Source of the DNA: Balneola sp.
GTDB lineage: Bacteria > Bacteroidota > Rhodothermia > Balneolales > Balneolaceae
Length of the DNA: 64,000 nucleotides
Direction: 5' to 3'
Assembly (NCBI GenBank): GCA_002694685.1
Contig: NZMW01000004.1
Location: 368,632 to 432,631 of the forward strand
The position numbers and the translations under genes are program-made. Of this stretch, positions 1-64,000 are shown piece by piece. The notes below the pieces were generated by a model that ran no database searches, was not told the origin of the DNA, and saw only the letters and a program-made list of their open reading frames with translations. Each line of letters begins with the position of its first letter. Position 1 is the first letter of the stretch.

Positions 1-596
1 TGCACAACTACTTTAGCTAACATATCGGAGTGGGATGTACCACAATATTCGGTACAGAAAACTTGTGATTCGCCAGGTTCTTCAGCCTGGAACCAAACAT
101 AAGTATATCGGTTTGGAAGCACATCGTGCTTAATACGGTAATCCGGAACAAAGAAAGAGTGGAGGACATCCTGTGATTGCATCACCAATTTAACGGGACG
201 GCCTGCTGGTACATGGACTTCATTACCAACTTGGGCGCCTGTTTCATATTTGAAGGTCCAACCCCATTTGTATGCAGAAACCTGAATTTCGTATGCGTTA
301 TCAGGGACTGTTTTAAGGTTTAACCAGCCTTTATATCCCCATCCAAATACAACAAATACTAAAAGCAATGGAATGACCGACCAAGTAATTTCCAGCGTAT
401 TATTGTGGGTGATAAGCGGTGTTTCGTCGTCTTCTGATTTGCGTTTGTACTTAATTGCGAAATAAATCATCGCAATGGTAACGCCGGCTAGTATAATAAA
501 ACTTACGATGTGTATGAAAGCCATCAGCGCATCGGTACTTGCTCCCGTCATCGGAGATTTAAGCTCCGGAAGCATAAAATCGAATAAACTGCCCAT
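1..596 (-). CDS. coxB: Cytochrome c oxidase subunit II (CuA subunit), 3' end off window
   Basis: The minus-strand reading from the ATG at 594-596 stays open to the window edge (198 codons seen). It encodes the CuA subunit that takes electrons from cytochrome c and passes them to subunit I of a haem-copper oxidase. Two membrane hairpin helices (about residues 22-46 and 72-90) are followed by a cupredoxin domain. The CuA ligands are visible: His in DVLHSFF, and the C-T-E-Y-C-G-T-S-H-S-D-M block with both Cys, His and Met. Its end is outside the window, so I cannot tell whether it carries the C-terminal cytochrome c domain of caa3 enzymes. It lies 25 bp downstream of sco in the same operon. Confidence 0.96.
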   Translation of the reverse strand, partial: MGSLFDFMLPELKSPMTGASTDALMAFIHIVSFIILAGVTIAMIYFAIKYKRKSEDDETPLITHNNTLEITWSVIPLLLVFVVFGWGYKGWLNLKTVPDNAYEIQVSAYKWGWTFKYETGAQVGNEVHVPAGRPVKLVMQSQDVLHSFFVPDYRIKHDVLPNRYTYVWFQAEEPGESQVFCTEYCGTSHSDMLAKVVV

Positions 597-621
597 TAGT
601 AAAATTCAGTTTTGAGGTTGG

Positions 622-1425
622 TTATTTGCGTTTTTCGCGAAGCCAAAGCACGCCGAGGAATATACCGAGAATAATCAGTGTAGCCAAGCCACCAAGCTTC
701 ATAATATTAATTGCTACCGGCGTATAACTACCGGAATCGGGATCATATTGATAACAGAACATAACGAGTTTATCGACGGTGTTACCAATTTTTCCATCCG
801 CAGATTCATACAAGGCACTGCGTACATTAAATTCATCATAGGAAATACCGTACAGATAACGGGTTATTTTCCCTTTTGGACTCAGGAGTGTAATTGCAGC
901 ACTGTGCGCATATTCTCCGGTCTCTTCAATTTCTTTATACTCAAAACCAACCGCATCAACGACCTTATCAATTTGGTCTTTGTTGCCAGTCAAAAAGTGC
1001 CAGCCGGCTTTGGCCGTTGAATCCATCTGACCCAAGTAATTTTCCTTTGATTTTGCCGCTAATGCCGCATCCTCCTTAGGGTCAATACTGATGGAGATGA
1101 CAATAAATTCTTTGCCGGGCTTCCAAATCAGTTCATCAACAACATTAATCACTCCATCAAGAACAAGGCCACACAACATTGGGCAATCGTAATAGAGTGG
1201 ATTTAATAAAACGGGTTTTCCTTCTTCCAATAAGTCACCAAGAACAACGCTGTCGCCATTTGATTTGGCAAACTTAGCATCCAAAGGGATGAAATCTCCC
1301 AGATGTTCATTGATGCCTAAATCTTGCAGCGCATCCGGTGTTTCACGATTTACCTGCGCAAATGCAGATAGTGAAGTCAGAAACACTGCAAGCAAACTAA
1401 TTGCTAACAGTGTAAAGCGTCTCAT
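622..1425 (-). CDS. SCO1/SenC-family copper chaperone with C-terminal membrane anchor
   Basis: A 267-residue Sco protein, expected to deliver copper to the CuA site of the adjacent coxB product. It has a signal peptide (about 1-23, ending AFAQ), a thioredoxin-like fold with the copper-binding CPMLC motif (Cys81, Cys85) and the distal His174 in EYAHSAA. A C-terminal membrane helix (about 245-262) is followed by the basic end LREKRK. Sco proteins are more often anchored at the N-terminus; here a cleaved signal plus a C-terminal helix would leave the domain in the periplasm. It lies between the small membrane protein and coxB with short gaps, so co-transcription is likely. Confidence 0.93.
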   Translation of the reverse strand: MRRFTLLAISLLAVFLTSLSAFAQVNRETPDALQDLGINEHLGDFIPLDAKFAKSNGDSVVLGDLLEEGKPVLLNPLYYDCPMLCGLVLDGVINVVDELIWKPGKEFIVISISIDPKEDAALAAKSKENYLGQMDSTAKAGWHFLTGNKDQIDKVVDAVGFEYKEIEETGEYAHSAAITLLSPKGKITRYLYGISYDEFNVRSALYESADGKIGNTVDKLVMFCYQYDPDSGSYTPVAINIMKLGGLATLIILGIFLGVLWLREKRK

Positions 1426-1433
1426 GATGATTA

Positions 1434-1967
1434 TTAGTCTTGTGCTATTTTGCTAATAGCACTGTCAATAGGAATTCTGTAAATACCTTCCTCTAAATCA
1501 ACAACACCAAAGCTATTCAATTCTTGATCTTGCTGAGCTTTTAATTCTTTAATCTCTGAATACGTGCTATTAGTCGAAACTTGTTTTTGAGTTTCAAACA
1601 GGCTGTATTGTGAGAAGTAAACCAAACCTATAACGAAAATAACTACAAGAGAAGTCCCAAGTGTGGACCAAAATATGAGTTTTTTATAGTTGAGAGTATC
1701 ACTCATCACCCCATGTCCAACTGCATAGGCAAATTCTTCATCCTCAGTAGTAATATCTACATGTTCAACTAAGTCGTGATCGGAATCACCGGCAGCTTCT
1801 GTAGTAAAGATTTGAGAAGCTTCGTCTTGAAGTTGTGCTGCCCAAGAAATGATTTCTTCTTCAGAAACATCATGTTTCTTGGCAATTTTCTCAATCACAG
1901 AGCGACCCTGAGACACTGCTTCGAGTGCTACTTTCGCTTTAAATTCTGAACTATACTTTTCTGACAT
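1434..1967 (-). CDS. Small membrane protein with transposase-like HTH N-terminus in the ACIII/oxidase operon
   Basis: A 177-residue protein of unknown function. Residues 4-50 (SSEFKAKVALEAV, then an HxVSEEEIISW turn) look like the N-terminal helix-turn-helix of IS3-type transposase OrfA. An acidic linker, one membrane helix (about 97-119) and a C-terminal tail with the block FGVVDLEEGIYRIPIDSA (153-170) follow. From memory, a similar tail (YGW-VD-GV-RIPID-AM) occurs in small proteins encoded in other bacterial ACIII/oxidase clusters, so the tail may be the conserved working part. It sits 12 bp after actF and 8 bp before sco, a position where extra Act subunits (actG/actH) occur in some species. 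It could be an assembly factor or accessory subunit; DNA binding is unproven. Confidence 0.8.
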   Translation of the reverse strand: MSEKYSSEFKAKVALEAVSQGRSVIEKIAKKHDVSEEEIISWAAQLQDEASQIFTTEAAGDSDHDLVEHVDITTEDEEFAYAVGHGVMSDTLNYKKLIFWSTLGTSLVVIFVIGLVYFSQYSLFETQKQVSTNSTYSEIKELKAQQDQELNSFGVVDLEEGIYRIPIDSAISKIAQD

Positions 1968-1979
1968 CGGTAAATTCGA

Positions 1980-3176
1980 TTATTGGTGATATGATTTAGA
2001 AAGACAGTCGTCAAGTTTTGGATCGTTCTTCGGAACCATATCGTGTTTTTTGAAGGTGTTAAAGAACAAGCCAAAGAAGATGCCTCCCAAACCTAAGAAA
2101 GCGGTGATATCCATCCAGCTAAAGTGGATTCCATGCTTAAACAATACAGGCATTGCAATCCAGTATATCTCAGCAAAGTGAATTACGAGAACCAGGATAG
2201 ATATAATGGTAAGAATTGTGCGGTTTTTCTTCGCTTCGCGATTCAGAAGTACCAAAAATGGAATTGCAAAACGGAAGATCAATAAACTGTAGGCAATATA
2301 TTTCCAGCTGCCTTCTAATCGATGGAAGTACCAAAGTGTTTCTTCCGGAAGGTTAGCGTAGTAAATCAATAGGAATTGGCTAAAGGCGATGTAAGCGTAG
2401 AAAACAGTAAAAGCGAAGAACCAGGCACCTAAATCATAGATGTGTACCTGTCGTATCGTATTCTTTAAAATGCCTTTGCGTTGCATGTAAAAGACCAACA
2501 AGATCATAACAGGCCAGAAAGTCTGGAAACTGATTGCAAAGAAATACACTCCAAACATTGTAGAGAACCAGTGGGGGTCAAGAGACATCAACCAGTCAAA
2601 ACTGGCAAATGCTACTGAAAGAGCAAACAAAGGAATACCAGGTGCACTTACTTTTCTAAGAAGTGCAGTTAAACCCCAGTCATTAGTTTTATCCATTTCG
2701 ACAGAGACTTTGTGGAGTTTGTATCCAAGGTATCCCCAAATGGCAAAGTAGATAAACTGTCGTGCGATAAAGAAAGGGGTATTTAAATAGGCTGACTTCC
2801 CTTTCAGGATTTTATCAGCCATTACGGCATCTTCGTGGCTCCAGTGGTACAGGTTATGAATTCCAAGTATTACCGGGATCGCAAAGATTGCCCATATCCA
2901 GATATTTGAAATAAATGTTTCTGAAATACGGCGAAACAAGACACCCCAAGAGGACTTCGTAATATGGTGTAACATTACCATCAGAAGTGCGGCAAGTGCT
3001 ATTCCACTAAAGAACACAAAACTTACTAAGTACGAGAAGAAAAACTGATCGGCATCTAAGAAATAACCAATGATACTGGCTATCAATCCAACAGCCCCAA
3101 CACCAAAAAGTGCACGAGGAACTTTGCTGTCGGCCGGAAATTGTAAAGAATCTGTTATTGTAGGCTTATGACTCAT
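1980..3176 (-). CDS. actF: Alternative complex III subunit ActF (integral membrane quinol-site subunit)
   Basis: A 398-residue polytopic protein with about ten hydrophobic helices, matching the length and pattern of ActF, a PsrC/NrfD-related membrane subunit of the menaquinol:cytochrome c oxidoreductase ACIII. Recognisable family blocks include FASFDWLMSLDPHWFSTMFG and the buried polar residues of the helices following it. It follows actE by 25 bp and completes the actABCDEF order. ActC and ActF are related; this one is assigned F by its position and by the DPHWFSTMFG block. The ATG at 3174-3176 is the only good start, as MSHKPTITDSLQFP leads straight into the first helix. Confidence 0.93.
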   Translation of the reverse strand: MSHKPTITDSLQFPADSKVPRALFGVGAVGLIASIIGYFLDADQFFFSYLVSFVFFSGIALAALLMVMLHHITKSSWGVLFRRISETFISNIWIWAIFAIPVILGIHNLYHWSHEDAVMADKILKGKSAYLNTPFFIARQFIYFAIWGYLGYKLHKVSVEMDKTNDWGLTALLRKVSAPGIPLFALSVAFASFDWLMSLDPHWFSTMFGVYFFAISFQTFWPVMILLVFYMQRKGILKNTIRQVHIYDLGAWFFAFTVFYAYIAFSQFLLIYYANLPEETLWYFHRLEGSWKYIAYSLLIFRFAIPFLVLLNREAKKNRTILTIISILVLVIHFAEIYWIAMPVLFKHGIHFSWMDITAFLGLGGIFFGLFFNTFKKHDMVPKNDPKLDDCLSKSYHQ

Positions 3177-3201
3177 TTTTTGGATGTATTAAGCAAAGTT
3201 C

Positions 3202-4242
3202 TTAGTTGTCAGATAAATTTTTGATATAAAGTACGATCGACTCGATTTCGTGATCAGCAAGATAGCTGTAAGAAGCCATCACGCCTTGCTGATAGTCAAC
3301 AGGTTTTGCCGCTTCCGGTTCAACAATTGATTGCCGGATGTAGTCTTCATCTTTAGTTACAGTAATCGTTTCACCGTCAGCCGTAACTACTTGACCTTCA
3401 CTTCCGAATAGACCGGCCCAAGTTGGACCAATTCCACCAGCAGCACCGTCTTCATTGTGGCAAGCTGCACAACCATTGGCTGTAATCACTTCTTTTCCAA
3501 GATCGACTGTTGGTTCGGGAGCATCACTAGGTGCCCTTGCAGCAGCAACTGAATCTTGGCGTTCTCTTTCAGCAGTAAACTCTGCTTGCAGTGCTGCTAT
3601 ATCAACAGGATAATCCTGCATTTCTTGTTCGTTAACATTCTGGCTTTCCTGCAGTGCACGGATATATGCTACGATAGCCCAGCGATCTTCAACGGGAACT
3701 TGTGTTGAGTAGGATGTCATAGTTCGCACTCCATTATAAATAGCTGAATAGAGTTCACCGTCTGGAGCATCAACTAAACGCTGGTCGTGATAGGAAGGGG
3801 CAGGAACATATCCATAACCACCGGTCATAATAATACCATTACCAGCTCCTGTTTGTCCGTGACACGGTGTACAGTAAATTTCGTAACGCTCTTTTCCACG
3901 ATAGAGGAATGATTTGGTGATATCTACGGGGATGTAATCAATATAGTCGCCGTTTTCATCTACACCTTCATAATAAGCTACATCTAACTTTGCAAGCCCT
4001 CGAGCAACAGTACCTTCTACCGGTTGACGCATAGAGCGACCGTCAGCAAAGAAGTTATTTTCTTCTTGAGCTTCTTTTCTAGGTTGCTGATCCATGTTCA
4101 TATTTGGATGGATAGGGGGCTTTTCAGAAAGCTGCCCCTGGCAAGCTGAAAGAGAAATTCCGAGCGCAAAAAGGCCCGCAATTTTAAACATTCCTTTAAA
4201 ATTCATTCCTGGAAATGATATGTGGGTATTCTTTTTATTCAT
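3202..4242 (-). CDS. actE: ACIII cytochrome c subunit ActE, carrying a second fused haem c domain
   Basis: A lipoprotein cytochrome of ACIII. I choose the ATG at 4240-4242 (346 aa) rather than the longer 358-aa reading: GAGGAAG lies just upstream and the ATG overlaps the actD stop, implying translational coupling. A lipobox (LSAC, Cys34) anchors it in the membrane. The first haem site is CTPCH (124-128), the usual ActE site. After a charged linker there is a second complete class I cytochrome c domain with CAACH (258-262) and GGIGPTWAGLFGS, which resembles the cytochrome c domain fused to CoxB in caa3 oxidases. The classical ActE is monohaem, so this domain could carry electrons directly to the oxidase. 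Confidence 0.92.
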   Translation of the reverse strand: MNKKNTHISFPGMNFKGMFKIAGLFALGISLSACQGQLSEKPPIHPNMNMDQQPRKEAQEENNFFADGRSMRQPVEGTVARGLAKLDVAYYEGVDENGDYIDYIPVDITKSFLYRGKERYEIYCTPCHGQTGAGNGIIMTGGYGYVPAPSYHDQRLVDAPDGELYSAIYNGVRTMTSYSTQVPVEDRWAIVAYIRALQESQNVNEQEMQDYPVDIAALQAEFTAERERQDSVAAARAPSDAPEPTVDLGKEVITANGCAACHNEDGAAGGIGPTWAGLFGSEGQVVTADGETITVTKDEDYIRQSIVEPEAAKPVDYQQGVMASYSYLADHEIESIVLYIKNLSDN

Positions 4243-4783
4243 AAACTTCCTCGATGTGAGTAGCTCCGGCTTCTTCAAAAAGCTTTTTCACTTTGTCAGA
4301 CTCAAACATATCGTCATCAGCTTCGATACAGGCAAAAAACCCGTCATCGGTAGCTTTCTTAAAGCGTTCTACGTTAAAAAGAGGATTGTTAAATCTTGGC
4401 AGTCCATTTAGAAAAAACATTCCAAATACAGTACCAAATGCTGAAAGCAACACTGTCAATTCAAAGATAATCGGTACCCAGGCAGGAGCATTAAAGAATG
4501 GTTTCCCGCTAATATTCAAAGGATAATCAATTACTGACATGTAATACATCATAGCAATAGCGCCTGCAAAACCAAGAAAAGCATGACCAAGTACAATCCA
4601 GCCAAGTTTTGATTTCTTTAGATTCATAGCTTTATCCATTCCATGAATCGGGAAGGGGCTAAAGGTGTCAAATTTACTAAAGCCTGATTTTGAAATGGTT
4701 TTAGCCACATCAGTTAGTTCTTTAGGATTTCTGAACTCGGCGATGATGCCGTACATGTCCTTATTTTCTGTTTGTGTACTCAT
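4235..4783 (-). CDS. actD: ACIII membrane subunit ActD (DUF3341)
   Basis: A 182-residue DUF3341 protein, the ActD subunit of alternative complex III. The start MYGIIAEFRNPKELTDVAKTI (residues 10-30) followed by FDTFSPFPIHGMD is the family hallmark. Two membrane helices (about 61-82 and 102-125) are separated by a short loop, and a soluble C-terminal tail follows. No cofactor motif is seen, as expected; the family has a structural role beside ActC/ActF. Its stop codon overlaps the chosen actE start, and it begins 5 bp after actC ends. Confidence 0.95.
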   Translation of the reverse strand: MSTQTENKDMYGIIAEFRNPKELTDVAKTISKSGFSKFDTFSPFPIHGMDKAMNLKKSKLGWIVLGHAFLGFAGAIAMMYYMSVIDYPLNISGKPFFNAPAWVPIIFELTVLLSAFGTVFGMFFLNGLPRFNNPLFNVERFKKATDDGFFACIEADDDMFESDKVKKLFEEAGATHIEEVYE

Positions 4784-4788
4784 ATTCG

Positions 4789-6216
4789 TTAAACCTTCTC
4801 AGCTTGAGGTTCTGGTACTTCTACTTTTGGCGGGTTGAATTCTTTAGTCTCTTCATCATAGTTATGAGGGTCAGCTAAAGGAATCACCGCTTTGATTTCT
4901 GCAATGGCAACCATTGGCAGGAAGCGTAAGAACAGAAGGAACATGGTGAAAAACAGACCAAAGGTTCCAACGTAAGTCAACACATCCCAGATGGTTGGAG
5001 AGTAATAATCCCAACTTGAAGGCAGGTAATCATTCGCAAGTGAAGTAACTGTAATAACAAATCGCTCAAACCACATACCGATATTCACCACAATAGAGAT
5101 AAAGAAGGTGAATCCGACACTGGTTCGTAATTTCTTAGACCAAAAGAACTGAGGAGACAACACATTACAAGTCATCATTGCCCAATATGCCCATGCATAA
5201 GGACCTGTTGCTCTCAGAATAAAAATAGCTTTTTCATATTCAACGCCACTGTACCAGGCGATAAAGAATTCCATCATGTAGGCAAATCCTACCATAGAAC
5301 CTGTTACGAGAATAACAATGTTCATCTTCTCCATGTGATCGTTGGTCATGATGTCTTCCATGCCGTAAATCTTGCGAGCAACAATCATCAAGGTAAGTAC
5401 CATCGCAAAACCGGAGAAAATAGCACCGGCAACGAAGTAAGGAGGGAAAATGGTTGTATGCCAGCCCGGAATCATGGAGACGGCAAAGTCAAAGGATACA
5501 ATGGTGTGTACAGAAAGTACTAAAGGAGTCGCAAGACCGGCTAAGATCATATATGCTTTTTCATAATTCCACCAGTGGCGGTTAGAACCAGTCCATCCCA
5601 GAGAAAATATTCCGTAAACAACTTTTCTAATTTTGTCTGTTGCACGATCTCGAATTGTAGCAAGATCAGGCACAAGACCTACATACCAGAAGAGTAGTGA
5701 TACTGTAAAGTAGGTTGATACCGCAAACACGTCCCATAAAAGGGGAGAGTTGAAGTTAGGCCACATCTGCATGGAGTTAGGAACGGGGAATACCCAGTAA
5801 ATAACCCAGATACGACCAACGTGAATAGCCGGAAATACACCGGCACACATTACGGCAAAAATAGTCATCGCCTCCGCAAAGCGGTTAATGGCGGTACGCC
5901 AATCTTGTCGGAACAGGAATAGAATCGCAGAAATCAGGGTTCCGGCGTGGCCAATACCAACCCACCATACAAAGTTAATGATGGCCCAACCCCAGCCAAC
6001 AGGGTTGTTAAGTCCCCAGATTCCAGTTCCTTCCCAGATCAAATAACCAATTGCAGCTACCATCACGAAAAGCAAGCCATTGGCCGCAATCATGCATAAG
6101 TACCATGCTTTTGGAGTAGGGCGTAAATTAATATCGGTAATCAGTCTTGTCAGGCTTGAAAAGTCATGGTCGCCTTTTACAAGAGCGGGTTCCGGTACGT
6201 ATTGGTATTTACTCAT
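4789..6216 (-). CDS. actC: Alternative complex III subunit ActC (NrfD/PsrC family)
   Basis: A 475-residue integral membrane protein of the NrfD/PsrC family, the quinol-oxidising membrane subunit that holds the ActB iron-sulfur arm. About ten hydrophobic helices are visible, with family blocks such as [20 protein letters not shown] (84-103), [14 protein letters not shown] and [20 protein letters not shown]. The N-terminal leader ([17 protein letters not shown]) and the long charged C-terminus are cytoplasmic-type tails. It lies between actB and actD. Confidence 0.96.
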
Positions 6217-6243
6217 GTTTTGGTTGTATTCCTGATTAATATC

Positions 6244-9200
6244 TTAAGCCAAAGCCGGGTTTGGATTCGTAAGTTTCGCCATATATGATGTTCTTGGACG
6301 CGTGTTAAGCTCCTCGAGCATCTGGAAATTTCGCTCGTTGCGTTTCATTTTCGCAACTTCGCTGTTATCGTCGGTCAAATCACCAAAGTAGATAGCGTCT
6401 GCAGGACATGCTTGCTGACAAGCTGTTTTAACTGCGCCATCTGCTGGTTTTGGTGAACCTGTTTCGTTCTTGGCTTCAATTTTGGCACGGTTTACGCGCT
6501 GAGCGCAATACGTACATTTTTCCATCACACCACGGAAACGAACAGTTACTTCCGGATTCATCGCCATTTGGATGATATCAGGATCGTCGCCCGTAGTTAA
6601 ATACTCTTTAGGATAGTTAAAGAAGTTGAATCGACGAACTTTGTAAGGACAGTTATTTGCACAGTAACGAGTTCCGATACAGCGGTTGTACGTCATCTGG
6701 TTCATGCCATCTTCACTGTGGGTAGTTGCCGCAACAGGACAAACCTGCTCACAAGGAGCCAACTCACAATGCATACAAGGAACTGGCTGGTGAACAGCTT
6801 GTGGAGATTCAGCATCATCGCCTACATAATAGCGATCATTGCGAATCCAGTGCATTTCACGTCCACGTTTCACTTCTTTTTTCCCAATAACGGGGATATT
6901 GTTTTCAGACTGACAAGCAATCACACACACACCGCAACCGAAGCATGAGTTCAGGTCAATAGCCATTCCCCATTGCGGTTCGTAGTCTGGATAAGTTTGC
7001 TCATCAAACAGAGAAATAGGCTGATCTTCGCCCATTTCTTCAGCTTCTTTCATGCCAGGCACTTCATAAGTGTGAACTGAGGCAAAGGAAGCAAAATCTG
7101 GGTTGTCTTTGTATTCAGAAATAGAAGCCTGACGATACATATCTCGTCCTTCAAGGCTGTGGTGATCCTGAACACATGCAATTTCATACGTATCACCTGT
7201 AGTAGATACATTTGCAGAGGCAAACAACATATTGTCTGTTCCTCTCAATGGATATACATCTACACCGCCGGCGGTATAATCGATATATGAGCTGGCTACT
7301 CGGCCAATTCCTTCTCGTCCATAACCGGTTGTTAGGGTGATGGCATCATCAACATGACCGGGCTGTACCCAAGCTACAATGCTGATAGATCGTCCATTTA
7401 CTGTAATTTCTACAACGTCATAATCGTCTTGTCCGGCACCGGCTTCTTCAATACCTAAGCTTTTGGCTGTGGCAGGACTCATAAGAGCTACATTATCCCA
7501 AGTCACTTTCGTCATTGGGTCAGGAAGTTCCTGAAGCCAGCCTAAGTTTGCATATCGTCCGTCATATAATGTAGCATCAGGACGAATAACGACTTCCATT
7601 CCGGTAGTAGAAGACACATTTGACTTCGCTCTGTTCATTGCAGAAGCAAAACCGGAAGTTAACCGAACATTAACTTGGTTGAAGTTGCCTGTTGTGTCAA
7701 TTCCATCATGAAGAATAGTTGTCCATTGGTTATCAAAACCTGAACTGTAATATCCTTGGAAAGTATTTCGAACTAAATCATAGCCGGAAGTCATAGATCC
7801 GGATACAATTGTATTTAAAAATTCAATTTCACTTAAGCCTTCATGCAAAGGACGGATTTGTGGCTGAATCACAGAACGTGCTCCGCCATAAGAATACCCA
7901 TCGCCCCAAGCTTCCAGGAAGTGAGCACGGTTGACGTGCCATGATGATTTCATTGAAGTCTCATCTACATAATCAGAGAGATTAACAATGGTATCAACGT
8001 TGGATAGGGCATTTTCAAAGTCAAGATCTGCAGGGGCGGTATGAACCGGATTAACACCAACCATAACAACAGTATCGATGTTACCCGCTTTCATTTCAGC
8101 GACTACATCAGCGAAAGCTTCGGTACTGCTTTGCTCATCAATGTGTGGTACATCTAAATAGTGAACCGTGCTACCTGTATTACCAAGTGCCTGATTGATA
8201 GCTGCAACAGCGGCGTGTACTTCAGGCTTATGCTGAGCTCCAGCCGATATTGCTGATCTTCCGGCGTTTGCGGCAAGGTCATCAGCAAGAGCAGTGATCC
8301 ATTTGTGATCAGTAAATTCATTTGTGTAACCACTGAAAGCACTCAATCCATTAATACGGGTTGAAAGTGCAGCAGCCAGAGCATAAGTAAATGCTTCCAT
8401 TTGGCTTGCTTTAAGTTTCAGTCGGTGATCAGCGTAAGAACCGGTTAGGGAGAAAGAATCTTCTACTGAGTAGATGCGATTCATTTCACCATCAGTGTCG
8501 GTTACTTTTCTGCGAGAAGAAACCTGCTTAGCGTACTCAACATTATTAGGGTGTGTTGAACTCATGAAGTCATCATTTAGAGAAACGATGACATCCGCAT
8601 TTTCAAAATTGTAATGAGTTCTCAAACGTCCGCCGAAAGCAATTCGGTTTCCTTCTACAACATTGTCTTCACCAAATGGCTCATAAGTAACCCATGTGGA
8701 GTTGTTGAATTTCGAGAGCGCCTGCTCCTTGATAGTTTGGTAAGTAGGAGAGGAATTCGCTTCAGAAATAAAAGCTATGCGTTGGCCGGTATTTGCAAAA
8801 TGAGATTTGGCGAACGCTTCAAAATCAGCAACAGTTGATTTACCACCATTATATAGAGGTGATCGAGATCGATCAGGATCGTAAAGACCAAGAATGGCTG
8901 CCTGATTAAAAATACTGGTTCCACCACGGCTGGCCGGGTGCATGTCATTACCTTCAAGCTTGGTCGGGCGGCCTTCGTGGTTTTCAGCAATCAACCCAAC
9001 AAGGTTACCTTGAACAGGCATTGCAGTTGCATAATATAAAGGTATGCCCGGAACAACATCTTCAGGCTGCCGTGAGTATGGTAAAATCTTTTGAACCGGA
9101 CGCCGGCAAGCTGCCAGCCCGGCCAGTGCAACAGAAGCACCCATCACGCGGAGAAATCCACGCCTTGATACACCGTCGCTTAGTTCAGTAGCGTTTTCAG

Positions 9201-9324
9201 TAAACTCACGCTCGGCGTATTTTTGATATTCTTTATTATTGGCAAGTTCATTTAAACTCTTCCAATACGTCGTTTCTTTTACTTCTTCACTCATCTGTCG
9301 ATCTGTAGATTCTAAATCATTCAT
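6244..9324 (-). CDS. actB: Alternative complex III subunit ActB (molybdopterin-like domain fused to Fe-S domain)
   Basis: A protein of about 1026 residues, the peripheral electron-wire subunit of ACIII. I use the ATG at 9322-9324, which overlaps the actA stop as TAATG, rather than the 7-codon longer reading. A Tat-type signal with RRGFLR (Arg54-Arg55) ends in LAAC. Residues of about 75-740 form a domain related to molybdopterin oxidoreductases, which in known ACIII binds no molybdenum. The C-terminal part carries ferredoxin-type cysteine blocks: CFGCGVCVIAC, CMHCELAPCEQVCP, CIGTRYCANNCP, and CTYCAQRV with CQQACP. By family knowledge these hold three [4Fe-4S] and one [3Fe-4S] clusters. The C-terminal half is what distinguishes it from soluble reductases. 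Confidence 0.95.
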   Translation of the reverse strand: MNDLESTDRQMSEEVKETTYWKSLNELANNKEYQKYAEREFTENATELSDGVSRRGFLRVMGASVALAGLAACRRPVQKILPYSRQPEDVVPGIPLYYATAMPVQGNLVGLIAENHEGRPTKLEGNDMHPASRGGTSIFNQAAILGLYDPDRSRSPLYNGGKSTVADFEAFAKSHFANTGQRIAFISEANSSPTYQTIKEQALSKFNNSTWVTYEPFGEDNVVEGNRIAFGGRLRTHYNFENADVIVSLNDDFMSSTHPNNVEYAKQVSSRRKVTDTDGEMNRIYSVEDSFSLTGSYADHRLKLKASQMEAFTYALAAALSTRINGLSAFSGYTNEFTDHKWITALADDLAANAGRSAISAGAQHKPEVHAAVAAINQALGNTGSTVHYLDVPHIDEQSSTEAFADVVAEMKAGNIDTVVMVGVNPVHTAPADLDFENALSNVDTIVNLSDYVDETSMKSSWHVNRAHFLEAWGDGYSYGGARSVIQPQIRPLHEGLSEIEFLNTIVSGSMTSGYDLVRNTFQGYYSSGFDNQWTTILHDGIDTTGNFNQVNVRLTSGFASAMNRAKSNVSSTTGMEVVIRPDATLYDGRYANLGWLQELPDPMTKVTWDNVALMSPATAKSLGIEEAGAGQDDYDVVEITVNGRSISIVAWVQPGHVDDAITLTTGYGREGIGRVASSYIDYTAGGVDVYPLRGTDNMLFASANVSTTGDTYEIACVQDHHSLEGRDMYRQASISEYKDNPDFASFASVHTYEVPGMKEAEEMGEDQPISLFDEQTYPDYEPQWGMAIDLNSCFGCGVCVIACQSENNIPVIGKKEVKRGREMHWIRNDRYYVGDDAESPQAVHQPVPCMHCELAPCEQVCPVAATTHSEDGMNQMTYNRCIGTRYCANNCPYKVRRFNFFNYPKEYLTTGDDPDIIQMAMNPEVTVRFRGVMEKCTYCAQRVNRAKIEAKNETGSPKPADGAVKTACQQACPADAIYFGDLTDDNSEVAKMKRNERNFQMLEELNTRPRTSYMAKLTNPNPALA

Positions 9325-9968
9325 TAGTAATGGCAACCCTGGCAATAAGTTGGTGCATGAATATTCTTCTTATCTACCAGCGCTTTCCCGATCTCGAGCT
9401 GGTTTTCAACTTGATATCCCATGGTTGTTACTTCATCAACGGGGCGTACATATTTTTCAGGCTCACGGTGGCAATCCAAACACCATCCCATGCTAAGTGG
9501 CTCTGATTGGTATACAACTTCCATTTTATCGATTCTTCCGTGGCAACTTTCACAACCTACACCCACATTAGTATGTGCGGAGTGATTGAAATAAGCGTAA
9601 TCAGGTAGGTTGTGTACTCTTACCCACTCAACCGCTTTTCCTGACTCCCAACTTTCACGAATTGGAGCGAGTTTGTCGCTATCCGTCTGAATCTGGTTAT
9701 GGCAATTCATACAAGTTTGAGTAGCAGGGATGTTTGCCTGTTTAGAGTCGAAAGTACTGGTGTGGCAATACTGGCAGTCAAGACCTAATTGGTCTACGTG
9801 CAGTTTGTGGCTGTAGGGAACAGGTTGTTCCGGAGCGTATCCAACGTCAGTATATTGAGGAGAGAAGAAATACCAAACGCCAAAAATAACTGCGTTCAAT
9901 ACAACGATTAATCCAATTAAAATTTTTCGGGGAACTTGATTTGTCCACTTGGGGAAAATCTGCGCCAT
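9324..9968 (-). CDS. actA: Alternative complex III pentahaem cytochrome c ActA
   Basis: A 214-residue periplasmic pentahaem cytochrome, the first gene of the act operon. Five CxxCH motifs are present (CQYCH, CMNCH, CESCH, CLDCH, CQGCH), the number known for ActA. An uncleaved N-terminal membrane helix (about 16-33, after a basic start) anchors it. It passes electrons from the ActB clusters towards ActE and the oxidase. The stop overlaps the actB start. The 5' flank (9969-10170) is the likely operon promoter region. Confidence 0.96.
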   Translation of the reverse strand: MAQIFPKWTNQVPRKILIGLIVVLNAVIFGVWYFFSPQYTDVGYAPEQPVPYSHKLHVDQLGLDCQYCHTSTFDSKQANIPATQTCMNCHNQIQTDSDKLAPIRESWESGKAVEWVRVHNLPDYAYFNHSAHTNVGVGCESCHGRIDKMEVVYQSEPLSMGWCLDCHREPEKYVRPVDEVTTMGYQVENQLEIGKALVDKKNIHAPTYCQGCHY

Positions 9969-10120
9969 AAAGATTGCTGATTTGAGTTTACGTATAGAGC
10001 AGGATTGCTCCCGTTCAGAAGTCGCGCAAATCTATCAATTTTTTCATTCTAAATTGAACAAAAAGGACGAACAGACTCCTATTTAAAATAATTCTAAATA
10101 GACAGGTCGAGACTCCGTAG

Positions 10121-10137
10121 TCACATTTGTGATGTGA
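10121..10137. promoter_or_regulatory. Dyad upstream of the act operon
   Basis: TCACAT-N5-ATGTGA is a perfect 6-bp dyad about 150 bp upstream of the actA start, in the otherwise featureless 9969-10170 flank that should hold the act promoter. It is shaped like an operator for a dimeric regulator. It has no exact match to the CRP or FNR consensus, since the half-sites are in the reverse order of TGTGA-N6-TCACA. Chance occurrence is possible. Confidence 0.3.
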
Positions 10138-10170
10138 GATTGAAAAGATAGTACACATTTAGGAAAAATG

Positions 10171-10310
10171 TCGAAAAAGGAATGGAAAAAACTCACCTTC
10201 CGGTTAGCATCTTTTAACTTTGCCTCGCAGACATATAGAAGCAATAAACCATAACTGAATAATATACGCTGTCAGAATCAGGTTGAGTTTTCGAACAAAT
10301 CAGTGCGAGT
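10171..10310 (+). pseudogene. Dead duplicate of the promoter and first codons of the DUF420 gene
   Basis: This stretch aligns to 12190-12329 with a single 1-nt indel. Over the coding part (10251 onward against 12271 onward) about 44 of 59 bases match by eye. The start ATG has become ATA, and a TAA stop appears where the intact gene has an AAA lysine codon, so the copy cannot be translated as that protein. The TAACTTTG promoter-like element is kept in both copies (10215-10222 and 12235-12242). The similarity stops near 10310, about 40 bp before structured repeat copy A. Confidence 0.75.
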
Positions 10311-10350
10311 TGAGGTAATCGGTAACACCCACTTATTGGGTTTATGCGTT

Positions 10351-10513
10351 TACCATCATTGCGAAGGTCCATCCTCGCAATGGAGCTCCGTAATTAGTAT
10401 TGACCTGATAGAGTCTCCATATATACGTTCCGACGCGGAGCGATCGGAACGAGAGTCAAAAAATCATAGCTATCCTATAATCCTGCTAATCAGGGTTCAA
10501 AACGGATGCATTT
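10351..10513. repeat. Structured non-coding repeat, copy A
   Basis: This is the first of two direct copies of an imperfect repeat. The first stem, CATTGCGA/TCGCAATG (10357-10364 with 10375-10382), has a loop of AGGTCCATCC. The second stem, CGTTCCGA/TCGGAACG, lies at 10426-10433 with 10444-10451. The part from 10390 to 10513 is nearly identical to 11963-12085, including AATCCTGCTAATCAGGGTTC. Compared with copy B, the middle hairpin is missing and only GGAGCTCC remains. It encodes no plausible protein. The remainder of the gap (10514-10721) shows only a small hairpin, TCACGG/CCGTGA near 10521-10541, and nothing else I can name. Confidence 0.8.
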
Positions 10514-10721
10514 ACTCTCGTCACGGTGCTCTTCTCCGTGATGCCCTTCAGAGGCTCTGCCTCAAACTAAATTCATAACACCCCAATTAGCCCAAACGCC
10601 AGTTTCCCGTGGCTGGAATGAGTCGGTGTCCCCTCATATCGCTTCACTGAAAGCTGGAGCAACGTAACCAGAATGAAAATACACTTGTTAAGAGGGAGGA
10701 TTTCGGGATGAGTATAAATGA

Positions 10722-11591
10722 TTAAAACCTACTGCATCCCGGCTGATAATACTCTTCACTTAGTTCACCATAGAGAAATAAATCTGGATTCTCAAAAATC
10801 GAGCGTTTAGAAATCTTATTCCTTTCTTCAGGATCTAAATAGAGCTCGGTTCCATCTTTTGAAACAAAACTGCTGCTGGTATTAACAAAGGTACAGGGTT
10901 CATAGAAATCGTTCGCAGAGGCAACTTTTTCAACACCTGAATCTATACTTACCAGATAATACTCTTGACTACAGGTTTCGAGGCAATTACTTATAAGCAG
11001 TGAATCATTATTCACCCAGGTCAGATCATCAAAATTGTTGCCTTGGATTTTATAGTTAGCGCCATCTGCCCAGTTGTTCGAATTCTTTAACAGAAGGCTA
11101 ATTTTGACTTCACAGCTTGGAGTAGTTTCAACGATCGCTAATTTATCACCACTGTGCGAGGGTAGTACATAAAATGATTGAAAATCACCCACTTTATCAG
11201 GGCATACGGCTTTTTCTGTCGGCTTAAATGTCTGTAATATTTCACCTGTTTCACTATCAGCCAAAGAAAATTTATCATCATGCCCTCCAAATAAGAGATA
11301 CTGTTGTGATTTCATATAAAACAATTGGACGGCTTGCCCTTGAATGTCAGGCACTAGTAACGATTTAGTTTGAAGTTCACTATCCATCATATAAATACTG
11401 AAAGAGTGATTGCGAGAAGTGCCTCCGGTCGGCCAGTGGTCTTTAAACTCTGAGCTACTTAGTATATATGCAATACCCGAGTTGTCATCACTCCAAACCG
11501 CACCATTAATCTGAATTCTATTATTCCAAGTACCGCAAGAAATCAGAAAAAGGATTATAAACAGAACAATAAGAGTAGTTTGTTTCAGCAT
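10722..11591 (-). CDS. Hypothetical lipoprotein, possible beta-propeller
   Basis: A 289-residue protein I do not recognise. A short signal peptide ends in the lipobox LISC (Cys19), so it should be a membrane-anchored lipoprotein. Recurrent blocks such as GAVWSDDNSGIAYILSSS, YLLFGGHDDKFSLADSETG and LTWVNNDSLLISNC resemble the repeats of TolB/PD40-type beta-propellers, but I cannot count blades with certainty. Several cysteines in the second half could form disulfides. It is isolated between the two repeat copies and pointed away from them, so it may have arrived with the rearrangement. Confidence 0.75.
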   Translation of the reverse strand: MLKQTTLIVLFIILFLISCGTWNNRIQINGAVWSDDNSGIAYILSSSEFKDHWPTGGTSRNHSFSIYMMDSELQTKSLLVPDIQGQAVQLFYMKSQQYLLFGGHDDKFSLADSETGEILQTFKPTEKAVCPDKVGDFQSFYVLPSHSGDKLAIVETTPSCEVKISLLLKNSNNWADGANYKIQGNNFDDLTWVNNDSLLISNCLETCSQEYYLVSIDSGVEKVASANDFYEPCTFVNTSSSFVSKDGTELYLDPEERNKISKRSIFENPDLFLYGELSEEYYQPGCSRF

Positions 11592-11850
11592 TTCATCACC
11601 CAGTGTATTTAAGTAAGAAAGGAAACTTTATTCTATATGTTAATCACTGGATACATTGAAAACAACGAACGAACAGGTAAAATACGATTGACCGGTTTTT
11701 GAATAGAATTCTGTCCTGCACCGTGCCCCAGACAACAGGACCCTATCTCTGTCTCTTTCCCTAACGTTCGCTTGCATTAAGCCGCTCACGCCAAGGGAAA
11801 GAGAACGCCTTGGTCACAGCTTGGCAGGGCATTGTTGTTAGATGTTAACG
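11592..11850. other. Non-coding flank with a long-loop inverted repeat
   Basis: No gene is supported here. The visible structure is a perfect 10-bp inverted repeat, CTCTTTCCCT (11753-11762) with AGGGAAAGAG (11794-11803), separated by 31 bases. A smaller CCAAGG/CCTTGG pair overlaps its right arm. There is no T-run after it, so it is not a classical terminator; it may be part of the rearranged element that includes repeat copy B. Confidence 0.5.
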
Positions 11851-12085
11851 ATTTAACCTCGTTGCGAAGGTCCATCTTCGCAACGGAGTCGGTGAAGCTC
11901 CAGCTTCTGATGTCTAATCTATAATCTATGAACCTGAACGTCAGCACTAGAGCTGGAGCTAGGTAATTAGTATTGACATGATATAGCTTCCTTGTTACGT
12001 TCCGACGCGGAGCAGTCGGAACGAGAGTCAAAAAATCATAGCTATCCTATAATCCTGCTAATCAGGGTTCAAAACGGATGCATTT
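11851..12085. repeat. Structured non-coding repeat, copy B (three hairpins)
   Basis: This is the fuller copy of the repeat. Stem 1 is CGTTGCGA/TCGCAACG (11860-11867 with 11878-11885): relative to copy A one A:T pair is a G:C pair, a compensatory change. Stem 2 is AGCTCCAGCT/AGCTGGAGCT (11896-11905 with 11951-11960) and is absent from copy A. Stem 3 is CGTTCCGAC/GTCGGAACG just after 11998, one pair longer than in copy A. The tail 11963-12085 is nearly identical to 10390-10513. The copies are in direct orientation about 1.5 kb apart, on either side of the lipoprotein gene. Confidence 0.8.
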
Positions 12086-12234
12086 GAGACATGCCCCATT
12101 TTTTCTCCAATCCGTGACCAACCGAACAATCCATGTCATACAAGTTCCATCTCTTACGGTTTTTAGAACTTTTGTGGCAAATTAATATCTCGAAAAAGGA
12201 ATCGAAAAAACTCACCTTTTGGTTTAGCAAGTCT

Positions 12235-12242
12235 TAACTTTG
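12235..12242 (+). promoter_or_regulatory. Bacteroidota-type -7 element before the DUF420 gene
   Basis: TAACTTTG fits the TAnnTTTG -7 consensus of Bacteroidota sigma factors. It is preserved in the pseudogene copy at 10215-10222 although the surrounding bases have drifted. A TTTG at 12218-12221 could be the -33 box, but the 13-base spacing is shorter than the usual 19 or so, so only the -7 element is proposed. Confidence 0.45.
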
Positions 12243-12270
12243 TCTTGCAAACATATAGAAGCAATTAACC

Positions 12271-12840
12271 ATGTCTGAAAAATTTACGCTGCCGGAGTCA
12301 TCTCGAATTCTAGAACAAATTAGTGCGAAGAAAGCCATTGGCTTAATCGCCGGACTCAGTGTAATAGCTGTTCTGCTCCTCTTTTGGCTGATCTATTTTA
12401 AAGAAGGAGCTGAGGCACCTGTTCCGTGGATAAAGAATTTGTCAGCTGTAAATGCTGCGCTGAATTCTCTGAGTACGATCTTTCTTTTATTAGCTTTTCG
12501 TGAAATAAAGCGCAGAGATTTCCAAAAACATATGCGTTTTAATCTTGCCGCTTTTGTGACCTCTTCATTATTTCTGGTCAGCTACGTAGTGTATCATCAC
12601 TTTGTGGGAGATACCAAGTTTATGGGAGAAGGATTTATTCGTCCTATCTACTTCTTCATATTAATAAGTCACATTGTGCTTTCTGTTTTTGTAGTCCCGC
12701 TGGTTCTTTCAAGCTTCTACTTTTCGTTGAGCGGGAAATTTGAAACCCATAAAAAAGTATCACGCTGGACATTCCCCATCTGGTTGTATGTCTCGGTTAC
12801 CGGAGTGATTGTTTTCTTTATGCTGAAAATCTGGGGATAG
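12271..12840 (+). CDS. DUF420 membrane protein (CtaM/YozB-like)
   Basis: A 189-residue protein with five or so hydrophobic helices and the DUF420 pattern. Conserved histidines lie at the helix ends: KHMRFN, YVVYHH, ILISHIVLS and ETHKKVSRWTFPIWLYVSVTG (the last written as its start and end blocks). The Staphylococcus relative CtaM is needed for maturation of haem-copper oxidase, and the histidines may bind haem or metal. This fits the cytochrome oxidase operon 2.3 kb away, transcribed divergently. Its first codons and upstream region exist as a decayed copy at 10171-10310. Confidence 0.88.
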   Translation: MSEKFTLPESSRILEQISAKKAIGLIAGLSVIAVLLLFWLIYFKEGAEAPVPWIKNLSAVNAALNSLSTIFLLLAFREIKRRDFQKHMRFNLAAFVTSSLFLVSYVVYHHFVGDTKFMGEGFIRPIYFFILISHIVLSVFVVPLVLSSFYFSLSGKFETHKKVSRWTFPIWLYVSVTGVIVFFMLKIWG

Positions 12841-12863
12841 AGAACAGATTGTCTCAGATTTGT

Positions 12864-13694
12864 TCAACTTCCTCCCGGCGTTGCTCCTCCAGCCATCAAA
12901 TAAATCCCTAAAGCTATAAGCACCAGCGCCAGTGATACTTGTAATTTACTGGCTTTAATTCGTTGTGCGATGTACCACCCGGATATGGTTCCTATTAATA
13001 ATGGAATGGTCAGAAATAATGCGAGATACCAGTCAACGGCTCCATGAATCATATAGCCTACCGTAGCAAAGCCAGAAATAAATATGGATTGAACCTGAGC
13101 GAGGGCGACCGACAATAACATCGGCACGCCTAATACGACCATCAACGGCACGGCGAGTACGGGTCCGCCAACACCCAATAACCCTCCGGGCAATCCCACT
13201 GCGAGTCCAACGCCAGCGAGTCCCAGTAATCCCTTTGTAGAATCAATTTGTAATCGACTATCTGGTTTAAGTTTTTTTTTCTGTCGATATAAGATGAGCA
13301 GCCCGGTAAATAGAACAAATAGCCCTAGTAGCACAGCAAAGGCAGAGGCATTTAATAGAGTATTGATTTGAGCTCCGGCAAAAGCTCCAATAACAGAAGT
13401 GAGGCTTAAAATACCGGCGGCTTTACCCGCTACTTTCCCTTTCAGTTCTCCGGATCGGAGATAACCAAGGCTACCAACTATTCCAGTTGCAATGAATGTA
13501 GCACTGGCTGTTCCTGCAACTGTGCTGGGATCAAGAGGGAGCATCGCAAATAGGGCAATGGTCACAAATATCCCTCCCGGGCCAATGGTTGTGATACAAA
13601 TTCCACCCACCAGTGCAATGATGAGCAAAAGGATCATAATCTCCACGCTCATTGTGGTCACTGCTGATAAAAGTACGCTGAGAAAAAAGCTCAT
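12864..13694 (-). CDS. TauE/SafE family anion (sulfite/organosulfonate) exporter-like protein
   Basis: A 276-residue membrane protein with seven to eight helices and the family glycine-rich repeats: GGICITTIGPGGIFV near the N-terminus and GLPGGLLGVGGPVLAVPLM in the second half. The TauE/SafE (DUF81) family includes sulfite and sulfoacetate exporters, but substrates of most members are unknown. It converges with the DUF420 gene (23-bp gap) and lies 25 bp downstream of the Nramp-like gene on the same strand, so it may be the second gene of that transcript. Confidence 0.9.
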   Translation of the reverse strand: MSFFLSVLLSAVTTMSVEIMILLLIIALVGGICITTIGPGGIFVTIALFAMLPLDPSTVAGTASATFIATGIVGSLGYLRSGELKGKVAGKAAGILSLTSVIGAFAGAQINTLLNASAFAVLLGLFVLFTGLLILYRQKKKLKPDSRLQIDSTKGLLGLAGVGLAVGLPGGLLGVGGPVLAVPLMVVLGVPMLLSVALAQVQSIFISGFATVGYMIHGAVDWYLALFLTIPLLIGTISGWYIAQRIKASKLQVSLALVLIALGIYLMAGGATPGGS

Positions 13695-13719
13695 CTATTC
13701 CAGGTAGCGTTGTATATAT

Positions 13720-14967
13720 TTATGAAAACATACCGCCAAAGATAGCCGATAAGACACCTTGCACAGAATTTATTGCAATGTATCCAGAAAACAGTACAAG
13801 CATGAAATTGGCGGTATTCAGCTTCCAAGAGTTCGTATTTTCGCCCATCAGTTTTTTATCGTTCATAGCCCAGAATAACAATGCGGCTGTTATGGGGAGG
13901 CCAAATACTCCATTATAAGCGGGAAAAAGTGTAATCATTTCCACAACACTGAGACCGGTTACGTTGGCGACGAGTGGAGAAAACATCCCAATCAAAATAC
14001 CTCCAGCAAAAATTAGCTTGAAGCTTTTGCTTGTTCCTTCTTTATGATCGATGCCCCGAGCTTCCAGAATCATATAGGGAATCGTCCACATAATCGGGAC
14101 AATACTATTGAAGGCGGCCGCGATAACCCCAATCAAAAATACAATCATTGCCCAGCGGCCCAGTACAATTTCGAGCGCTTCACCCGGAGCCACAAAAGTA
14201 GTAAGTTCAGTATAGCCAGCCGGACGTAATACTGCTGCAGATACAATGATAATCGCTACCGTAATCAAACCTCCAACGGTGTATCCCATGGTGAGATCGG
14301 TGCGCATGTTCTTGACGTGTTTGTCGCTGTTCCAACCTTTGCGCTTAACTAGAATAGATTCCAGGAAAAAATTAGGCCATAAAGCAGTTGTACCTAAAAT
14401 AGCAGCTCCCAAAAGCATAGCTCCGGTATCTGGTATGGATGGAATAAAGCCTTTTGCGACTTCAGTCATTTCAGGTCCGCTTGCACCGGCTACTACCAAA
14501 TAAAGTATCAGCAGTAAAAACATCATTCCAGTCATTACTTTTTCTACATAACCATAGTGCAGAACTCCAACAATGATGGCTAGGATACCCGTTACAACGG
14601 CCAATGGTTGCCAGCTCACAGCTCCGCCCGTGAGTACTTCAAAACTCATTCCAACTGCTGCAGTGAGGGCGAGAGTCCAGGCAATACAACCCACGGAAAG
14701 GAATAAGGCAAGTGTTAAAGCTCCGTTTTTACCGATTTTTTTTCGGATGAAGGTCATCAGGGTGTCTCCATAAATGCCGAGCCGTGCACTCATATCTTGC
14801 GCCATAAAGCCAAGAAGCACAGCTCCGATTACGGCCCATATTAAGACGTAGCCATATTCCACGCCGGCCTGACTCGCTATAAAAATGGAACCACTACCAA
14901 AGTAGCTGGCCACCATGATGAACGACAGTCCATATTTGTCAAAAAAGTTTGCAAAGAATTCCTTCAT
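13720..14967 (-). CDS. Nramp-family transporter, divergent (no DPGN, no MPH motif)
   Basis: A 415-residue protein with about eleven helices and the Nramp/APC-type layout. The helix 1 site, DPGN in metal transporters, reads FGSGS (23-27). The helix 6 site that should hold MPH reads GTTALWPNF (192-200). With the metal-coordinating Asp, Asn, Met and His all missing, transport of Mn/Fe is unlikely; an organic or other solute is an inference. It resembles the Nramp-like protein at 59187 in the helix 6 exit (KRKGW here, KGKGW there). It is divergent from hemN and upstream of the TauE-like gene. Confidence 0.85.
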   Translation of the reverse strand: MKEFFANFFDKYGLSFIMVASYFGSGSIFIASQAGVEYGYVLIWAVIGAVLLGFMAQDMSARLGIYGDTLMTFIRKKIGKNGALTLALFLSVGCIAWTLALTAAVGMSFEVLTGGAVSWQPLAVVTGILAIIVGVLHYGYVEKVMTGMMFLLLILYLVVAGASGPEMTEVAKGFIPSIPDTGAMLLGAAILGTTALWPNFFLESILVKRKGWNSDKHVKNMRTDLTMGYTVGGLITVAIIIVSAAVLRPAGYTELTTFVAPGEALEIVLGRWAMIVFLIGVIAAAFNSIVPIMWTIPYMILEARGIDHKEGTSKSFKLIFAGGILIGMFSPLVANVTGLSVVEMITLFPAYNGVFGLPITAALLFWAMNDKKLMGENTNSWKLNTANFMLVLFSGYIAINSVQGVLSAIFGGMFS

Positions 14968-15148
14968 GTATCAGAAGTGGTTAAAATATTCGAAGAGATT
15001 TTTATGAAGTAATAGACTTAGAGCATGCGCAAGGAAGGGAATGTGTAGTACTTAATCCTTCAATTAGTAAACAAAAAATGCAGCAACGCTTATATAAAAA
15101 TGCTAAAGCCGAGCCAATGGTAAGGATTTAAAGAGTAAGTCCGAAATG

Positions 15149-15184
15149 AAAAACCCTCAATATGGAAGATCTGAGGAGGTTTTT
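15149..15184. other. Terminator-like hairpin in the hemN leader
   Basis: AAAAACC(c)TCA at 15149-15159 pairs with TGA(gga)GGTTTTT at 15172-15184, with a small bulge. The A-run on the left and T-run on the right give terminator shape on both strands. It lies in the 298-bp divergent spacer between the Nramp-like gene and hemN, where no upstream gene on the plus strand needs terminating. It could therefore be a leader attenuator or the end of a short RNA. The rest of the spacer shows nothing else. Confidence 0.35.
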
Positions 15185-15265
15185 ATGTTTTTTAAAATTT
15201 GAAAGGTCATTTCACGAAATCTTAATAAACAACCGGTATCATCATTTTCGAAAAAACTATGAGAA

Positions 15266-16621
15266 ATGATGAATACCCAGTTAATCAGAAAATACAACGT
15301 ACCGGGTCCGCGCTATACCAGTTATCCAACAGTTCCCTATTGGGATGAATACGGAATAAGGGCTAAGGATTGGAAGTCTACATTAAATAGGTCATTCCTG
15401 GATAGCTATGCAGAGGGAATCAGTCTTTACATTCACCTTCCGTTTTGTGAAAGCATGTGTACGTTTTGCGGATGCCACAAACAGATTACAAAAAGGCACG
15501 ATGTTGAGGATCCTTATATAAAGACTATCCTAAAAGAGTGGCAGCTGTATCTTGATGTTCTTCCGCTCACCCCACAAATCCGTCAAATACATCTTGGCGG
15601 GGGCACACCTACTTTCTTTAGTGCATCAAACCTGGAGCGACTGATAAGTGGAATTCTGGATCAAGCTGAACTTTGTGATGATTATGAATTCAGTTTTGAG
15701 GGACATCCAAATAATACCACTAAAGAGCATTTGCAGACTTTATATAATCTGGGCTTTAGGAGAGTGTCTTATGGAGTGCAGGATTATAACCCAGAGGTTC
15801 AATTTGCCATCAATCGCATTCAACCCTTTGAAAATGTAAAGAGGGTACAAGAATGGTCCCGGGAAATCGGGTACACCTCAATTAACCATGATTTAGTTTT
15901 TGGGTTACCCCATCAAAGTCTGGATAGCGTAAAGCATACGATAGAGAAAACGAACGAGCTTCGTCCCGACCGGATAGCCTTTTATAGTTACGCCCACGTG
16001 CCTTGGATAAAAGGAAACGGGCAACGGGGGTTTAATGATAATGACCTTCCAAAAGCGGATGAAAAAAGAGCGCTTTATGAGCTCGGTAAACAAATGTTTT
16101 TTGATCATGACTACCGTGAAATCGGGATGGATCACTTTGCGCTGCCTTCGGATTCTTTATTTGAAGCCATGACCATCAAGGATCTGAATCGAAACTTTAT
16201 GGGGTATACCGCAGGCTCAACAAAAGTACTAATTGGGTTGGGCATGTCGGCCATAAGTGATAGCTGGTATAGTTTTGCGCAAAACGAAAAGAAGCTCAAA
16301 GATTACCAGTCCAGAGTTGAAGAAGGGGAGCTTCCCATTTTTCGAGGTCATTTACTTTCGGATGAGGACCTGCTTCAGCGTGAGAATATTATGAACATGA
16401 TGTGCCGTTTTCAAACAGAGTATTTGGGAGATCAGTATCTATTTGAGGAAATCAGGGAAAACCTGCAGGAGCTTGAAGAAGATGGTCTGGTAGAAATTAT
16501 GGGTAGAAGAATCACCTTAACGGAAGAAGGAATTCCCTTTGTTCGGAATGTTTGCATGGCTTTTGACCGTAAGCTTCATCAAAGTAAACCTGAGAAAAAA
16601 TTGTTTTCCCAAACAGTATAA
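15266..16621 (+). CDS. hemN: Oxygen-independent coproporphyrinogen III oxidase
   Basis: A 451-residue radical SAM enzyme that converts coproporphyrinogen III to protoporphyrinogen IX in haem synthesis without oxygen. The start block YNVPGPRYTSYPT and the cluster motif CxxxCxxC (Cys61, Cys65, Cys68, with Cys70 following) are typical of true HemN rather than HemW, as is the full length of about 450. GGGTPTFF (112-119) and the SFEGHPNN block are also visible. Two adjacent ATG codons could start it (15266 or 15269). It supplies haem for the many cytochromes here under low oxygen. Upstream lies a terminator-like hairpin. Confidence 0.94.
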   Translation: MMNTQLIRKYNVPGPRYTSYPTVPYWDEYGIRAKDWKSTLNRSFLDSYAEGISLYIHLPFCESMCTFCGCHKQITKRHDVEDPYIKTILKEWQLYLDVLPLTPQIRQIHLGGGTPTFFSASNLERLISGILDQAELCDDYEFSFEGHPNNTTKEHLQTLYNLGFRRVSYGVQDYNPEVQFAINRIQPFENVKRVQEWSREIGYTSINHDLVFGLPHQSLDSVKHTIEKTNELRPDRIAFYSYAHVPWIKGNGQRGFNDNDLPKADEKRALYELGKQMFFDHDYREIGMDHFALPSDSLFEAMTIKDLNRNFMGYTAGSTKVLIGLGMSAISDSWYSFAQNEKKLKDYQSRVEEGELPIFRGHLLSDEDLLQRENIMNMMCRFQTEYLGDQYLFEEIRENLQELEEDGLVEIMGRRITLTEEGIPFVRNVCMAFDRKLHQSKPEKKLFSQTV

Positions 16622-16705
16622 ATGCTCCATAAACACCAATCTTCATTCAACCTTAATGAAATAGCAGTATTGTTTTAGGGTGATTTAAAATGAATAGAGT
16701 ATCTG

Positions 16706-17980
16706 ATGACAACTTTAGCTAAAAATTCGGGAATCTGGCAATGGGCCTTGTTTAGTTTCGTACTGGCCGGTTTGACAGGTTTTGTTTTCAGAATGGGTTT
16801 TGTGTTCCCGCTGCCTGAGTTTCTGAATTTAGAAAATATTCGCCATGCTCATTCTCATCTTATGTTTTTTGGATGGGCTTCTTTACTTCCTTTATACTTT
16901 ATCAAACTAGACATTATATCCGGCTACCATGCAGCGCTTGGAGCACGCCTGATGAAGAATTCACTTTGGTGGATATTGATTTTTGGGATACTCTCTTTTC
17001 CGGTATTTCTCTTGTTTGGGTATCAGTCAGTTTCCATAAGCTCAACTTCTTTGCCTCTGGCCGTTATTTTTTCCGGAATGGTGATGTTGGGCTGGTATGG
17101 ATTTATGGCAGGGTATGTGATCACTAAATTCAAAAAGAAAAATTTTCAGGCTAACATCTTTTATGAAGCAGCACTGGTAATGTTATTCATATGTTCTTTA
17201 GGAGCTTGGTCGGTTGGCGGAACGCAAATCTTTGAAATCGGCGGGCCACTATTGCCAAAGGCGTTAACACATTTCTTTTTAGCCAATTTTGTAGAAGGCT
17301 GGGTGATTTTGGTGTTAATGGGTTTCATTAGCAAAGCATTAGCCATGAAAGAGGACGATTTTGTGGTTTCACCAACGGCTCTTGTTGCATTAATAGCGGT
17401 AGGGGCACCGTTTACCTTCCCCTATGGATTTTCAGAAGGACTCATCAATTTTGATTTATCCGTTGCTGCACGAACAGGCGGGATTTTAATCGCTGAAGGA
17501 GTTCTACTGTTTGCTTATTCTATAATTCGCACCCACCGGAATCATATTTCCTTATGGATATGGCCTATCATTTTTCTTGTATTGAAATCTTTGATGCAAA
17601 TAACGGCATCTGTAACCCCAATGGGGATGTGGTTAGCTGACCATGGGGTTCGAATTCTATATCTGCACACTACCTTACTTGGGGCTTTATCTACCGGAAT
17701 AATTTGGTTTCTGTACCAAATGGTATCCATGAAGAGAATATATTTTTATGCGGTTTTGATTTCAATAGCGATGCTAATAGGCAGCCTTGTATTGCCAACC
17801 AGTATTTTGCCGGTTACTTTGTTTGGAGCATGGGTTTATAAAATATTGGCTATAGTCGCTATTTTCCCTGTAATCGCAGTTCTCTTCTTTTGGCTCAAGT
17901 TGGGGACAATCGTAGAGCAAGAACATCACCCCAAGCATCCCAAGGACATACCTTCTATTAGGAGAGAAGCTGTTCTATAA
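16706..17980 (+). CDS. Polytopic membrane protein with conserved histidines, haem-copper/NnrS-like
   Basis: A 424-residue protein with about twelve hydrophobic helices. The block IRHAHSHLMFFGW (helix 2) and GVRILYLHTTLLGALSTG near the end place histidines inside helices, as in haem-binding membrane proteins such as NnrS or CcoN-like subunits of haem-copper oxidases. I do not see the full set of CuB and haem ligands, so an oxidase function is not claimed. It is downstream of hemN (84-bp gap) on the same strand, which agrees with a haem or NO/O2 related role. Its 3' end overlaps the convergent DUF488 gene by 23 bp. Confidence 0.7.
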   Translation: MTTLAKNSGIWQWALFSFVLAGLTGFVFRMGFVFPLPEFLNLENIRHAHSHLMFFGWASLLPLYFIKLDIISGYHAALGARLMKNSLWWILIFGILSFPVFLLFGYQSVSISSTSLPLAVIFSGMVMLGWYGFMAGYVITKFKKKNFQANIFYEAALVMLFICSLGAWSVGGTQIFEIGGPLLPKALTHFFLANFVEGWVILVLMGFISKALAMKEDDFVVSPTALVALIAVGAPFTFPYGFSEGLINFDLSVAARTGGILIAEGVLLFAYSIIRTHRNHISLWIWPIIFLVLKSLMQITASVTPMGMWLADHGVRILYLHTTLLGALSTGIIWFLYQMVSMKRIYFYAVLISIAMLIGSLVLPTSILPVTLFGAWVYKILAIVAIFPVIAVLFFWLKLGTIVEQEHHPKHPKDIPSIRREAVL

Positions 17981-18314
17981 ACTCCTTAAGAACAACAGTA
18001 CTGTTATACTCTTCATCTTTTGAGGCATATATAAAGGTGATGGTTTCTTTTTGTTCTGCCAGCTTGATTAGTTTTTGAATGTCTTCAGACCCATATAGTT
18101 CTTTACGATATCGATCTTTGAATTCATCCCATTTGTCAGGATCATGATTAAACCATTTCCTTAAATCATGGCTGGGAGCAACCCCTTTCATCCACTGATC
18201 CAGTTTTGCCCGTTCTTTGGAAACTCCCCGGGGCCAGAGTCGTTCAGTGAGAATGCGATATCCATCCTCTGAACTGGCTTCTTCATATACACGTTTTGTT
18301 TTGACGGTAACCAT
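17958..18314 (-). CDS. DUF488 (YeaO-like) protein
   Basis: A 118-residue soluble protein of the DUF488/YeaO family, recognised by RILTERLWPRGVSKERAKLDQWM (shown here as its RILTERLWPRG and KLDQWM blocks), LRKWFNHDPDKWDEFKDRY and a final TFIYASKDEEYNSTVVL block. The family's activity is not established. The length is normal. The gene converges with the membrane protein to its left, with overlapping 3' ends, and is 115 bp from the divergent oxidoreductase gene. Confidence 0.88.
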   Translation of the reverse strand: MVTVKTKRVYEEASSEDGYRILTERLWPRGVSKERAKLDQWMKGVAPSHDLRKWFNHDPDKWDEFKDRYRKELYGSEDIQKLIKLAEQKETITFIYASKDEEYNSTVVLKEFIEQLLS

Positions 18315-18429
18315 ACCCTTAATATGTTAAATCAAGTTGATCAATGAAATCAATACAGATGAGATTCTTTTTAGCTTAAATATCATTAGTTTAACATTGA
18401 ACTAATTCAAAGTAGATAATCAGGTCACG

Positions 18430-19467
18430 ATGGAATTTGGAATTTATACCTTTGTTGAAAACACTCCGAACGCTGAAACAGGAGAGACTCTTCACCCTGC
18501 TGAGCGGCTTCAGAACCTTATGGAAGAAATTGAACTCGCCGATGAACTAGGTCTGGATGTTTTTGCTATAGGTGAACACCATAGAGAAGAGTATGTCTCG
18601 TCTTCGCCGTCCACATTATTGGCTGCAGCTGCAACGCGCACCAAAAACATTCGATTAAGCAGTGCTGTAACGGTGCTGGGTTCGGAAGATCCGGTGCGGG
18701 TTTATCAGCAATATTCTACCCTTGATTTACTTTCGAAGGGGCGGGCTGAAATTATGGTGGGTCGTGGATCTTTTATCGAGTCATTCCCACTCTTTGGTTA
18801 TGACCTGCAAAACTATAGTGAGCTTTTCTCAGAAAAGCTTCAGCTGTTAATGGAAATTCGGGAACAAGAAAATATCAGCTGGCAAGGAAAATACCGTCCT
18901 TCCATTGATGACAGAGGAGTTTACCCAAGACCGTATCAGCAGAAAATACCGGTATGGAGAGCGGTTGGAGGAACCCCTAAATCAGCCTATGAAGCAGGAG
19001 CAATGGGAATGCCAATGGCGATAGCAATTATTGGCGGTCAACCGGCGCAGTTTAAGCAAATGGCAGATTTACATCGCAGGGCTGCTCAAGAACACAATCA
19101 ACCCAAACCTGCATTGAGTATTAACTCGCATGGTTTTATAGCAGAAACAACTCAGAAAGCAGCTGATATTGCATTTCCGGCATTTAAGACTACGATGGAT
19201 AAAATTGGTAAGGAAAGAGGGTGGCCGCCAATGAGCAGGCAGCAGTTTGATGCTTCAATTACTTTGAAAGGAGCGAACGTGGTTGGAAGCCCACAGGACA
19301 TTATCGATAAGATCATTTATCAGCACGAGATATTCGGTCATGATCGGTTCCTGCTCCAGATGAGTGTTGGAAGTGTTCCTCATGAAAAGCTTTTACGCTC
19401 TATTGAACTCTTTGCCAAAGAAGTTGCACCTGCAGTAAGAGAGAAATTGGGAACACCTGTTCAATAA
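18430..19467 (+). CDS. LLM-class flavin-dependent oxidoreductase (luciferase-like)
   Basis: A 345-residue bacterial-luciferase-like TIM-barrel protein that uses reduced flavin. Typical blocks are LGLDVFAIGEHHREEYVSSSP (ends given: LGLDVFAIGEHH, YVSSSP), TKNIRLSSAVTVLGSEDPVR and GRAEIMVGRGSF. The substrate is unknown; members oxidise aldehydes, thiols or nitrogen compounds. The length matches the family (about 340). It faces DUF3095 with only 10 bp between the stop codons. Confidence 0.92.
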   Translation: MEFGIYTFVENTPNAETGETLHPAERLQNLMEEIELADELGLDVFAIGEHHREEYVSSSPSTLLAAAATRTKNIRLSSAVTVLGSEDPVRVYQQYSTLDLLSKGRAEIMVGRGSFIESFPLFGYDLQNYSELFSEKLQLLMEIREQENISWQGKYRPSIDDRGVYPRPYQQKIPVWRAVGGTPKSAYEAGAMGMPMAIAIIGGQPAQFKQMADLHRRAAQEHNQPKPALSINSHGFIAETTQKAADIAFPAFKTTMDKIGKERGWPPMSRQQFDASITLKGANVVGSPQDIIDKIIYQHEIFGHDRFLLQMSVGSVPHEKLLRSIELFAKEVAPAVREKLGTPVQ

Positions 19468-19477
19468 CGCAGGCTAA

Positions 19478-20644
19478 TTACTTATTGAGTTCCGCTCTCC
19501 GGTTTTTTAGCTCTTGAGAAGCCTTTGCATAACCGCCATCGGTTCCATCCACAAAGTGGATATGGTCCTTCTGATAGCTTTTAACATAGCAGGTAACCAT
19601 TGCTGCGAATGATGAATGTATCCCATAAGCTAATTTCTTGTTCTGAAAAAGATTGTCCAGAAACTTGGTTAGTTCCAAGCGTTGCTTAATGGTTCCTGAA
19701 GCTACAAATCGGAGTCCATCTCCAAATTTCTTGTAGTCTGCATGGCGTACCAAATCCGGTTTATAATCTCCCCAATCTGTGGCAGATGTTTTCTTTTTAA
19801 ATTTCATCAGGTAAAGACCTGTAACTAGCTGAAAAATCATCATGCCAATGTGTTTCAGCTTTTTTATAAGGGTAGGAGGCTGTGTTCTTAATTTCCATTC
19901 AACCCCAAGTGATATTGGGTTCGTGGTCATCTGCAACTCACTTTCCCTGATGGGGTGGAAATCATCTTCAGTACCGTAGATTTCTTCTATCTTTTTAAAG
20001 CATGCTTCATAAATATCAACGGTCTCATTTTCGTTCTCACCAAAAGCCTGAATTATATATGCTGCTACTTCATCTTTGTTGCTGGGAACCTGACTCCACC
20101 TACATTCTAGTCCGGAAAAATCGGCTTCTATCGGTGTAACATCCTTAAGTCTGTCTTCCTCCTTAATAAGGGTTTCAGCAAAAGTAACTCCACTTCCCCA
20201 AAATATGGTTTGGTCGATAAATTCGGATAATTGTAATCGTGCTACGCTAATTTCATGACCTCTTTCTCGCAGTTCTTTTATAGATACTAATCCAATGGCC
20301 ATTTCTAAATCATAAGCATCTTTTACGGCTTTCTTACAGAATGCGAGTATTCCTTTAATATCGTCGATATCTTTATTGGGAAGTGCGATGAATGAGCCGT
20401 CACCCCCAAACAAATAAGGCAGTAAATTTTCTTTCCCATAGAAATTATTGAGAGCTGCTATGATGGAAGCCCCAGCCATATTTACTTCCTTATATTTACC
20501 CATTCGAATGGCGTCTGTTGAGTTGCGAATATCGGCTAAAGCTAGATACCAGTCATCGGGAAGTGGGGTATAATGAGTGTGATTTGAGACTTCTCTGAAA
20601 GAAGGAACAATGTTTAAGCTTTCGTAAAATTCTGTGGTGTTCAT
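19478..20644 (-). CDS. DUF3095 protein resembling a class III nucleotidyl cyclase domain
   Basis: A 388-residue protein of the DUF3095 family. The N-terminal part looks like a class III adenylate/guanylate cyclase fold: LALADIRNST with a candidate metal Asp38, a helix GKYKEVNMAGASIIAALNNF, then LPYLFGGDGSFIALP with GGD at 80-82, the place of the cyclase hairpin. The second half (VEWKLRTQPPTL onward) is DUF3095-specific. Whether it makes a cyclic nucleotide is unknown. It is not obviously co-transcribed with its neighbour, as a terminator lies upstream at 20705. Confidence 0.85.
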   Translation of the reverse strand: MNTTEFYESLNIVPSFREVSNHTHYTPLPDDWYLALADIRNSTDAIRMGKYKEVNMAGASIIAALNNFYGKENLLPYLFGGDGSFIALPNKDIDDIKGILAFCKKAVKDAYDLEMAIGLVSIKELRERGHEISVARLQLSEFIDQTIFWGSGVTFAETLIKEEDRLKDVTPIEADFSGLECRWSQVPSNKDEVAAYIIQAFGENENETVDIYEACFKKIEEIYGTEDDFHPIRESELQMTTNPISLGVEWKLRTQPPTLIKKLKHIGMMIFQLVTGLYLMKFKKKTSATDWGDYKPDLVRHADYKKFGDGLRFVASGTIKQRLELTKFLDNLFQNKKLAYGIHSSFAAMVTCYVKSYQKDHIHFVDGTDGGYAKASQELKNRRAELNK

Positions 20645-20704
20645 GAGTTCTAGAGTGACAAATCAGTGTGAAGCGCGGCGAAAAGGTAGTTTTTATTATG
20701 CCAT

Positions 20705-20736
20705 AAAAAAAGCCTGCTTCAAAAGAAGCAGGCTTC
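20705..20736 (-). terminator. Rho-independent terminator after the DUF4382 gene
   Basis: AGCCTGCTTC-AAAA-GAAGCAGGCT (20711-20734) is a perfect 10-bp stem with a four-base loop. On the minus strand it is followed by a run of T (the A-run at 20704-20710 on the plus strand). It lies just past the stop of the DUF4382 lipoprotein gene and before DUF3095. Confidence 0.9.
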
Positions 20737-20757
20737 AAGATTTAATATCTAAAGTCT

Positions 20758-21621
20758 TTATTTAATCAGACTTGTATTTTCCAGTTCAATTGTTGATTCG
20801 AATTCGAACTGTTCACCATCTTCTAGTTCAATGCCTTCAACTAATGAATCAGCATAAGCATCGTTAGTTGGGGCGAATAAAACATCATATGTGTTGTCAT
20901 CAAGACCAACCAGGCTAAAGTTGCCATTTTCTTCATTTGGCTGTGTACCAACGGTGTCTTCACCTACTATAGCGTAGACCCATGGTTCAGCTTCTAATGG
21001 AAGAACGGTACCAGAGATGCTTGCTTGTTCTTCTAAATCTACCGTTCTGAGAACCGGTCGTAAAATATATCGGTCATTTCCGGTAACTGTGATAGATTGA
21101 GAAGCATCAAAGTCGATAACAAGATCGTATACCTGACCTTCTTCAACATCTGCCTGCACATTCAGTTTATAACCGGATTGTTTTGCGCTCGGAGTTACAA
21201 GGGCGTATGTTTCGCCATCAATAACTACTGTGTTATCGTCGCCAAGCATGAGGCGAATTTGGTTATATCTGCCGGCTTCAAGTTCAGTCTGGCCGAGGTC
21301 AAGCGTAGCACCGTTTTGATAATCTAAAAGATTAACGGTCATGGAATTATCCATTATAGAATACCAGCCGTTCTTATCATCGTCACCGTCTTCATTGCCT
21401 TCCCCGTCCTCATCAGGTTCTTCAGCGTCTTCGTCTTTATTAACTAATACCTGAGTAATTTCAATGTTTACCTCATCATATGCTGCCGGAGCATCGGTGA
21501 GGGAAACTTGCATTGTACCGGTACCAGATCCACTGTTGGAGCTACACGCTGTAAATGCAAATGAGGTGACCAGAATGGTTAATATTGATAAAAATCTAAA
21601 CTTCCTTATTAAATACTGCAT
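20758..21621 (-). CDS. DUF4382 lipoprotein with an acidic loop
   Basis: A 287-residue lipoprotein: signal peptide, lipobox FTAC (Cys26), a GSGTGT linker, then the DUF4382 domain (TMQVSLTDAPAAYDEVNIEI, NLLDYQNG, YNQIRLMLGDDN). An unusually acidic insert at about 65-84 (runs of Asp/Glu with Gly and Asn) interrupts the domain and could bind calcium. The C-terminal 95 residues (ASISGTVLPL onward) form a carboxypeptidase-regulatory-like beta domain. It is probably exposed at the outer membrane. Transcription ends at the strong hairpin just downstream. Confidence 0.88.
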   Translation of the reverse strand: MQYLIRKFRFLSILTILVTSFAFTACSSNSGSGTGTMQVSLTDAPAAYDEVNIEITQVLVNKDEDAEEPDEDGEGNEDGDDDKNGWYSIMDNSMTVNLLDYQNGATLDLGQTELEAGRYNQIRLMLGDDNTVVIDGETYALVTPSAKQSGYKLNVQADVEEGQVYDLVIDFDASQSITVTGNDRYILRPVLRTVDLEEQASISGTVLPLEAEPWVYAIVGEDTVGTQPNEENGNFSLVGLDDNTYDVLFAPTNDAYADSLVEGIELEDGEQFEFESTIELENTSLIK

Positions 21622-21733
21622 TAAATAAAATCTGTTTGTTCGAGTTCACTAATTGAAACAAGCCTAAGCTGATAATGTTTCGTATTTTAGATTTTATTAT
21701 TTAAACAAATTTAGGATCATTATAAACAGTAAT

Positions 21734-23494
21734 TTAACCAGCTCCTGCAGAGGCGCCACCACCCGCAGTTCCTGCAACGGCTCCGCCTCCTGTAGCCCCA
21801 CCTCCGGCCGAAATTGTTCCTGTAGCAGCAAGGTTACTGAACGAAGAAGCAATAGTAGTTGGGGAATTGTTACTTCCGGGAAGAATAACCATCCAGGTTA
21901 TTAAAGATGCTGCTGCCTGATTCTGTTCAAACATCTGTTCGATATTTGATTTACCCAGACCAAAGGCTATCCCGTAAATAAAGTGTAAACCAAGGTGGTT
22001 GTCAGGTATTGAGTAATCTTTGGCATTTTTTAAAGCTTTGTGATAATTCTTCCAGGTTTGATAAAGTTCTTCTCCTTTAGGAGTTCTTCGAACAATGACC
22101 AGAGATAAAAGACAAGCTATTAAGCACCAGATAATGGATAGGCCTACAACCGGATGAATAAGAAAAATCCCAACTGCTCCACAAAGCATAAGTACAGACT
22201 GAAGCCCTAGGTTCCAATACATTCCCAAATAGCTTGTGTCGTCGATCCAGCCTCGGTCTTTTCCAAATTGATTAACCATGGATTGCCATTCCCGAAACCA
22301 CTTGGATACTTTGGAATCACTGTATTTAAAAATATCCTTGATGTTATGACCTTCACTCTCAATTCGTCCTTTAAGAAAATTCAGGAAGTCTGATTCCCAA
22401 TTAACCATATTGGGTTCAATTTCTTTATCAGCTAAATGAATGCTGAATTCAGATTCTTTGGATGAAAATAATCCCTCCTCAGGCTCTTCTTCTTTTAATT
22501 GGAGATAACCTCTTCGTGCTAAATCGAGTAAAGTAGCTGTTACATGGCCACCGGTTACATTTCTATGCATAAGTAACCAACCTATGGCAGCCGGTTTTTG
22601 ATTTCCCGGTATCATCAGGCTTTCATTTCGGGAGAGATTTATTCTGTGTCTTGATCCATATTTACGATAGAAATAGATAAAACAAATAATGCTCAATCCC
22701 ACTAGTATGACAATTACTTTAACACCCAGATTTATTAGCCGTTCTTCCTCAGCCTGTGCCAGTATTTGTTCTTGGCGGTAGCTTTCTTCGTCATTTTTGG
22801 CCCATGCTAAAGAAAAATCAGGGTCACTAATGCTGATTGCATTTTCATTAAAAACTGAAGTGGGGAAGACGGTTCGAATGATGACTGCTTGGTTTTTGCT
22901 GATTTCTGTACCGCTAAACCGAAATCCATTATCTAAAGTAAAAGACTCCATTGCCCAGGCAGGCTCACGAACCCAAGAGTGTAAGTCAGATTTTTCTACA
23001 GTCTCGGGAAGCTGAATGACAATGGAATAGTTATCTGTAGATTTATTTCGATTATCTGACGCATAATTCCAGAAAAATTCACTCCATTCGGGTCCAATGG
23101 TAATGGCTCCCTCAAGTGTATAGGAAACTGAGAAAGTACGTTCTTCATCTTCAGCGCTATAAAACCATTTAATGTTGTAAGAGTTATCGGATTCCTCAAC
23201 CAGAAAGGAGCCTTCCTCTTCTGTGTTCAAGTTGATGAAGTCGTTATTACTCTCGGATACTCTTATATCTCTGATAAAAGAGGATGCAGTTTTAGCAAGT
23301 TCGTAATTTGCCCACGAATAACTCCCATCAAAAACATAAGTGAGATGCTCGGTGATTCTGATTGTACCGTCAGGATTGACCGTGACTTCAACTTTTATGG
23401 TAGGAATTTCATATTCCTTTGCCTCCGAAAAAGAAGGATAGAAGGAGAGTAATAAAATCAGGGAAATGGTGATAAAAAAGGGGAGTTTTTTCAT
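21734..23494 (-). CDS. DUF2207 membrane protein with Gly/Ala-rich tail
   Basis: A 586-residue protein with a signal peptide (1-25), an N-terminal DUF2207 beta domain (VEVTVNPDGTIRITEHLTYVF, up to about 220), a membrane helix (about 253-271), a cytoplasmic winged-helix-like part with RNVTGGHVTATLLDLARRGY, and two further helices (about 435-475). It ends in a low-complexity Gly/Ala/Ser tail, which is usual for this family. The function is unknown. The start is the ATG directly before the basic KK and hydrophobic core. Confidence 0.88.
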   Translation of the reverse strand: MKKLPFFITISLILLLSFYPSFSEAKEYEIPTIKVEVTVNPDGTIRITEHLTYVFDGSYSWANYELAKTASSFIRDIRVSESNNDFINLNTEEEGSFLVEESDNSYNIKWFYSAEDEERTFSVSYTLEGAITIGPEWSEFFWNYASDNRNKSTDNYSIVIQLPETVEKSDLHSWVREPAWAMESFTLDNGFRFSGTEISKNQAVIIRTVFPTSVFNENAISISDPDFSLAWAKNDEESYRQEQILAQAEEERLINLGVKVIVILVGLSIICFIYFYRKYGSRHRINLSRNESLMIPGNQKPAAIGWLLMHRNVTGGHVTATLLDLARRGYLQLKEEEPEEGLFSSKESEFSIHLADKEIEPNMVNWESDFLNFLKGRIESEGHNIKDIFKYSDSKVSKWFREWQSMVNQFGKDRGWIDDTSYLGMYWNLGLQSVLMLCGAVGIFLIHPVVGLSIIWCLIACLLSLVIVRRTPKGEELYQTWKNYHKALKNAKDYSIPDNHLGLHFIYGIAFGLGKSNIEQMFEQNQAAASLITWMVILPGSNNSPTTIASSFSNLAATGTISAGGGATGGGAVAGTAGGGASAGAG

Positions 23495-23606
23495 AGCTGA
23501 ATTCTTTCAGATTTTATCAAGGATAGTCATTCTGTTCATCTACTCAAAAAAGAAAGCAGTTGTTACAGGCGTTGACATACAAACATAAATATGATAGTAT
23601 TCTCGT

Positions 23607-23822
23607 ATGAGAACTTCCGTAGATATTCCCGACGAAATAATGAAAAAAGCTAAAATTAAAGCCGTTGAAGAGGGTATAAGCCTTAAGGATTTAATTATAC
23701 GCAGCCTTAAGAACGAACTCGAATTGAAAGCGAAAACGGCAGGCACTCCCTGGAAAGATCTGAAGGGTAAAGGATCAACAGCAGATCTTTCTCCTGATAA
23801 ATCAGGATTTTCAGATTTCTAA
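23607..23822 (+). CDS. vapB: VapB-type antitoxin
   Basis: A 71-residue protein starting RTSVDIPDEIMKKAKIKAVEE, a ribbon-helix-helix DNA-binding start, with an extended C-terminal tail (PWKDLKGKGS onward) able to wrap a toxin. It is paired with the PIN-domain gene 24 bp downstream. By analogy the antitoxin and complex would repress their own promoter in the 112-bp gap upstream. Confidence 0.9.
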   Translation: MRTSVDIPDEIMKKAKIKAVEEGISLKDLIIRSLKNELELKAKTAGTPWKDLKGKGSTADLSPDKSGFSDF

Positions 23823-23846
23823 ATTCCATCGCAAATCGGCATAGAA

Positions 23847-24227
23847 ATGATTGTACTTGATACCCATATTTGGTTGTGGTGGCTGCTTGATGAGGGAGCT
23901 CTCACAGATGATGAAAGGCAAACACTTGATGAGGCCGCAGCTGCAAAAGAAATAGCGATATCAGCTGCGTCTATTTGGGAGGTGGAATTGCTCGAAAGAA
24001 AAGGAGCCATTCAGCTTCAGCCTAACTTAGAAACGTGGATTGAGCTGGCTACAAAACCTGAAGTGTGTAAGGTAATTCCAATTCAAAAAGAAGTGATATT
24101 GGCTCAAAAAAAATTACCGGACAATTTTCCGGATGATCCCGCTGACCGACTAATTGTAGCTACTGCACTTCATTATGAATATGGCTTAGCGACTAAAGAT
24201 AAAACGCTTCAGGAATTGGGATTCTGA
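23847..24227 (+). CDS. vapC: VapC-type PIN-domain toxin
   Basis: A 126-residue PIN ribonuclease. The acidic metal site is intact: Asp5 in VLDTHIW, Glu45 in SIWEVE, Asp100 in DPADRLIVATA and Asp118 in ATKDKTL. These toxins cleave specific RNAs, often initiator tRNA or rRNA; the target here is unknown. It forms a two-gene module with vapB and ends 3 bp from the convergent fixX stop. Confidence 0.92.
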   Translation: MIVLDTHIWLWWLLDEGALTDDERQTLDEAAAAKEIAISAASIWEVELLERKGAIQLQPNLETWIELATKPEVCKVIPIQKEVILAQKKLPDNFPDDPADRLIVATALHYEYGLATKDKTLQELGF

Positions 24228-24230
24228 AAA

Positions 24231-24533
24231 TTACCCAAAGTTCCAGGTCACGCCACGTCCAATCTCAGGATCCGGATAATTCCAATCTACAGCTCCCTGA
24301 TCACAAGCATACATGCACGTACCACATTCGATGCAGTCTTCAACCTGAAAGTGAACCTTGCCGTTATCATCCATAGTGTAGCAGTTTGCCGGACAAACGT
24401 AGGTTGTACATTTATGGGGACAGGTTGAGTTGCAAATATCCGTGTCGACAATAATATGTGCTTTAATCTCAGATTTGGCCTGATTTCGATAGCTAACTAA
24501 TCCAAGTCGTTCGCTTAATTTTAAGTTTTTCAT
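24231..24533 (-). CDS. fixX: FixX ferredoxin-like protein
   Basis: A 100-residue ferredoxin of the FixX type, with the cysteine blocks CPHKCTTYVCPANC and CIECGTCMYAC and the family ending GRGVTWNFG. It receives the low- or high-potential electron branch from FixC in the FixABCX complex. Its ATG overlaps the fixC stop (ATGA-type), so the two are translationally coupled. Confidence 0.95.
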   Translation of the reverse strand: MKNLKLSERLGLVSYRNQAKSEIKAHIIVDTDICNSTCPHKCTTYVCPANCYTMDDNGKVHFQVEDCIECGTCMYACDQGAVDWNYPDPEIGRGVTWNFG

Positions 24534-25855
24534 AACGATTTTCCTGCTTTAAATCCGAGTTTCGCTAATTCCCAAATAGATGAATGTCTTTTGATAGCAC
24601 CTTTAATCATATCTCTTGATTTCGGAGTCGGCTCATTTTTGATGGTGAAGAATTGACGCCCAAAATCACAAACCAAATTCGGTACTTTTTGCTGCATGGT
24701 TTCTGTGTGTAGCAGATGAACAGCATCCTGAAAGCCATTGATATCTTTCATTACATAGCTTTCATCCATCACTTTTCGGTACTCTTTTAAAGTAGAAGAA
24801 GTGAAGTCACCTTTCTCTTTAGCTTTCACAATAGTTTCAGCAGCCAAAATGCCTGAGCGCATAGCATAATCCATGCCTTGAATGGCTTTACCTGCGTTCA
24901 TCAATAAATTGGCAGATTCACCGGCCAGCAGAATTCCATCTTTATAAAGTTCTTTTGGCATTGCACGCTTATCACCAGAAGAAACTACATGAGCTGAGTA
25001 CTCAACAATTTCCCCATCCTTAATGATATCAGCGATAGTAGGGTGCGTTTTGAAATGATTCAAAATATCATGCGGACTTTTCTGCTTGTCGCGCATGTCT
25101 TTAATGCCAAGTACAAGGCCAAGAGAAATGGTATCACGATTGGTATATAAAAACCCGCCGCCTTCAACGCCATCGGTAGCCCAGCCCACAAATTCATTGC
25201 TCATTCCGCTGAGTCCGTTGAGCTGAAATTTTTGTTCCAGCACTTCCTGATCAAACCGAATAATTTCTTTGATTCCGGTTAGCATATGATCGGCCGGAAC
25301 GTATTTATCCTGAAGGCCAACTTGCCGGGTTAAGAGATTATTTACGCCTTCAGCTATAATTACTGAGTCTGCATGGAACTCATCTTCTCCGGTTTTGATG
25401 CCAACAGCTTTGTCGTTTTGCATCAGTACTTCGTCAACCTTTATATTGGTTGCGATGAAGGAATCCATAGCATAATCAGAAGCATCAATTGCTTCCTGAA
25501 CTTTACCGGAAAGCCAGTTATCAAATTTTGAGCGTAATACTACAACTCCGGAATAAGGAGACTCATCAAAATGCGAGGATTTAAAATCCAAAGAAAAAGT
25601 CGATTGCTCGTCCATAAAGGTAAGCCGGCGGTGATTTATAAATCGCTCCCAGCCGCCATTCTCATCTTCCCAATAATTTGGAACGAGTTTAGCAAGGTCA
25701 CTTCCCCATAACACTCCACCTGAGACATTTTTAGAACCGGCAAATTCACCGCGCTCAATCAGAAGGAATTTCATGTTATTCCGAGCGAGCGTCATTGCAG
25801 CAGCTAGTCCGGCAACGCCTCCGCCAATTACTATACAATCAAACTTTTCGTCCAT
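24530..25855 (-). CDS. fixC: FixC flavoprotein (ETF-quinone oxidoreductase-like)
   Basis: A 441-residue FAD protein related to ETF:quinone oxidoreductase. The dinucleotide fold IGGGVAGLAAAM starts at residue 10, followed by KNVSGGVLWG and GILLAGESANLLMNAGKAIQGMDYAM-type FAD blocks (seen as LLAGESANLL and GMDYAMRSG). It hands electrons to quinone in the bifurcating FixABCX complex. A 78-bp AT-rich spacer with a hairpin separates it from fixB. Confidence 0.94.
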   Translation of the reverse strand: MDEKFDCIVIGGGVAGLAAAMTLARNNMKFLLIERGEFAGSKNVSGGVLWGSDLAKLVPNYWEDENGGWERFINHRRLTFMDEQSTFSLDFKSSHFDESPYSGVVVLRSKFDNWLSGKVQEAIDASDYAMDSFIATNIKVDEVLMQNDKAVGIKTGEDEFHADSVIIAEGVNNLLTRQVGLQDKYVPADHMLTGIKEIIRFDQEVLEQKFQLNGLSGMSNEFVGWATDGVEGGGFLYTNRDTISLGLVLGIKDMRDKQKSPHDILNHFKTHPTIADIIKDGEIVEYSAHVVSSGDKRAMPKELYKDGILLAGESANLLMNAGKAIQGMDYAMRSGILAAETIVKAKEKGDFTSSTLKEYRKVMDESYVMKDINGFQDAVHLLHTETMQQKVPNLVCDFGRQFFTIKNEPTPKSRDMIKGAIKRHSSIWELAKLGFKAGKSL

Positions 25856-25882
25856 GAGTAAAATTTTAAATGTTGAATTTTA

Positions 25883-25914
25883 AATGTTAAATGAGGTATA
25901 GCCCATTTAACATT
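25883..25914. other. Inverted repeat between fixB and fixC
   Basis: AATGTTAAATG (25883-25893) and CATTTAACATT (25904-25914) form a perfect 11-bp inverted repeat with a 10-base loop in the 78-bp spacer. The spacer is very AT-rich and repeats AAATGTT/AACATT several times. No strong T-run follows, so it is more likely an mRNA processing or stability element than a terminator. Confidence 0.4.
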
Positions 25915-25933
25915 CAGCAATTAACATTAAACA

Positions 25934-26908
25934 TTAGTTTTTGATTTTTTTGATTTCTTCGATGAAAGGAGGGAGTATTTTGTATAAGTCTCCAACAATT
26001 CCATAATCAGCGATTTCGAAAATAGGGGCGTCCGGATCCTTGTTGATGGCTACAATCACTTTGGAATTTGCCATACCGGCCACATGCTGTATTGCACCAG
26101 AGATTCCAACTGCGATATATAGTTGAGGAGATACGACTTTACCTGTTTGGCCAATTTGCAAACTTGGGTCGTAAACACCTGCTTCTGTTAGTGCTCGAGA
26201 AGCTCCAATTCCGGCATTTAGAGTGGATGCTAATTCTGAAATCAGGTTTTGGCCTTCTTCATCTTTAACTCCACGTCCGGCTGCTACAATAGATTCTGCT
26301 TCATTAAGGTCAATAGTGTCACCAGAGGCAGAAATGATTTCTTTAAGGGTAGATTTGAGTTCAGACTCATCCATGTTGAAGTCGATGTTCACGACTTCAG
26401 CTTCTGTAGGATTCTCAGCTAGTTCATAAGAACCGGAACGGACGGAGACTAATACTCTATCGCCTTTAGCTTCATTCTGGGCTATTATTTTAGCTGCCAT
26501 TACCGGCCGTTTAGCTTTAATTCCGTCGTCTGTAAGTTCAAATTCAGATACATCCGGCAAAACTGCTGCATTCTGATTTGCGGCCAAGGCACCTAATATA
26601 TCTTTTGTGCCTTCCGTAGAAGCAAATGCTACAACAAAAGGATTTGCTGCCTCCATTACATTAGCAAAAGCTTTCAGCAATGGTGTGTTCATGTGGTTTT
26701 TGAAAATAGGATCTTCAACGACATAGATTTTAGAAGCCCCATATTTCTGAACGCCTTCAACATAAGAAGATGCTTTTTCGTCAATAATAACAGCTTCCAC
26801 AGAATGACCACCTGATTCGGCTAAAGCTTTGCAATGAGATAAAACTTCTAAAGACGATCGTTTTATTTTGCCGTCTGAAATTGCGATGTGAGTTAAAATA
26901 GTGCTCAT
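25934..26908 (-). CDS. fixB: FixB / electron transfer flavoprotein alpha-like subunit
   Basis: A 324-residue ETF alpha-type protein. The FAD-binding C-terminal domain shows [39 protein letters not shown] and [20 protein letters not shown]. With FixA it forms the flavin heterodimer that takes electrons from NADH and splits them between FixC/quinone and a low-potential acceptor. It is downstream of fixA by 81 bp. Confidence 0.95.
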
Positions 26909-26989
26909 GAATAGTTCCTTTGAATCGTAAATTTTGACTTATGGATCAGAGTTTTTGTATTCAAACCTCTAATCTATCATTTCTAATTT

Positions 26990-27760
26990 CTAAAGTACGT
27001 TAGACTTGGTGTCAAGAAGTTGTGCTACTTCACGGGCTATTTCATCCGGTTCACCCTCAAACTTTTCACCTGCTTGTCGTTCTGGCTTTTCCTCATACCC
27101 CAAAACATTGGTATTAGGGGATAATGCATCTTCATCTAAACCCATAGAAGAAAGTTCAATCTGTTCAACAGGTTTCCGTTTGGAAGCCATAATTCCTTTT
27201 AAATTTGGAATACGCGGTTCGTTCATATCATTTGAGCATGTAACTGCACAAGGTGTTGGGAGCTCGATCATTTCCTGTCCGGAATCACCCTGACGTTTAA
27301 CAATCAGTTTTCCATCTTCAGCTTTCAAGCCAACCGCATTTGTTGTGTAGGGGAGGTCGAGTAATTCAGCAACCATACTTCCAGTTAATCCTGAATCAGT
27401 ATCCTGCGATTGTTTTCCAAGTGAGATTACATCGTACTCTTTATCTTCGAAAAATTTGCCCAGGATTCTAGCATAGGTTCCTGAATCATACCTTTCATCA
27501 CCTGATGTTTGAATGTGCGTTGCTTTATCAGCTCCCATAGCCAAGGCCTTACGAATGGTTTCTGACGCTTTAGCTGAGCCGATACAAACAACTTCAACCT
27601 CGCCACCGTGAGCTTCCTTAAGAACCAATGCTTCCTCAACAGCGGAGGCGTCGTAAGCATTAAGGATCATTCGGTCAGCATCTTGAATTAATTGCCCGTC
27701 TTTAATTTGCAAAGGTGCGTTAACATCTGGCACCATTTTAATACATACGTAAAATTTCAT
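26990..27760 (-). CDS. fixA: FixA / electron transfer flavoprotein beta-like subunit
   Basis: A 256-residue ETF beta-type protein, first gene of the fixABCX transcript. Visible blocks are IKMVPDVNAPLQI, NAYDASAVEEALVLKE, ALAMGADKATHI and GKQSQDTDSGLTGSMVAELL. The presence of fixC and fixX beside it separates this from an ordinary acyl-CoA-linked ETF. Confidence 0.94.
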   Translation of the reverse strand: MKFYVCIKMVPDVNAPLQIKDGQLIQDADRMILNAYDASAVEEALVLKEAHGGEVEVVCIGSAKASETIRKALAMGADKATHIQTSGDERYDSGTYARILGKFFEDKEYDVISLGKQSQDTDSGLTGSMVAELLDLPYTTNAVGLKAEDGKLIVKRQGDSGQEMIELPTPCAVTCSNDMNEPRIPNLKGIMASKRKPVEQIELSSMGLDEDALSPNTNVLGYEEKPERQAGEKFEGEPDEIAREVAQLLDTKSNVL

Positions 27761-28000
27761 TCGCTAAATTTTTAGTCTTCTAAAATTAAGTTATGGAACC
27801 GCTTTTTTGGGCGCCTAATATACAAAATTGGATTAGTAAATGTACGGATTCAAATACTCTTTTTCTGAATCTTAAGAATTAAATCCAATTGTCATTCTTA
27901 TAAAAAAGATATCTGACGAACCATTCCACATTTTAAGTTAAGATTATTTTTCAAAGACCGATAAGCTGGTGGTAAAGTATTTAATGTCAGCAAAGGACCG

Positions 28001-28576
28001 ATGAAAAAATTGGGATCAATTTTACTGCTTCTGTGCGTCTGGATATTACCTGTTAGTATCTTTTTGGCATTCTCACATTCTGAGCAAGCAACCCCGCTTG
28101 AAGGCAGTGTAGTGACTTCAGATGGGTTCCTTTCAGATTCACAAAATACGGTAGAGGTTGTTTTTTTTGGATATGCTGAATGTGCTTTTATATGTCCTAC
28201 CTCGGTATCAAAACTAGCGGATGTGATTTACTCTATCAAAGAAGATGATCCAGAAGTAAAGCTTGGGGGTTATTTCTTGGATGTAAATGCTGCATCACAA
28301 CTAAATCGAGCTCATCAATACAGTCAATTTTTCTCACCAGATATCGTAGGCGTAAATCTCAATAAGCAAGAACTCAATCAGCTTAAGAGAGATTTTGGGA
28401 TTCAGGTAAAAGATAATTTGGCAAAGGACGGAGAAATAAACCATACCGATCATTTTTACGTGCTTACTGAACTAAACAAAAATTGGAGTATTCATAAAGT
28501 GATATCCAATGATGTAAGCACGGAAAAACTTCAGCAAATTTTAACAGAAATCATTTCAAATAGATCAATAAAGTGA
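28001..28576 (+). CDS. Sco-like thioredoxin-fold protein (copper/redox), coupled to a chemoreceptor
   Basis: A 191-residue protein with an N-terminal signal or anchor (about 5-25) and a thioredoxin-like Sco domain. It has a CAFIC motif (Cys61, Cys65) in the Sco position and histidines in NHTDHFYVL (147 and 150), where Sco has its third copper ligand. It is shorter than the sco protein at 622 and has no C-terminal helix. Its stop codon overlaps the GTG/ATG region of the next gene, a methyl-accepting protein. It might bind copper or sense redox for that receptor; an oxidase-assembly role is also possible. Confidence 0.85.
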
Positions 28577-30117
28577 AAATGAACAAATCAGGGAGTGGAT
28601 TATTATTACGATTATTTCCAGCATACGATAGCCGACTATCAAATGGTGTGCTGAGAGGGCTGAGCAATTCGTTTATCGATACTGACCGATTTATGATCAA
28701 ATTGTTGGCTCTCCACTGGGTAATTGCAGCTACTATTACAGCAATTCCATACAGTACTTATCTATTGGGAATTGTTGGTGGCGGGGTGATTTTTGGAGTA
28801 GCCTTTTTAGCTTTTCGTATTAATCCCGGCTCAGTTTGGAGTAGGATGACAATTGGCGCTGCGCTCATGGCTTTTTCAGTTTTATTCATCCAGCAGAACT
28901 TGGGTAAAATTGAACTCCATTTTCACATTTTTGTGGCTCTCGCATTTTTACTTAGATACAAAGATATCGCGCCTGTATTAACGGCAGCGGTAACCATTGC
29001 TGTACATCATGTGCTGTTCAATGCGGCTCAAATGTATGAGCTTAGTGTTGCAGGAACTCCAATTATGGTTTTTGATTACGGTTGTGGTTGGGATATCGTA
29101 GCGCTACATGCTGCATTTGTAGTTGCCGAAACTTTGACAATCGCTCGAATAATCATAAGCCTTACAGATGAGTACATTAACAATGCTGAGGTATTTGATA
29201 TTCTAGATGACTTAAATGATTCTGCCCGGTATACCAGTCAAGCAGCAGACTCCATTTCTAAATCTGGACAACAGCTGGCAATCGATGCTTCTGATAATTC
29301 TCAGGCGGTCGTTGATTCCAACGAATCGATCGAAGAAATGAACAAGAGAATTGTAGATTTAAATGATAAAACCGGAATTGTGAAGAATAAGGTAGATGCA
29401 ATTTCTTCTAATTCCGCGAAGATGAATGAATCTATGGAAGACCTGAAAAAATCGAGTAGTGATATTTCCAAAATCACTCAGATTATCGACAGTATTGCCT
29501 CACAAACAAACCTTTTAGCTTTAAATGCTGCTGTTGAAGCTGCACGTGCAGGTGAAGCTGGGAAGGGATTTGCGGTGGTTACTGAAGAGGTTCGTGTTTT
29601 GGCTCAAAAGACAGCCTCATCAGCTACTGAGATTGAAAAAATGGTTGAGGAAAATATTTATAAAGCCGAAGGAGGCACAAAAGTTTCCAGCCAAATATTT
29701 AGTCAAATCAATGAGCTCAAAGAATGGATAGAGACTGTACTTGAAAGCAGCGACGCTCAAATTGTACACTTAGATAATCTTAAGAGCACCATTCAGCGAA
29801 TAGCATCAACGACAGAAAGTACTTCGGGAGCCGCGCAGGAAAATGCAGCAACAGCCGAAGAGTTACAGGGGCAAATTCACACCCTGAAAACATCGATAGA
29901 AGAGATTAATAAAAAAGTAGCTGGGCAATCAGATGCCGTGATAAACAATTCAGATCCACACCATCCTTATATAAAAGAGGAGCTAAGCCAAAAATTTGTA
30001 TATGCAAATGGTGACCTTGATTTAGGTTCTACAAAGACGACTCGGACTTCGTTTGGTGAAGGACAATTATCAAATGGAAATGGATATACGAACGGGAAAA
30101 ATGGTCACGGACACTAA
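28573..30117 (+). CDS. Methyl-accepting chemotaxis protein with six-helix, His-bearing membrane input domain
   Basis: A protein of about 514 residues. The start is GTG at 28573 or, more likely, ATG at 28579. The N-terminal half is a block of about six membrane helices rather than a periplasmic sensor. It contains histidines at 48, 116, 118, 145, 146 and 179 (blocks [13 protein letters not shown] and [10 protein letters not shown]). The C-terminal half is a standard signalling coiled coil with the tip [18 protein letters not shown] and [13 protein letters not shown] Gly/Asn-rich tail ends it. The upstream gene encodes a Sco-like protein with overlapping stop and start, suggesting that the ligand is a metal, haem or redox signal (inference). 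Confidence 0.92.
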
Positions 30118-30138
30118 GTGAATTTTGCCGGCTGAGTA

Positions 30139-31065
30139 CTAATTCTGTAAGCTTTCGTATTCAGATAAATGACCCTGATCGGTTTGTTGTAGCACATCAT
30201 ATGCTTCAAGCCTGACAGCGGTTTCAGCTTCATCGAATATGGCGGCAATTTCCCGGGATTTTGTATCAAAGAAAATGTCGAATAAATAGTTGCTGGTAGA
30301 TCTTCGCTTAACTTCTTGAATGGATTTCAAAGCAGTTAAAATTTCTTGTCGCGCTTTTTTGGGTTGATCTACAAATTGATCTAAACCGAGTCTGTGATAT
30401 CTATAATAAGCACTTCTCAGCGGCTGGTAGTTTGTGGAAACTAAATCAGTTACCAAGGTATTTTTATTTCTGCGGTTATTGGTACTTCTAGTCCAGCCGA
30501 CTACCGCCGTAGATTGAGCAAGGTTTACTATGTTTTGAGCTTTAACAAAGTATTCTTCACCTCCCAACTCAGAAAAAGTATCAAAGTCGTAGCCAAGCAT
30601 CATGTAGCAATAGTAATCAATGAATCCCGTAATGGCTTCAAATTGAAGTTCGTCATGAATTAACGACTTGCCCTCAGGATAATTGAACTGCCAGGCATTA
30701 TCACTTAACAAAACAGTTGTGGTGCGCGCCGTGGAGTTAAAGATCGGGCGTTCAACCTGAAACACTACCTCAGCAGAAAAAGTGAAGTCAGAGGTGCTGC
30801 TGGTCATCAAAATTTGAATTTGGCAGTTAATACGCTCTAGCTCTTCAAAATCTTCTTCTGTCCACTGGTAGTCATTGATATAGTTCTCGAGAGTGGGTTT
30901 TAAATTTTTGAGATATTCGAATGAAGACCCTTCAAGCTGGTCAGTATTAATTTCGACAACACATTCGAATTCCTGAGCAAGAGCTTGAGTGGGGAGCATC
31001 AAAAAAAGAATCCCACAAAAAAGGATCTGCTTTATTACTTTGAGAATGGTTCTTGTATAGATCAT
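30139..31065 (-). CDS. DUF4835 exported protein
   Basis: A 308-residue protein with a signal peptide (about 11-30, ending QALAQ) and the DUF4835 pattern (EFECVVEINTDQLEGSS, FIDYYCYMMLGYDFDTF, WTRSTNNRRNKNTLVTDL). The family is common in Bacteroidota and, in some species, linked to envelope or secretion functions; its activity is unknown. Its start is only about 24 bp from the divergent start at 31090, so the two promoters must lie in each other's 5' sequence. Confidence 0.85.
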   Translation of the reverse strand: MIYTRTILKVIKQILFCGILFLMLPTQALAQEFECVVEINTDQLEGSSFEYLKNLKPTLENYINDYQWTEEDFEELERINCQIQILMTSSTSDFTFSAEVVFQVERPIFNSTARTTTVLLSDNAWQFNYPEGKSLIHDELQFEAITGFIDYYCYMMLGYDFDTFSELGGEEYFVKAQNIVNLAQSTAVVGWTRSTNNRRNKNTLVTDLVSTNYQPLRSAYYRYHRLGLDQFVDQPKKARQEILTALKSIQEVKRRSTSNYLFDIFFDTKSREIAAIFDEAETAVRLEAYDVLQQTDQGHLSEYESLQN

Positions 31066-31089
31066 ATTGTTGATTATAATAGCGCCCTA

Positions 31090-31908
31090 ATGATACGAAT
31101 ACAACGCCTTCTATATAAAATTTCTTTGAGTTTAATTTTGGGATTGTTCTCCCTGCCGGCACATGCACAACTTAACATGGGGGCAAAAGGCCTGGGGATG
31201 GGACAAGCCACTACCGCACTTCCCGGTTACGACTGGTCCTTGTTTTCAAACCCGGCCTTAGCTAACAACGAACAAATTGCCGTAGGATTTTACGGCATCC
31301 GAAATTATGGCTTTGCAGAGTTAACTGATATGTCTGCCATCAGTACCATACCAACAAAGTTTGGAGTCACTTCTTTGGGATTTCACAGATATGGAGACAA
31401 GCTATTTAGTGAAACCCGTGCTCGGTTGGGGATTAAAAATGAATGGCGCTTGCTTCACTTTGGAGTCGCTTTAAATTACAGCCACATTTCTTTTGGGGAA
31501 GATTACGGAGCCGGTGGAGCTATTGGGGTTGATGTTGGTATTGCTGCTGAAATCACAGAAAGCCTGTGGGTAGGAGCGAAATCAACCAATCTAAATCAAC
31601 CAAGCTATAAGGGGATAAGGGAAGACTTGCCCAGAGAAGTTGCGATCGGATTCTCTTATGGACTAAATGAGTTGGCATTGCTCGCCTTTGATGTTGTTAA
31701 GGATGTGAATTTTCCTGTTTCATATCGGGGTGGGTTGGAAGTTAAAATTATTGAAAACCTAAAAGGTCGGGTAGGTCTCTCAACGGAACCGCTGACCTAT
31801 TCGCTTGGTTTTGGGTATGGCAACAACAGGTGGGATATCAATTTTGCTGTTCAGCAACATCAGGAATTGGGTCTGAGTCCGGGTCTGGATTTTATGCTAT
31901 TTTTCTAA
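31090..31908 (+). CDS. PorV/PorQ-like outer-membrane barrel protein
   Basis: A 272-residue protein. I use the ATG at 31090, since it begins a signal peptide (MIRIQRLLYK to PAHAQ), rather than the reading 35 codons longer that would overlap the DUF4835 gene. The mature part starts NMGAKGLGMGQATTALPG, then LFSNPALANN, the signature of PorV/PorQ/UPF0164 barrels. Alternating strands continue to a terminal Phe (LDFMLFF), a BAM-type end. Some relatives act in type IX secretion. The stop overlaps the next start as TAATG. Confidence 0.85.
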   Translation: MIRIQRLLYKISLSLILGLFSLPAHAQLNMGAKGLGMGQATTALPGYDWSLFSNPALANNEQIAVGFYGIRNYGFAELTDMSAISTIPTKFGVTSLGFHRYGDKLFSETRARLGIKNEWRLLHFGVALNYSHISFGEDYGAGGAIGVDVGIAAEITESLWVGAKSTNLNQPSYKGIREDLPREVAIGFSYGLNELALLAFDVVKDVNFPVSYRGGLEVKIIENLKGRVGLSTEPLTYSLGFGYGNNRWDINFAVQQHQELGLSPGLDFMLFF

Positions 31909-33971
31909 TGAAAGTTAGAATTATATGCATATCGATCTTTAGCTTTTTTGGGGTGATGGCATTTTCAACTATCCAACTATATGGTCAGGATACAACAGCA
32001 TCAAGTGTAGAAGAACAGCTTGAAAAGGCTTTCGAAGAATTGGATTCGGAAGAATCGGGTTTGGATGGTGAGCAACTGACCCAGTTTTTGGAAGACCTCG
32101 CAGCAAATCCGGTAAACATTAATAGCGGGGGTCTTGATGAATTATTGCAGGTTCCAGGAATAAACCTGAAAATTGCTCGGGCTATTATCGATTTCCGAAA
32201 GAATAAGCCTTTTGAAAGCAGAAACGAGCTGCTGGACGTTCGGGGAATCGGCGAGGCAACTTACCAGCGGATGTCGCCCTATGTTTCTATTGGCGGTGCA
32301 CAAGATCAATTTCGTGAAATGTATATGAGGCCTGAATATTGGCTCGCCAACCGAAAGTTCGAGGTGTTTTCTCGATATCAACAAAACCTGCAAACAAGAG
32401 AAGGGTTTGAGGAACCCGATTCAGCCGGGGGGTATCTGGGGAATCCTGTAAAATATTATCAGCGATTTCGAATGACCACAAATCACTTGTCCGTCAACCT
32501 AACACAAGAAAAAGATCCCGGAGAGACTCTTCAAGGCATTACGGGTTTTGACTATAATTCCGGCCACTTGGCACTCACCAATAATGGAAAGCTTAAAGAC
32601 TTTGTGGTTGGTGATTACAGTCTCAGCTTTGGTCAGGGATTAGTGTTATGGACCGGTGGTGCATTCGGTAAAGGTCGGGAAGTAACCGGCACCATCAGTA
32701 AAAATGAGCGCGGGATAAAGCCTTACTCATCCGCTCAGGAAACCGACTTTTTCCGAGGTGTTGCGGCAACCTATGGAGAGACTATTGAAGTTACTGCTTT
32801 TTACTCAAATCGCCCCAGAACGGCTTCAATAATTAGCGGAGATACTACCCGGTTTCCAACCTCAAGTGGATTTCATCGCACTATAAATGAGCAACAAAGA
32901 AAGAATAATATCGATCAGATGGTTGTAGGAGGTCGTGCAAGGGTTGATACGCCCATTGGTCTGATCGGTGCCAGTGGATACTATAATTCTTTCAGTAGCT
33001 ATATTGCTCAGGGTACGTCTTTAAGTAACCTTTATGATTTCGAAGGTTCGGAGAATTCAGTATTGGGAATAGATTATAGAGGCCTGCTGGGGAATGCTTT
33101 TGTATTTGGAGAGATGGCCCGAAGTCAAAACGGAGGCCTTGGAAGTGTCGCCGGTGTTGAGGCCCCGCTGGCAGATAATACCGATTTGGCAATCTCGTAC
33201 AGAAACTACCAGCGTGATTTTCAGTCCTTCATGTCCAGCGGATTCGGAGAACGATCATCATCCCCGCAAAACGAAGAAGGGTTTTATGTAGGATTACGGC
33301 ATAATCTTAATCAAAAAGTAACCCTAAGTGGATATTTTGACCAGTACTACTTTGCTTCCCCCCGATTTGGTGCTACACAAGCTACTTCGGGTTTTGATAT
33401 GTTAGGTCTGGCTGAGGTGTTTTTTAATTCACGATTAAATATCTATGTATTAGTAAGAAATGAAATTCAGGATGAAGCATATGTCCAAATAAACCCGAGG
33501 GGATCAGAAGAACTTTTCTTAGGGAAAGAAAAGAGAGCAAGTATTCGTACCAACTTCGAATATTGGGTGAGTTCAAGCGTTCGCCTGCGCTCAAGAGTTG
33601 AGTTTGTCCGCAACAAAGAAGCCGGTGCAGGTTGGGAATCAGGGTTTTTGATCTATCAGGATATACGAATTCAGCCCATCAACAAATTACGAATTGATGG
33701 CAGAGTTTCCCTTTTTGATACAGATAGTTTCACTACAAGAGTCTATCAATTTGAAAGTGATTTGCTCTACGTATTATCGAATACAGTATTATATGATCAG
33801 GGACAGCGGGCTTATGTAGCCATAAAATATGAAGCGGCTGAATTTCTTGATGTTTGGTTTAAGTATGGAATCACTATCTTTGAAAACACCCAGACGATAG
33901 GAAGCGGTCTAAGTGAAGTGGATGGGAATGTTAGAAATTCGATTGGTTTGCAGGTAAGATTACAATTATGA
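31908..33971 (+). CDS. Exported helix-hairpin-helix protein with probable outer-membrane barrel
   Basis: A 687-residue protein; the ATG at 31908 overlaps the upstream stop and starts a clear signal peptide (to about residue 26). An acidic helix is followed by a ComEA-type double HhH domain (about 68-125: DELLQVPGINLKIARAIIDF, then LLDVRGIGEATYQRM). The remaining 560 residues are strand-rich, with aromatic alternation and the C-terminal ending VRNSIGLQVRLQL, as in outer-membrane barrels. HhH domains usually bind DNA non-specifically, so a DNA-uptake or extracellular DNA role is possible. It forms an operon with the PorV-like gene. Confidence 0.85.
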   Translation: MKVRIICISIFSFFGVMAFSTIQLYGQDTTASSVEEQLEKAFEELDSEESGLDGEQLTQFLEDLAANPVNINSGGLDELLQVPGINLKIARAIIDFRKNKPFESRNELLDVRGIGEATYQRMSPYVSIGGAQDQFREMYMRPEYWLANRKFEVFSRYQQNLQTREGFEEPDSAGGYLGNPVKYYQRFRMTTNHLSVNLTQEKDPGETLQGITGFDYNSGHLALTNNGKLKDFVVGDYSLSFGQGLVLWTGGAFGKGREVTGTISKNERGIKPYSSAQETDFFRGVAATYGETIEVTAFYSNRPRTASIISGDTTRFPTSSGFHRTINEQQRKNNIDQMVVGGRARVDTPIGLIGASGYYNSFSSYIAQGTSLSNLYDFEGSENSVLGIDYRGLLGNAFVFGEMARSQNGGLGSVAGVEAPLADNTDLAISYRNYQRDFQSFMSSGFGERSSSPQNEEGFYVGLRHNLNQKVTLSGYFDQYYFASPRFGATQATSGFDMLGLAEVFFNSRLNIYVLVRNEIQDEAYVQINPRGSEELFLGKEKRASIRTNFEYWVSSSVRLRSRVEFVRNKEAGAGWESGFLIYQDIRIQPINKLRIDGRVSLFDTDSFTTRVYQFESDLLYVLSNTVLYDQGQRAYVAIKYEAAEFLDVWFKYGITIFENTQTIGSGLSEVDGNVRNSIGLQVRLQL

Positions 33972-34098
33972 ATGTATCTTATTTAAAAATCTTGAATTAA
34001 CGATTCATATATTTTTAATTTCATGTTATTTGCTATTTTAGTGCGTCAAGAAATCAATTTATAATATTGGGGAAACTTAGGTTAGGGTTTTAGTAGCT

Positions 34099-36534
34099 AT
34101 GAATGTCGGAAAAATATTTTTGTTGGGTCTTAGTATTGTTTTAGTGTCAACTACTTTGTATGCACAAACATCTGTACAACAAGAACTATCAAGTAGAAAT
34201 TTAACGTTAGCTCAGGCTCAGCAATTAGCAAGACAGGCAGGTGTTAATCCAAATGATCCTAATCAGCTTGCTCGTGTTGCCCGTAGTCAGGGGGTTTCTG
34301 AGGAGCAAATCCAGGAATGGTTGGTAGATCTTAGGCTAAGAAACGGGGGGGATACTACAGATAGTCAATTTCAAGATTTAAGTGGAAATGCTACAACTTC
34401 CAATGATATTGTAGTTACTTCAGAATCGAGCCAAAATGACAAACCAAATACCTCAGCAAGTGCAGGAAATAGTAATCTTGAATATTTTGGATATAACATT
34501 TTTTCTGATACACCTGATCCCTTCAAGCCAAGAGCAGTAGGTCCTGTAGGGGATGGATATGTAGTTGGTCCGGAAGATCAATTGAGACTTACCGTTTGGG
34601 GGGCTACCGAGTTTCAGTATGAACTATTGGTTGATGTAGAAGGTAGACTCCTAATACCTAATATTGGTATGGTTACTGTAGCGGGGCAGAAATTATCTGA
34701 ACTACGGGAATCGTTGAAAATACGACTTGGAAAAAGCTATTCTGGTTTATTAAAGAATCCACCAACTATTTTTATGGACTTGACGGTGACAAGACTACGC
34801 CCGATTCAGCTATATGTGTTGGGTGAAGTAAAAAACCCTGGGGGATATACAATCAATTATAATTCTAACATATTTAATATTTTATATAGTGTTGGCGGAC
34901 CTAAAGTTTCAGGTTCTTTAAGAGATGTTAGAGTTATTAGGGATGGCCGGCAAATAGCTTCCATAGATTTGTATGATTTGCTTTTAAAAGGCACTGAGAA
35001 TCAGAATATATCTCTACAGAATAACGACAGAATTTTTATTCCGCCAAGAAAAAGTAGTGTTTCTATTGAGGGGCAAGTGAAGAGACCAGCGATTTATGAA
35101 CTAAATGAAGATGAAGATGTTAATGTATTGCTTGAATTTTCCGGAGGCATCAAACCGGAAGCTTATGGTGATCGTTTTCAGATAAGTAGGGTTATACCAA
35201 TTGAAGAAAGACAGAATCCTAGTTTTGCCAGAGAAATCACTGACTACTCTCTAAAAGAAGTCTTAATGGGAGGGACAAATATTAAACTTTTTGATCAGGA
35301 TAGGGTTAGGTTATTCAAAATTTCTGATGTTTCTGACGACTATGTTGAAATAAATGGTCAGGTAAATCAAGCAGGAACATATGAGCTGTCTGACGACATA
35401 CAGACTGTTAGAGATTTGATTATTGCCGCAGACAGTTTGCAAGACGATGCATTTTTTGGGAGAGCGTTACTGACACGAACCTTAGATGATTCAACCACTG
35501 AATTATACAATCTTGAACTGGATGAACTCATGCAAAATGAAAATTCCAGTTTCAATATGACTCTTCAAAAAAGAGATAATGTCCAAATTTTAAGGAATAC
35601 TGTTGAACTTATAGATCAGCGATATGTAAATATTACAGGCGAAGTAGTGAATCCAGGACGATTCTCGTATAGTGAAAATATGACCCTGGAAGATTTGATT
35701 TTAAAGGCCGGTGGATTCAGAGAGGGGGCTTATATTGGTGATGTTGAAATAACAAGAACTGAAAAAACAAGCAATAAATCTTTAATCGCAAGCAAGCTTA
35801 CACATGAGTTAGTTTCTGATTCAGATAAAAAGGATGATTTTTATTCGGTGGAATATTTTTGGCCTATGCTAGATAATGCCAAAGAATTTAATTTAACACA
35901 TAGAGACCAAGTTTATATAAGAAAAAATCCAAGGTTTAAGGAACAGCAGTTTATAACCTTAGAAGGAGAGGTTGAATTCCCAGGTGTTTATACAATTCTT
36001 TCAGAAAATGAAAAATTGTCAACAGTTATTCAGAGAGCAGGTGGGTTAACAAATGAAGGATATGCTTCCGGAGCACGTCTGAAAAGAGGTAACCAAGAAG
36101 TAATTATCGACATGGATGAATTACTCAGAGGTGACAGAACGCAAGATATATTTGTAAAGTCTGGTGATACTGTTCGAGTCCCCAAAATACCTAATACCGT
36201 TCTTGTAACAGGAAATGTAGCTTTAGATGGGTTTATTAAATACAAGGAAGGAGAAAAGCTTACCTATTATCTGGATCAGGCTGGAGGCATGCAACAAGAT
36301 AGCTATAAATATGTTCAGCTAACGCAAGCTAATGGCGCAATTTATGAGGTTAAAAGAAGAGGGCTTTTCAAAGACAATCCTACTGTTGAAGATGGAGCAC
36401 GAATTAATGTAATATATGAAGCGCCTGAGCCTGAAGGTGCAAAGCCTGATGCTGGAGAGATACTACAAAAATCGGTTGCTACATTAACAAGTGCATTAAC
36501 TATTATTATTCTCGCAGAAAGGGCTTTTAATTAA
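34099..36534 (+). CDS. SLBB-repeat polysaccharide export protein (Wza-like)
   Basis: An 811-residue outer-membrane exporter component. A signal peptide (1-22) and low-complexity N-terminal region precede the Poly_export domain (about 153-232, GPEDQLRLTVWG and LLIPNIGMVTVAG). Then come six SLBB-like repeats between about 236 and 770, each starting like LYVLGEVKNPGGY, VSIEGQVKRPAIY, VEINGQVNQAGTY, VNITGEVVNPGRF, ITLEGEVEFPGVY and VLVTGNVALDGF. A hydrophobic helix near the end (LTSALTIIILAE) may cross the outer membrane as in Wza. The gene is visibly more AT-rich than most neighbours, common for polysaccharide loci. No Wzc or glycosyltransferases lie beside it. Confidence 0.92.
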   Translation: MNVGKIFLLGLSIVLVSTTLYAQTSVQQELSSRNLTLAQAQQLARQAGVNPNDPNQLARVARSQGVSEEQIQEWLVDLRLRNGGDTTDSQFQDLSGNATTSNDIVVTSESSQNDKPNTSASAGNSNLEYFGYNIFSDTPDPFKPRAVGPVGDGYVVGPEDQLRLTVWGATEFQYELLVDVEGRLLIPNIGMVTVAGQKLSELRESLKIRLGKSYSGLLKNPPTIFMDLTVTRLRPIQLYVLGEVKNPGGYTINYNSNIFNILYSVGGPKVSGSLRDVRVIRDGRQIASIDLYDLLLKGTENQNISLQNNDRIFIPPRKSSVSIEGQVKRPAIYELNEDEDVNVLLEFSGGIKPEAYGDRFQISRVIPIEERQNPSFAREITDYSLKEVLMGGTNIKLFDQDRVRLFKISDVSDDYVEINGQVNQAGTYELSDDIQTVRDLIIAADSLQDDAFFGRALLTRTLDDSTTELYNLELDELMQNENSSFNMTLQKRDNVQILRNTVELIDQRYVNITGEVVNPGRFSYSENMTLEDLILKAGGFREGAYIGDVEITRTEKTSNKSLIASKLTHELVSDSDKKDDFYSVEYFWPMLDNAKEFNLTHRDQVYIRKNPRFKEQQFITLEGEVEFPGVYTILSENEKLSTVIQRAGGLTNEGYASGARLKRGNQEVIIDMDELLRGDRTQDIFVKSGDTVRVPKIPNTVLVTGNVALDGFIKYKEGEKLTYYLDQAGGMQQDSYKYVQLTQANGAIYEVKRRGLFKDNPTVEDGARINVIYEAPEPEGAKPDAGEILQKSVATLTSALTIIILAERAFN

Positions 36535-36546
36535 TGAGTATTGCTT

Positions 36547-38316
36547 ATGACTATTGAGGGGCTAATAGTTTTAGGTATAATTCTAATATGCTTAGTACTG
36601 CTTATAAGTACTGCTATTTCGGTTGATATAGTTCTTTTCGGAGGACTTGCATTCATATTCATAGCAGGTATTATTCCTGCCGATCAGGCACTTTCTGGAT
36701 TCTCAAATGAAGGGATGTTAACAGTCGGGGCTTTATATATCGTAGCAGCAGGTCTAAAAGAAACTGGAGCAATACAGTTTATTGTCCAAAAAGTAATGGG
36801 GAATGCAAGAACGGTAAAAGCAGCTCAATTAAGGATTATGAGTCCTGTGATGATCATGAGTGCTTTTCTAAATAACACGCCAATTGTAGCCTCATTTATA
36901 CCTGCATTGGAGCGCTGGAGTAGGATTTCAAAGATACCGGTCTCAAAAATATTTATACCTCTTAGTTATGCGGCTATTCTAGGTGGAACCTGTACCCTTA
37001 TTGGGACAAGTACAAACCTGATTATCAACGGGTTGTTAATTGATGAAGCATCAACCCAATCTATAGGAATTCTAGAACCTGCTTTAATCGGAATTCCATG
37101 TGCAATAGTTGGCTTTATTTATCTGCTTATATTTGGTGACAAGCTATTGCCGGTCCGGGGTTCCAGTATGGATACATTTAAGGATCCAAGAGAATATACC
37201 ATTGAGATGATTGTGCAGGATAATGCTATTCTATCAGGTCAGACAATTGAGGATGCAGGTCTGAGAAATCTACCCGGCTTATTTCTAATTGAAATTCAGC
37301 GTAATGGCAGAGCTATACCGGCGCCTGGTCCTTATGAAAAACTAAGAGGGGATGATCGGTTAATTTTCACCGGAATTGTTGACTCCATTATAGATTTGCA
37401 ACAGATCAGTGGTTTGAAACATGCTACAACCCAGGTTTTTAAGCTTAACGCGCCTCGTAATGAACGGCAGATGATTGAAGCGGTCGTTTCTCGTTCCAAC
37501 CCATTGATGGGAAGAACGATAAGGGACGGTAATTTTAGGGATCGGTATGATGCGGTCGTTTTGGCGGTTTCAAGAAGTGGGGAAAGGATCAATGAGAAAA
37601 TCGGTGATATCACTTTGAAAAGTGGTGATGTCTTACTTCTTGAAACACTCCCAAATTTTGTTCAGAAATACCGAAATTCGAGTGATTTTTATTTAGTGAG
37701 CTCAATTGAAGACTCTTCTCCGGTAACCTATGACAAAGCTTGGATTGCAGGATTGTCTTTAGTAGCCATGGTATTGCTCGCAGCAACAGGTGTTTTAAGT
37801 ATGCTTCAGGCGGCTATTGTAGCAGGGGGATTGTTACTAGTAACCAAATGTTTCAGATACTCAACTGCACTGGAAAGTGTAGACTGGCGCGTTTTAATCG
37901 CAATCGCCTCAGCTTTAGGCTTGGGAAGCGCACTGGACTATACAGGAGTCGCAGAACATCTCGCAGCTAACTTGTTATCGCTTGCTGGGGACAATCCTAC
38001 ATTAGCTCTATTGTTTACGTATTTGGCAACTTGGATTCTTACCGAGATGATTACAAACAATGCCGCAGCTGTCCTCCTATTCCCAATAGCAGTATCTTTG
38101 GCAAACTCACTCGGGGTAGACTTTATGCCTTTTGCTATGGTAATGATAATAGCAGCATCCTCTAGTTTTTCAACTCCAATTGGATATCAAACTAATTTGA
38201 TGGTTTATGGTCCTGGAGGATATAGATTCACTGATTTTACAAGAATCGGGCTCCCATTGAATTTGATCATAGCAACAGTAGCCGTATCTTTGATTCCTCA
38301 TATATGGAATTTTTAA
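36547..38316 (+). CDS. SLC13/DASS-family transporter with two RCK_C (TrkA-C) domains
   Basis: A 589-residue membrane protein. I prefer the ATG at 36547; a TTG two codons upstream is possible. It has about ten to twelve helices with the family blocks MSAFLNNTPIVASFIPALE and GTCTLIGTSTNLIINGLL, and a second half-repeat ITNNAAAVLLFPIAVSLA (seen as MITNNAAAVLLFP). Two cytoplasmic RCK_C domains sit between about 205 and 370. Proteins of this layout are sulfate or related anion transporters. Its place directly before cysQ-cysD-cysNC supports sulfate as substrate. Confidence 0.9.
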   Translation: MTIEGLIVLGIILICLVLLISTAISVDIVLFGGLAFIFIAGIIPADQALSGFSNEGMLTVGALYIVAAGLKETGAIQFIVQKVMGNARTVKAAQLRIMSPVMIMSAFLNNTPIVASFIPALERWSRISKIPVSKIFIPLSYAAILGGTCTLIGTSTNLIINGLLIDEASTQSIGILEPALIGIPCAIVGFIYLLIFGDKLLPVRGSSMDTFKDPREYTIEMIVQDNAILSGQTIEDAGLRNLPGLFLIEIQRNGRAIPAPGPYEKLRGDDRLIFTGIVDSIIDLQQISGLKHATTQVFKLNAPRNERQMIEAVVSRSNPLMGRTIRDGNFRDRYDAVVLAVSRSGERINEKIGDITLKSGDVLLLETLPNFVQKYRNSSDFYLVSSIEDSSPVTYDKAWIAGLSLVAMVLLAATGVLSMLQAAIVAGGLLLVTKCFRYSTALESVDWRVLIAIASALGLGSALDYTGVAEHLAANLLSLAGDNPTLALLFTYLATWILTEMITNNAAAVLLFPIAVSLANSLGVDFMPFAMVMIIAASSSFSTPIGYQTNLMVYGPGGYRFTDFTRIGLPLNLIIATVAVSLIPHIWNF

Positions 38317-38330
38317 ACAAAGATAGGTGA

Positions 38331-39104
38331 ATGCTTAATCAAGTCATTAAGACAGCAGAGAAAGCGGGAAAAAAGATATTAGAATTTTATGAGACGGACG
38401 TGGAGGTAATCACCAAAGAAGATGACTCTCCACTAACAAAAGCCGATCTCGCAGCTCATCATATAATTGTAGACGCACTCAAAGAAATTGATCCGGGAAC
38501 TCCCATCATTTCTGAAGAATCCGGCCTTCCAAGCTACGAAGAGCGTAAAGAATGGACTAAGTTTTGGTTGGTTGATCCACTGGATGGTACTAAGGAGTTC
38601 ATCAAGAAGAATGGCGAATTTACCGTCAATATTGCTTTAATAGAAAACCAAAAACCGGTTATGGGTGTGGTTTATGTTCCTGCTTTCGATGTTATGTATT
38701 ATGCAGAAAAAAGTATAGGGTCTTTTAAAAAGGAAAATGGAAAAGAAGCAGTTAAGCTAAACAGTCCTGCATTTGAAGCACCCGGTAAAGCACGTATTGT
38801 GGTGAGCCGATCTCACGGTGATGACCAAACCGCGAAGAAATTATCTAAACTTGGAATAGAGGTCAGTGAGGAAGTGCCTTCCGGAAGCTCTATTAAGTTT
38901 TGTTTGGTGGCTGAAGGTAAAGCAGATTTATACCCACGCTTAGGACCAACCATGGAATGGGATACCGGTGCAGCCGATGCTATTTACAGGTATTCTATTG
39001 ATGGAGGGGAAAAGTTCTCACCTTTGGTTTACAACAAAGAGTCCTTAAAAAATCCTTATTTTCTTTTAGGAACAAATACCAAAACAGATTTAGAGAGTCT
39101 ATAG
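38331..39104 (+). CDS. cysQ: 3'(2'),5'-bisphosphate nucleotidase CysQ
   Basis: A 257-residue inositol-monophosphatase-fold enzyme that hydrolyses PAP to AMP, clearing the by-product of PAPS use. The metal-site blocks are visible: ITKEDDSPLTKAD, IISEESG and WLVDPLDGTKEFI, with MEWDTGAADAI towards the end. It lies 14 bp after the transporter and 44 bp before cysD. Confidence 0.95.
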   Translation: MLNQVIKTAEKAGKKILEFYETDVEVITKEDDSPLTKADLAAHHIIVDALKEIDPGTPIISEESGLPSYEERKEWTKFWLVDPLDGTKEFIKKNGEFTVNIALIENQKPVMGVVYVPAFDVMYYAEKSIGSFKKENGKEAVKLNSPAFEAPGKARIVVSRSHGDDQTAKKLSKLGIEVSEEVPSGSSIKFCLVAEGKADLYPRLGPTMEWDTGAADAIYRYSIDGGEKFSPLVYNKESLKNPYFLLGTNTKTDLESL

Positions 39105-39148
39105 AACTCGGAAATTTTTATAAAATCATAAATATTGACATCAGTCTA

Positions 39149-40057
39149 ATGAGTGAAAAAAGAACGCATTCACATCTTAAAGAATTAGAAGACGAAGGAA
39201 TTTATATAATGAGGGAAGTGGCTGCTCAGTTTGAGCGACCTGTTCTTCTTTTTTCTGGAGGAAAGGACTCGATCGTAATGTTTCATTTAGCATTAAAAGC
39301 CTTTCATCCGGGTAAAGTACCGTTTCCTTTAATGCACATTGACACGGGGCATAATTTCAAAGAGACCATCGAATTCCGAGATAAATTAGTTGAGAAGTAC
39401 GGAGTCGAATTAATTGTAGGAAGTGTTCAGGATTCTATTGATGCCGGTCGTGTTGAAGAGGAGACGGGGCCTGATGCCAGTCGTAACGCCCTTCAAACCA
39501 CAACACTTTTAGATACACTTAAAGAACATCAGGTTGATGCTGCATTAGGTGGTGGCCGTAGGGATGAAGAAAAAGCTCGTGCTAAGGAGCGATTCTTTTC
39601 TCACAGAGATGTATTTGGCCAGTGGGATCCAAAAAATCAGCGTCCTGAGTTGTGGAATATGTTCAACGGAAGAAAAAATCCGGGAGAAAACTTCCGAGTA
39701 TTTCCGATAAGTAACTGGACTGAGATGGATGTTTGGCAATATATAGCCCAAGAAGAAATTGATATTCCTGAGCTTTATTTCTCACACGAGCGAAAGGTTT
39801 TCAATAGAAGGGGAGTTTGGTTAGCTGATACAGACTTTGTGAATCGTATGGACGAAGAAAAACTGGAAACCAAAACAGTCCGGTTTAGAACTATTGGTGA
39901 TGCTACTTGTACAGGGGCTGTACTTTCAGATGCTTCAAATATGGAAGAGATTATTCAGGAAGTTGCTTCAGCACGTCAAACAGAGCGGGGTAATCGCCAC
40001 GATGATAAGCGAAGTGAGACGGCCATGGAAGATCGAAAAAGACAAGGGTACTTCTAG
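39149..40057 (+). CDS. cysD: Sulfate adenylyltransferase subunit 2 CysD
   Basis: A 302-residue PP-loop ATP pyrophosphatase that makes adenylyl sulfate from ATP and sulfate, driven by the CysN GTPase. The P-loop-like SGGKDSIVMFHLA, then HIDTGHNFKETIEFRD, GGGRRDEEKARAKER and a C-terminal SERGNR-type region (ARQTERGNRHDDK) match CysD at the normal length. It is the partner of the downstream cysNC. Confidence 0.96.
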   Translation: MSEKRTHSHLKELEDEGIYIMREVAAQFERPVLLFSGGKDSIVMFHLALKAFHPGKVPFPLMHIDTGHNFKETIEFRDKLVEKYGVELIVGSVQDSIDAGRVEEETGPDASRNALQTTTLLDTLKEHQVDAALGGGRRDEEKARAKERFFSHRDVFGQWDPKNQRPELWNMFNGRKNPGENFRVFPISNWTEMDVWQYIAQEEIDIPELYFSHERKVFNRRGVWLADTDFVNRMDEEKLETKTVRFRTIGDATCTGAVLSDASNMEEIIQEVASARQTERGNRHDDKRSETAMEDRKRQGYF

Positions 40058-40118
40058 ATTGCCAAATACACATCAAGCCAGACCATCAAAAGAATATAAA
40101 TTACTTTAAAGACGAGAA

Positions 40119-42053
40119 ATGAGTTCAAATAACGGCGATAAAAACAATCCAAATACAGATAATAAATACCTTGATATGGATATGCTCCGGTTTACTACAG
40201 CCGGAAGTGTGGATGATGGAAAGAGTACATTAATTGGGAGACTTTTCTATGATTCTAAGTCGATTTTCGAAGACCAGATGGAAGCTATCGAGAAATCGAG
40301 TAAAAGCAGCGGGGAAGAAGATGTAAACCTTGCTTTGTTAACAGATGGATTGAAAGCGGAGCGTGAGCAGAAAATCACCATCGATGTTGCTTACAGGTAT
40401 TTTGCGACGCCAAAAAGAAAATTCATTATTGCTGATACACCGGGGCATACTCAGTATACCCGAAACATGGTGACCGGCGCTTCGACTGCCGATTTAGCTA
40501 TTATATTGGTAGATGCTTCAAAAGGACTTTTAACTCAGTCACGCCGTCACGCATTTATATCTTCTCTTCTTCGAATTCCACATTTGGTAGTGGCTGTGAA
40601 TAAGATGGACTTGGTAGATTATGATGAAGAAGTATTTGATAAAATAGTCAGTGATTTCAGAGCTTTTGCTAAAAAGTTAAATGTAAGTAACGTAACATAT
40701 ATCCCTATTTCTGCCTTGAAGGGGGATAATGTGGTTGATAAAAGTGAAAACACCGAATGGTACAACGGCTCCACATTATTACACCATTTAGAGACCGTTA
40801 AGGTAGATGCTTCAGATAATATTGTGGATTTTCGTTTACCTGTTCAATATGTGATACGCCCAAATCAGAATTTTCGTGGATTTTCAGGAAGGATCGCCTC
40901 TGGTCATATTCGTCCCGGTGATGAAATCAAAGTATTACCATCAGGTTTAACTTCAAAAGTAAAAGAAATAGTAACCAGGGATGAGAATCTTGATATTGCC
41001 TATCCGGGTGACTCCGTAACTCTAACTATTGAGGATGAAATAGATATCAGCCGTGGGGATATGATTGTTCGCAAGAATAATGTGCCCATGGTAAGTAACG
41101 AGCTTGAGGCTTATCTCTGCTGGATGAATGAAAAAGATTTGGAGCTTAACAAGCAGTATATACTCCAGCATAACACTCGCACGGTCCAGGTATTTGTTGA
41201 AGACTTGATCTATAGAATTAACGTGGACTCATTAAGCCGTGAAGATTCGGACTCTTTGAGCCTGAATGAGATTGGTCGGGTTAAGCTTAAGACAAGTAAG
41301 CCTATTTTCTACGATCCATATCAGGTCAATCAAAAAACAGGAAGTTTTATCATCATCGACCCTGCAAGCAATGTGACTATTGGAGCAGGTATGATAAGAG
41401 CGGGTTCAACAGAATCGGGCACCTCTGATGAAGCAGATGCTGAGGCACTAATAGATAAATCTTCCGGACGTAAGAAATCTCCAAACGTAGTTTGGGAACC
41501 TTGGAACATTCCACGCGAACTTCGCGAAAAAAGAAACGGTCATAAATCTAAAATTATTTGGTTTACGGGTATTTCCGGTGCTGGCAAAAGTACTATAGCT
41601 AAAGAAGTTGAAAGGAAGCTCTGGGAAGAAGGGAAACAAACCGTGCTTCTCGATGGCGATCAGGTTCGTCACGGACTCAATGGCGACTTAGGGTTTAGTG
41701 CTTCTGATAGAACGGAAAATATCCGTAGAGTAGGCGAAGTAGCTCGTTTGTTTTATGAGCACGGAAACATTGTGTTGTGCACCTTTGTGTCTCCTTACGT
41801 GAAGGACAGAGAAGAAGCCAAAGAATTGTTTCCGGACGGAGAGTTTCAGGAAGTTCATATTAAATGTGATCCTAAAACAGCCCAAGAAAGAGATCCAAAA
41901 GGTTTATATAAGAAAGCTGAAGAAGGTGAGATTACCGGATTAACAGGTTATGATGCTGATTATGAAGCTTCGGATAACCCTGCCTTAACAATTAATACAG
42001 ATGAACTTTCAGTTGAAGAAGCTGTTGAGAAAATTCTTGAATTGATGTCTTAA
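40119..42053 (+). CDS. cysNC: CysNC: sulfate adenylyltransferase GTPase fused to APS kinase
   Basis: A 644-residue bifunctional protein. The N-terminal GTPase part has GSVDDGKSTLIGRLFYDSKS, DTPGHTQYTRNM and NKMD, followed by EF-Tu-like beta domains (to about 440). The C-terminal APS kinase has its own P-loop GISGAGKSTIAKEVE, LDGDQVRHGLNGDLGFS, RTENIRRVGEVA and the FVSPY block with a conserved Ser. Together with CysD it turns sulfate into PAPS. No PAPS reductase or sulfite reductase is in the window, so PAPS could serve sulfotransferases as well as cysteine synthesis. A terminator follows. Confidence 0.96.
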   Translation: MSSNNGDKNNPNTDNKYLDMDMLRFTTAGSVDDGKSTLIGRLFYDSKSIFEDQMEAIEKSSKSSGEEDVNLALLTDGLKAEREQKITIDVAYRYFATPKRKFIIADTPGHTQYTRNMVTGASTADLAIILVDASKGLLTQSRRHAFISSLLRIPHLVVAVNKMDLVDYDEEVFDKIVSDFRAFAKKLNVSNVTYIPISALKGDNVVDKSENTEWYNGSTLLHHLETVKVDASDNIVDFRLPVQYVIRPNQNFRGFSGRIASGHIRPGDEIKVLPSGLTSKVKEIVTRDENLDIAYPGDSVTLTIEDEIDISRGDMIVRKNNVPMVSNELEAYLCWMNEKDLELNKQYILQHNTRTVQVFVEDLIYRINVDSLSREDSDSLSLNEIGRVKLKTSKPIFYDPYQVNQKTGSFIIIDPASNVTIGAGMIRAGSTESGTSDEADAEALIDKSSGRKKSPNVVWEPWNIPRELREKRNGHKSKIIWFTGISGAGKSTIAKEVERKLWEEGKQTVLLDGDQVRHGLNGDLGFSASDRTENIRRVGEVARLFYEHGNIVLCTFVSPYVKDREEAKELFPDGEFQEVHIKCDPKTAQERDPKGLYKKAEEGEITGLTGYDADYEASDNPALTINTDELSVEEAVEKILELMS

Positions 42054-42085
42054 AAAAAATTCATTTTTGTTTTTAAGAGCCAAGA

Positions 42086-42112
42086 GGCAGTCATACCAGA
42101 CTGCCTTTTTTG
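42086..42112 (+). terminator. Rho-independent terminator after cysNC
   Basis: GGCAGTC (42086-42092), a six-base loop, GACTGCC (42099-42105), and then a run of T. It ends the sulfate-activation transcript 33 bp after cysNC. Confidence 0.9.
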
Positions 42113-42184
42113 TTACATTAAGTAACTGGCCGATAATGACTTGGCAAGAATTATCTGAAATAACAATCATGCAAGTTTAACAAT

Positions 42185-43864
42185 ATGAATTTTAGTTTAC
42201 TTAGTTTTGGTCGTCTCATATTTCTTGTGATTGTCATTCTCGCCTTTAGTTTAAATTCGCTTAATGCCCAAATTTTCACCCCTCAAACCGAATTTACTCG
42301 TCAAGATACTCTTCGGGGTTCAATTACTCCGGAAAGGGAATGGTGGGATCTGACGTACTATCACCTGAACGTTAAAGTGGATATAGCGGATAGTTCTATT
42401 TCAGGTTCTAATCTAGTGCAGTATAAAGTGCTGAAGCCATTTCAGGTGATGCAGATTGATTTGCAGGAGCCTATGGAGATATCAAGAATTACACAGGCCG
42501 GGGAGTCATTAGATTTTGAGAGAGAAGGAAATGCCTTTTTTATTTCCCTAAACCAAAAGCAGGTTGAAGGGGATGTAAATCAAATTCAAATTAATTTTTC
42601 AGGAAAGCCAACGGTGGCGGTTCGGCCGCCTTGGGATGGTGGATTTACCTGGACTCAGGATAGCAATGGAAACCCCTTTGTTGCAACTTCAAATCAAGGA
42701 ATTGGAGCCAGTATTTGGTGGCCAAATAAAGATCATCCTTATGACGAAGTTGACAGCCTGCTCATCAGTGTAAATACACCGGATTCATTAATGGATGTTT
42801 CCAATGGCCGACTCCGGGGAGTTGATGAACTTAAAAACGGGACTAAGACGTGGAATTGGTTCGTTTCAAATCCAATTAACAGCTACGGAGTTAATATTAA
42901 TATCGGTGACTATGTACATTTTAGCGAAGAGTATGAGGGTGAAAAGGGTACTTTAGATCTGGACTATTATGTGCTCCGTGAAAACCTCGAGAAAGCTAAA
43001 GAGCAATTCAAACAGGTAAAGCCAATGATGGATGCTTTTGAGTACTGGTTTGGCCCGTATCCTTTTTATGAGGATGGCTATAAACTAGTAGAAGTCCCTT
43101 ATCTTGGCATGGAGCATCAGAGTTCGGTCACTTATGGCAATGGATATGAAAACGGTTATTTAGGACGAGATTTGAGCGGTTCAGGATGGGGGTTGAAGTT
43201 TGATTTTATCATTATTCATGAAACCGGTCATGAGTGGTTTGCCAATAGTATTACCTATGCAGATGTTGCTGATATGTGGATTCACGAGGGTTTTACCAAC
43301 TATTCGGAGAGCTTATATTTGGATTATCACTATGGAGAAAAGGCGGCTAACGAATATGTTCAGGGGCTTAGATTAGGTATTCAGAATGATCGACCTCTGA
43401 TTGGAACTTACGGAGTGCATCATGAAGGTTCAGGAGATATGTATAATAAGGGTGGGAATCTTTTACATACACTTCGGCAAGTTGCAGATGACGATTCTTT
43501 ATGGAGGGCAACACTGCGAGGGCTGAATAAAGAATTCTACCACCAAACCGTATCAACCCAACAAATAGAAGATTACATAAGTGAAAAAATTGGGTTGAAC
43601 TTAGATCCGGTTTTTGATCAATATCTCCGAGATATCCGAATTCCAACTCTGGAGTATGCCTATAGAAATGGAGAGCTGAACTTTCGCTGGGGGAATGCGG
43701 TAGAGGGGTTTAACCTTCCGATAGATGTGAATTTGAATGGTAATGAAGTCAGGCTGCAACCAACCACTTCATGGCAGAGGTTAAAGGTTGGGTCAGTTGA
43801 ATCCCTTAAACTCGCCGTTGACCCAAACTATTATGTAAGCAGCTTCAATTTACTTGCTGAGTAA
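42185..43864 (+). CDS. M1-family metallopeptidase (aminopeptidase N-like), exported
   Basis: A 559-residue zinc peptidase with a signal peptide (1-29, ending LNAQ). The zinc site is HETGH (345-349) with the downstream Glu368 in WIHEGFTNYSE, at the spacing of M1 enzymes. The exopeptidase block appears as YLGMEHQSSVTYG, with His where GAMEN has Asn. It lacks the C-terminal helical domain of E. coli PepN, so it is a short M1 form. It probably trims peptides in the periplasm. It ends 4 bp from the convergent cytochrome gene. Confidence 0.94.
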   Translation: MNFSLLSFGRLIFLVIVILAFSLNSLNAQIFTPQTEFTRQDTLRGSITPEREWWDLTYYHLNVKVDIADSSISGSNLVQYKVLKPFQVMQIDLQEPMEISRITQAGESLDFEREGNAFFISLNQKQVEGDVNQIQINFSGKPTVAVRPPWDGGFTWTQDSNGNPFVATSNQGIGASIWWPNKDHPYDEVDSLLISVNTPDSLMDVSNGRLRGVDELKNGTKTWNWFVSNPINSYGVNINIGDYVHFSEEYEGEKGTLDLDYYVLRENLEKAKEQFKQVKPMMDAFEYWFGPYPFYEDGYKLVEVPYLGMEHQSSVTYGNGYENGYLGRDLSGSGWGLKFDFIIIHETGHEWFANSITYADVADMWIHEGFTNYSESLYLDYHYGEKAANEYVQGLRLGIQNDRPLIGTYGVHHEGSGDMYNKGGNLLHTLRQVADDDSLWRATLRGLNKEFYHQTVSTQQIEDYISEKIGLNLDPVFDQYLRDIRIPTLEYAYRNGELNFRWGNAVEGFNLPIDVNLNGNEVRLQPTTSWQRLKVGSVESLKLAVDPNYYVSSFNLLAE

Positions 43865-43868
43865 GAAA

Positions 43869-44855
43869 TTAATCTCCAGCAGGCGTAAACTTAGTTATGA
43901 GATTCTCAACCGGAGTGGCAGTTCTCAGATAAGCATAAATAGCTTTAAGTTCATCTTCCGACATTCTGGAATACATACTCCATGGCATGGATGTATTAAA
44001 CTGACCGGCTGAGACTTCATGAAATATAAATGTAGAATCTGCATACTCCTTAAACCGGTCAACGAACTGAGCTTCAGTCCATGAGCCAATACCGGTATTC
44101 ATATCGGGACTTATATTTGCAGTTCGTGTAATACTTCCATCCTCCATAAGAAACTCCATGCCTCCGGCAAAGGTCATTCCCGGTATATCAGCACCTTGTT
44201 CTTTGGGGGTATGGCAGTCCATGCAACTCGCCGTAGTTACTAAATATTTACCCCACTCCACAGGATCACTTTTGTCAGGTTTAGCATCCGAAAGCTCAGC
44301 TTTGGCGGGTATTGTATTTATGATGAAGTTCATCGGGAAAAATGATTCAGATGCCGGGACTTCATTTTCGACAGGTTCTAATGTCCTTAAATAAGCGATT
44401 ATAGAATACACGTCTTCCTTGTCCATTTGTGCATAATTTGGATAAGGCATAATGGGGAATAGGGCTCGTCCATCTTTTCCAACACCAGATGTAATGGCTC
44501 GATATACTTCGCCATCAGTCCAGTCACCTAAATTTGCAGGAGTGAGGTTTGATGCATAGTAATTGCCCGGAAAGTTTTCTTCTACACCAAATCTATTCCC
44601 ACCGGCACCGAGCATTTCGCTATTTATGGGATGGGTGAATTTGGACTTTTCCTGTGGGGAATGGCAATGCATGCAAACTGCTACATTATTAGCAAGATGC
44701 TCACCTCTTTCTATACGTGCTTCAGTCTGTTCGACTTGAATCTCAGGAGCAGGTCCAACATTTGGAAGTCCGTTCGAAACATAGATCAATAAAACTGAAA
44801 CCGCAGTTATTAAGACAAAAAATGTGACCCCTAATACCATTAAGAACTTTTTCAT
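43869..44855 (-). CDS. Membrane-anchored dihaem cytochrome c
   Basis: A 328-residue protein with an N-terminal membrane helix (about 5-27) and two class I cytochrome c domains: CMHCH (61-65) and CMDCH (211-215). Each is followed by a Met-containing segment and IYAYLR/IIAYLR ends. The type resembles the cytochrome subunit of membrane alcohol or sugar dehydrogenases, but no dehydrogenase gene is beside it. It could feed electrons to the oxidase. Confidence 0.9.
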   Translation of the reverse strand: MKKFLMVLGVTFFVLITAVSVLLIYVSNGLPNVGPAPEIQVEQTEARIERGEHLANNVAVCMHCHSPQEKSKFTHPINSEMLGAGGNRFGVEENFPGNYYASNLTPANLGDWTDGEVYRAITSGVGKDGRALFPIMPYPNYAQMDKEDVYSIIAYLRTLEPVENEVPASESFFPMNFIINTIPAKAELSDAKPDKSDPVEWGKYLVTTASCMDCHTPKEQGADIPGMTFAGGMEFLMEDGSITRTANISPDMNTGIGSWTEAQFVDRFKEYADSTFIFHEVSAGQFNTSMPWSMYSRMSEDELKAIYAYLRTATPVENLITKFTPAGD

Positions 44856-44978
44856 TGCATTTATTATGTAGTTAGAGAAGCTTTTGTATCCCGATTATTA
44901 AACAAACAGCCTCATAGGTTGAGCCTAATTTGCATAATTTTTCTCTAATAGTCTACAGGGCAATAAGTTAGGGTAAAC

Positions 44979-45611
44979 TCAAATAGTGAAGGTGATATGG
45001 CGGCCGTCGATATCCAGTTTTTTAAAACCAAACTCTTTTCTCATCCACTCTAATGTATCAGGGTGATAGAAGATAACATGCGTTTCGTCACTTTTGTAAT
45101 ACCAGGCGTGAAAATCGATATCATCCGTATAAATATCAGTCTTAAGAAAAAGAGCACCACCGCTTTTAAGCATTTTTTTTAGGTTGGTGAACTCTTTATG
45201 AGGATGATGAAAATGTTCCATAACCTCACAACTCACGATATAGTCATACTTTAAACTCAGTACATCAGGGTTATTGTCAAAGAAAGGGTCGAAGGTATTT
45301 ATGGTGTAGCCTTGGTCGATAAGCATTTTAGTGATCACGGGACCTGTCCCAGAACCGAAGTCTAATCCTAAAGAGTCTGGTTTAAAAGCCCCCATAATTT
45401 TTTCAACCAGTGGAGATACAAATTCCTGATAGCGCGGGTCTTCCACATTATTGTCATGACTTTCATACCGAAATATTTCTTCTTCGGGAGTTGGGTAGTC
45501 ATTTATATCCATCAAGATTGCCCGGCAGTTTTGGCAGCGATGGTATTGCCGGTCTTCCTTTTCATAGTAATAAAAGGGATCTGTTTTGGAGGAACAGAGT
45601 GTACACTTCAT
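44979..45611 (-). CDS. SAM-dependent methyltransferase with N-terminal zinc ribbon
   Basis: A 210-residue class I methyltransferase. Two CxxC pairs at the start (CTLCSSK and RCQNCRAI) form a zinc ribbon. The SAM-binding motif LDFGSGTGPVI follows at about residues 79-89, then VSCEVMEHFHHPHKEF (motif with the acidic Glu). The target is unknown; this layout occurs in small-molecule or glycan methyltransferases. It lies alone on the minus strand. Confidence 0.88.
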   Translation of the reverse strand: MKCTLCSSKTDPFYYYEKEDRQYHRCQNCRAILMDINDYPTPEEEIFRYESHDNNVEDPRYQEFVSPLVEKIMGAFKPDSLGLDFGSGTGPVITKMLIDQGYTINTFDPFFDNNPDVLSLKYDYIVSCEVMEHFHHPHKEFTNLKKMLKSGGALFLKTDIYTDDIDFHAWYYKSDETHVIFYHPDTLEWMRKEFGFKKLDIDGRHITFTI

Positions 45612-45620
45612 AATACTTTT

Positions 45621-45648
45621 TGAAGGAAGGTAGGAGTTCCTTCCTTCA
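45621..45648. other. Perfect hairpin between methyltransferase and MBL genes
   Basis: TGAAGGAAGG (45621-45630) pairs perfectly with CCTTCCTTCA (45639-45648) around an eight-base loop. In the direction of the minus-strand genes it is followed by A rather than T residues, so it does not qualify as a normal terminator. A processing site or a terminator without U-tract are possibilities. Confidence 0.45.
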
Positions 45649-45659
45649 TATGTTAAGCC

Positions 45660-46409
45660 CTATCTTGGATACCAATTCTTGAGTCGCACTTCGATATCTT
45701 TATTTCCAGCATCAACCAGCTTTTTAAACTCTTCGATATCTTGTCCGCGGTGGTGATAAGGGTACACGATGGTCGGTTCAAAATCTAATACCGCATCTGA
45801 GGCTTGATTAATATCCATGGTGTAGGGTAAGTTCATACAAACAAAGGCCACGTCAATTCCTTCAAGATTACGCATTTCAGGAATGCCTTCTGTATCACCG
45901 GAAACGTACACGTCTTTACCGCCCATACTCAGCACATATCCATTTCCCCAGCCTTTTGCATGCCGTGCGCCTTCTTCCGGGAGATTATACATAGGAACGG
46001 CGTTGATGGTGATTCCTTCATACTCCATGCTTTCGCCATTTGAAATTACTGTAGTTTGCGCGAGATATTCTTCGGGCATTTCGTCTGCAACAGCTTGGGG
46101 TACGTAGAAAGAAGTGTTAGTCGTATTCAGGCTCGCGAGCGCCTCTGGACTTAAATGATCGCCGTGTGGATGAGTTATGAGTATGACATCCGGTGCTGGT
46201 TTTTCATCATACAAATTAGCTGAACCCCATGGGTCCATGTAAACCGTTTGTCCATTCCATTCAAAAATTACAGTTCCGTGTAGGACAGGATGGATAACCA
46301 AGTCACCCTGCTCCGTTTCAATCCGATCCGGATCATTATTTAACTGAGCAAAGCCCAAGCTAAAAGTTAAAAGCGAAACCAGAACTACGAAGATGAAATT
46401 ACGAAGCAT
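45660..46409 (-). CDS. Exported MBL-fold metal-dependent hydrolase (UlaG-like)
   Basis: A 249-residue metallo-beta-lactamase-fold hydrolase with a signal peptide (1-21). The metal motif HPHGDH is at 80-85, SGDTEGIPE supplies the bridging Asp, and YPYHHRGQD the last His. It resembles the UlaG/L-ascorbate-6-phosphate lactonase-like branch, but the export signal makes that substrate doubtful. Confidence 0.9.
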   Translation of the reverse strand: MLRNFIFVVLVSLLTFSLGFAQLNNDPDRIETEQGDLVIHPVLHGTVIFEWNGQTVYMDPWGSANLYDEKPAPDVILITHPHGDHLSPEALASLNTTNTSFYVPQAVADEMPEEYLAQTTVISNGESMEYEGITINAVPMYNLPEEGARHAKGWGNGYVLSMGGKDVYVSGDTEGIPEMRNLEGIDVAFVCMNLPYTMDINQASDAVLDFEPTIVYPYHHRGQDIEEFKKLVDAGNKDIEVRLKNWYPR

Positions 46410-46511
46410 GTTTATGGGATTAATTAATATTCAATTTTCAAACTAAAGAAATGGAGCTAACATTCATGTCGGTATTGAACATCAACCCAATGATACTAGA
46501 TATTCCAAGAA

Positions 46512-46955
46512 CTAGGTTGGGTATCCACCGCCACTGCCGATATAGCTTCTCAGCGAATCGATCTCGGATTTTTGATTAGCGATCACTGTTTTAACAACAT
46601 CACCAATCGAAATCACTCCCACAACCTGCTCATTGTCCAACACCGGCAGGTGACGGATTTTCTTATTTGTCATGAGCTGCATACATAGGTTCACAGAGTC
46701 GGTGGGTTCTACACAAATAACATCCTCACTCATGATGTCACTTACAGGAGTGCTTTTTGAAGTACGTCCTTTCAGGATTACTTTATTCCGATAGTCACGT
46801 TCAGAAATAATTCCTTTTAACTTTGAATCTTGTATAACCAGCAAAGCCCCAATGTTATATTCCGCCATCTTTTCTATGGCTTCAAAAACTGTACTTTCAG
46901 GACTTACTGAAAAAATATCCCGGCCTTTTTGATTTAGAATTTCACTTACTTTCAT
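46512..46955 (-). CDS. Tandem CBS-domain protein
   Basis: A 147-residue protein made of two CBS motifs (about 1-60 and 70-130: LLVIQDSKLKGIISERDYRN and IRHLPVLDNEQVVGVISIGD). CBS pairs bind adenine nucleotides and regulate partners. The partner is not indicated by the context. The length is typical of stand-alone CBS proteins. Confidence 0.93.
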   Translation of the reverse strand: MKVSEILNQKGRDIFSVSPESTVFEAIEKMAEYNIGALLVIQDSKLKGIISERDYRNKVILKGRTSKSTPVSDIMSEDVICVEPTDSVNLCMQLMTNKKIRHLPVLDNEQVVGVISIGDVVKTVIANQKSEIDSLRSYIGSGGGYPT

Positions 46956-47032
46956 ACCTTCCTCCCTTTATTTTTGGATGGTTTACTCTAATAAAACCAT
47001 TTTTAGGGAATAAGCAAATGTTTGGGTGTGCT

Positions 47033-47971
47033 TCAGGAACCCTTAGCGTCAAGCCAATTGAACACTTCTTCAAAAGCGAGTTCTCTAACTTCTTTTGTAG
47101 AGAGGAATATATCGTGGATGGCATGGGGGATTTCAACTAGATCTACTTTTGGCCCCAATTCTTTCCCATAGTATTTCATGTGTTCTACATTCAGGACCAT
47201 ATCGGTCTTAAGAATCTCATCATCCCAGGTTGTGTTTTGGCTGGATTTATCTGAGTGAAGTACAAGGATGGGTTTATGAATGTCAGAGTTTTTATGAAGT
47301 CTTTTTTGGCCGGTATAGATTGCGTGAACCCACTTCAAATAAGCAGGGAACCCATTTAAAGGTTTCCAGTCTGTATTAAAATCCCATTCCCCTTTTTTCT
47401 GTTTTGAGATACTTGTCCCATATAAATGCGAGAAAGGTTTTTTCTGGGAGGCATAAGGAGAAATAGCAGATATCAGTCCCGTTAGAGGCAGGATAACTGC
47501 TCTTTGCCACGGTTTCATATTAAACTGGAAGAAGGGCGAGTTGAGGATGAGTTTATCTACTAAATTCCGGTTTTGGCCTTCATTCAAATATAAGCTGTTT
47601 ATTAAACCACCTGTAGAATGGCCAAGCAGTGTTATTTCAGTATCATATTCTTCTTTAATAATCTGCAAGGACTTGTCAATCTCCTCATAGTATTCGGTAA
47701 CAGATCGGCAATAGTTAGGATGCTGATGAGATAATAACGAACGCCCATACTTCCTTAGATCCAGAGCGTAAAAATTATAGTTTTGTTCGTGAAAAGCATT
47801 CGCTACATGCGCCTGGAAAAAATAATCGTTGAAACCATGTATGTATAGAATCGAAGGCTGATTAGGCTGATTATTTATAGACTTAAGAAGAGTCGCTATG
47901 ACTCTTCCCTCATAATCTTCTTCACACTCAATAACTTGCTCAGTAAAATCACTTAAAGAAAGGGTGCTCAT
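47033..47971 (-). CDS. Alpha/beta hydrolase (lysophospholipase-like)
   Basis: A 312-residue soluble hydrolase with the oxyanion strand ILYIHGFNDYFF and the nucleophile elbow LLGHSTGGLI (Ser in GHSTG). The late His is in EIPHAIHDIFLS, and an Asp in LVLHSDKSS is a triad candidate. It resembles monoacylglycerol lipase or lysophospholipase L2-like enzymes; the substrate is unknown. Its start overlaps the ywbE stop by 4 bp, so the two are coupled. Confidence 0.9.
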   Translation of the reverse strand: MSTLSLSDFTEQVIECEEDYEGRVIATLLKSINNQPNQPSILYIHGFNDYFFQAHVANAFHEQNYNFYALDLRKYGRSLLSHQHPNYCRSVTEYYEEIDKSLQIIKEEYDTEITLLGHSTGGLINSLYLNEGQNRNLVDKLILNSPFFQFNMKPWQRAVILPLTGLISAISPYASQKKPFSHLYGTSISKQKKGEWDFNTDWKPLNGFPAYLKWVHAIYTGQKRLHKNSDIHKPILVLHSDKSSQNTTWDDEILKTDMVLNVEHMKYYGKELGPKVDLVEIPHAIHDIFLSTKEVRELAFEEVFNWLDAKGS

Positions 47972-48159
47972 AGAATTTCTTTCACTCTTCCAATCTGCCC
48001 ATCTTCCAGACGAACTTTAATTCCGTGAGGGTGGGTCGATGATTTTGTTAACACATTCAGAATAATACCCTTGGTAATTTTACCTGATCTTTGATCCTTT
48101 TTGAGTACAATACCAACACTCATGCCGGGTCGAATATTTGCTTTGTATTTTCCGTCCAT
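47968..48159 (-). CDS. ywbE: YwbE-family small protein
   Basis: A 63-residue protein with the YwbE pattern: NIRPGMSVGIVLKKDQRSGK, HPHGIKVRLEDGQIGRV. The fold looks like a small beta barrel (KOW/SH3-like), possibly RNA- or protein-binding. Function is not established. It leads the two-gene operon with the hydrolase. Confidence 0.88.
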   Translation of the reverse strand: MDGKYKANIRPGMSVGIVLKKDQRSGKITKGIILNVLTKSSTHPHGIKVRLEDGQIGRVKEIL

Positions 48160-48321
48160 CTGCTCTAAAAGCTACCTGATAGTTTAACGTTTATTAAAAT
48201 AGTGAATTTAAGGAAAGCTATAATATTTGATAACTTCTGCTCTAACATTACGGATATTTCTATTTGTTTAGAAGCGTAAATCCGTTTGGGATTTTAGAAG
48301 TTACATACTATATACCGAGCC

Positions 48322-49557
48322 ATGAACAATCCACTAAAAAAATACTTTGGACCCAGCACATTAGTGGCTGCAGCATTCATTGGTCCCGGCACAGTAACCG
48401 TATGTACGCTGGCCGGAGTTAGATCAGGTTATGTACTGCTTTGGGCTCTTTTATTTTCCATCATCGCGACTATTGTTTTGCAGGAGATGACCGGTCGGTT
48501 GGGCATCATTACGCAGAAGGGATTTGGAGAAGCCATTCGAGAGCAATTGGGAAATCCCTTTTTGAAGATAGCCGGGATGTTAATGGTTTTGAGTGCAATT
48601 GTAATAGGAAACATTGCCTATGAAGGGGGGAATATCTCCGGAGCTGTTTTAGGCTGGGAGGAGTTTTTTGTTGGGCTTGATATAACGCTTCTTGGATTTG
48701 ATATCAGGTTAACGTCAATGTTAATCGGCTTAATCGCTTTTTGGCTTTTGTTTTCAGGGAGTTTTAAAAGGATTGTAAATGTGATGACAGTTCTGGTAGG
48801 ATTAATGAGCATCGTTTTTGTAACAACTGCCGTTGTCATTCAGCCGGATTTAAGTGCCATTCTAAAAGGACTTTTTGTCCCCGTCGCTTCTCCCGACGAA
48901 TTCCTGACTGTTATTGCTCTTATCGGAACCACGGTAGTTCCCTATAACCTGTTTTTACACGCCTCAACGGTTCAAGAAAGGTACAAAAGCTATTCTCAGC
49001 TTTCAGATATGCGTATTGAAAATGCGGTCGGGATCATTCTTGGCGGTACCATTTCTATCTGTATTGTGATTACAAGTGCAGCAGCTTCTGATGGAACACT
49101 TACAGACATTAAAAGTGCTTCAGACATGGCGCAACAACTGGAACCGTTACTTGGAAGCTGGGCAAAAGTATTTATGGGTATCGGGCTTTTTGCAGCGGGA
49201 ATTACATCAGCTGTAACAGCGCCTCTTGCTGCAGCTTATGCAACTAAAGGTATTTTGGGCTGGAAGAATGATTTGAAATCTGTAAAGTTCAGAGCAGTCT
49301 GGATGGTTGTATTGTTTGCCGGAGTTATATTTTCTGCTGTGAGTTTTAATCCTGTTCAGCTCATTGAATTTGCCCAAATTGCTAATGGAATTACGCTTCC
49401 GGTTATCGCGATTTTCCTTTTATATATAATGAATAAGCCAATGCTGTTGGGTTCCAACAGGAATTCAACCCAACAAAATATAATGGCTATTATTGTGATC
49501 CTCGTTACGATTTTAGTTGGATTCAGAAGTCTAAATTCAGTCTTTAATTTTCTATAG
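48322..49557 (+). CDS. Nramp-family transporter linked to 5-oxoprolinase genes (YcsG-like)
   Basis: A 411-residue Nramp-fold protein with about eleven helices. The helix 1 motif is GPGT (21-24) in place of DPGN. The helix 6 motif is VPYN (206-209, in GTTVVPYNLFLHAS) in place of MPHN. It is the closest of the three Nramp-like proteins here to the canonical family, but Asp and the metal-binding Met/His are replaced. Only 2 bp separate it from pxpA. In Bacillus subtilis an Nramp-like gene, ycsG, also neighbours the pxpA homologue ycsF, so uptake of 5-oxoproline or a related compound is a fair inference. Confidence 0.88.
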   Translation: MNNPLKKYFGPSTLVAAAFIGPGTVTVCTLAGVRSGYVLLWALLFSIIATIVLQEMTGRLGIITQKGFGEAIREQLGNPFLKIAGMLMVLSAIVIGNIAYEGGNISGAVLGWEEFFVGLDITLLGFDIRLTSMLIGLIAFWLLFSGSFKRIVNVMTVLVGLMSIVFVTTAVVIQPDLSAILKGLFVPVASPDEFLTVIALIGTTVVPYNLFLHASTVQERYKSYSQLSDMRIENAVGIILGGTISICIVITSAAASDGTLTDIKSASDMAQQLEPLLGSWAKVFMGIGLFAAGITSAVTAPLAAAYATKGILGWKNDLKSVKFRAVWMVVLFAGVIFSAVSFNPVQLIEFAQIANGITLPVIAIFLLYIMNKPMLLGSNRNSTQQNIMAIIVILVTILVGFRSLNSVFNFL

Positions 49558-49559
49558 TT

Positions 49560-50315
49560 ATGATTACCAAGATAGATCTGAACTGTGATATCGGTGAATT
49601 TTATGGAATGTATGACGATGAGCGTGATTCCAAGATTATGCCTTTCATCTCGAGCTGTAATATTGCTTGTGGCTTTCATTCAGGTGACCCGGTAACTATT
49701 GCTAAAACCATTAAGCTTGCACTAAAGAATAATGTCTCCATTGGTGCACATCCATCTTACCCGGACCTGCAAGGCTTTGGTCGGCGTATTATGAATTTGT
49801 CGGCGGATGAACTGGAAGCTTGTGTACTATATCAAGTTTCGGCTTTAAAGGGGATGACCGAATCTTTAGGAGGCACACTTCATCATGTAAAACCACACGG
49901 GGCTCTTTATAATCATGCAGCAAAGGACGAGGAAACAGCTTTGGGAATTGTAAAAGCCATCGTTCAGATTAAGGAGGATATGCTGATCTATGCCCCGGCC
50001 AATTCTGTTCTAAGTGAAGTTGCAATAGATGCCGGACTGAAAGTTCGGAGCGAAGTCTTTGCAGATCGAAGATACGAAGATGACCTGAGTTTGAGATCTC
50101 GATCTTTGGAAGGAGCTGTCCTTCACAATAAAAAAGAAGTTTTGGATCAGCTGTCCGGATTCTTGAAAGGCACGGTCAAAACATATGGTGATTTAGAACT
50201 TCCGATAACCGCCGAAACTATCTGCCTTCATAGCGATACCGAGGGTGCGGAAGAATTAGCTCAGGAAATCCACGATTATCTGGAGAAACAGGATGTCGAA
50301 ATCACTGCATCTTAA
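49560..50315 (+). CDS. pxpA: 5-oxoprolinase subunit A (LamB/YcsF family)
   Basis: A 251-residue PxpA protein with the opening IDLNCDIGEFYG, NIACGFHSGDP, SIGAHPSYPDLQGFGRR and HHVKPHGALYNHA. With PxpB and PxpC it hydrolyses 5-oxoproline (pyroglutamate) to glutamate using ATP. It overlaps pxpB by 23 bp, indicating coupled translation. Confidence 0.96.
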   Translation: MITKIDLNCDIGEFYGMYDDERDSKIMPFISSCNIACGFHSGDPVTIAKTIKLALKNNVSIGAHPSYPDLQGFGRRIMNLSADELEACVLYQVSALKGMTESLGGTLHHVKPHGALYNHAAKDEETALGIVKAIVQIKEDMLIYAPANSVLSEVAIDAGLKVRSEVFADRRYEDDLSLRSRSLEGAVLHNKKEVLDQLSGFLKGTVKTYGDLELPITAETICLHSDTEGAEELAQEIHDYLEKQDVEITAS

Positions 50316-50991
50316 CGGAGGAATTTGGACCGTTTCAGAGCTAGGAGAGCAAGCTCTGAGCCTAAAGTCAGACCGGTCTGATGTCCAAATCGAAAGTATT
50401 CATCAGGCTGTAAACATACTTGAAGAGGCTTCTATTAATGGTGTGGTTGATATTATCCCATCCTTAGAAAGTATTGTGCTTGTCTATGACCGACTACTTG
50501 GAGAAATAAATAAAGAGCTGCAAACTATAGAAAAAGCATGTGCTGATATTTCAGCCAATTTGAATTCGCCCCAGATACATGAAATTCCGGTGTGTTATGA
50601 ATTGGGATTGGATTGGGATGAAGTTGAAGGTCATACCAGTTTAAACCGTAAGGAAATTATCGAACTTCACACCTCAGGATCTTATACCGTTGCAATGCAG
50701 GGATTCATACCTGGCTTTCTGTACCTGTCGGGATTGTCTGAAAACATTGCTTGCCCAAGAAGAGCCGAGCCGAGGACTAAAATACCTGCAGGATCGGTAG
50801 GGATTGGAGGAAATCAAACCGGGATTTATTCGCTGGAAAGTCCGGGTGGTTGGCAGATTATTGGTCAGACTCCATTATCTTTTTTTGATGCTTTACAGGA
50901 TCCACCGACTCAAGTTAGGGCTGGAGATAAGGTCAAATTCAATAAAATATCTGAAGAGGAATTCCAGAATCTAAAAGGGTATTCATCATGA
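50293..50991 (+). CDS. pxpB: 5-oxoprolinase subunit B (KipI family)
   Basis: A 232-residue PxpB/KipI protein. The family blocks are IHEIPVCYELGLDWDEV, HTSGSYTVAMQGFIPGFLYL and CPRRAEPRTKIPAGSVGIGG, ending with SPGGWQIIGQTPL. It overlaps pxpA at its start and pxpC by 4 bp (ATGA) at its end. KipI was first described as a histidine kinase inhibitor in Bacillus, but the pxp operon context supports oxoprolinase. Confidence 0.95.
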   Translation: MSKSLHLNGGIWTVSELGEQALSLKSDRSDVQIESIHQAVNILEEASINGVVDIIPSLESIVLVYDRLLGEINKELQTIEKACADISANLNSPQIHEIPVCYELGLDWDEVEGHTSLNRKEIIELHTSGSYTVAMQGFIPGFLYLSGLSENIACPRRAEPRTKIPAGSVGIGGNQTGIYSLESPGGWQIIGQTPLSFFDALQDPPTQVRAGDKVKFNKISEEEFQNLKGYSS

Positions 50992-51908
50992 ATGGAAGCT
51001 TGGAAGTATTGGATGGGGGGATGCTTACAACCGTTCAGGACGCTGGCCGAGTTGGATACCGAAATTATGGAGTCCCGGTTTCAGGGGTGATGGACGACCA
51101 CGCGTACAGCTTAGTGAACTGGTTGGTGGGAAATGAGGGGGATGCTCCAGTTTTAGAAATGACCATTCAAGGAGGCCGTTACCAGTTTAACTCTGATGCA
51201 ATTATTGGGTTAAGTGGAGGAGAGGCAGAGATAACGCTTAATTCTGAACAGAGAAAAGCCAATGAGACTTTGGTTGTCCATTCTGGTGATATACTCAACA
51301 TCGGGCAGATAAAAAAAGGATGTCGTATCTATTTAGCCATTCGCGGGAACTGGGAAATAGAAAAAGTAATGAGTAGCTACTCAACTTATATCCCAGCATC
51401 ATTTGGAGGGATTAAAGGGAGAAAGCTCAAAAAAGGTGATCTGTTAAACTGGCAAACAAAAAGTCTTGATACTGAAGTCCGCGAAGTTCCTCAAAAGCTC
51501 ATTCCATACTTTTCATCAAAGCAAAGAATACGATTAATCGAAGGACCAGAGTGGCAGTGGTTGCCTGAAGATCAAAGGGCAAAGTTTTTAGCTACTGAAT
51601 TTGAGATTTCAAGCCAGAGTAATCGAATGGGGATACGGCTGAAAGTTCAGGATGGCTTTAATGTTATAGAGAGAGAAATGAAATCGGCTCCAGTTGTTCC
51701 TGGAATTATTCAGCTACCAAAAGGAGGAAGTCCCATAGTTTTGATGAAAGACGCACAGTCGGTAGGCGGCTATCCCAGAATTGCTAAAGTTATAGATGCT
51801 GATTTATGGCGCTTAGGTCAGGTTTGGACTTCGAATAGATTAAGCTTCAAGATGATCAGCATTAAAGAAGCCAAAAAACTCACTGCTATTCAAAAGAATA
51901 GGCTATAA
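50988..51908 (+). CDS. pxpC: 5-oxoprolinase subunit C (KipA family)
   Basis: A 306-residue PxpC/KipA protein with the biotin-dependent-carboxylase-like fold. Blocks include LTTVQDAGRVGYRNYGVPVSG, then MDDHAYSLVNWLVGN, FEISSQSNRMGIRL and IVLMKDAQSVGGYPRIAKVI. It is the last gene of the Nramp-pxpABC operon. A 153-bp gap with a palindrome follows before the TonB receptor. Confidence 0.95.
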   Translation: MNGSLEVLDGGMLTTVQDAGRVGYRNYGVPVSGVMDDHAYSLVNWLVGNEGDAPVLEMTIQGGRYQFNSDAIIGLSGGEAEITLNSEQRKANETLVVHSGDILNIGQIKKGCRIYLAIRGNWEIEKVMSSYSTYIPASFGGIKGRKLKKGDLLNWQTKSLDTEVREVPQKLIPYFSSKQRIRLIEGPEWQWLPEDQRAKFLATEFEISSQSNRMGIRLKVQDGFNVIEREMKSAPVVPGIIQLPKGGSPIVLMKDAQSVGGYPRIAKVIDADLWRLGQVWTSNRLSFKMISIKEAKKLTAIQKNRL

Positions 51909-51991
51909 GAAGTAGATTATATAAAAATGTGAAAAAGGGCAAAATAAAATTGCATATATAAAGTATACCTAGCATATTAAGCATGAGTCAT

Positions 51992-52003
51992 AAAAGCGCT
52001 TTT
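51992..52003. promoter_or_regulatory. Palindrome AAAAGCGCTTTT before the glycan locus
   Basis: AAAAGCGCTTTT is a perfect 12-bp palindrome with a central CG, about 60 bp before the TonB receptor start. Such sites are the usual shape of LacI-family operators in sugar loci. It might instead be a weak terminator stem for pxpC, as TAT and T residues follow. No LacI-type regulator gene is in the window. Confidence 0.4.
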
Positions 52004-52061
52004 TATAGTTCTTATGGCAAGATGCATATAGATTAATTTTCTAAGACCTGATATTTAGACA

Positions 52062-54911
52062 ATGAAATTAAAGCCAGAGCTGCTCAAAAGAATCGGTTTT
52101 ATAACAGTGCTGAAACATTTTGTTTGTTTTGTGGGAATCCTTTTGGTTCCCTTTTCTGCACTGAGTCAAGGTACGGGGATAATTAATGGGGTGGTCGCAG
52201 ATTCTTTAACAGGCGAAGAGATTTTTGGTGCTAACGTTTTTATTACCGAAATATCTAAAGGAGCTGCTACAGATATTAATGGTGAATTTGAAATAGCTAA
52301 CATTCCTGTTGGAAGCTATGATATGCGCATTTCATACCTGGGGTATAAGACAAAATTTGTTGAGGTGACGGTCACGGAAGGATCAGAAACAACACTCAGT
52401 ATTGTTTTAGAAGGTGACTTTGTACAAGGGGAAGAAATTCAGGTATTAGCACAGGCTGCAGGGCAGGTTGCGGCTATTAAGGAACAGATGAATTCAAATA
52501 CAATTGTAAATGTAGTTTCAAAAGAAAGACTCGCAGAGCTGCCTGATCAAAATGCTGCTGAGTCGGTAGCCAGACTTCCCGGAGTTTCAGTTCAGCGAGA
52601 TGCTGGGGAAGCATCTAAAGTAGTTGTTAGGGGTTTGTCGCCAAGGTTCAATTCTATTACTGTGAATGGTGTAAGGATGCCGGGAACGGAAGGAGATCGT
52701 TCGGTAGATTTAAGTTTACTTCCTTCTGACGTATTGGATGGTATTCAGGTTTATAAGGCTCTAACCCCTGATAAGGATGCTGATGCTGTAGGTGGAACGA
52801 TTAACTTATTAGTGAAAAGAGCTCCCTCAGAATTCAGGGGAAATGTTAGTGCCGAGACGGGTTACAATGATATTCGTTCTGAACTTGGACAATATAAGTT
52901 TTCGGCATATGGTAGTAATCGCTTTTTTGATGACAAGTTGGGTGTATTGGTCTCAGGAAGTATTCAGCGAGCTAATCGTGGGTCAGAATTATTTGATATA
53001 GATCCGGAATGGAACCAGAGCGATTCAATTAATGTGATAAATAATCTGAATTTTGCAGATAACTTCCAGGTAAGAGATAAATATGGATTAAGCACCAGTC
53101 TTGACTATCAATTTAATGATGCCAGTGAAGTTTCTCTCTCTACTCTATTTGGAAGAACAGATCGGGATGAGCAAAGATATCGAAAAAGGTATCGGGTAGG
53201 TAATACCAGAACTGAATACGATGCCAGAGACCAGGAGAGGTATGAGCTACTGTATACCAATGTATTAACTGGTCGTCACGAACTGAATAATTTTGAGGTA
53301 GATTGGCAGGGAGCTTATTCATTCACCTTAGCTAAGCAGACTTTTGGGAATTATGCCCGATTCTATGAAGTAGGAGCTTATGATAGTGGGTTAGATGAAA
53401 CGGACGTTGATGACATAATTGCAAAGGCGAGAAATAATTTAGATGCGACCTATTTCCTCTATGGTACAAATGATCGGTATAGGAGAACAGAAAGAGATCT
53501 GACTGTTTCAGGAAACTTAAAATATAATTTCCAGCTTAATGAAAACCTGAATGGCTACTTGAAGGCGGGTGGTAAGGTTAGGAAAAAAGACAAAGATAGT
53601 AACGACAACTCGGTACAAACAGACTTTAACGTTGTAAGTGAGATAGGGCAGGCTAATCCCGATAAATTTGACTTGTACAACGATACACACATTGCGATAA
53701 GTAACTTTATAAATCAGGATTATAATATTCCTAACATTAATGGGTATTCAGTACTAAGTCCAGGATTGGACATGGGCGGCCTCAATGATTTTTATAATAC
53801 TTATTCGGATTTCTATGGGCTAAATCGTTTTGTGGAACTGGAAGATTATGAGGCTGGTGAAACAGTTAGTTCTGCTTATGTAATGGGGGAGTTAGAAATT
53901 GGTCCCAAGGTTACATTTCTGCCGGGTGTCAGGTATGAATACGTAGAGACATTTTATGAAGGAAACGTAGGTAATTTAAGAGGAAACCTCGGAGAGACTG
54001 GTACTATTTCAGATACAACTGGTGGTCAAAATTATGGGGAGATTTTTCCTCAGTTTCACTTAAAGGTAGCTATTGTAGAAGGAATAGATCTGCGGTTTGC
54101 CTACACACATAGCCTGTCAAGGCCGGATTATAACAATTTAGTGCCCTATGAACAGATTAATGAACCTGAAAGGCAGATATCGAGGGGTAACCCAAATTTA
54201 AAGCATTCAAAAGCTATCAATTACGATGCTTTTATTTCATTCTATAACAGCCGATTTGGTTTTTTTAGTGCAGGTGTATTCTATAAGGAAATTGAAGACG
54301 TAGATTACCTCAGAACTACGAGGATTACGGAGGGAGATTTTGCAGGATATGAGTTGACTTCACCAGTAAACGCTGACGGAATATCAACAGTAAGAGGAGT
54401 GGAATTTGATTTACAGACAGATTTTAAATTTTTACCAAAACCACTTAATGGGCTTATACTGTCAACAAACATTGCGTTTATTAAATCCGAAACTTTCTTC
54501 CCGGTTTTAAAAATTGGGCCAAGAAGTCCCGAACCTCCGTTTAGGCCAACAATTATAGATACGGTAAGATCAGGTAAGCTTCCCGGGCAGCCAGACGTAA
54601 CCGCTTCATTTACTTTGGGATATGAAATTGGGCTTTTCTCGGCTAGGGCATCATTAGCTTATCAGCAAGAAATTTTAGAAGAATTAGGTTCTTCAGAACC
54701 GGTAGATCAACTCTCCAGGGGATTTAGTTTTTGGGATATCAGGGTAAACCAATCTTTTGCGACACTACCTAACCTTACGGCATTTCTGAATGTCAACAAC
54801 CTCACCAGTGAAGTAGAAAGAGATTTTATAGGAGCCGGAAGTACACGCCTGAATACACAAAATTTTACTTACGGGTTAACCGGAAGTATTGGAGTAAAGT
54901 ATAAGTTTTAA
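52062..54911 (+). CDS. TonB-dependent outer-membrane receptor (carbohydrate type)
   Basis: A 949-residue receptor. A signal peptide (to about 35, LSQG) is followed by a carboxypeptidase-regulatory-like domain (about 38-120, IINGVVADSLTGEEIFGANV), a plug domain (LPDQNAAESVARLPGVSVQR, VVVRGLSPRFNSITVNGVRM) and a 22-strand-type barrel ending in IGVKYKF. The plug style matches the carbohydrate receptors of Caulobacter/Xanthomonas type. No SusD follows. It heads the glycan locus and should import oligosaccharides with TonB energy. Confidence 0.94.
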   Translation: MKLKPELLKRIGFITVLKHFVCFVGILLVPFSALSQGTGIINGVVADSLTGEEIFGANVFITEISKGAATDINGEFEIANIPVGSYDMRISYLGYKTKFVEVTVTEGSETTLSIVLEGDFVQGEEIQVLAQAAGQVAAIKEQMNSNTIVNVVSKERLAELPDQNAAESVARLPGVSVQRDAGEASKVVVRGLSPRFNSITVNGVRMPGTEGDRSVDLSLLPSDVLDGIQVYKALTPDKDADAVGGTINLLVKRAPSEFRGNVSAETGYNDIRSELGQYKFSAYGSNRFFDDKLGVLVSGSIQRANRGSELFDIDPEWNQSDSINVINNLNFADNFQVRDKYGLSTSLDYQFNDASEVSLSTLFGRTDRDEQRYRKRYRVGNTRTEYDARDQERYELLYTNVLTGRHELNNFEVDWQGAYSFTLAKQTFGNYARFYEVGAYDSGLDETDVDDIIAKARNNLDATYFLYGTNDRYRRTERDLTVSGNLKYNFQLNENLNGYLKAGGKVRKKDKDSNDNSVQTDFNVVSEIGQANPDKFDLYNDTHIAISNFINQDYNIPNINGYSVLSPGLDMGGLNDFYNTYSDFYGLNRFVELEDYEAGETVSSAYVMGELEIGPKVTFLPGVRYEYVETFYEGNVGNLRGNLGETGTISDTTGGQNYGEIFPQFHLKVAIVEGIDLRFAYTHSLSRPDYNNLVPYEQINEPERQISRGNPNLKHSKAINYDAFISFYNSRFGFFSAGVFYKEIEDVDYLRTTRITEGDFAGYELTSPVNADGISTVRGVEFDLQTDFKFLPKPLNGLILSTNIAFIKSETFFPVLKIGPRSPEPPFRPTIIDTVRSGKLPGQPDVTASFTLGYEIGLFSARASLAYQQEILEELGSSEPVDQLSRGFSFWDIRVNQSFATLPNLTAFLNVNNLTSEVERDFIGAGSTRLNTQNFTYGLTGSIGVKYKF

Positions 54912-54953
54912 CAAATGCTTAATTGCATTATCAACCAAAAAAAAGGAGCGATT

Positions 54954-56516
54954 ATGACAATCGATACTAATAAACTAGTCACAGTTATAGGGGCATTTCT
55001 GTTTTGTATGACAGTGCTCTTATTACCTTTACAAGAAGCTTACGCGCAGCGTACGGTTACGGTAGAACCCGGAGTGGGCACGCTAAACGAAGCCATTGAT
55101 AGTGATACGACTGCTACTGGTGCAAGAACGGATTCAAGTACAGTGTACGTATTGGAAAGCGGAGGCACTTACCTGCTCGATGGAAGTATTGAGCACAGAG
55201 GGTTTCACCTTACTATTGTTGCTGAAGATGGATGGACAGAGCGCCCAAGACTTATTCCAGCAGTTGATGAAGGTGGAGGTTCAAGCCGGGCTTTTAGACC
55301 AAGAGGAAGTCTGACAATTAGAGGCCTGTATGTTACCAACGAAGATGAGTTGGGTGGTTTAAATACACGAATCATTAGGGTAAGTGAGAATGATGTCACC
55401 ATTAGGGTAGATAATTGTCAGTTAGATAAAGACGGGCAGTCTGGTTTTCGAATTGACGGTACTGGGACTCGAATTTTTCTTACAAACTCAATTGTGAGCA
55501 ATATTGGTACATCTGCAAGTCCTGATAATGGCCGTGGTATTGATGATCGTGGTAACCAAATTGATACTCTTTGGTTCGAGAATAATACCTTCTATAACAT
55601 TACCAGTCAGATTATTCGTGACGGTGGTGGAGGTATAATTAACTACGCTCACATCAACCAGAATACAGCTGTGAATATTGGTAACAATTCTGCTTTTGAG
55701 TTAGGCCCTATTGTTGAAGGGGTAATGACTAATAACATGATCGTGAATGCTTCTTTCTATGGTCATAACACAAATTCAGAGGATCCTCATTTAGCTGTTG
55801 TAAGTCTTAAAGAATTAACTCAAAGTGAGACTGATTCACTGGGTGCACAGAGCTTTATGGCTAATAACAATAATGTGTATTTAGCCAGTGCCATTGTAGA
55901 TGCTTATCCAGATTCAGTAGAGGCACCGGTTAATTTCAATGCAACTGCTCAGGCTTTTGTTGATGATCAGGGAAGTGCATCTACCTTTTTGAATGAAGAT
56001 GTTTCATTCACAGATGGTCCGGCTGTTCCTTCCGATGTAGTTACCTCATACTGGACAGATCCAGACAATGAGTCTCCTCCTTCGTTTCCTGTAGACGGCG
56101 AACCATTTGACTTTGGATATGCAGATACCTTCGACTCTTACACAGGTGGTACTTCAGGTCAACAGCTTGGTTCATTGATCTGGCATGGCGGTATGACGGT
56201 AAGCAATGAATTTGAAGAGCCGGGAAGCACCTCACCTCAGGCATTTCAGTTGAACGGTAACTATCCAAACCCATTCAACCCAACCACTAATATTTCTTTC
56301 AACTTAGCTGAAGCCGCTACTGTAAGCATTGATGTATTTAGTGTGATTGGTCAGCGTGTAATGTCAGTTCCTGCTCAGAAATTGAGTGCTGGAACCAATC
56401 TGAATATTAAGGTTGATGCTTCAAGCCTTACCTCCGGATTGTACATTTACAGAGTAACCGCTAATTCTGCTACAAACAGTTTTGTGAAAACAGGCAGAAT
56501 GACTCTTATCAAGTAG
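54954..56516 (+). CDS. Secreted right-handed beta-helix protein with T9SS sorting domain
   Basis: A 520-residue protein; I use the ATG at 54954 with AGGAG six bases upstream, not the reading 13 codons longer. A signal peptide ends AYAQ. The body (about 35-340) is built of short repeats of beta-helix type (LTIRGLYVTNEDELGG, FLTNSIVSNIGTSA, WFENNTFYNI), as in polysaccharide lyases and glycan-binding proteins. The last 80 residues form a type A T9SS sorting domain (NYPNPFNPTTNISFNLAEA, GLYIYRVTA). It is therefore exported by T9SS to the cell surface or medium. The catalytic family is not recognised. Confidence 0.9.
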   Translation: MTIDTNKLVTVIGAFLFCMTVLLLPLQEAYAQRTVTVEPGVGTLNEAIDSDTTATGARTDSSTVYVLESGGTYLLDGSIEHRGFHLTIVAEDGWTERPRLIPAVDEGGGSSRAFRPRGSLTIRGLYVTNEDELGGLNTRIIRVSENDVTIRVDNCQLDKDGQSGFRIDGTGTRIFLTNSIVSNIGTSASPDNGRGIDDRGNQIDTLWFENNTFYNITSQIIRDGGGGIINYAHINQNTAVNIGNNSAFELGPIVEGVMTNNMIVNASFYGHNTNSEDPHLAVVSLKELTQSETDSLGAQSFMANNNNVYLASAIVDAYPDSVEAPVNFNATAQAFVDDQGSASTFLNEDVSFTDGPAVPSDVVTSYWTDPDNESPPSFPVDGEPFDFGYADTFDSYTGGTSGQQLGSLIWHGGMTVSNEFEEPGSTSPQAFQLNGNYPNPFNPTTNISFNLAEAATVSIDVFSVIGQRVMSVPAQKLSAGTNLNIKVDASSLTSGLYIYRVTANSATNSFVKTGRMTLIK

Positions 56517-56545
56517 TACATCAAATTAGATACCAAGAAAAATAG

Positions 56546-56573
56546 CTGAAGGGCGGGTGAAATAGCCCTTCAG
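56546..56573 (+). terminator. Hairpin after the beta-helix gene
   Basis: CTGAAGGGC (56546-56554) pairs with GCCCTTCAG (56565-56573) around a ten-base loop, 30 bp after the stop. The tract that follows is TATTAAATTG rather than a clean T-run, so termination may be partial, giving reduced expression of the downstream enzyme genes. Confidence 0.6.
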
Positions 56574-56594
56574 TATTAAATTGTTCTCTCACTC

Positions 56595-59180
56595 ATGCAT
56601 CAGAAGTCAAAAAAGAATTTGTATAAAAGCTACCAGGGTAACTTCGGTTTTTTGGTTTGTATTCTATTTCTACTCACATCATGCCAAATAACAAATCAAC
56701 CCGAACCAATATCGTTTGAAAGCGAACCTTACTTCTTTGATGTCGGCGCAGCTGAGGCAGAGCTTTCTGATGATGCAATTCCACTTACCCCGTCATGGAC
56801 TTATTCTGAAGAAAATGGATATGGCTGGTTAAGCCAAAACAGTGGTGAAAGCTTTTTTCACGAGGGGTGGGAACCATCCAGGGATGCTTTTTTAATTGAC
56901 GGTATTTCAGGAACAGAGCTAAAGTTTAAAGCAGATATCCCCAAAGGAGAGTGGTGGGTTACCGTTTGGTTTGAAGCAGGTCTGGAAGACTCAAGCACGG
57001 CAGTGGTTATGGCAAATGGAGAGAATATTACTCCTGAACTACAAACGTTTACTCCAAATTCAGAGGAAAGGGAGAGTATTCAAAAAATATATCGTGTAAT
57101 CCAGCGAAAGGTGGTTATTGAAGATGATGGGTTACAGCTGGATTTTATTGGGAATGAAGATGCATTCCGTCTGCTAGGATTTTCTATGATTCCAAGTTCA
57201 GAACCGAAAGGGGCGGCTGCTGAAGTTTTTGCAAAACTAGAAAACGCTGGAGTCTATGACAGTGAAAGAGAACTTGAGCCACTCGTTCAGGAACTGGATG
57301 AATTAGCTCAACAGGAAGAATATGAGAACTTTGCCACATTTTGGAAATTACAGCTTCAGATTCTCCAAAAAGCAGAAAAATATTTCTGGTACAGGGGGTG
57401 GAGTAAGTACACCGAGAAGACTGAGTTAGGCCTGTTTGATCATTTACATCAAACGGTGATGCTTTATGATGGTCTTCTTAACTATTCTGGTGCAGAAGAA
57501 AACCCTTTATATGAGCGAGAGCTTTGGTACAGAGGCCGTTTGTTGTATTGGTTATGGCTGGAAAGAGGAATCCACTACGAAAAAGATGCAGCTGAAAGAG
57601 ATTTGGCAAAGATGCTGGAGCTTCACCCCCAGGATGAGATGGTTCGGATGTATAACGGGGAGCAGATAGATAATGAAGATCCCTTTGATGGAATTAATAA
57701 ACCTACGAATGCTCCTGACTGGGCTTTTGCGCAGTGGGAAGTTACCAACCGGCTAAAACATATTGCCGACTGGTGGGTGCTGGAGCAACAGGATGAACGC
57801 GGTGAATTTGGCGGGAAATACGGCGATGATGTAGAAATTCTTCGCTTTTGGTCACCCTTGATTCTTTCAGGTGACTCTGTGGTGTATGAAGGCTGGAAGA
57901 AACTTGCTGATGGGGTATGGAATAGCTCAAAAGTCTATAAGGGCTATGCGAAAAACCCAAGTGATGTTGAGCATTCCTCCGAGTTTATTTCGGATACTGC
58001 ACCTTTAATGGTTTTATATAATGATGATGACAGGTATGAAGAACGGTTGTCTTATTCAGCCGATTACTTCAAAAACCTTTGGACTGGTTTTAACGATAAT
58101 AACCATCGTTTTTTTAAATCCTCCTGGTTTAGTTCAACTGAAATAGAAATGGAGCCTCCAAAGAACAGGGATGTTCCTTATACCACTCGTGCTGCAAAAG
58201 CAGTTCGCTATTATGCCTGGAAAACGCAGGATGCTTCCACTTTAAAAGCTCTTGAAGAATGGGCGGATGGCTGGTTAGCTGTTTCCCAACAAACAGACAA
58301 AGGGAAACCAGTGGGTATTATTCCAGCCTCTATTGCTTTTCCATCCGGAGAATTTAATGGGAGTGAAGACAACTGGTATACGGCTAATATGTACTGGGAT
58401 TATTTTGACTGGAGTGGAGGAAGTGCCATTCTGGATCAACTGCTATTCACCTGGACGATGACCGGAAATGATAAATACCTGACGCCTTTCATTCAGCATT
58501 TAGATTTGGTTTCAAAGTATAGCGGTGATCTCAATAGTTCACAAAATCAGTTTGAAGAAGGTTCTGAAGGCTGGGCGGCTCATCAACTGGGCAACAGTGA
58601 CGGATTCTGGAATGTAGTTGGGACCTGGCGATTGCTTACCGGTAATAATAAGTATGATAAACTGATTATTGAGCACGGCACGCCCTTCATAAAATACAGA
58701 CTTACCGGAAATACCGGCTTCTTGGTGGAAGGAATTCAACCCTACCTGGAAACCATCCGTTACAATTATCCACTATTTACTACTGAAGCCATCCATACCG
58801 ATCGGATTCATATCGGTCCGGGGAATGCCCGGGAAATAGGCATTGTCCAGGGCATGGTTACCGGGTATGGCATAGCTGAGAGCTCGTCTCCTTACATAGC
58901 AGTAAGCTGGGAAGATGCCAGCCGGGATATCACTTATTTAGTTACCGATAGTGATTCCACCAGGCTTGATGCAGAGCTGTTCTCCTTTTCAGAGAAGAAT
59001 GAAGGGCTAACCATGCGTTCATGGCAACTTTCAAAAGGGAGCTACAAGCTTGAGTTAACCTCAGAAGGGGAAACTATAGAGTCCCGAGACATTACCGTAA
59101 ATAAGGGCGGCGATAGATTCCGTTTAGAACTGCCATCTAAACAGTTAGTGAAAATTTCCATTCAACAAACTTCTAAATAA
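56595..59180 (+). CDS. Large exported lipoprotein, probable (alpha/alpha)-toroid glycan-active enzyme of unknown family
   Basis: An 861-residue protein. An N-terminal helix ends in a lipobox (LTSC, near residue 34). Residues of about 40-210 look like a beta-sandwich carbohydrate-binding domain (KGEWWVTVWFEAG, FRLLGFSMIP). The long middle part (220-780) is helical and Trp/Tyr/Asp-rich, of toroid type, with blocks such as ADWWVLEQQDERGEFGGKYG, VRYYAWKTQDASTLKALEEW, NMYWDYFDWSGGSAILDQ and YDKLIIEHGTPFIKYRLTGN. A short beta domain ends it. I cannot assign a CAZy family. The genes around it (beta-glucuronidase, TonB receptor) suggest that it acts on a uronic-acid glycan. Confidence 0.75.
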   Translation: MHQKSKKNLYKSYQGNFGFLVCILFLLTSCQITNQPEPISFESEPYFFDVGAAEAELSDDAIPLTPSWTYSEENGYGWLSQNSGESFFHEGWEPSRDAFLIDGISGTELKFKADIPKGEWWVTVWFEAGLEDSSTAVVMANGENITPELQTFTPNSEERESIQKIYRVIQRKVVIEDDGLQLDFIGNEDAFRLLGFSMIPSSEPKGAAAEVFAKLENAGVYDSERELEPLVQELDELAQQEEYENFATFWKLQLQILQKAEKYFWYRGWSKYTEKTELGLFDHLHQTVMLYDGLLNYSGAEENPLYERELWYRGRLLYWLWLERGIHYEKDAAERDLAKMLELHPQDEMVRMYNGEQIDNEDPFDGINKPTNAPDWAFAQWEVTNRLKHIADWWVLEQQDERGEFGGKYGDDVEILRFWSPLILSGDSVVYEGWKKLADGVWNSSKVYKGYAKNPSDVEHSSEFISDTAPLMVLYNDDDRYEERLSYSADYFKNLWTGFNDNNHRFFKSSWFSSTEIEMEPPKNRDVPYTTRAAKAVRYYAWKTQDASTLKALEEWADGWLAVSQQTDKGKPVGIIPASIAFPSGEFNGSEDNWYTANMYWDYFDWSGGSAILDQLLFTWTMTGNDKYLTPFIQHLDLVSKYSGDLNSSQNQFEEGSEGWAAHQLGNSDGFWNVVGTWRLLTGNNKYDKLIIEHGTPFIKYRLTGNTGFLVEGIQPYLETIRYNYPLFTTEAIHTDRIHIGPGNAREIGIVQGMVTGYGIAESSSPYIAVSWEDASRDITYLVTDSDSTRLDAELFSFSEKNEGLTMRSWQLSKGSYKLELTSEGETIESRDITVNKGGDRFRLELPSKQLVKISIQQTSK

Positions 59181-59186
59181 ACATAG

Positions 59187-60443
59187 ATGGCAGATCCAAC
59201 ATCACAACCAGGGGTTCTAGAAAAGTTTAAGTTATTTATTCTTTCAGTTGGCCCGGCTTTATTCATAATCGGCTATAATATTGGAACGGGAAGTGTTACC
59301 TCAATGGCTTCTACCGGCGCCGAGTATGGAATGAGAATGGCATTACCTTTACTGCTTTCTTGTGTTTTTACATACATACTGATTGTACTGTTTGGGAAGT
59401 ATACCATCGTAACCGGCGACACAGTAATACATAGCTATAAAAAGCATTTTGGGAAACCTGCAGGACTCTTTGTTCTGGTTGCATTGGTTTTTACAGAAGC
59501 AGTAGGCTGTATTGGAGTGATGGCAATAGTGACACAGGTGACTCAGGAGTGGACCCGTCCACTTACAGAATCCGGTGCGGGAATTGACCCGCTATATTCA
59601 ACCATTCTCTTTGGTGGTGCACTGTATGCTTTGCTTTGGAAAGGGAAACAAAATTTCTTCGAGAAAGTGCTTGCGGTATTTGTAGGCGTGATGGGCTTAA
59701 GTTTTATAATTACCATGTTTATGGTGATTCCTGAACCATCAGAAGTGATAGCAGGAATTGTTGCCGGCGTTCCGAATGAGTCAGGTGCTTTTTTGCTTAT
59801 TGCCAGCATGGTTGGAACTACAATGGGAGCTGTAATTTATGTAGTTCGCTCTGTTCTTATAAAAGGAAAAGGCTGGGGGGTAGAGCAATTTAAGCTCGAG
59901 AAAAGAGACGCAAAGTTTTCAGCTATTTTGATGTTTGTATTGAGTATAGCGGTGATGGCAGCTGCCGCAGGTACCTTGCATCAAGAAGGAATGAAAGTAG
60001 ATAACGCTATTGATATGGTACGTCTGCTTGAGCCATTTGCCGGACGATTTGCAGTATCAATATTTGTAGGTGGTATCCTGGCTGCAGGACTTTCTTCCTT
60101 ATTTCCGCACATTATGTTAGCACCTATGCTGCTTGCAGATTATCAGGGAGTAAATCCTGATTTCCAGTCTAAGACCAACCGTTTGATCTCTCTTGGTATT
60201 GTTCTGCTGACACTCTCCGTGCCATTATTTGGCGGCCGACCTGTTTTTATCATGATTCTTTCTCAGGCTTTTATAGCTACAGTAACCCCGGTTGTCATCT
60301 TATTTATGATCATTCTTATGAATCGAAAAGAGGTGGTTGGGGAACACGCTCTTAAACCTGCTAAGAATATTGTATTAGGTCTGATTTTCCTCTTTTCCCT
60401 GATTATGGCAATACTGGGAATCATTGGGATTTTCGGGATTTAA
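59187..60443 (+). CDS. Nramp-family transporter in glycan locus, divergent
   Basis: A 418-residue Nramp-fold protein with about eleven helices. The helix 1 site is NIGTGS (31-36) where metal transporters have DPGN. The helix 6 site reads GTTMGAVIYV (210-219) where they have MPH. The loop after helix 6 (KGKGW) matches that of the Nramp-like protein at 13720 (KRKGW). It lies 6 bp after the large lipoprotein gene and 32 bp before the beta-glucuronidase. A sugar-derived or organic-acid substrate is an inference from this setting. Confidence 0.85.
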   Translation: MADPTSQPGVLEKFKLFILSVGPALFIIGYNIGTGSVTSMASTGAEYGMRMALPLLLSCVFTYILIVLFGKYTIVTGDTVIHSYKKHFGKPAGLFVLVALVFTEAVGCIGVMAIVTQVTQEWTRPLTESGAGIDPLYSTILFGGALYALLWKGKQNFFEKVLAVFVGVMGLSFIITMFMVIPEPSEVIAGIVAGVPNESGAFLLIASMVGTTMGAVIYVVRSVLIKGKGWGVEQFKLEKRDAKFSAILMFVLSIAVMAAAAGTLHQEGMKVDNAIDMVRLLEPFAGRFAVSIFVGGILAAGLSSLFPHIMLAPMLLADYQGVNPDFQSKTNRLISLGIVLLTLSVPLFGGRPVFIMILSQAFIATVTPVVILFMIILMNRKEVVGEHALKPAKNIVLGLIFLFSLIMAILGIIGIFGI

Positions 60444-60475
60444 AAATAGTAACATTGAATAATTAGAAGGATAAT

Positions 60476-62323
60476 ATGCTCTTTCCACAACAAAATAATT
60501 TTCGCGCAGTATTTGATTTAGGTGGGTACTGGAACTTAAAAGCAGATCCTAATGAAGAAGGTCACAAAGGTGGTTGGTATAAGAATAAGTTAGCCGGTGA
60601 AGTGCATTCGATTGCCATTCCCGGCTCTTGGAATGAGCAGCTTGCGGAGCAGGGACTTCGAAATTACGTAGGTAAGGCTTGGCATGAAACTTATTTTACA
60701 ATACCTGCAATGGTTCAGGAAAGCAGTAAAGTTTGGCTGCGTATTGCAGCAGCAGATCATAAAGCAGAAGTATGGCTTAACGGAAATTTCGTAGGTGAGC
60801 ATTCAGGAGGATATCTGCCTTTTGAATTAGACCTGTCTGAAGCTCTCAATGAGAAAGGTAAAAAAAATCACCTGGTGGTTTGTGTAGATAGCTCTCTTTC
60901 GATGCACACCATTCCTCAGGATGTAAGTCCGGAATCTCCTCTTTATAGTACACCAAGCTATGAACGCCGACATCTTTTTCCGGCAACCCGATTTGATTTT
61001 TTCCCCTATGGCGGACTAACACGATCCGTTCAGGTTGTTACAACTCCTAAAGAGTACATTTCAGATACCTCCATTCATTCTACTCTGGAAGGACAAATAA
61101 CAATCACCGCAGACGTAACGACAGATTTGGACTTTAATGTCCGGATCCTGTCTGCGGATGATCAGGAAATAGCCAAGGGCGATAGTAAAAATGGAGTTTG
61201 TAAACTTTCCGTTGATGAACCCGAGTGGTGGTCGCCCTCAAACCCCTACTTATATACCGCCAGCATTTCGTTAATGAAAGACGGAAAGGTAGTAGATGAA
61301 TACCATGAAACCTTTGGTATTCGGGAAGTTCGGGTTGAAGGAGGAAAAATCATGTTTAACAACGAGCCTCTTTTTATGAGTGGCTTTGGTAAGCATGAAG
61401 ATTTTCCGATTGTAGGCCGCGGTCAATTTCGTCCGGCTTATCTAAAAGATCATGAGCTTATGCGATGGATTGGGGCAAATTCATACAGAACCAGTCACTA
61501 TCCCTATGACGAAGAAATGATGCGTTTGGCAGACAAACTCGGGTTCCTGATTATTGATGAGGTTCCTGCTGTTAGCTTGGGATTTTGGTCCAACGATTTT
61601 GATGAGCTTAAGCCTTTATTTGAAAACCATAAGCAATCTATCAAAGAATTAATTAAACGGGATAAGAATCACCCAAGCGTGATTTCCTGGTCTATAACCA
61701 ATGAGCCGAATTTATGGGCGGAGGAATTTTATCAGAACGAAACCAGCAAAAAGTATTTCAAAGAGCTGTATGATTTCACAAAAGGTCTAGATGATACTCG
61801 TCCAATTATGTCCATCTCAATGGCCGCTCATAAGGAAAATGATGTAGTATTAGAGTCGTGTGATATCATTGGGATAAACAGGTACTACGGCTGGTATACA
61901 AATCCGGTAGACTTAGAACAGGCAGGGAAAGATTTAGCACGAGAGCTGGATGCCACCTTCGAAAAATATGGCAAACCCATTATGGTCACTGAATTTGGAG
62001 CTGATACTGTTGAAGGTCTGCACGCTACGACAGCTCAAATGTTTACAGAAGAATTTCAGACGGCTTTCATCTTCAAATACCTGGAGGTTATGGAACCAAG
62101 AGAATTTGTTGCAGGTGCTCATGTTTGGAACTTCGCTGATTTCATGACCCCTCAGCATTTCAGAAGGGTAGTTCTAAATAAGAAAGGCGTATTTACTCGC
62201 GACCGTCACCCAAAAAGTGTGGCATTCAAGTTAAGAGACCACTGGAATTCATTGGAAAGAATCCAAGATGATCACCGCCCTAAGAAACCTAAGTCAGGTT
62301 TTCTTGTCTCTGATATAAAATAA
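60476..62323 (+). CDS. uidA: Glycoside hydrolase family 2 beta-glucuronidase
   Basis: A 615-residue GH2 enzyme, cytoplasmic (no signal peptide). It has a jelly-roll domain (about 10-180), an immunoglobulin-like domain (180-280) and a TIM barrel. The acid/base Glu410 is in WSITNEPN and the nucleophile Glu506 in MVTEFGADTVEGLH, close to E. coli GUS Glu413 and Glu504. VWNFADFMTPQHFRRV and NKKGVFTRDRHPKS match the glucuronidase-specific end, including the NxK motif that reads the substrate carboxylate. It should release glucuronic acid from imported oligosaccharides. Confidence 0.94.
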   Translation: MLFPQQNNFRAVFDLGGYWNLKADPNEEGHKGGWYKNKLAGEVHSIAIPGSWNEQLAEQGLRNYVGKAWHETYFTIPAMVQESSKVWLRIAAADHKAEVWLNGNFVGEHSGGYLPFELDLSEALNEKGKKNHLVVCVDSSLSMHTIPQDVSPESPLYSTPSYERRHLFPATRFDFFPYGGLTRSVQVVTTPKEYISDTSIHSTLEGQITITADVTTDLDFNVRILSADDQEIAKGDSKNGVCKLSVDEPEWWSPSNPYLYTASISLMKDGKVVDEYHETFGIREVRVEGGKIMFNNEPLFMSGFGKHEDFPIVGRGQFRPAYLKDHELMRWIGANSYRTSHYPYDEEMMRLADKLGFLIIDEVPAVSLGFWSNDFDELKPLFENHKQSIKELIKRDKNHPSVISWSITNEPNLWAEEFYQNETSKKYFKELYDFTKGLDDTRPIMSISMAAHKENDVVLESCDIIGINRYYGWYTNPVDLEQAGKDLARELDATFEKYGKPIMVTEFGADTVEGLHATTAQMFTEEFQTAFIFKYLEVMEPREFVAGAHVWNFADFMTPQHFRRVVLNKKGVFTRDRHPKSVAFKLRDHWNSLERIQDDHRPKKPKSGFLVSDIK

Positions 62324-62357
62324 ATAGCAGTTACAGAAACAAATCATTATTAGAAGT

Positions 62358-63155
62358 ATGAGTTCCGATCGATTAACCATCTGGCATGTTGGAAACTGGT
62401 GTATTCACATAGGCCAAACGTATGTTGAGTCTCCATTTGAGGCACCAAGTAAAGACGTAGAAGTACTGAATTATGCGAAGCCATTCGTAGATACGCTCCG
62501 CAAAATTCCGAAAGCAGAAGTAATAACCCAACCTTCCTGGGAACTGTATCACATGTCTCCCGAAGAGTTTGATGAGCGTCTGGATTGGGCCGATATCATC
62601 ATCTTTGCAGATGTAGAAACCAAATGCCTGATGTTACATCCCGACTTCTTTAACCGCACCAAGTGGGAAGATTCCTATGTCACCTTCCCGGACCGGTTTG
62701 ATCTGCTGAGGGAATGGGTGGAAAAGGGCGGTCATTTTCATATGAATGGAGGCTGGCTAAGTTTTTCTGGCGAACTTGGGAAAGGCGGCTGGGGAAGATC
62801 CCGATTCAAGAATGTTCTTCCTGTTGATTGCCTCCCGGGAGATGATCTGATAGAGTCAACATCCAGCTACAAAGTAAGAACGGTAGAGGATAGCCATCGA
62901 GCTGTTAAAGGGCTCGACTGGGATACAGTGCCTCCCATCCTAGGCTTCAACGAAACAAAACTTAAGTCTTCTGCTACTGCTATTGTTGAAATTGAAAACA
63001 TGGGAGAATGGCATCCGCTGCTGGCTGAACATGATTACGGCAAAGGCCGGGTTTCAACGTGGATGACAGGCGCTAGTCCACACTGGGGAATTAACTTCAT
63101 GAAGTGGGAACAATACCAACAATTTTGGACACAACTGTTTAACCCTGAGGCATGA
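62358..63155 (+). CDS. Class I glutamine-amidotransferase-like protein
   Basis: A 265-residue protein of the glutamine-amidotransferase-like fold (blocks LTIWHVGNWCIHIG, WADIIIFADVETKCLML, WVEKGGHFHMNGGWLSFSG and PHWGINFMKWEQYQQFW). Relatives occur with carbohydrate and glycoside genes. I do not see the classical Cys nucleophile in a GxCxG elbow; the corresponding stretch reads MNGGWLSF, so it may not be a glutaminase. It overlaps the symporter start by 4 bp. Confidence 0.75.
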   Translation: MSSDRLTIWHVGNWCIHIGQTYVESPFEAPSKDVEVLNYAKPFVDTLRKIPKAEVITQPSWELYHMSPEEFDERLDWADIIIFADVETKCLMLHPDFFNRTKWEDSYVTFPDRFDLLREWVEKGGHFHMNGGWLSFSGELGKGGWGRSRFKNVLPVDCLPGDDLIESTSSYKVRTVEDSHRAVKGLDWDTVPPILGFNETKLKSSATAIVEIENMGEWHPLLAEHDYGKGRVSTWMTGASPHWGINFMKWEQYQQFWTQLFNPEA

Positions 63156-64000
63156 ATTTTACTCCAATAGATTGGATAATACTTATCACTTATCTGATAG
63201 TTACCGTTTATGTGGGTATCTGGGTGAAGAGGTATGTTCAGAATCTAAGCGGCTATATGGTCGCTGGACGAAAGATCAAAGTTTCCTTAGGTGTTGCCAC
63301 TTTTACCGCTACTGAATTAGGGACGGTAACCTTTGTCTATTTTGGAGAACTTGGATATGTGACGGGCTTTTCCTGTTTCATCATTGGTATTTTAGCGATG
63401 ATCGCATATACAACAGTAGGGAAAACCGGGTTTATCATAGAAAAACTTCGCTACTATGGTATGATGACCATCCCCGAATTCTACGAACTGAGATTCAATA
63501 AAAAAGTTCGGGTAACTGGCGGTTTGATTCTGTTTGTTGGCGGAGTATTGAATATGGGGATATTTCTGAAGTTCGATGGAATTTTCTTATCTGAGGTGAT
63601 GGGATTTGGCCCTCAGGCACTTGGCTTTATCATGACGTTAATGCTGATTGTTGTTATGTCTTACACCATTCTGGGAGGAATGTTTTCCGTGGTTATCACT
63701 GACTTTATGCAGTATGTAGTGCTTTCCTTTGCCATGCTAGCGACAACTATTATTGTTCTTTTGGAAGTTGATCTTAGCCTGATTTCAGAATCCGTTATGT
63801 CTGGTTTTGGAAATGGAGGGTTTAACCCGATTGAAAATCCGAGGTTTGGCTGGAGCTTCATCATCTGGATTCTGGTAACCAATATTGCTGCCGCTGCACT
63901 ATGGCAGCCGGGTACGTCAAAGGCATTATCTTCTGAAAGTCCGGAAGTAGCAAAAAAAGTATTCTGGATCACCGGTCTAACTTTTGCAGGAAGGGCTATG
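63152..64000 (+). CDS. Sodium:solute symporter (SSS family), 3' end off window
   Basis: The ATG at 63152 (in the ATGA overlap) opens a reading that continues to the edge (283 codons seen). It encodes the start of an SSS (SLC5-like) transporter. The blocks DWIILITYLIVTVYVGIWVK, LSGYMVAGRKIKVSLGVATF, FTATELGTVTF and YTILGGMFSVVITDFMQYVVL mark the first helices and the family signature. In this locus it probably carries a uronate or sugar across the inner membrane, beside the Nramp-like protein. Confidence 0.93.
   Translation, partial: MNFTPIDWIILITYLIVTVYVGIWVKRYVQNLSGYMVAGRKIKVSLGVATFTATELGTVTFVYFGELGYVTGFSCFIIGILAMIAYTTVGKTGFIIEKLRYYGMMTIPEFYELRFNKKVRVTGGLILFVGGVLNMGIFLKFDGIFLSEVMGFGPQALGFIMTLMLIVVMSYTILGGMFSVVITDFMQYVVLSFAMLATTIIVLLEVDLSLISESVMSGFGNGGFNPIENPRFGWSFIIWILVTNIAAAALWQPGTSKALSSESPEVAKKVFWITGLTFAGRAM

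Follow-up and report, generated by a model that had tools for sequence, protein, structure and literature searches.

The window, as we call the whole stretch of 64,000 nucleotides from Balneola sp. analysed here, holds within a respiratory operon a gene whose product joins a transposase-type helix-turn-helix (HTH) to a membrane segment. This raises the questions of what the membrane-bound half of the protein is, how a transposase domain came to be attached to it, and what such a domain might do there.

An N-terminally extended ActG

The gene (1434..1967, minus strand) is an open reading frame with an ATG start that encodes 177 residues, separated by 12 nt from the stop of actF and by 8 nt from the start of sco. 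Immediately upstream lies actF (1980..3176, minus strand; assigned by position and conserved synteny), and immediately downstream sco, encoding a SCO1/SenC protein (622..1425, minus strand). A previous sequence-only reading had placed the gene in frame and in order between these two, with which the frame and the short gaps agree; it had also named a disrupted frame in close relatives as a sign of a functionless insertion, but the frame runs through uninterrupted in the relatives. The window also encodes an ActE-like protein (3202-4278, minus strand) with two cytochrome c domains, matched at residues 127-206 and 259-356; one heme is described for R. marinus ActE (PMC5928083).

Judged by profile similarity and gene order, the membrane-plus-tail half of the protein can be identified as ActG, a small subunit of alternative complex III (ACIII) that has a single helix. 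PDB searches with single proteins yielded no useful match. A profile of the C-terminal half (A1) had Chloroflexus ActG (8k9e chain G) as its best PDB match at E 0.095, and a second profile, built from a wider range of relatives in the order, class and phylum (A4), matched the same chain at E 1.5e-5, the next PDB match standing at 0.076. The sequence-only reading had recognized the membrane helix and the tail and had proposed a comparison of the tail with ACIII proteins; helix and tail are indeed present, and what that reading missed is that they belong to a known ACIII subunit. The motif common to ActG reads LNSYGYT..GKVHIPIDRAMDLIV against LNSFGVVDLEEGIYRIPIDSAISKIA; its general form, L-N-S-[FY]-G ... 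[YF]-R-I-P-[IV]-D-x-A, is present in our protein, and the G, D, P and D of this region are invariant across the order. The order actF-actG-sco is kept in nearly all the loci that we read in the order, class and phylum. In Chloroflexus the published order is actABCDEFG, and in a second cluster actG stands beside SCO1 and cytochrome oxidase genes (PMC3150298). The profile match, the synteny and the published place of actG together identify the protein as an ActG that carries an additional domain at its N-terminus, which makes the HTH an add-on to a subunit of the complex.

The ActG of R. marinus, seventh of the ACIII subunits, has one predicted transmembrane helix and was confirmed by mass fingerprinting; it has no density in the map, and the subunit is not universal, being missing from some act clusters (PMC5928083). 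The ActG proteins of Chloroflexus aurantiacus (8k9e_G) and R. marinus resemble ours in the C-terminal LNSYG...IPIDRAM motif and in the place of the gene after actF and/or before sco, and that of R. marinus also in its single predicted helix, but neither has an HTH match and the Chloroflexus protein is only 112 residues long. ActG would be physically part of ACIII here too.

We searched 58 genomes, that of the window and those of its relatives, and 57 gave a match. In 56 of these the match takes in the C-terminal half, wholly or partly, and it is this half that is conserved throughout the order; in the remaining one (G030) the sole match is an OrfA-like frame. Three ActG matches occur in a single assembly (G093, contigs C37, C52 and C130), as duplicates or through mixed strains. 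Six genomes of the genera g21 and g4 (G029, G115, G030, G108, G110 and G113), mostly small and several of them incomplete, have neither a detectable ActD nor ActG, which suggests that ACIII was lost in them.

The features of the protein, all on the minus strand, follow one another as an IS3-OrfA-type HTH domain (residues 3-58; 1794..1961), an acidic and variable linker (59-77; 1737..1793), a conserved ActG juxtamembrane segment, EFAYAVGHGVMSDTLN (78-93; 1689..1736), a single transmembrane helix predicted to run N-in/C-out (approximately residues 97-118; 1614..1679), and the conserved C-terminal ActG motif LNSFGVVDLEEGIYRIPIDSAI... (150-177; 1437..1520). AlphaFold2 predicts a trihelical N-terminal domain (helices 7-20, 22-32 and 36-58) with a moderate pLDDT of about 75-80, disorder at 57-69 (pLDDT below 50), one long helix at 94-150 and a small C-terminal hairpin-helix; the pTM of 0.26 implies no arrangement of these domains. 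There is one hydrophobic segment, as in ActG, and no second candidate above 1.3. Among 105 proteins the N-terminal flank of the helix is the richer in K/R in 63 and the poorer in 15, and in class-level proteins the flank charge is ambiguous. The K/R-rich N-terminal flank and the lack of a second hydrophobic segment that might act as a signal make it most likely that the HTH is cytoplasmic, with sidedness read from the positive-inside rule only.

Origin and history of the HTH domain

The sequence-only reading had seen an IS3 OrfA-like pattern in the N-terminal residues, SSEFKAKVALEAV followed by HDVSEEEIISW, and had suggested a search against transposase HTH families. The pattern is there, and Pfam assigns residues 3-49 to HTH_Tnp_1 (E 2.3e-7); the score of 31.4 bits, above the cut-off of 24.1, is more than chance would give. 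NCBIfam adds weaker IS66-TnpA and IS3 transposase matches to the same residues. HTH_Tnp_1 is found at E 0.01 or better in 39 of the 71 sequences of set A2, some of which are HTH-less, and conversely an HTH profile built from ActG matches IS3-type OrfA proteins of the relatives. Foldseek with the predicted model of the HTH-ActG protein gave no match at E 0.001; a second look with VIA-align had TnpE (2rn7) as its best chain (Z 6.6, rmsd 3.2, 54 residues), a likeness that is supporting only, because such a Z lies within the range of common arrangements.

With IS3-family OrfA proteins (HTH_Tnp_1, TnpE 2rn7 and the OrfA of relatives) the domain shares the scaffold residues K10, A17, A29, V34, I39 and W42 and, in the window's genus, a trailing QL....A..IF. 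It differs from them in being fused to a membrane subunit, without OrfB or terminal repeats, and in lacking the heptad-leucine (leucine-zipper dimerization) segment that follows the HTH in OrfA: by inspection, residues 49-90 are acidic and contain one leucine (L66). The absence of terminal inverted repeats and of OrfB, remarked upon earlier, is borne out, since no inverted repeat of at least 12 bp occurs within window positions 1200-2200 and the neighbours are actF and sco. No further HTH_Tnp_1 match over the cut-off was found elsewhere in the genome. An IS remnant is thus ruled out by the lack of repeats and of OrfB, by the conserved synteny and by the purifying selection described below. A viral origin was likewise rejected, there being no relative in viral contigs and only weak transposase matches in PHROGs. 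In three relatives PAS sensor proteins carry an N-terminal OrfA-like HTH resembling that of ActG (L047:2052-4031 in G019, a PAS histidine kinase by Pfam; L048:474-2456, minus strand, in G011; L197:483-1712 in G022), so that the module is used elsewhere in the family too.

To place the fusion in time we used a quick maximum-likelihood tree of ActF and Sco with SH-aLRT support only, comprising 85 rows, of which 70 belong to the window's family and 15 to sister families of the order. We call the window's family Balneolaceae because its named relatives are Gracilimonas and Balneolaceae. The HTH is present in 58 of the 70 rows of this family, on all of its main branches, and in none of the 15 sister-family rows; conservation, which had been proposed as a check, therefore extends through most of the family and stops at its border. 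The fusion is ancient within Balneolaceae (Gracilimonas and relatives), and its presence on all main branches rules out a recent insertion. HTH-less homologues, earlier considered a potential mark of such an insertion, are indeed found, but as outgroups or as products of later deletions that left stubs.

We prefer a history with one gain on the family stem and several losses, with the reservation that gain and loss counts depend on a quick tree of two genes from one operon. Parsimony needs five changes, and in its shortest history the HTH is regained in g10. In our judgement independent losses are preferable to this regain, because the HTH-less neighbours have stubs that resemble the start of the HTH: MSADHIELSKTRI and MSDHIEDSKTKI stand beside MSSTHTAEFKAKV. 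Other pairs of the HTH-less and HTH forms are MASEEPTYSSESKAKEDT beside MANEEQNYTSEFKTKV and MSDKQNSEHKP beside MSEKYSSEFKA. Such short N-terminal stubs are what in-frame internal deletions would leave. Fission of the HTH into a separate gene was also considered and rejected: among the HTH-less genomes, G012, G013 and G021 have nothing that exceeds the HTH_Tnp_1 cut-off, and what exceeds it in G002, G009 and G011 are short frames of the OrfA type.

Purifying selection and the loss of DNA-contact residues

The HTH is under purifying selection. Within the window's genus its mean pN is 0.10, against 0.12 in the ActG core and 0.23 in the linker; its pN/pS ratio, taken over 14 pairs, is 0.25 (p 1e-42), with 0.33 in the linker and 0.17 in the core. 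Nonsynonymous change in the HTH lies below that in the linker (p 2e-6) and shows no clear difference from that in the core (p 0.07). Constraint is weaker, or evolution faster, in g17, g10, g12 and one g19 pair. These faster lineages and the several losses are what might be expected of a nearly neutral passenger, kept since it folds harmlessly; a pN/pS of 0.25, a constraint tighter than that on the linker and about like that on the core, and the retention of the HTH across most of a diverse family make this improbable. The earlier suggestion of a domesticated transposase HTH, as opposed to an IS remnant, accordingly holds: the domain is old, in frame, syntenic and selected.

Alignment of HTH-ActG with nine OrfA proteins shows that the HTH scaffold has been kept while the basic DNA-contact residues typical of OrfA sequences are gone. 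Where OrfA has the basic arm KRKRRNFT and the recognition helix HPNQITTWKKQ, the window's ActG reads SEKYSS and SEEEIISWAAQ; both the basic N-terminal arm and the basic recognition helix, which are marks of OrfA, are absent from HTH-ActG. The net charge of the ActG HTH averages -2.0 (n=58, range -8 to +3), that of OrfA runs from 0 to +9 (n=9), and the four most similar OrfA have +5 to +9. Scaffold residues are conserved and many surface positions are variable.

These observations bear on the proposal that ActG-HTH is a membrane-tethered DNA binder of the CadC/ToxR kind, which would report the state of ACIII to gene expression or tie the nucleoid to the complex. The fold does belong to a DNA-binding class and is predicted on the cytoplasmic side, but the replacement of KRKRR by SEKYSS and of HPNQITTWKK by SEEEIISWAA, with the attendant shift in mean charge, the missing leucine-heptad dimerization segment and the lack of a stand-alone replacement in the HTH-less genomes checked render it quite improbable. 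Pfam also finds no winged Trans_reg_C domain of the CadC/ToxR type in ActG. DNA sensing by this HTH is therefore unlikely, and the charge pattern speaks against the sensor of ACIII state that the sequence-only reading had entertained; that the domain reaches out from the membrane to DNA or to the transcription machinery, and so couples the state of electron transport to expression or to nucleoid position, we regard as very improbable. The other idea raised there, that the HTH has become a module for binding protein, agrees with the loss of the basic residues.

A proposed docking module on ACIII and its parallels

We propose that on the Balneolaceae stem, as homology and the tree indicate, ActG acquired at its N-terminus the HTH half of an OrfA of the IS3 family, and that selection has since kept the HTH scaffold without its basic DNA-contact residues. 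Given the predicted topology, the HTH would lie in the cytoplasm on a flexible acidic linker, tethered to ACIII, and since it has lost its DNA-contact residues and is still under selection it is probably a protein-docking piece, acting in a RodZ-like manner on the cytoplasmic face of the complex. Its putative target might be a cytoplasmic partner of ACIII or of an ACIII-oxidase supercomplex, or a second ActG. The function would be accessory to ActG, since several lineages deleted the HTH and yet kept ActG. We assign a probability of roughly 0.58 to the reading that the captured OrfA HTH now serves as a cytoplasmic protein-docking module tethered to ACIII. Several points count against it: the repeated losses show that the HTH is dispensable, its evolution is faster in some genera (g17, g10, g12 and one g19 pair), the AlphaFold2 confidence for it is moderate and Foldseek by itself had no match at E 0.001, and an acidic HTH is no proof that DNA binding is absent.

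Conceivably the HTH is instead a structural addition, one that stabilises ActG or ACIII or helps in its assembly by packing on the cytoplasmic side of ActC, ActF or ActD, and that has no partner outside the complex. The conservation of scaffold residues amid many varying surface positions would suit this, as would an accessory domain on a non-universal subunit; however, a long, acidic and variable linker is ill-suited to fixing a domain on the complex, and relatives without the HTH still have ActG in the same syntenic place, so that we consider this possible but rather doubtful.

A separate addition at the same end of ActG was observed in other families of the class (f9, f11, f12, f14 and f15), where ActG has 246-290 residues and a different N-terminal domain (L122:1491-2228, L123:1943-2683, L124:1818-2576, L125:1467-2270, L128:1397-2266 and L134:1433-2260). 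Pfam fn3/Ig matches to this domain fall below the cut-off (E about 0.04); AlphaFold2 predicts eight strands with pLDDT of about 90, and a Foldseek search of the PDB has 145 matches at E 0.001 or better, with FN3 domains making up most of those at the top. Like HTH-ActG these proteins carry a further folded domain N-terminally, but it is an FN3-type beta-sandwich of separate origin. Taken with the HTH of Balneolaceae, this points to the ActG N-terminus as a recurrent fusion site.

ActG is among the least understood subunits of ACIII, and a selected, folded and probably cytoplasmic domain upon it suggests that its N-terminus faces something worth docking to; HTH-ActG offers a concrete handle for finding the putative partner. 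The protein is also a clear example of domestication, with a transposase HTH taken into a complex of energy metabolism and its DNA-contact residues lost, in which later independent deletions can be placed on a tree. Our search of part of the literature found no published description of this fusion.

The docking reading has precedents among HTH proteins. The cytoplasmic HTH of RodZ binds MreB and itself, not DNA (PMC6946637), and QseM is a negatively charged HTH variant in which DNA binding was lost (PMC10359603). RodZ is bitopic in the inner membrane and has its HTH at the cytoplasmic N-terminus, ahead of a juxtamembrane linker, and HTH-ActG would resemble it in this: the order HTH, linker, single transmembrane helix and periplasmic tail is reproduced by the prediction, with sidedness again from the positive-inside rule only. 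It differs in that the RodZ HTH is of the Xre type, the ActG HTH having only Tnp-type matches and none of the Xre/RodZ type in Pfam and NCBIfam, and in that the periplasmic part of RodZ is unrelated and its function lies in cell shape.
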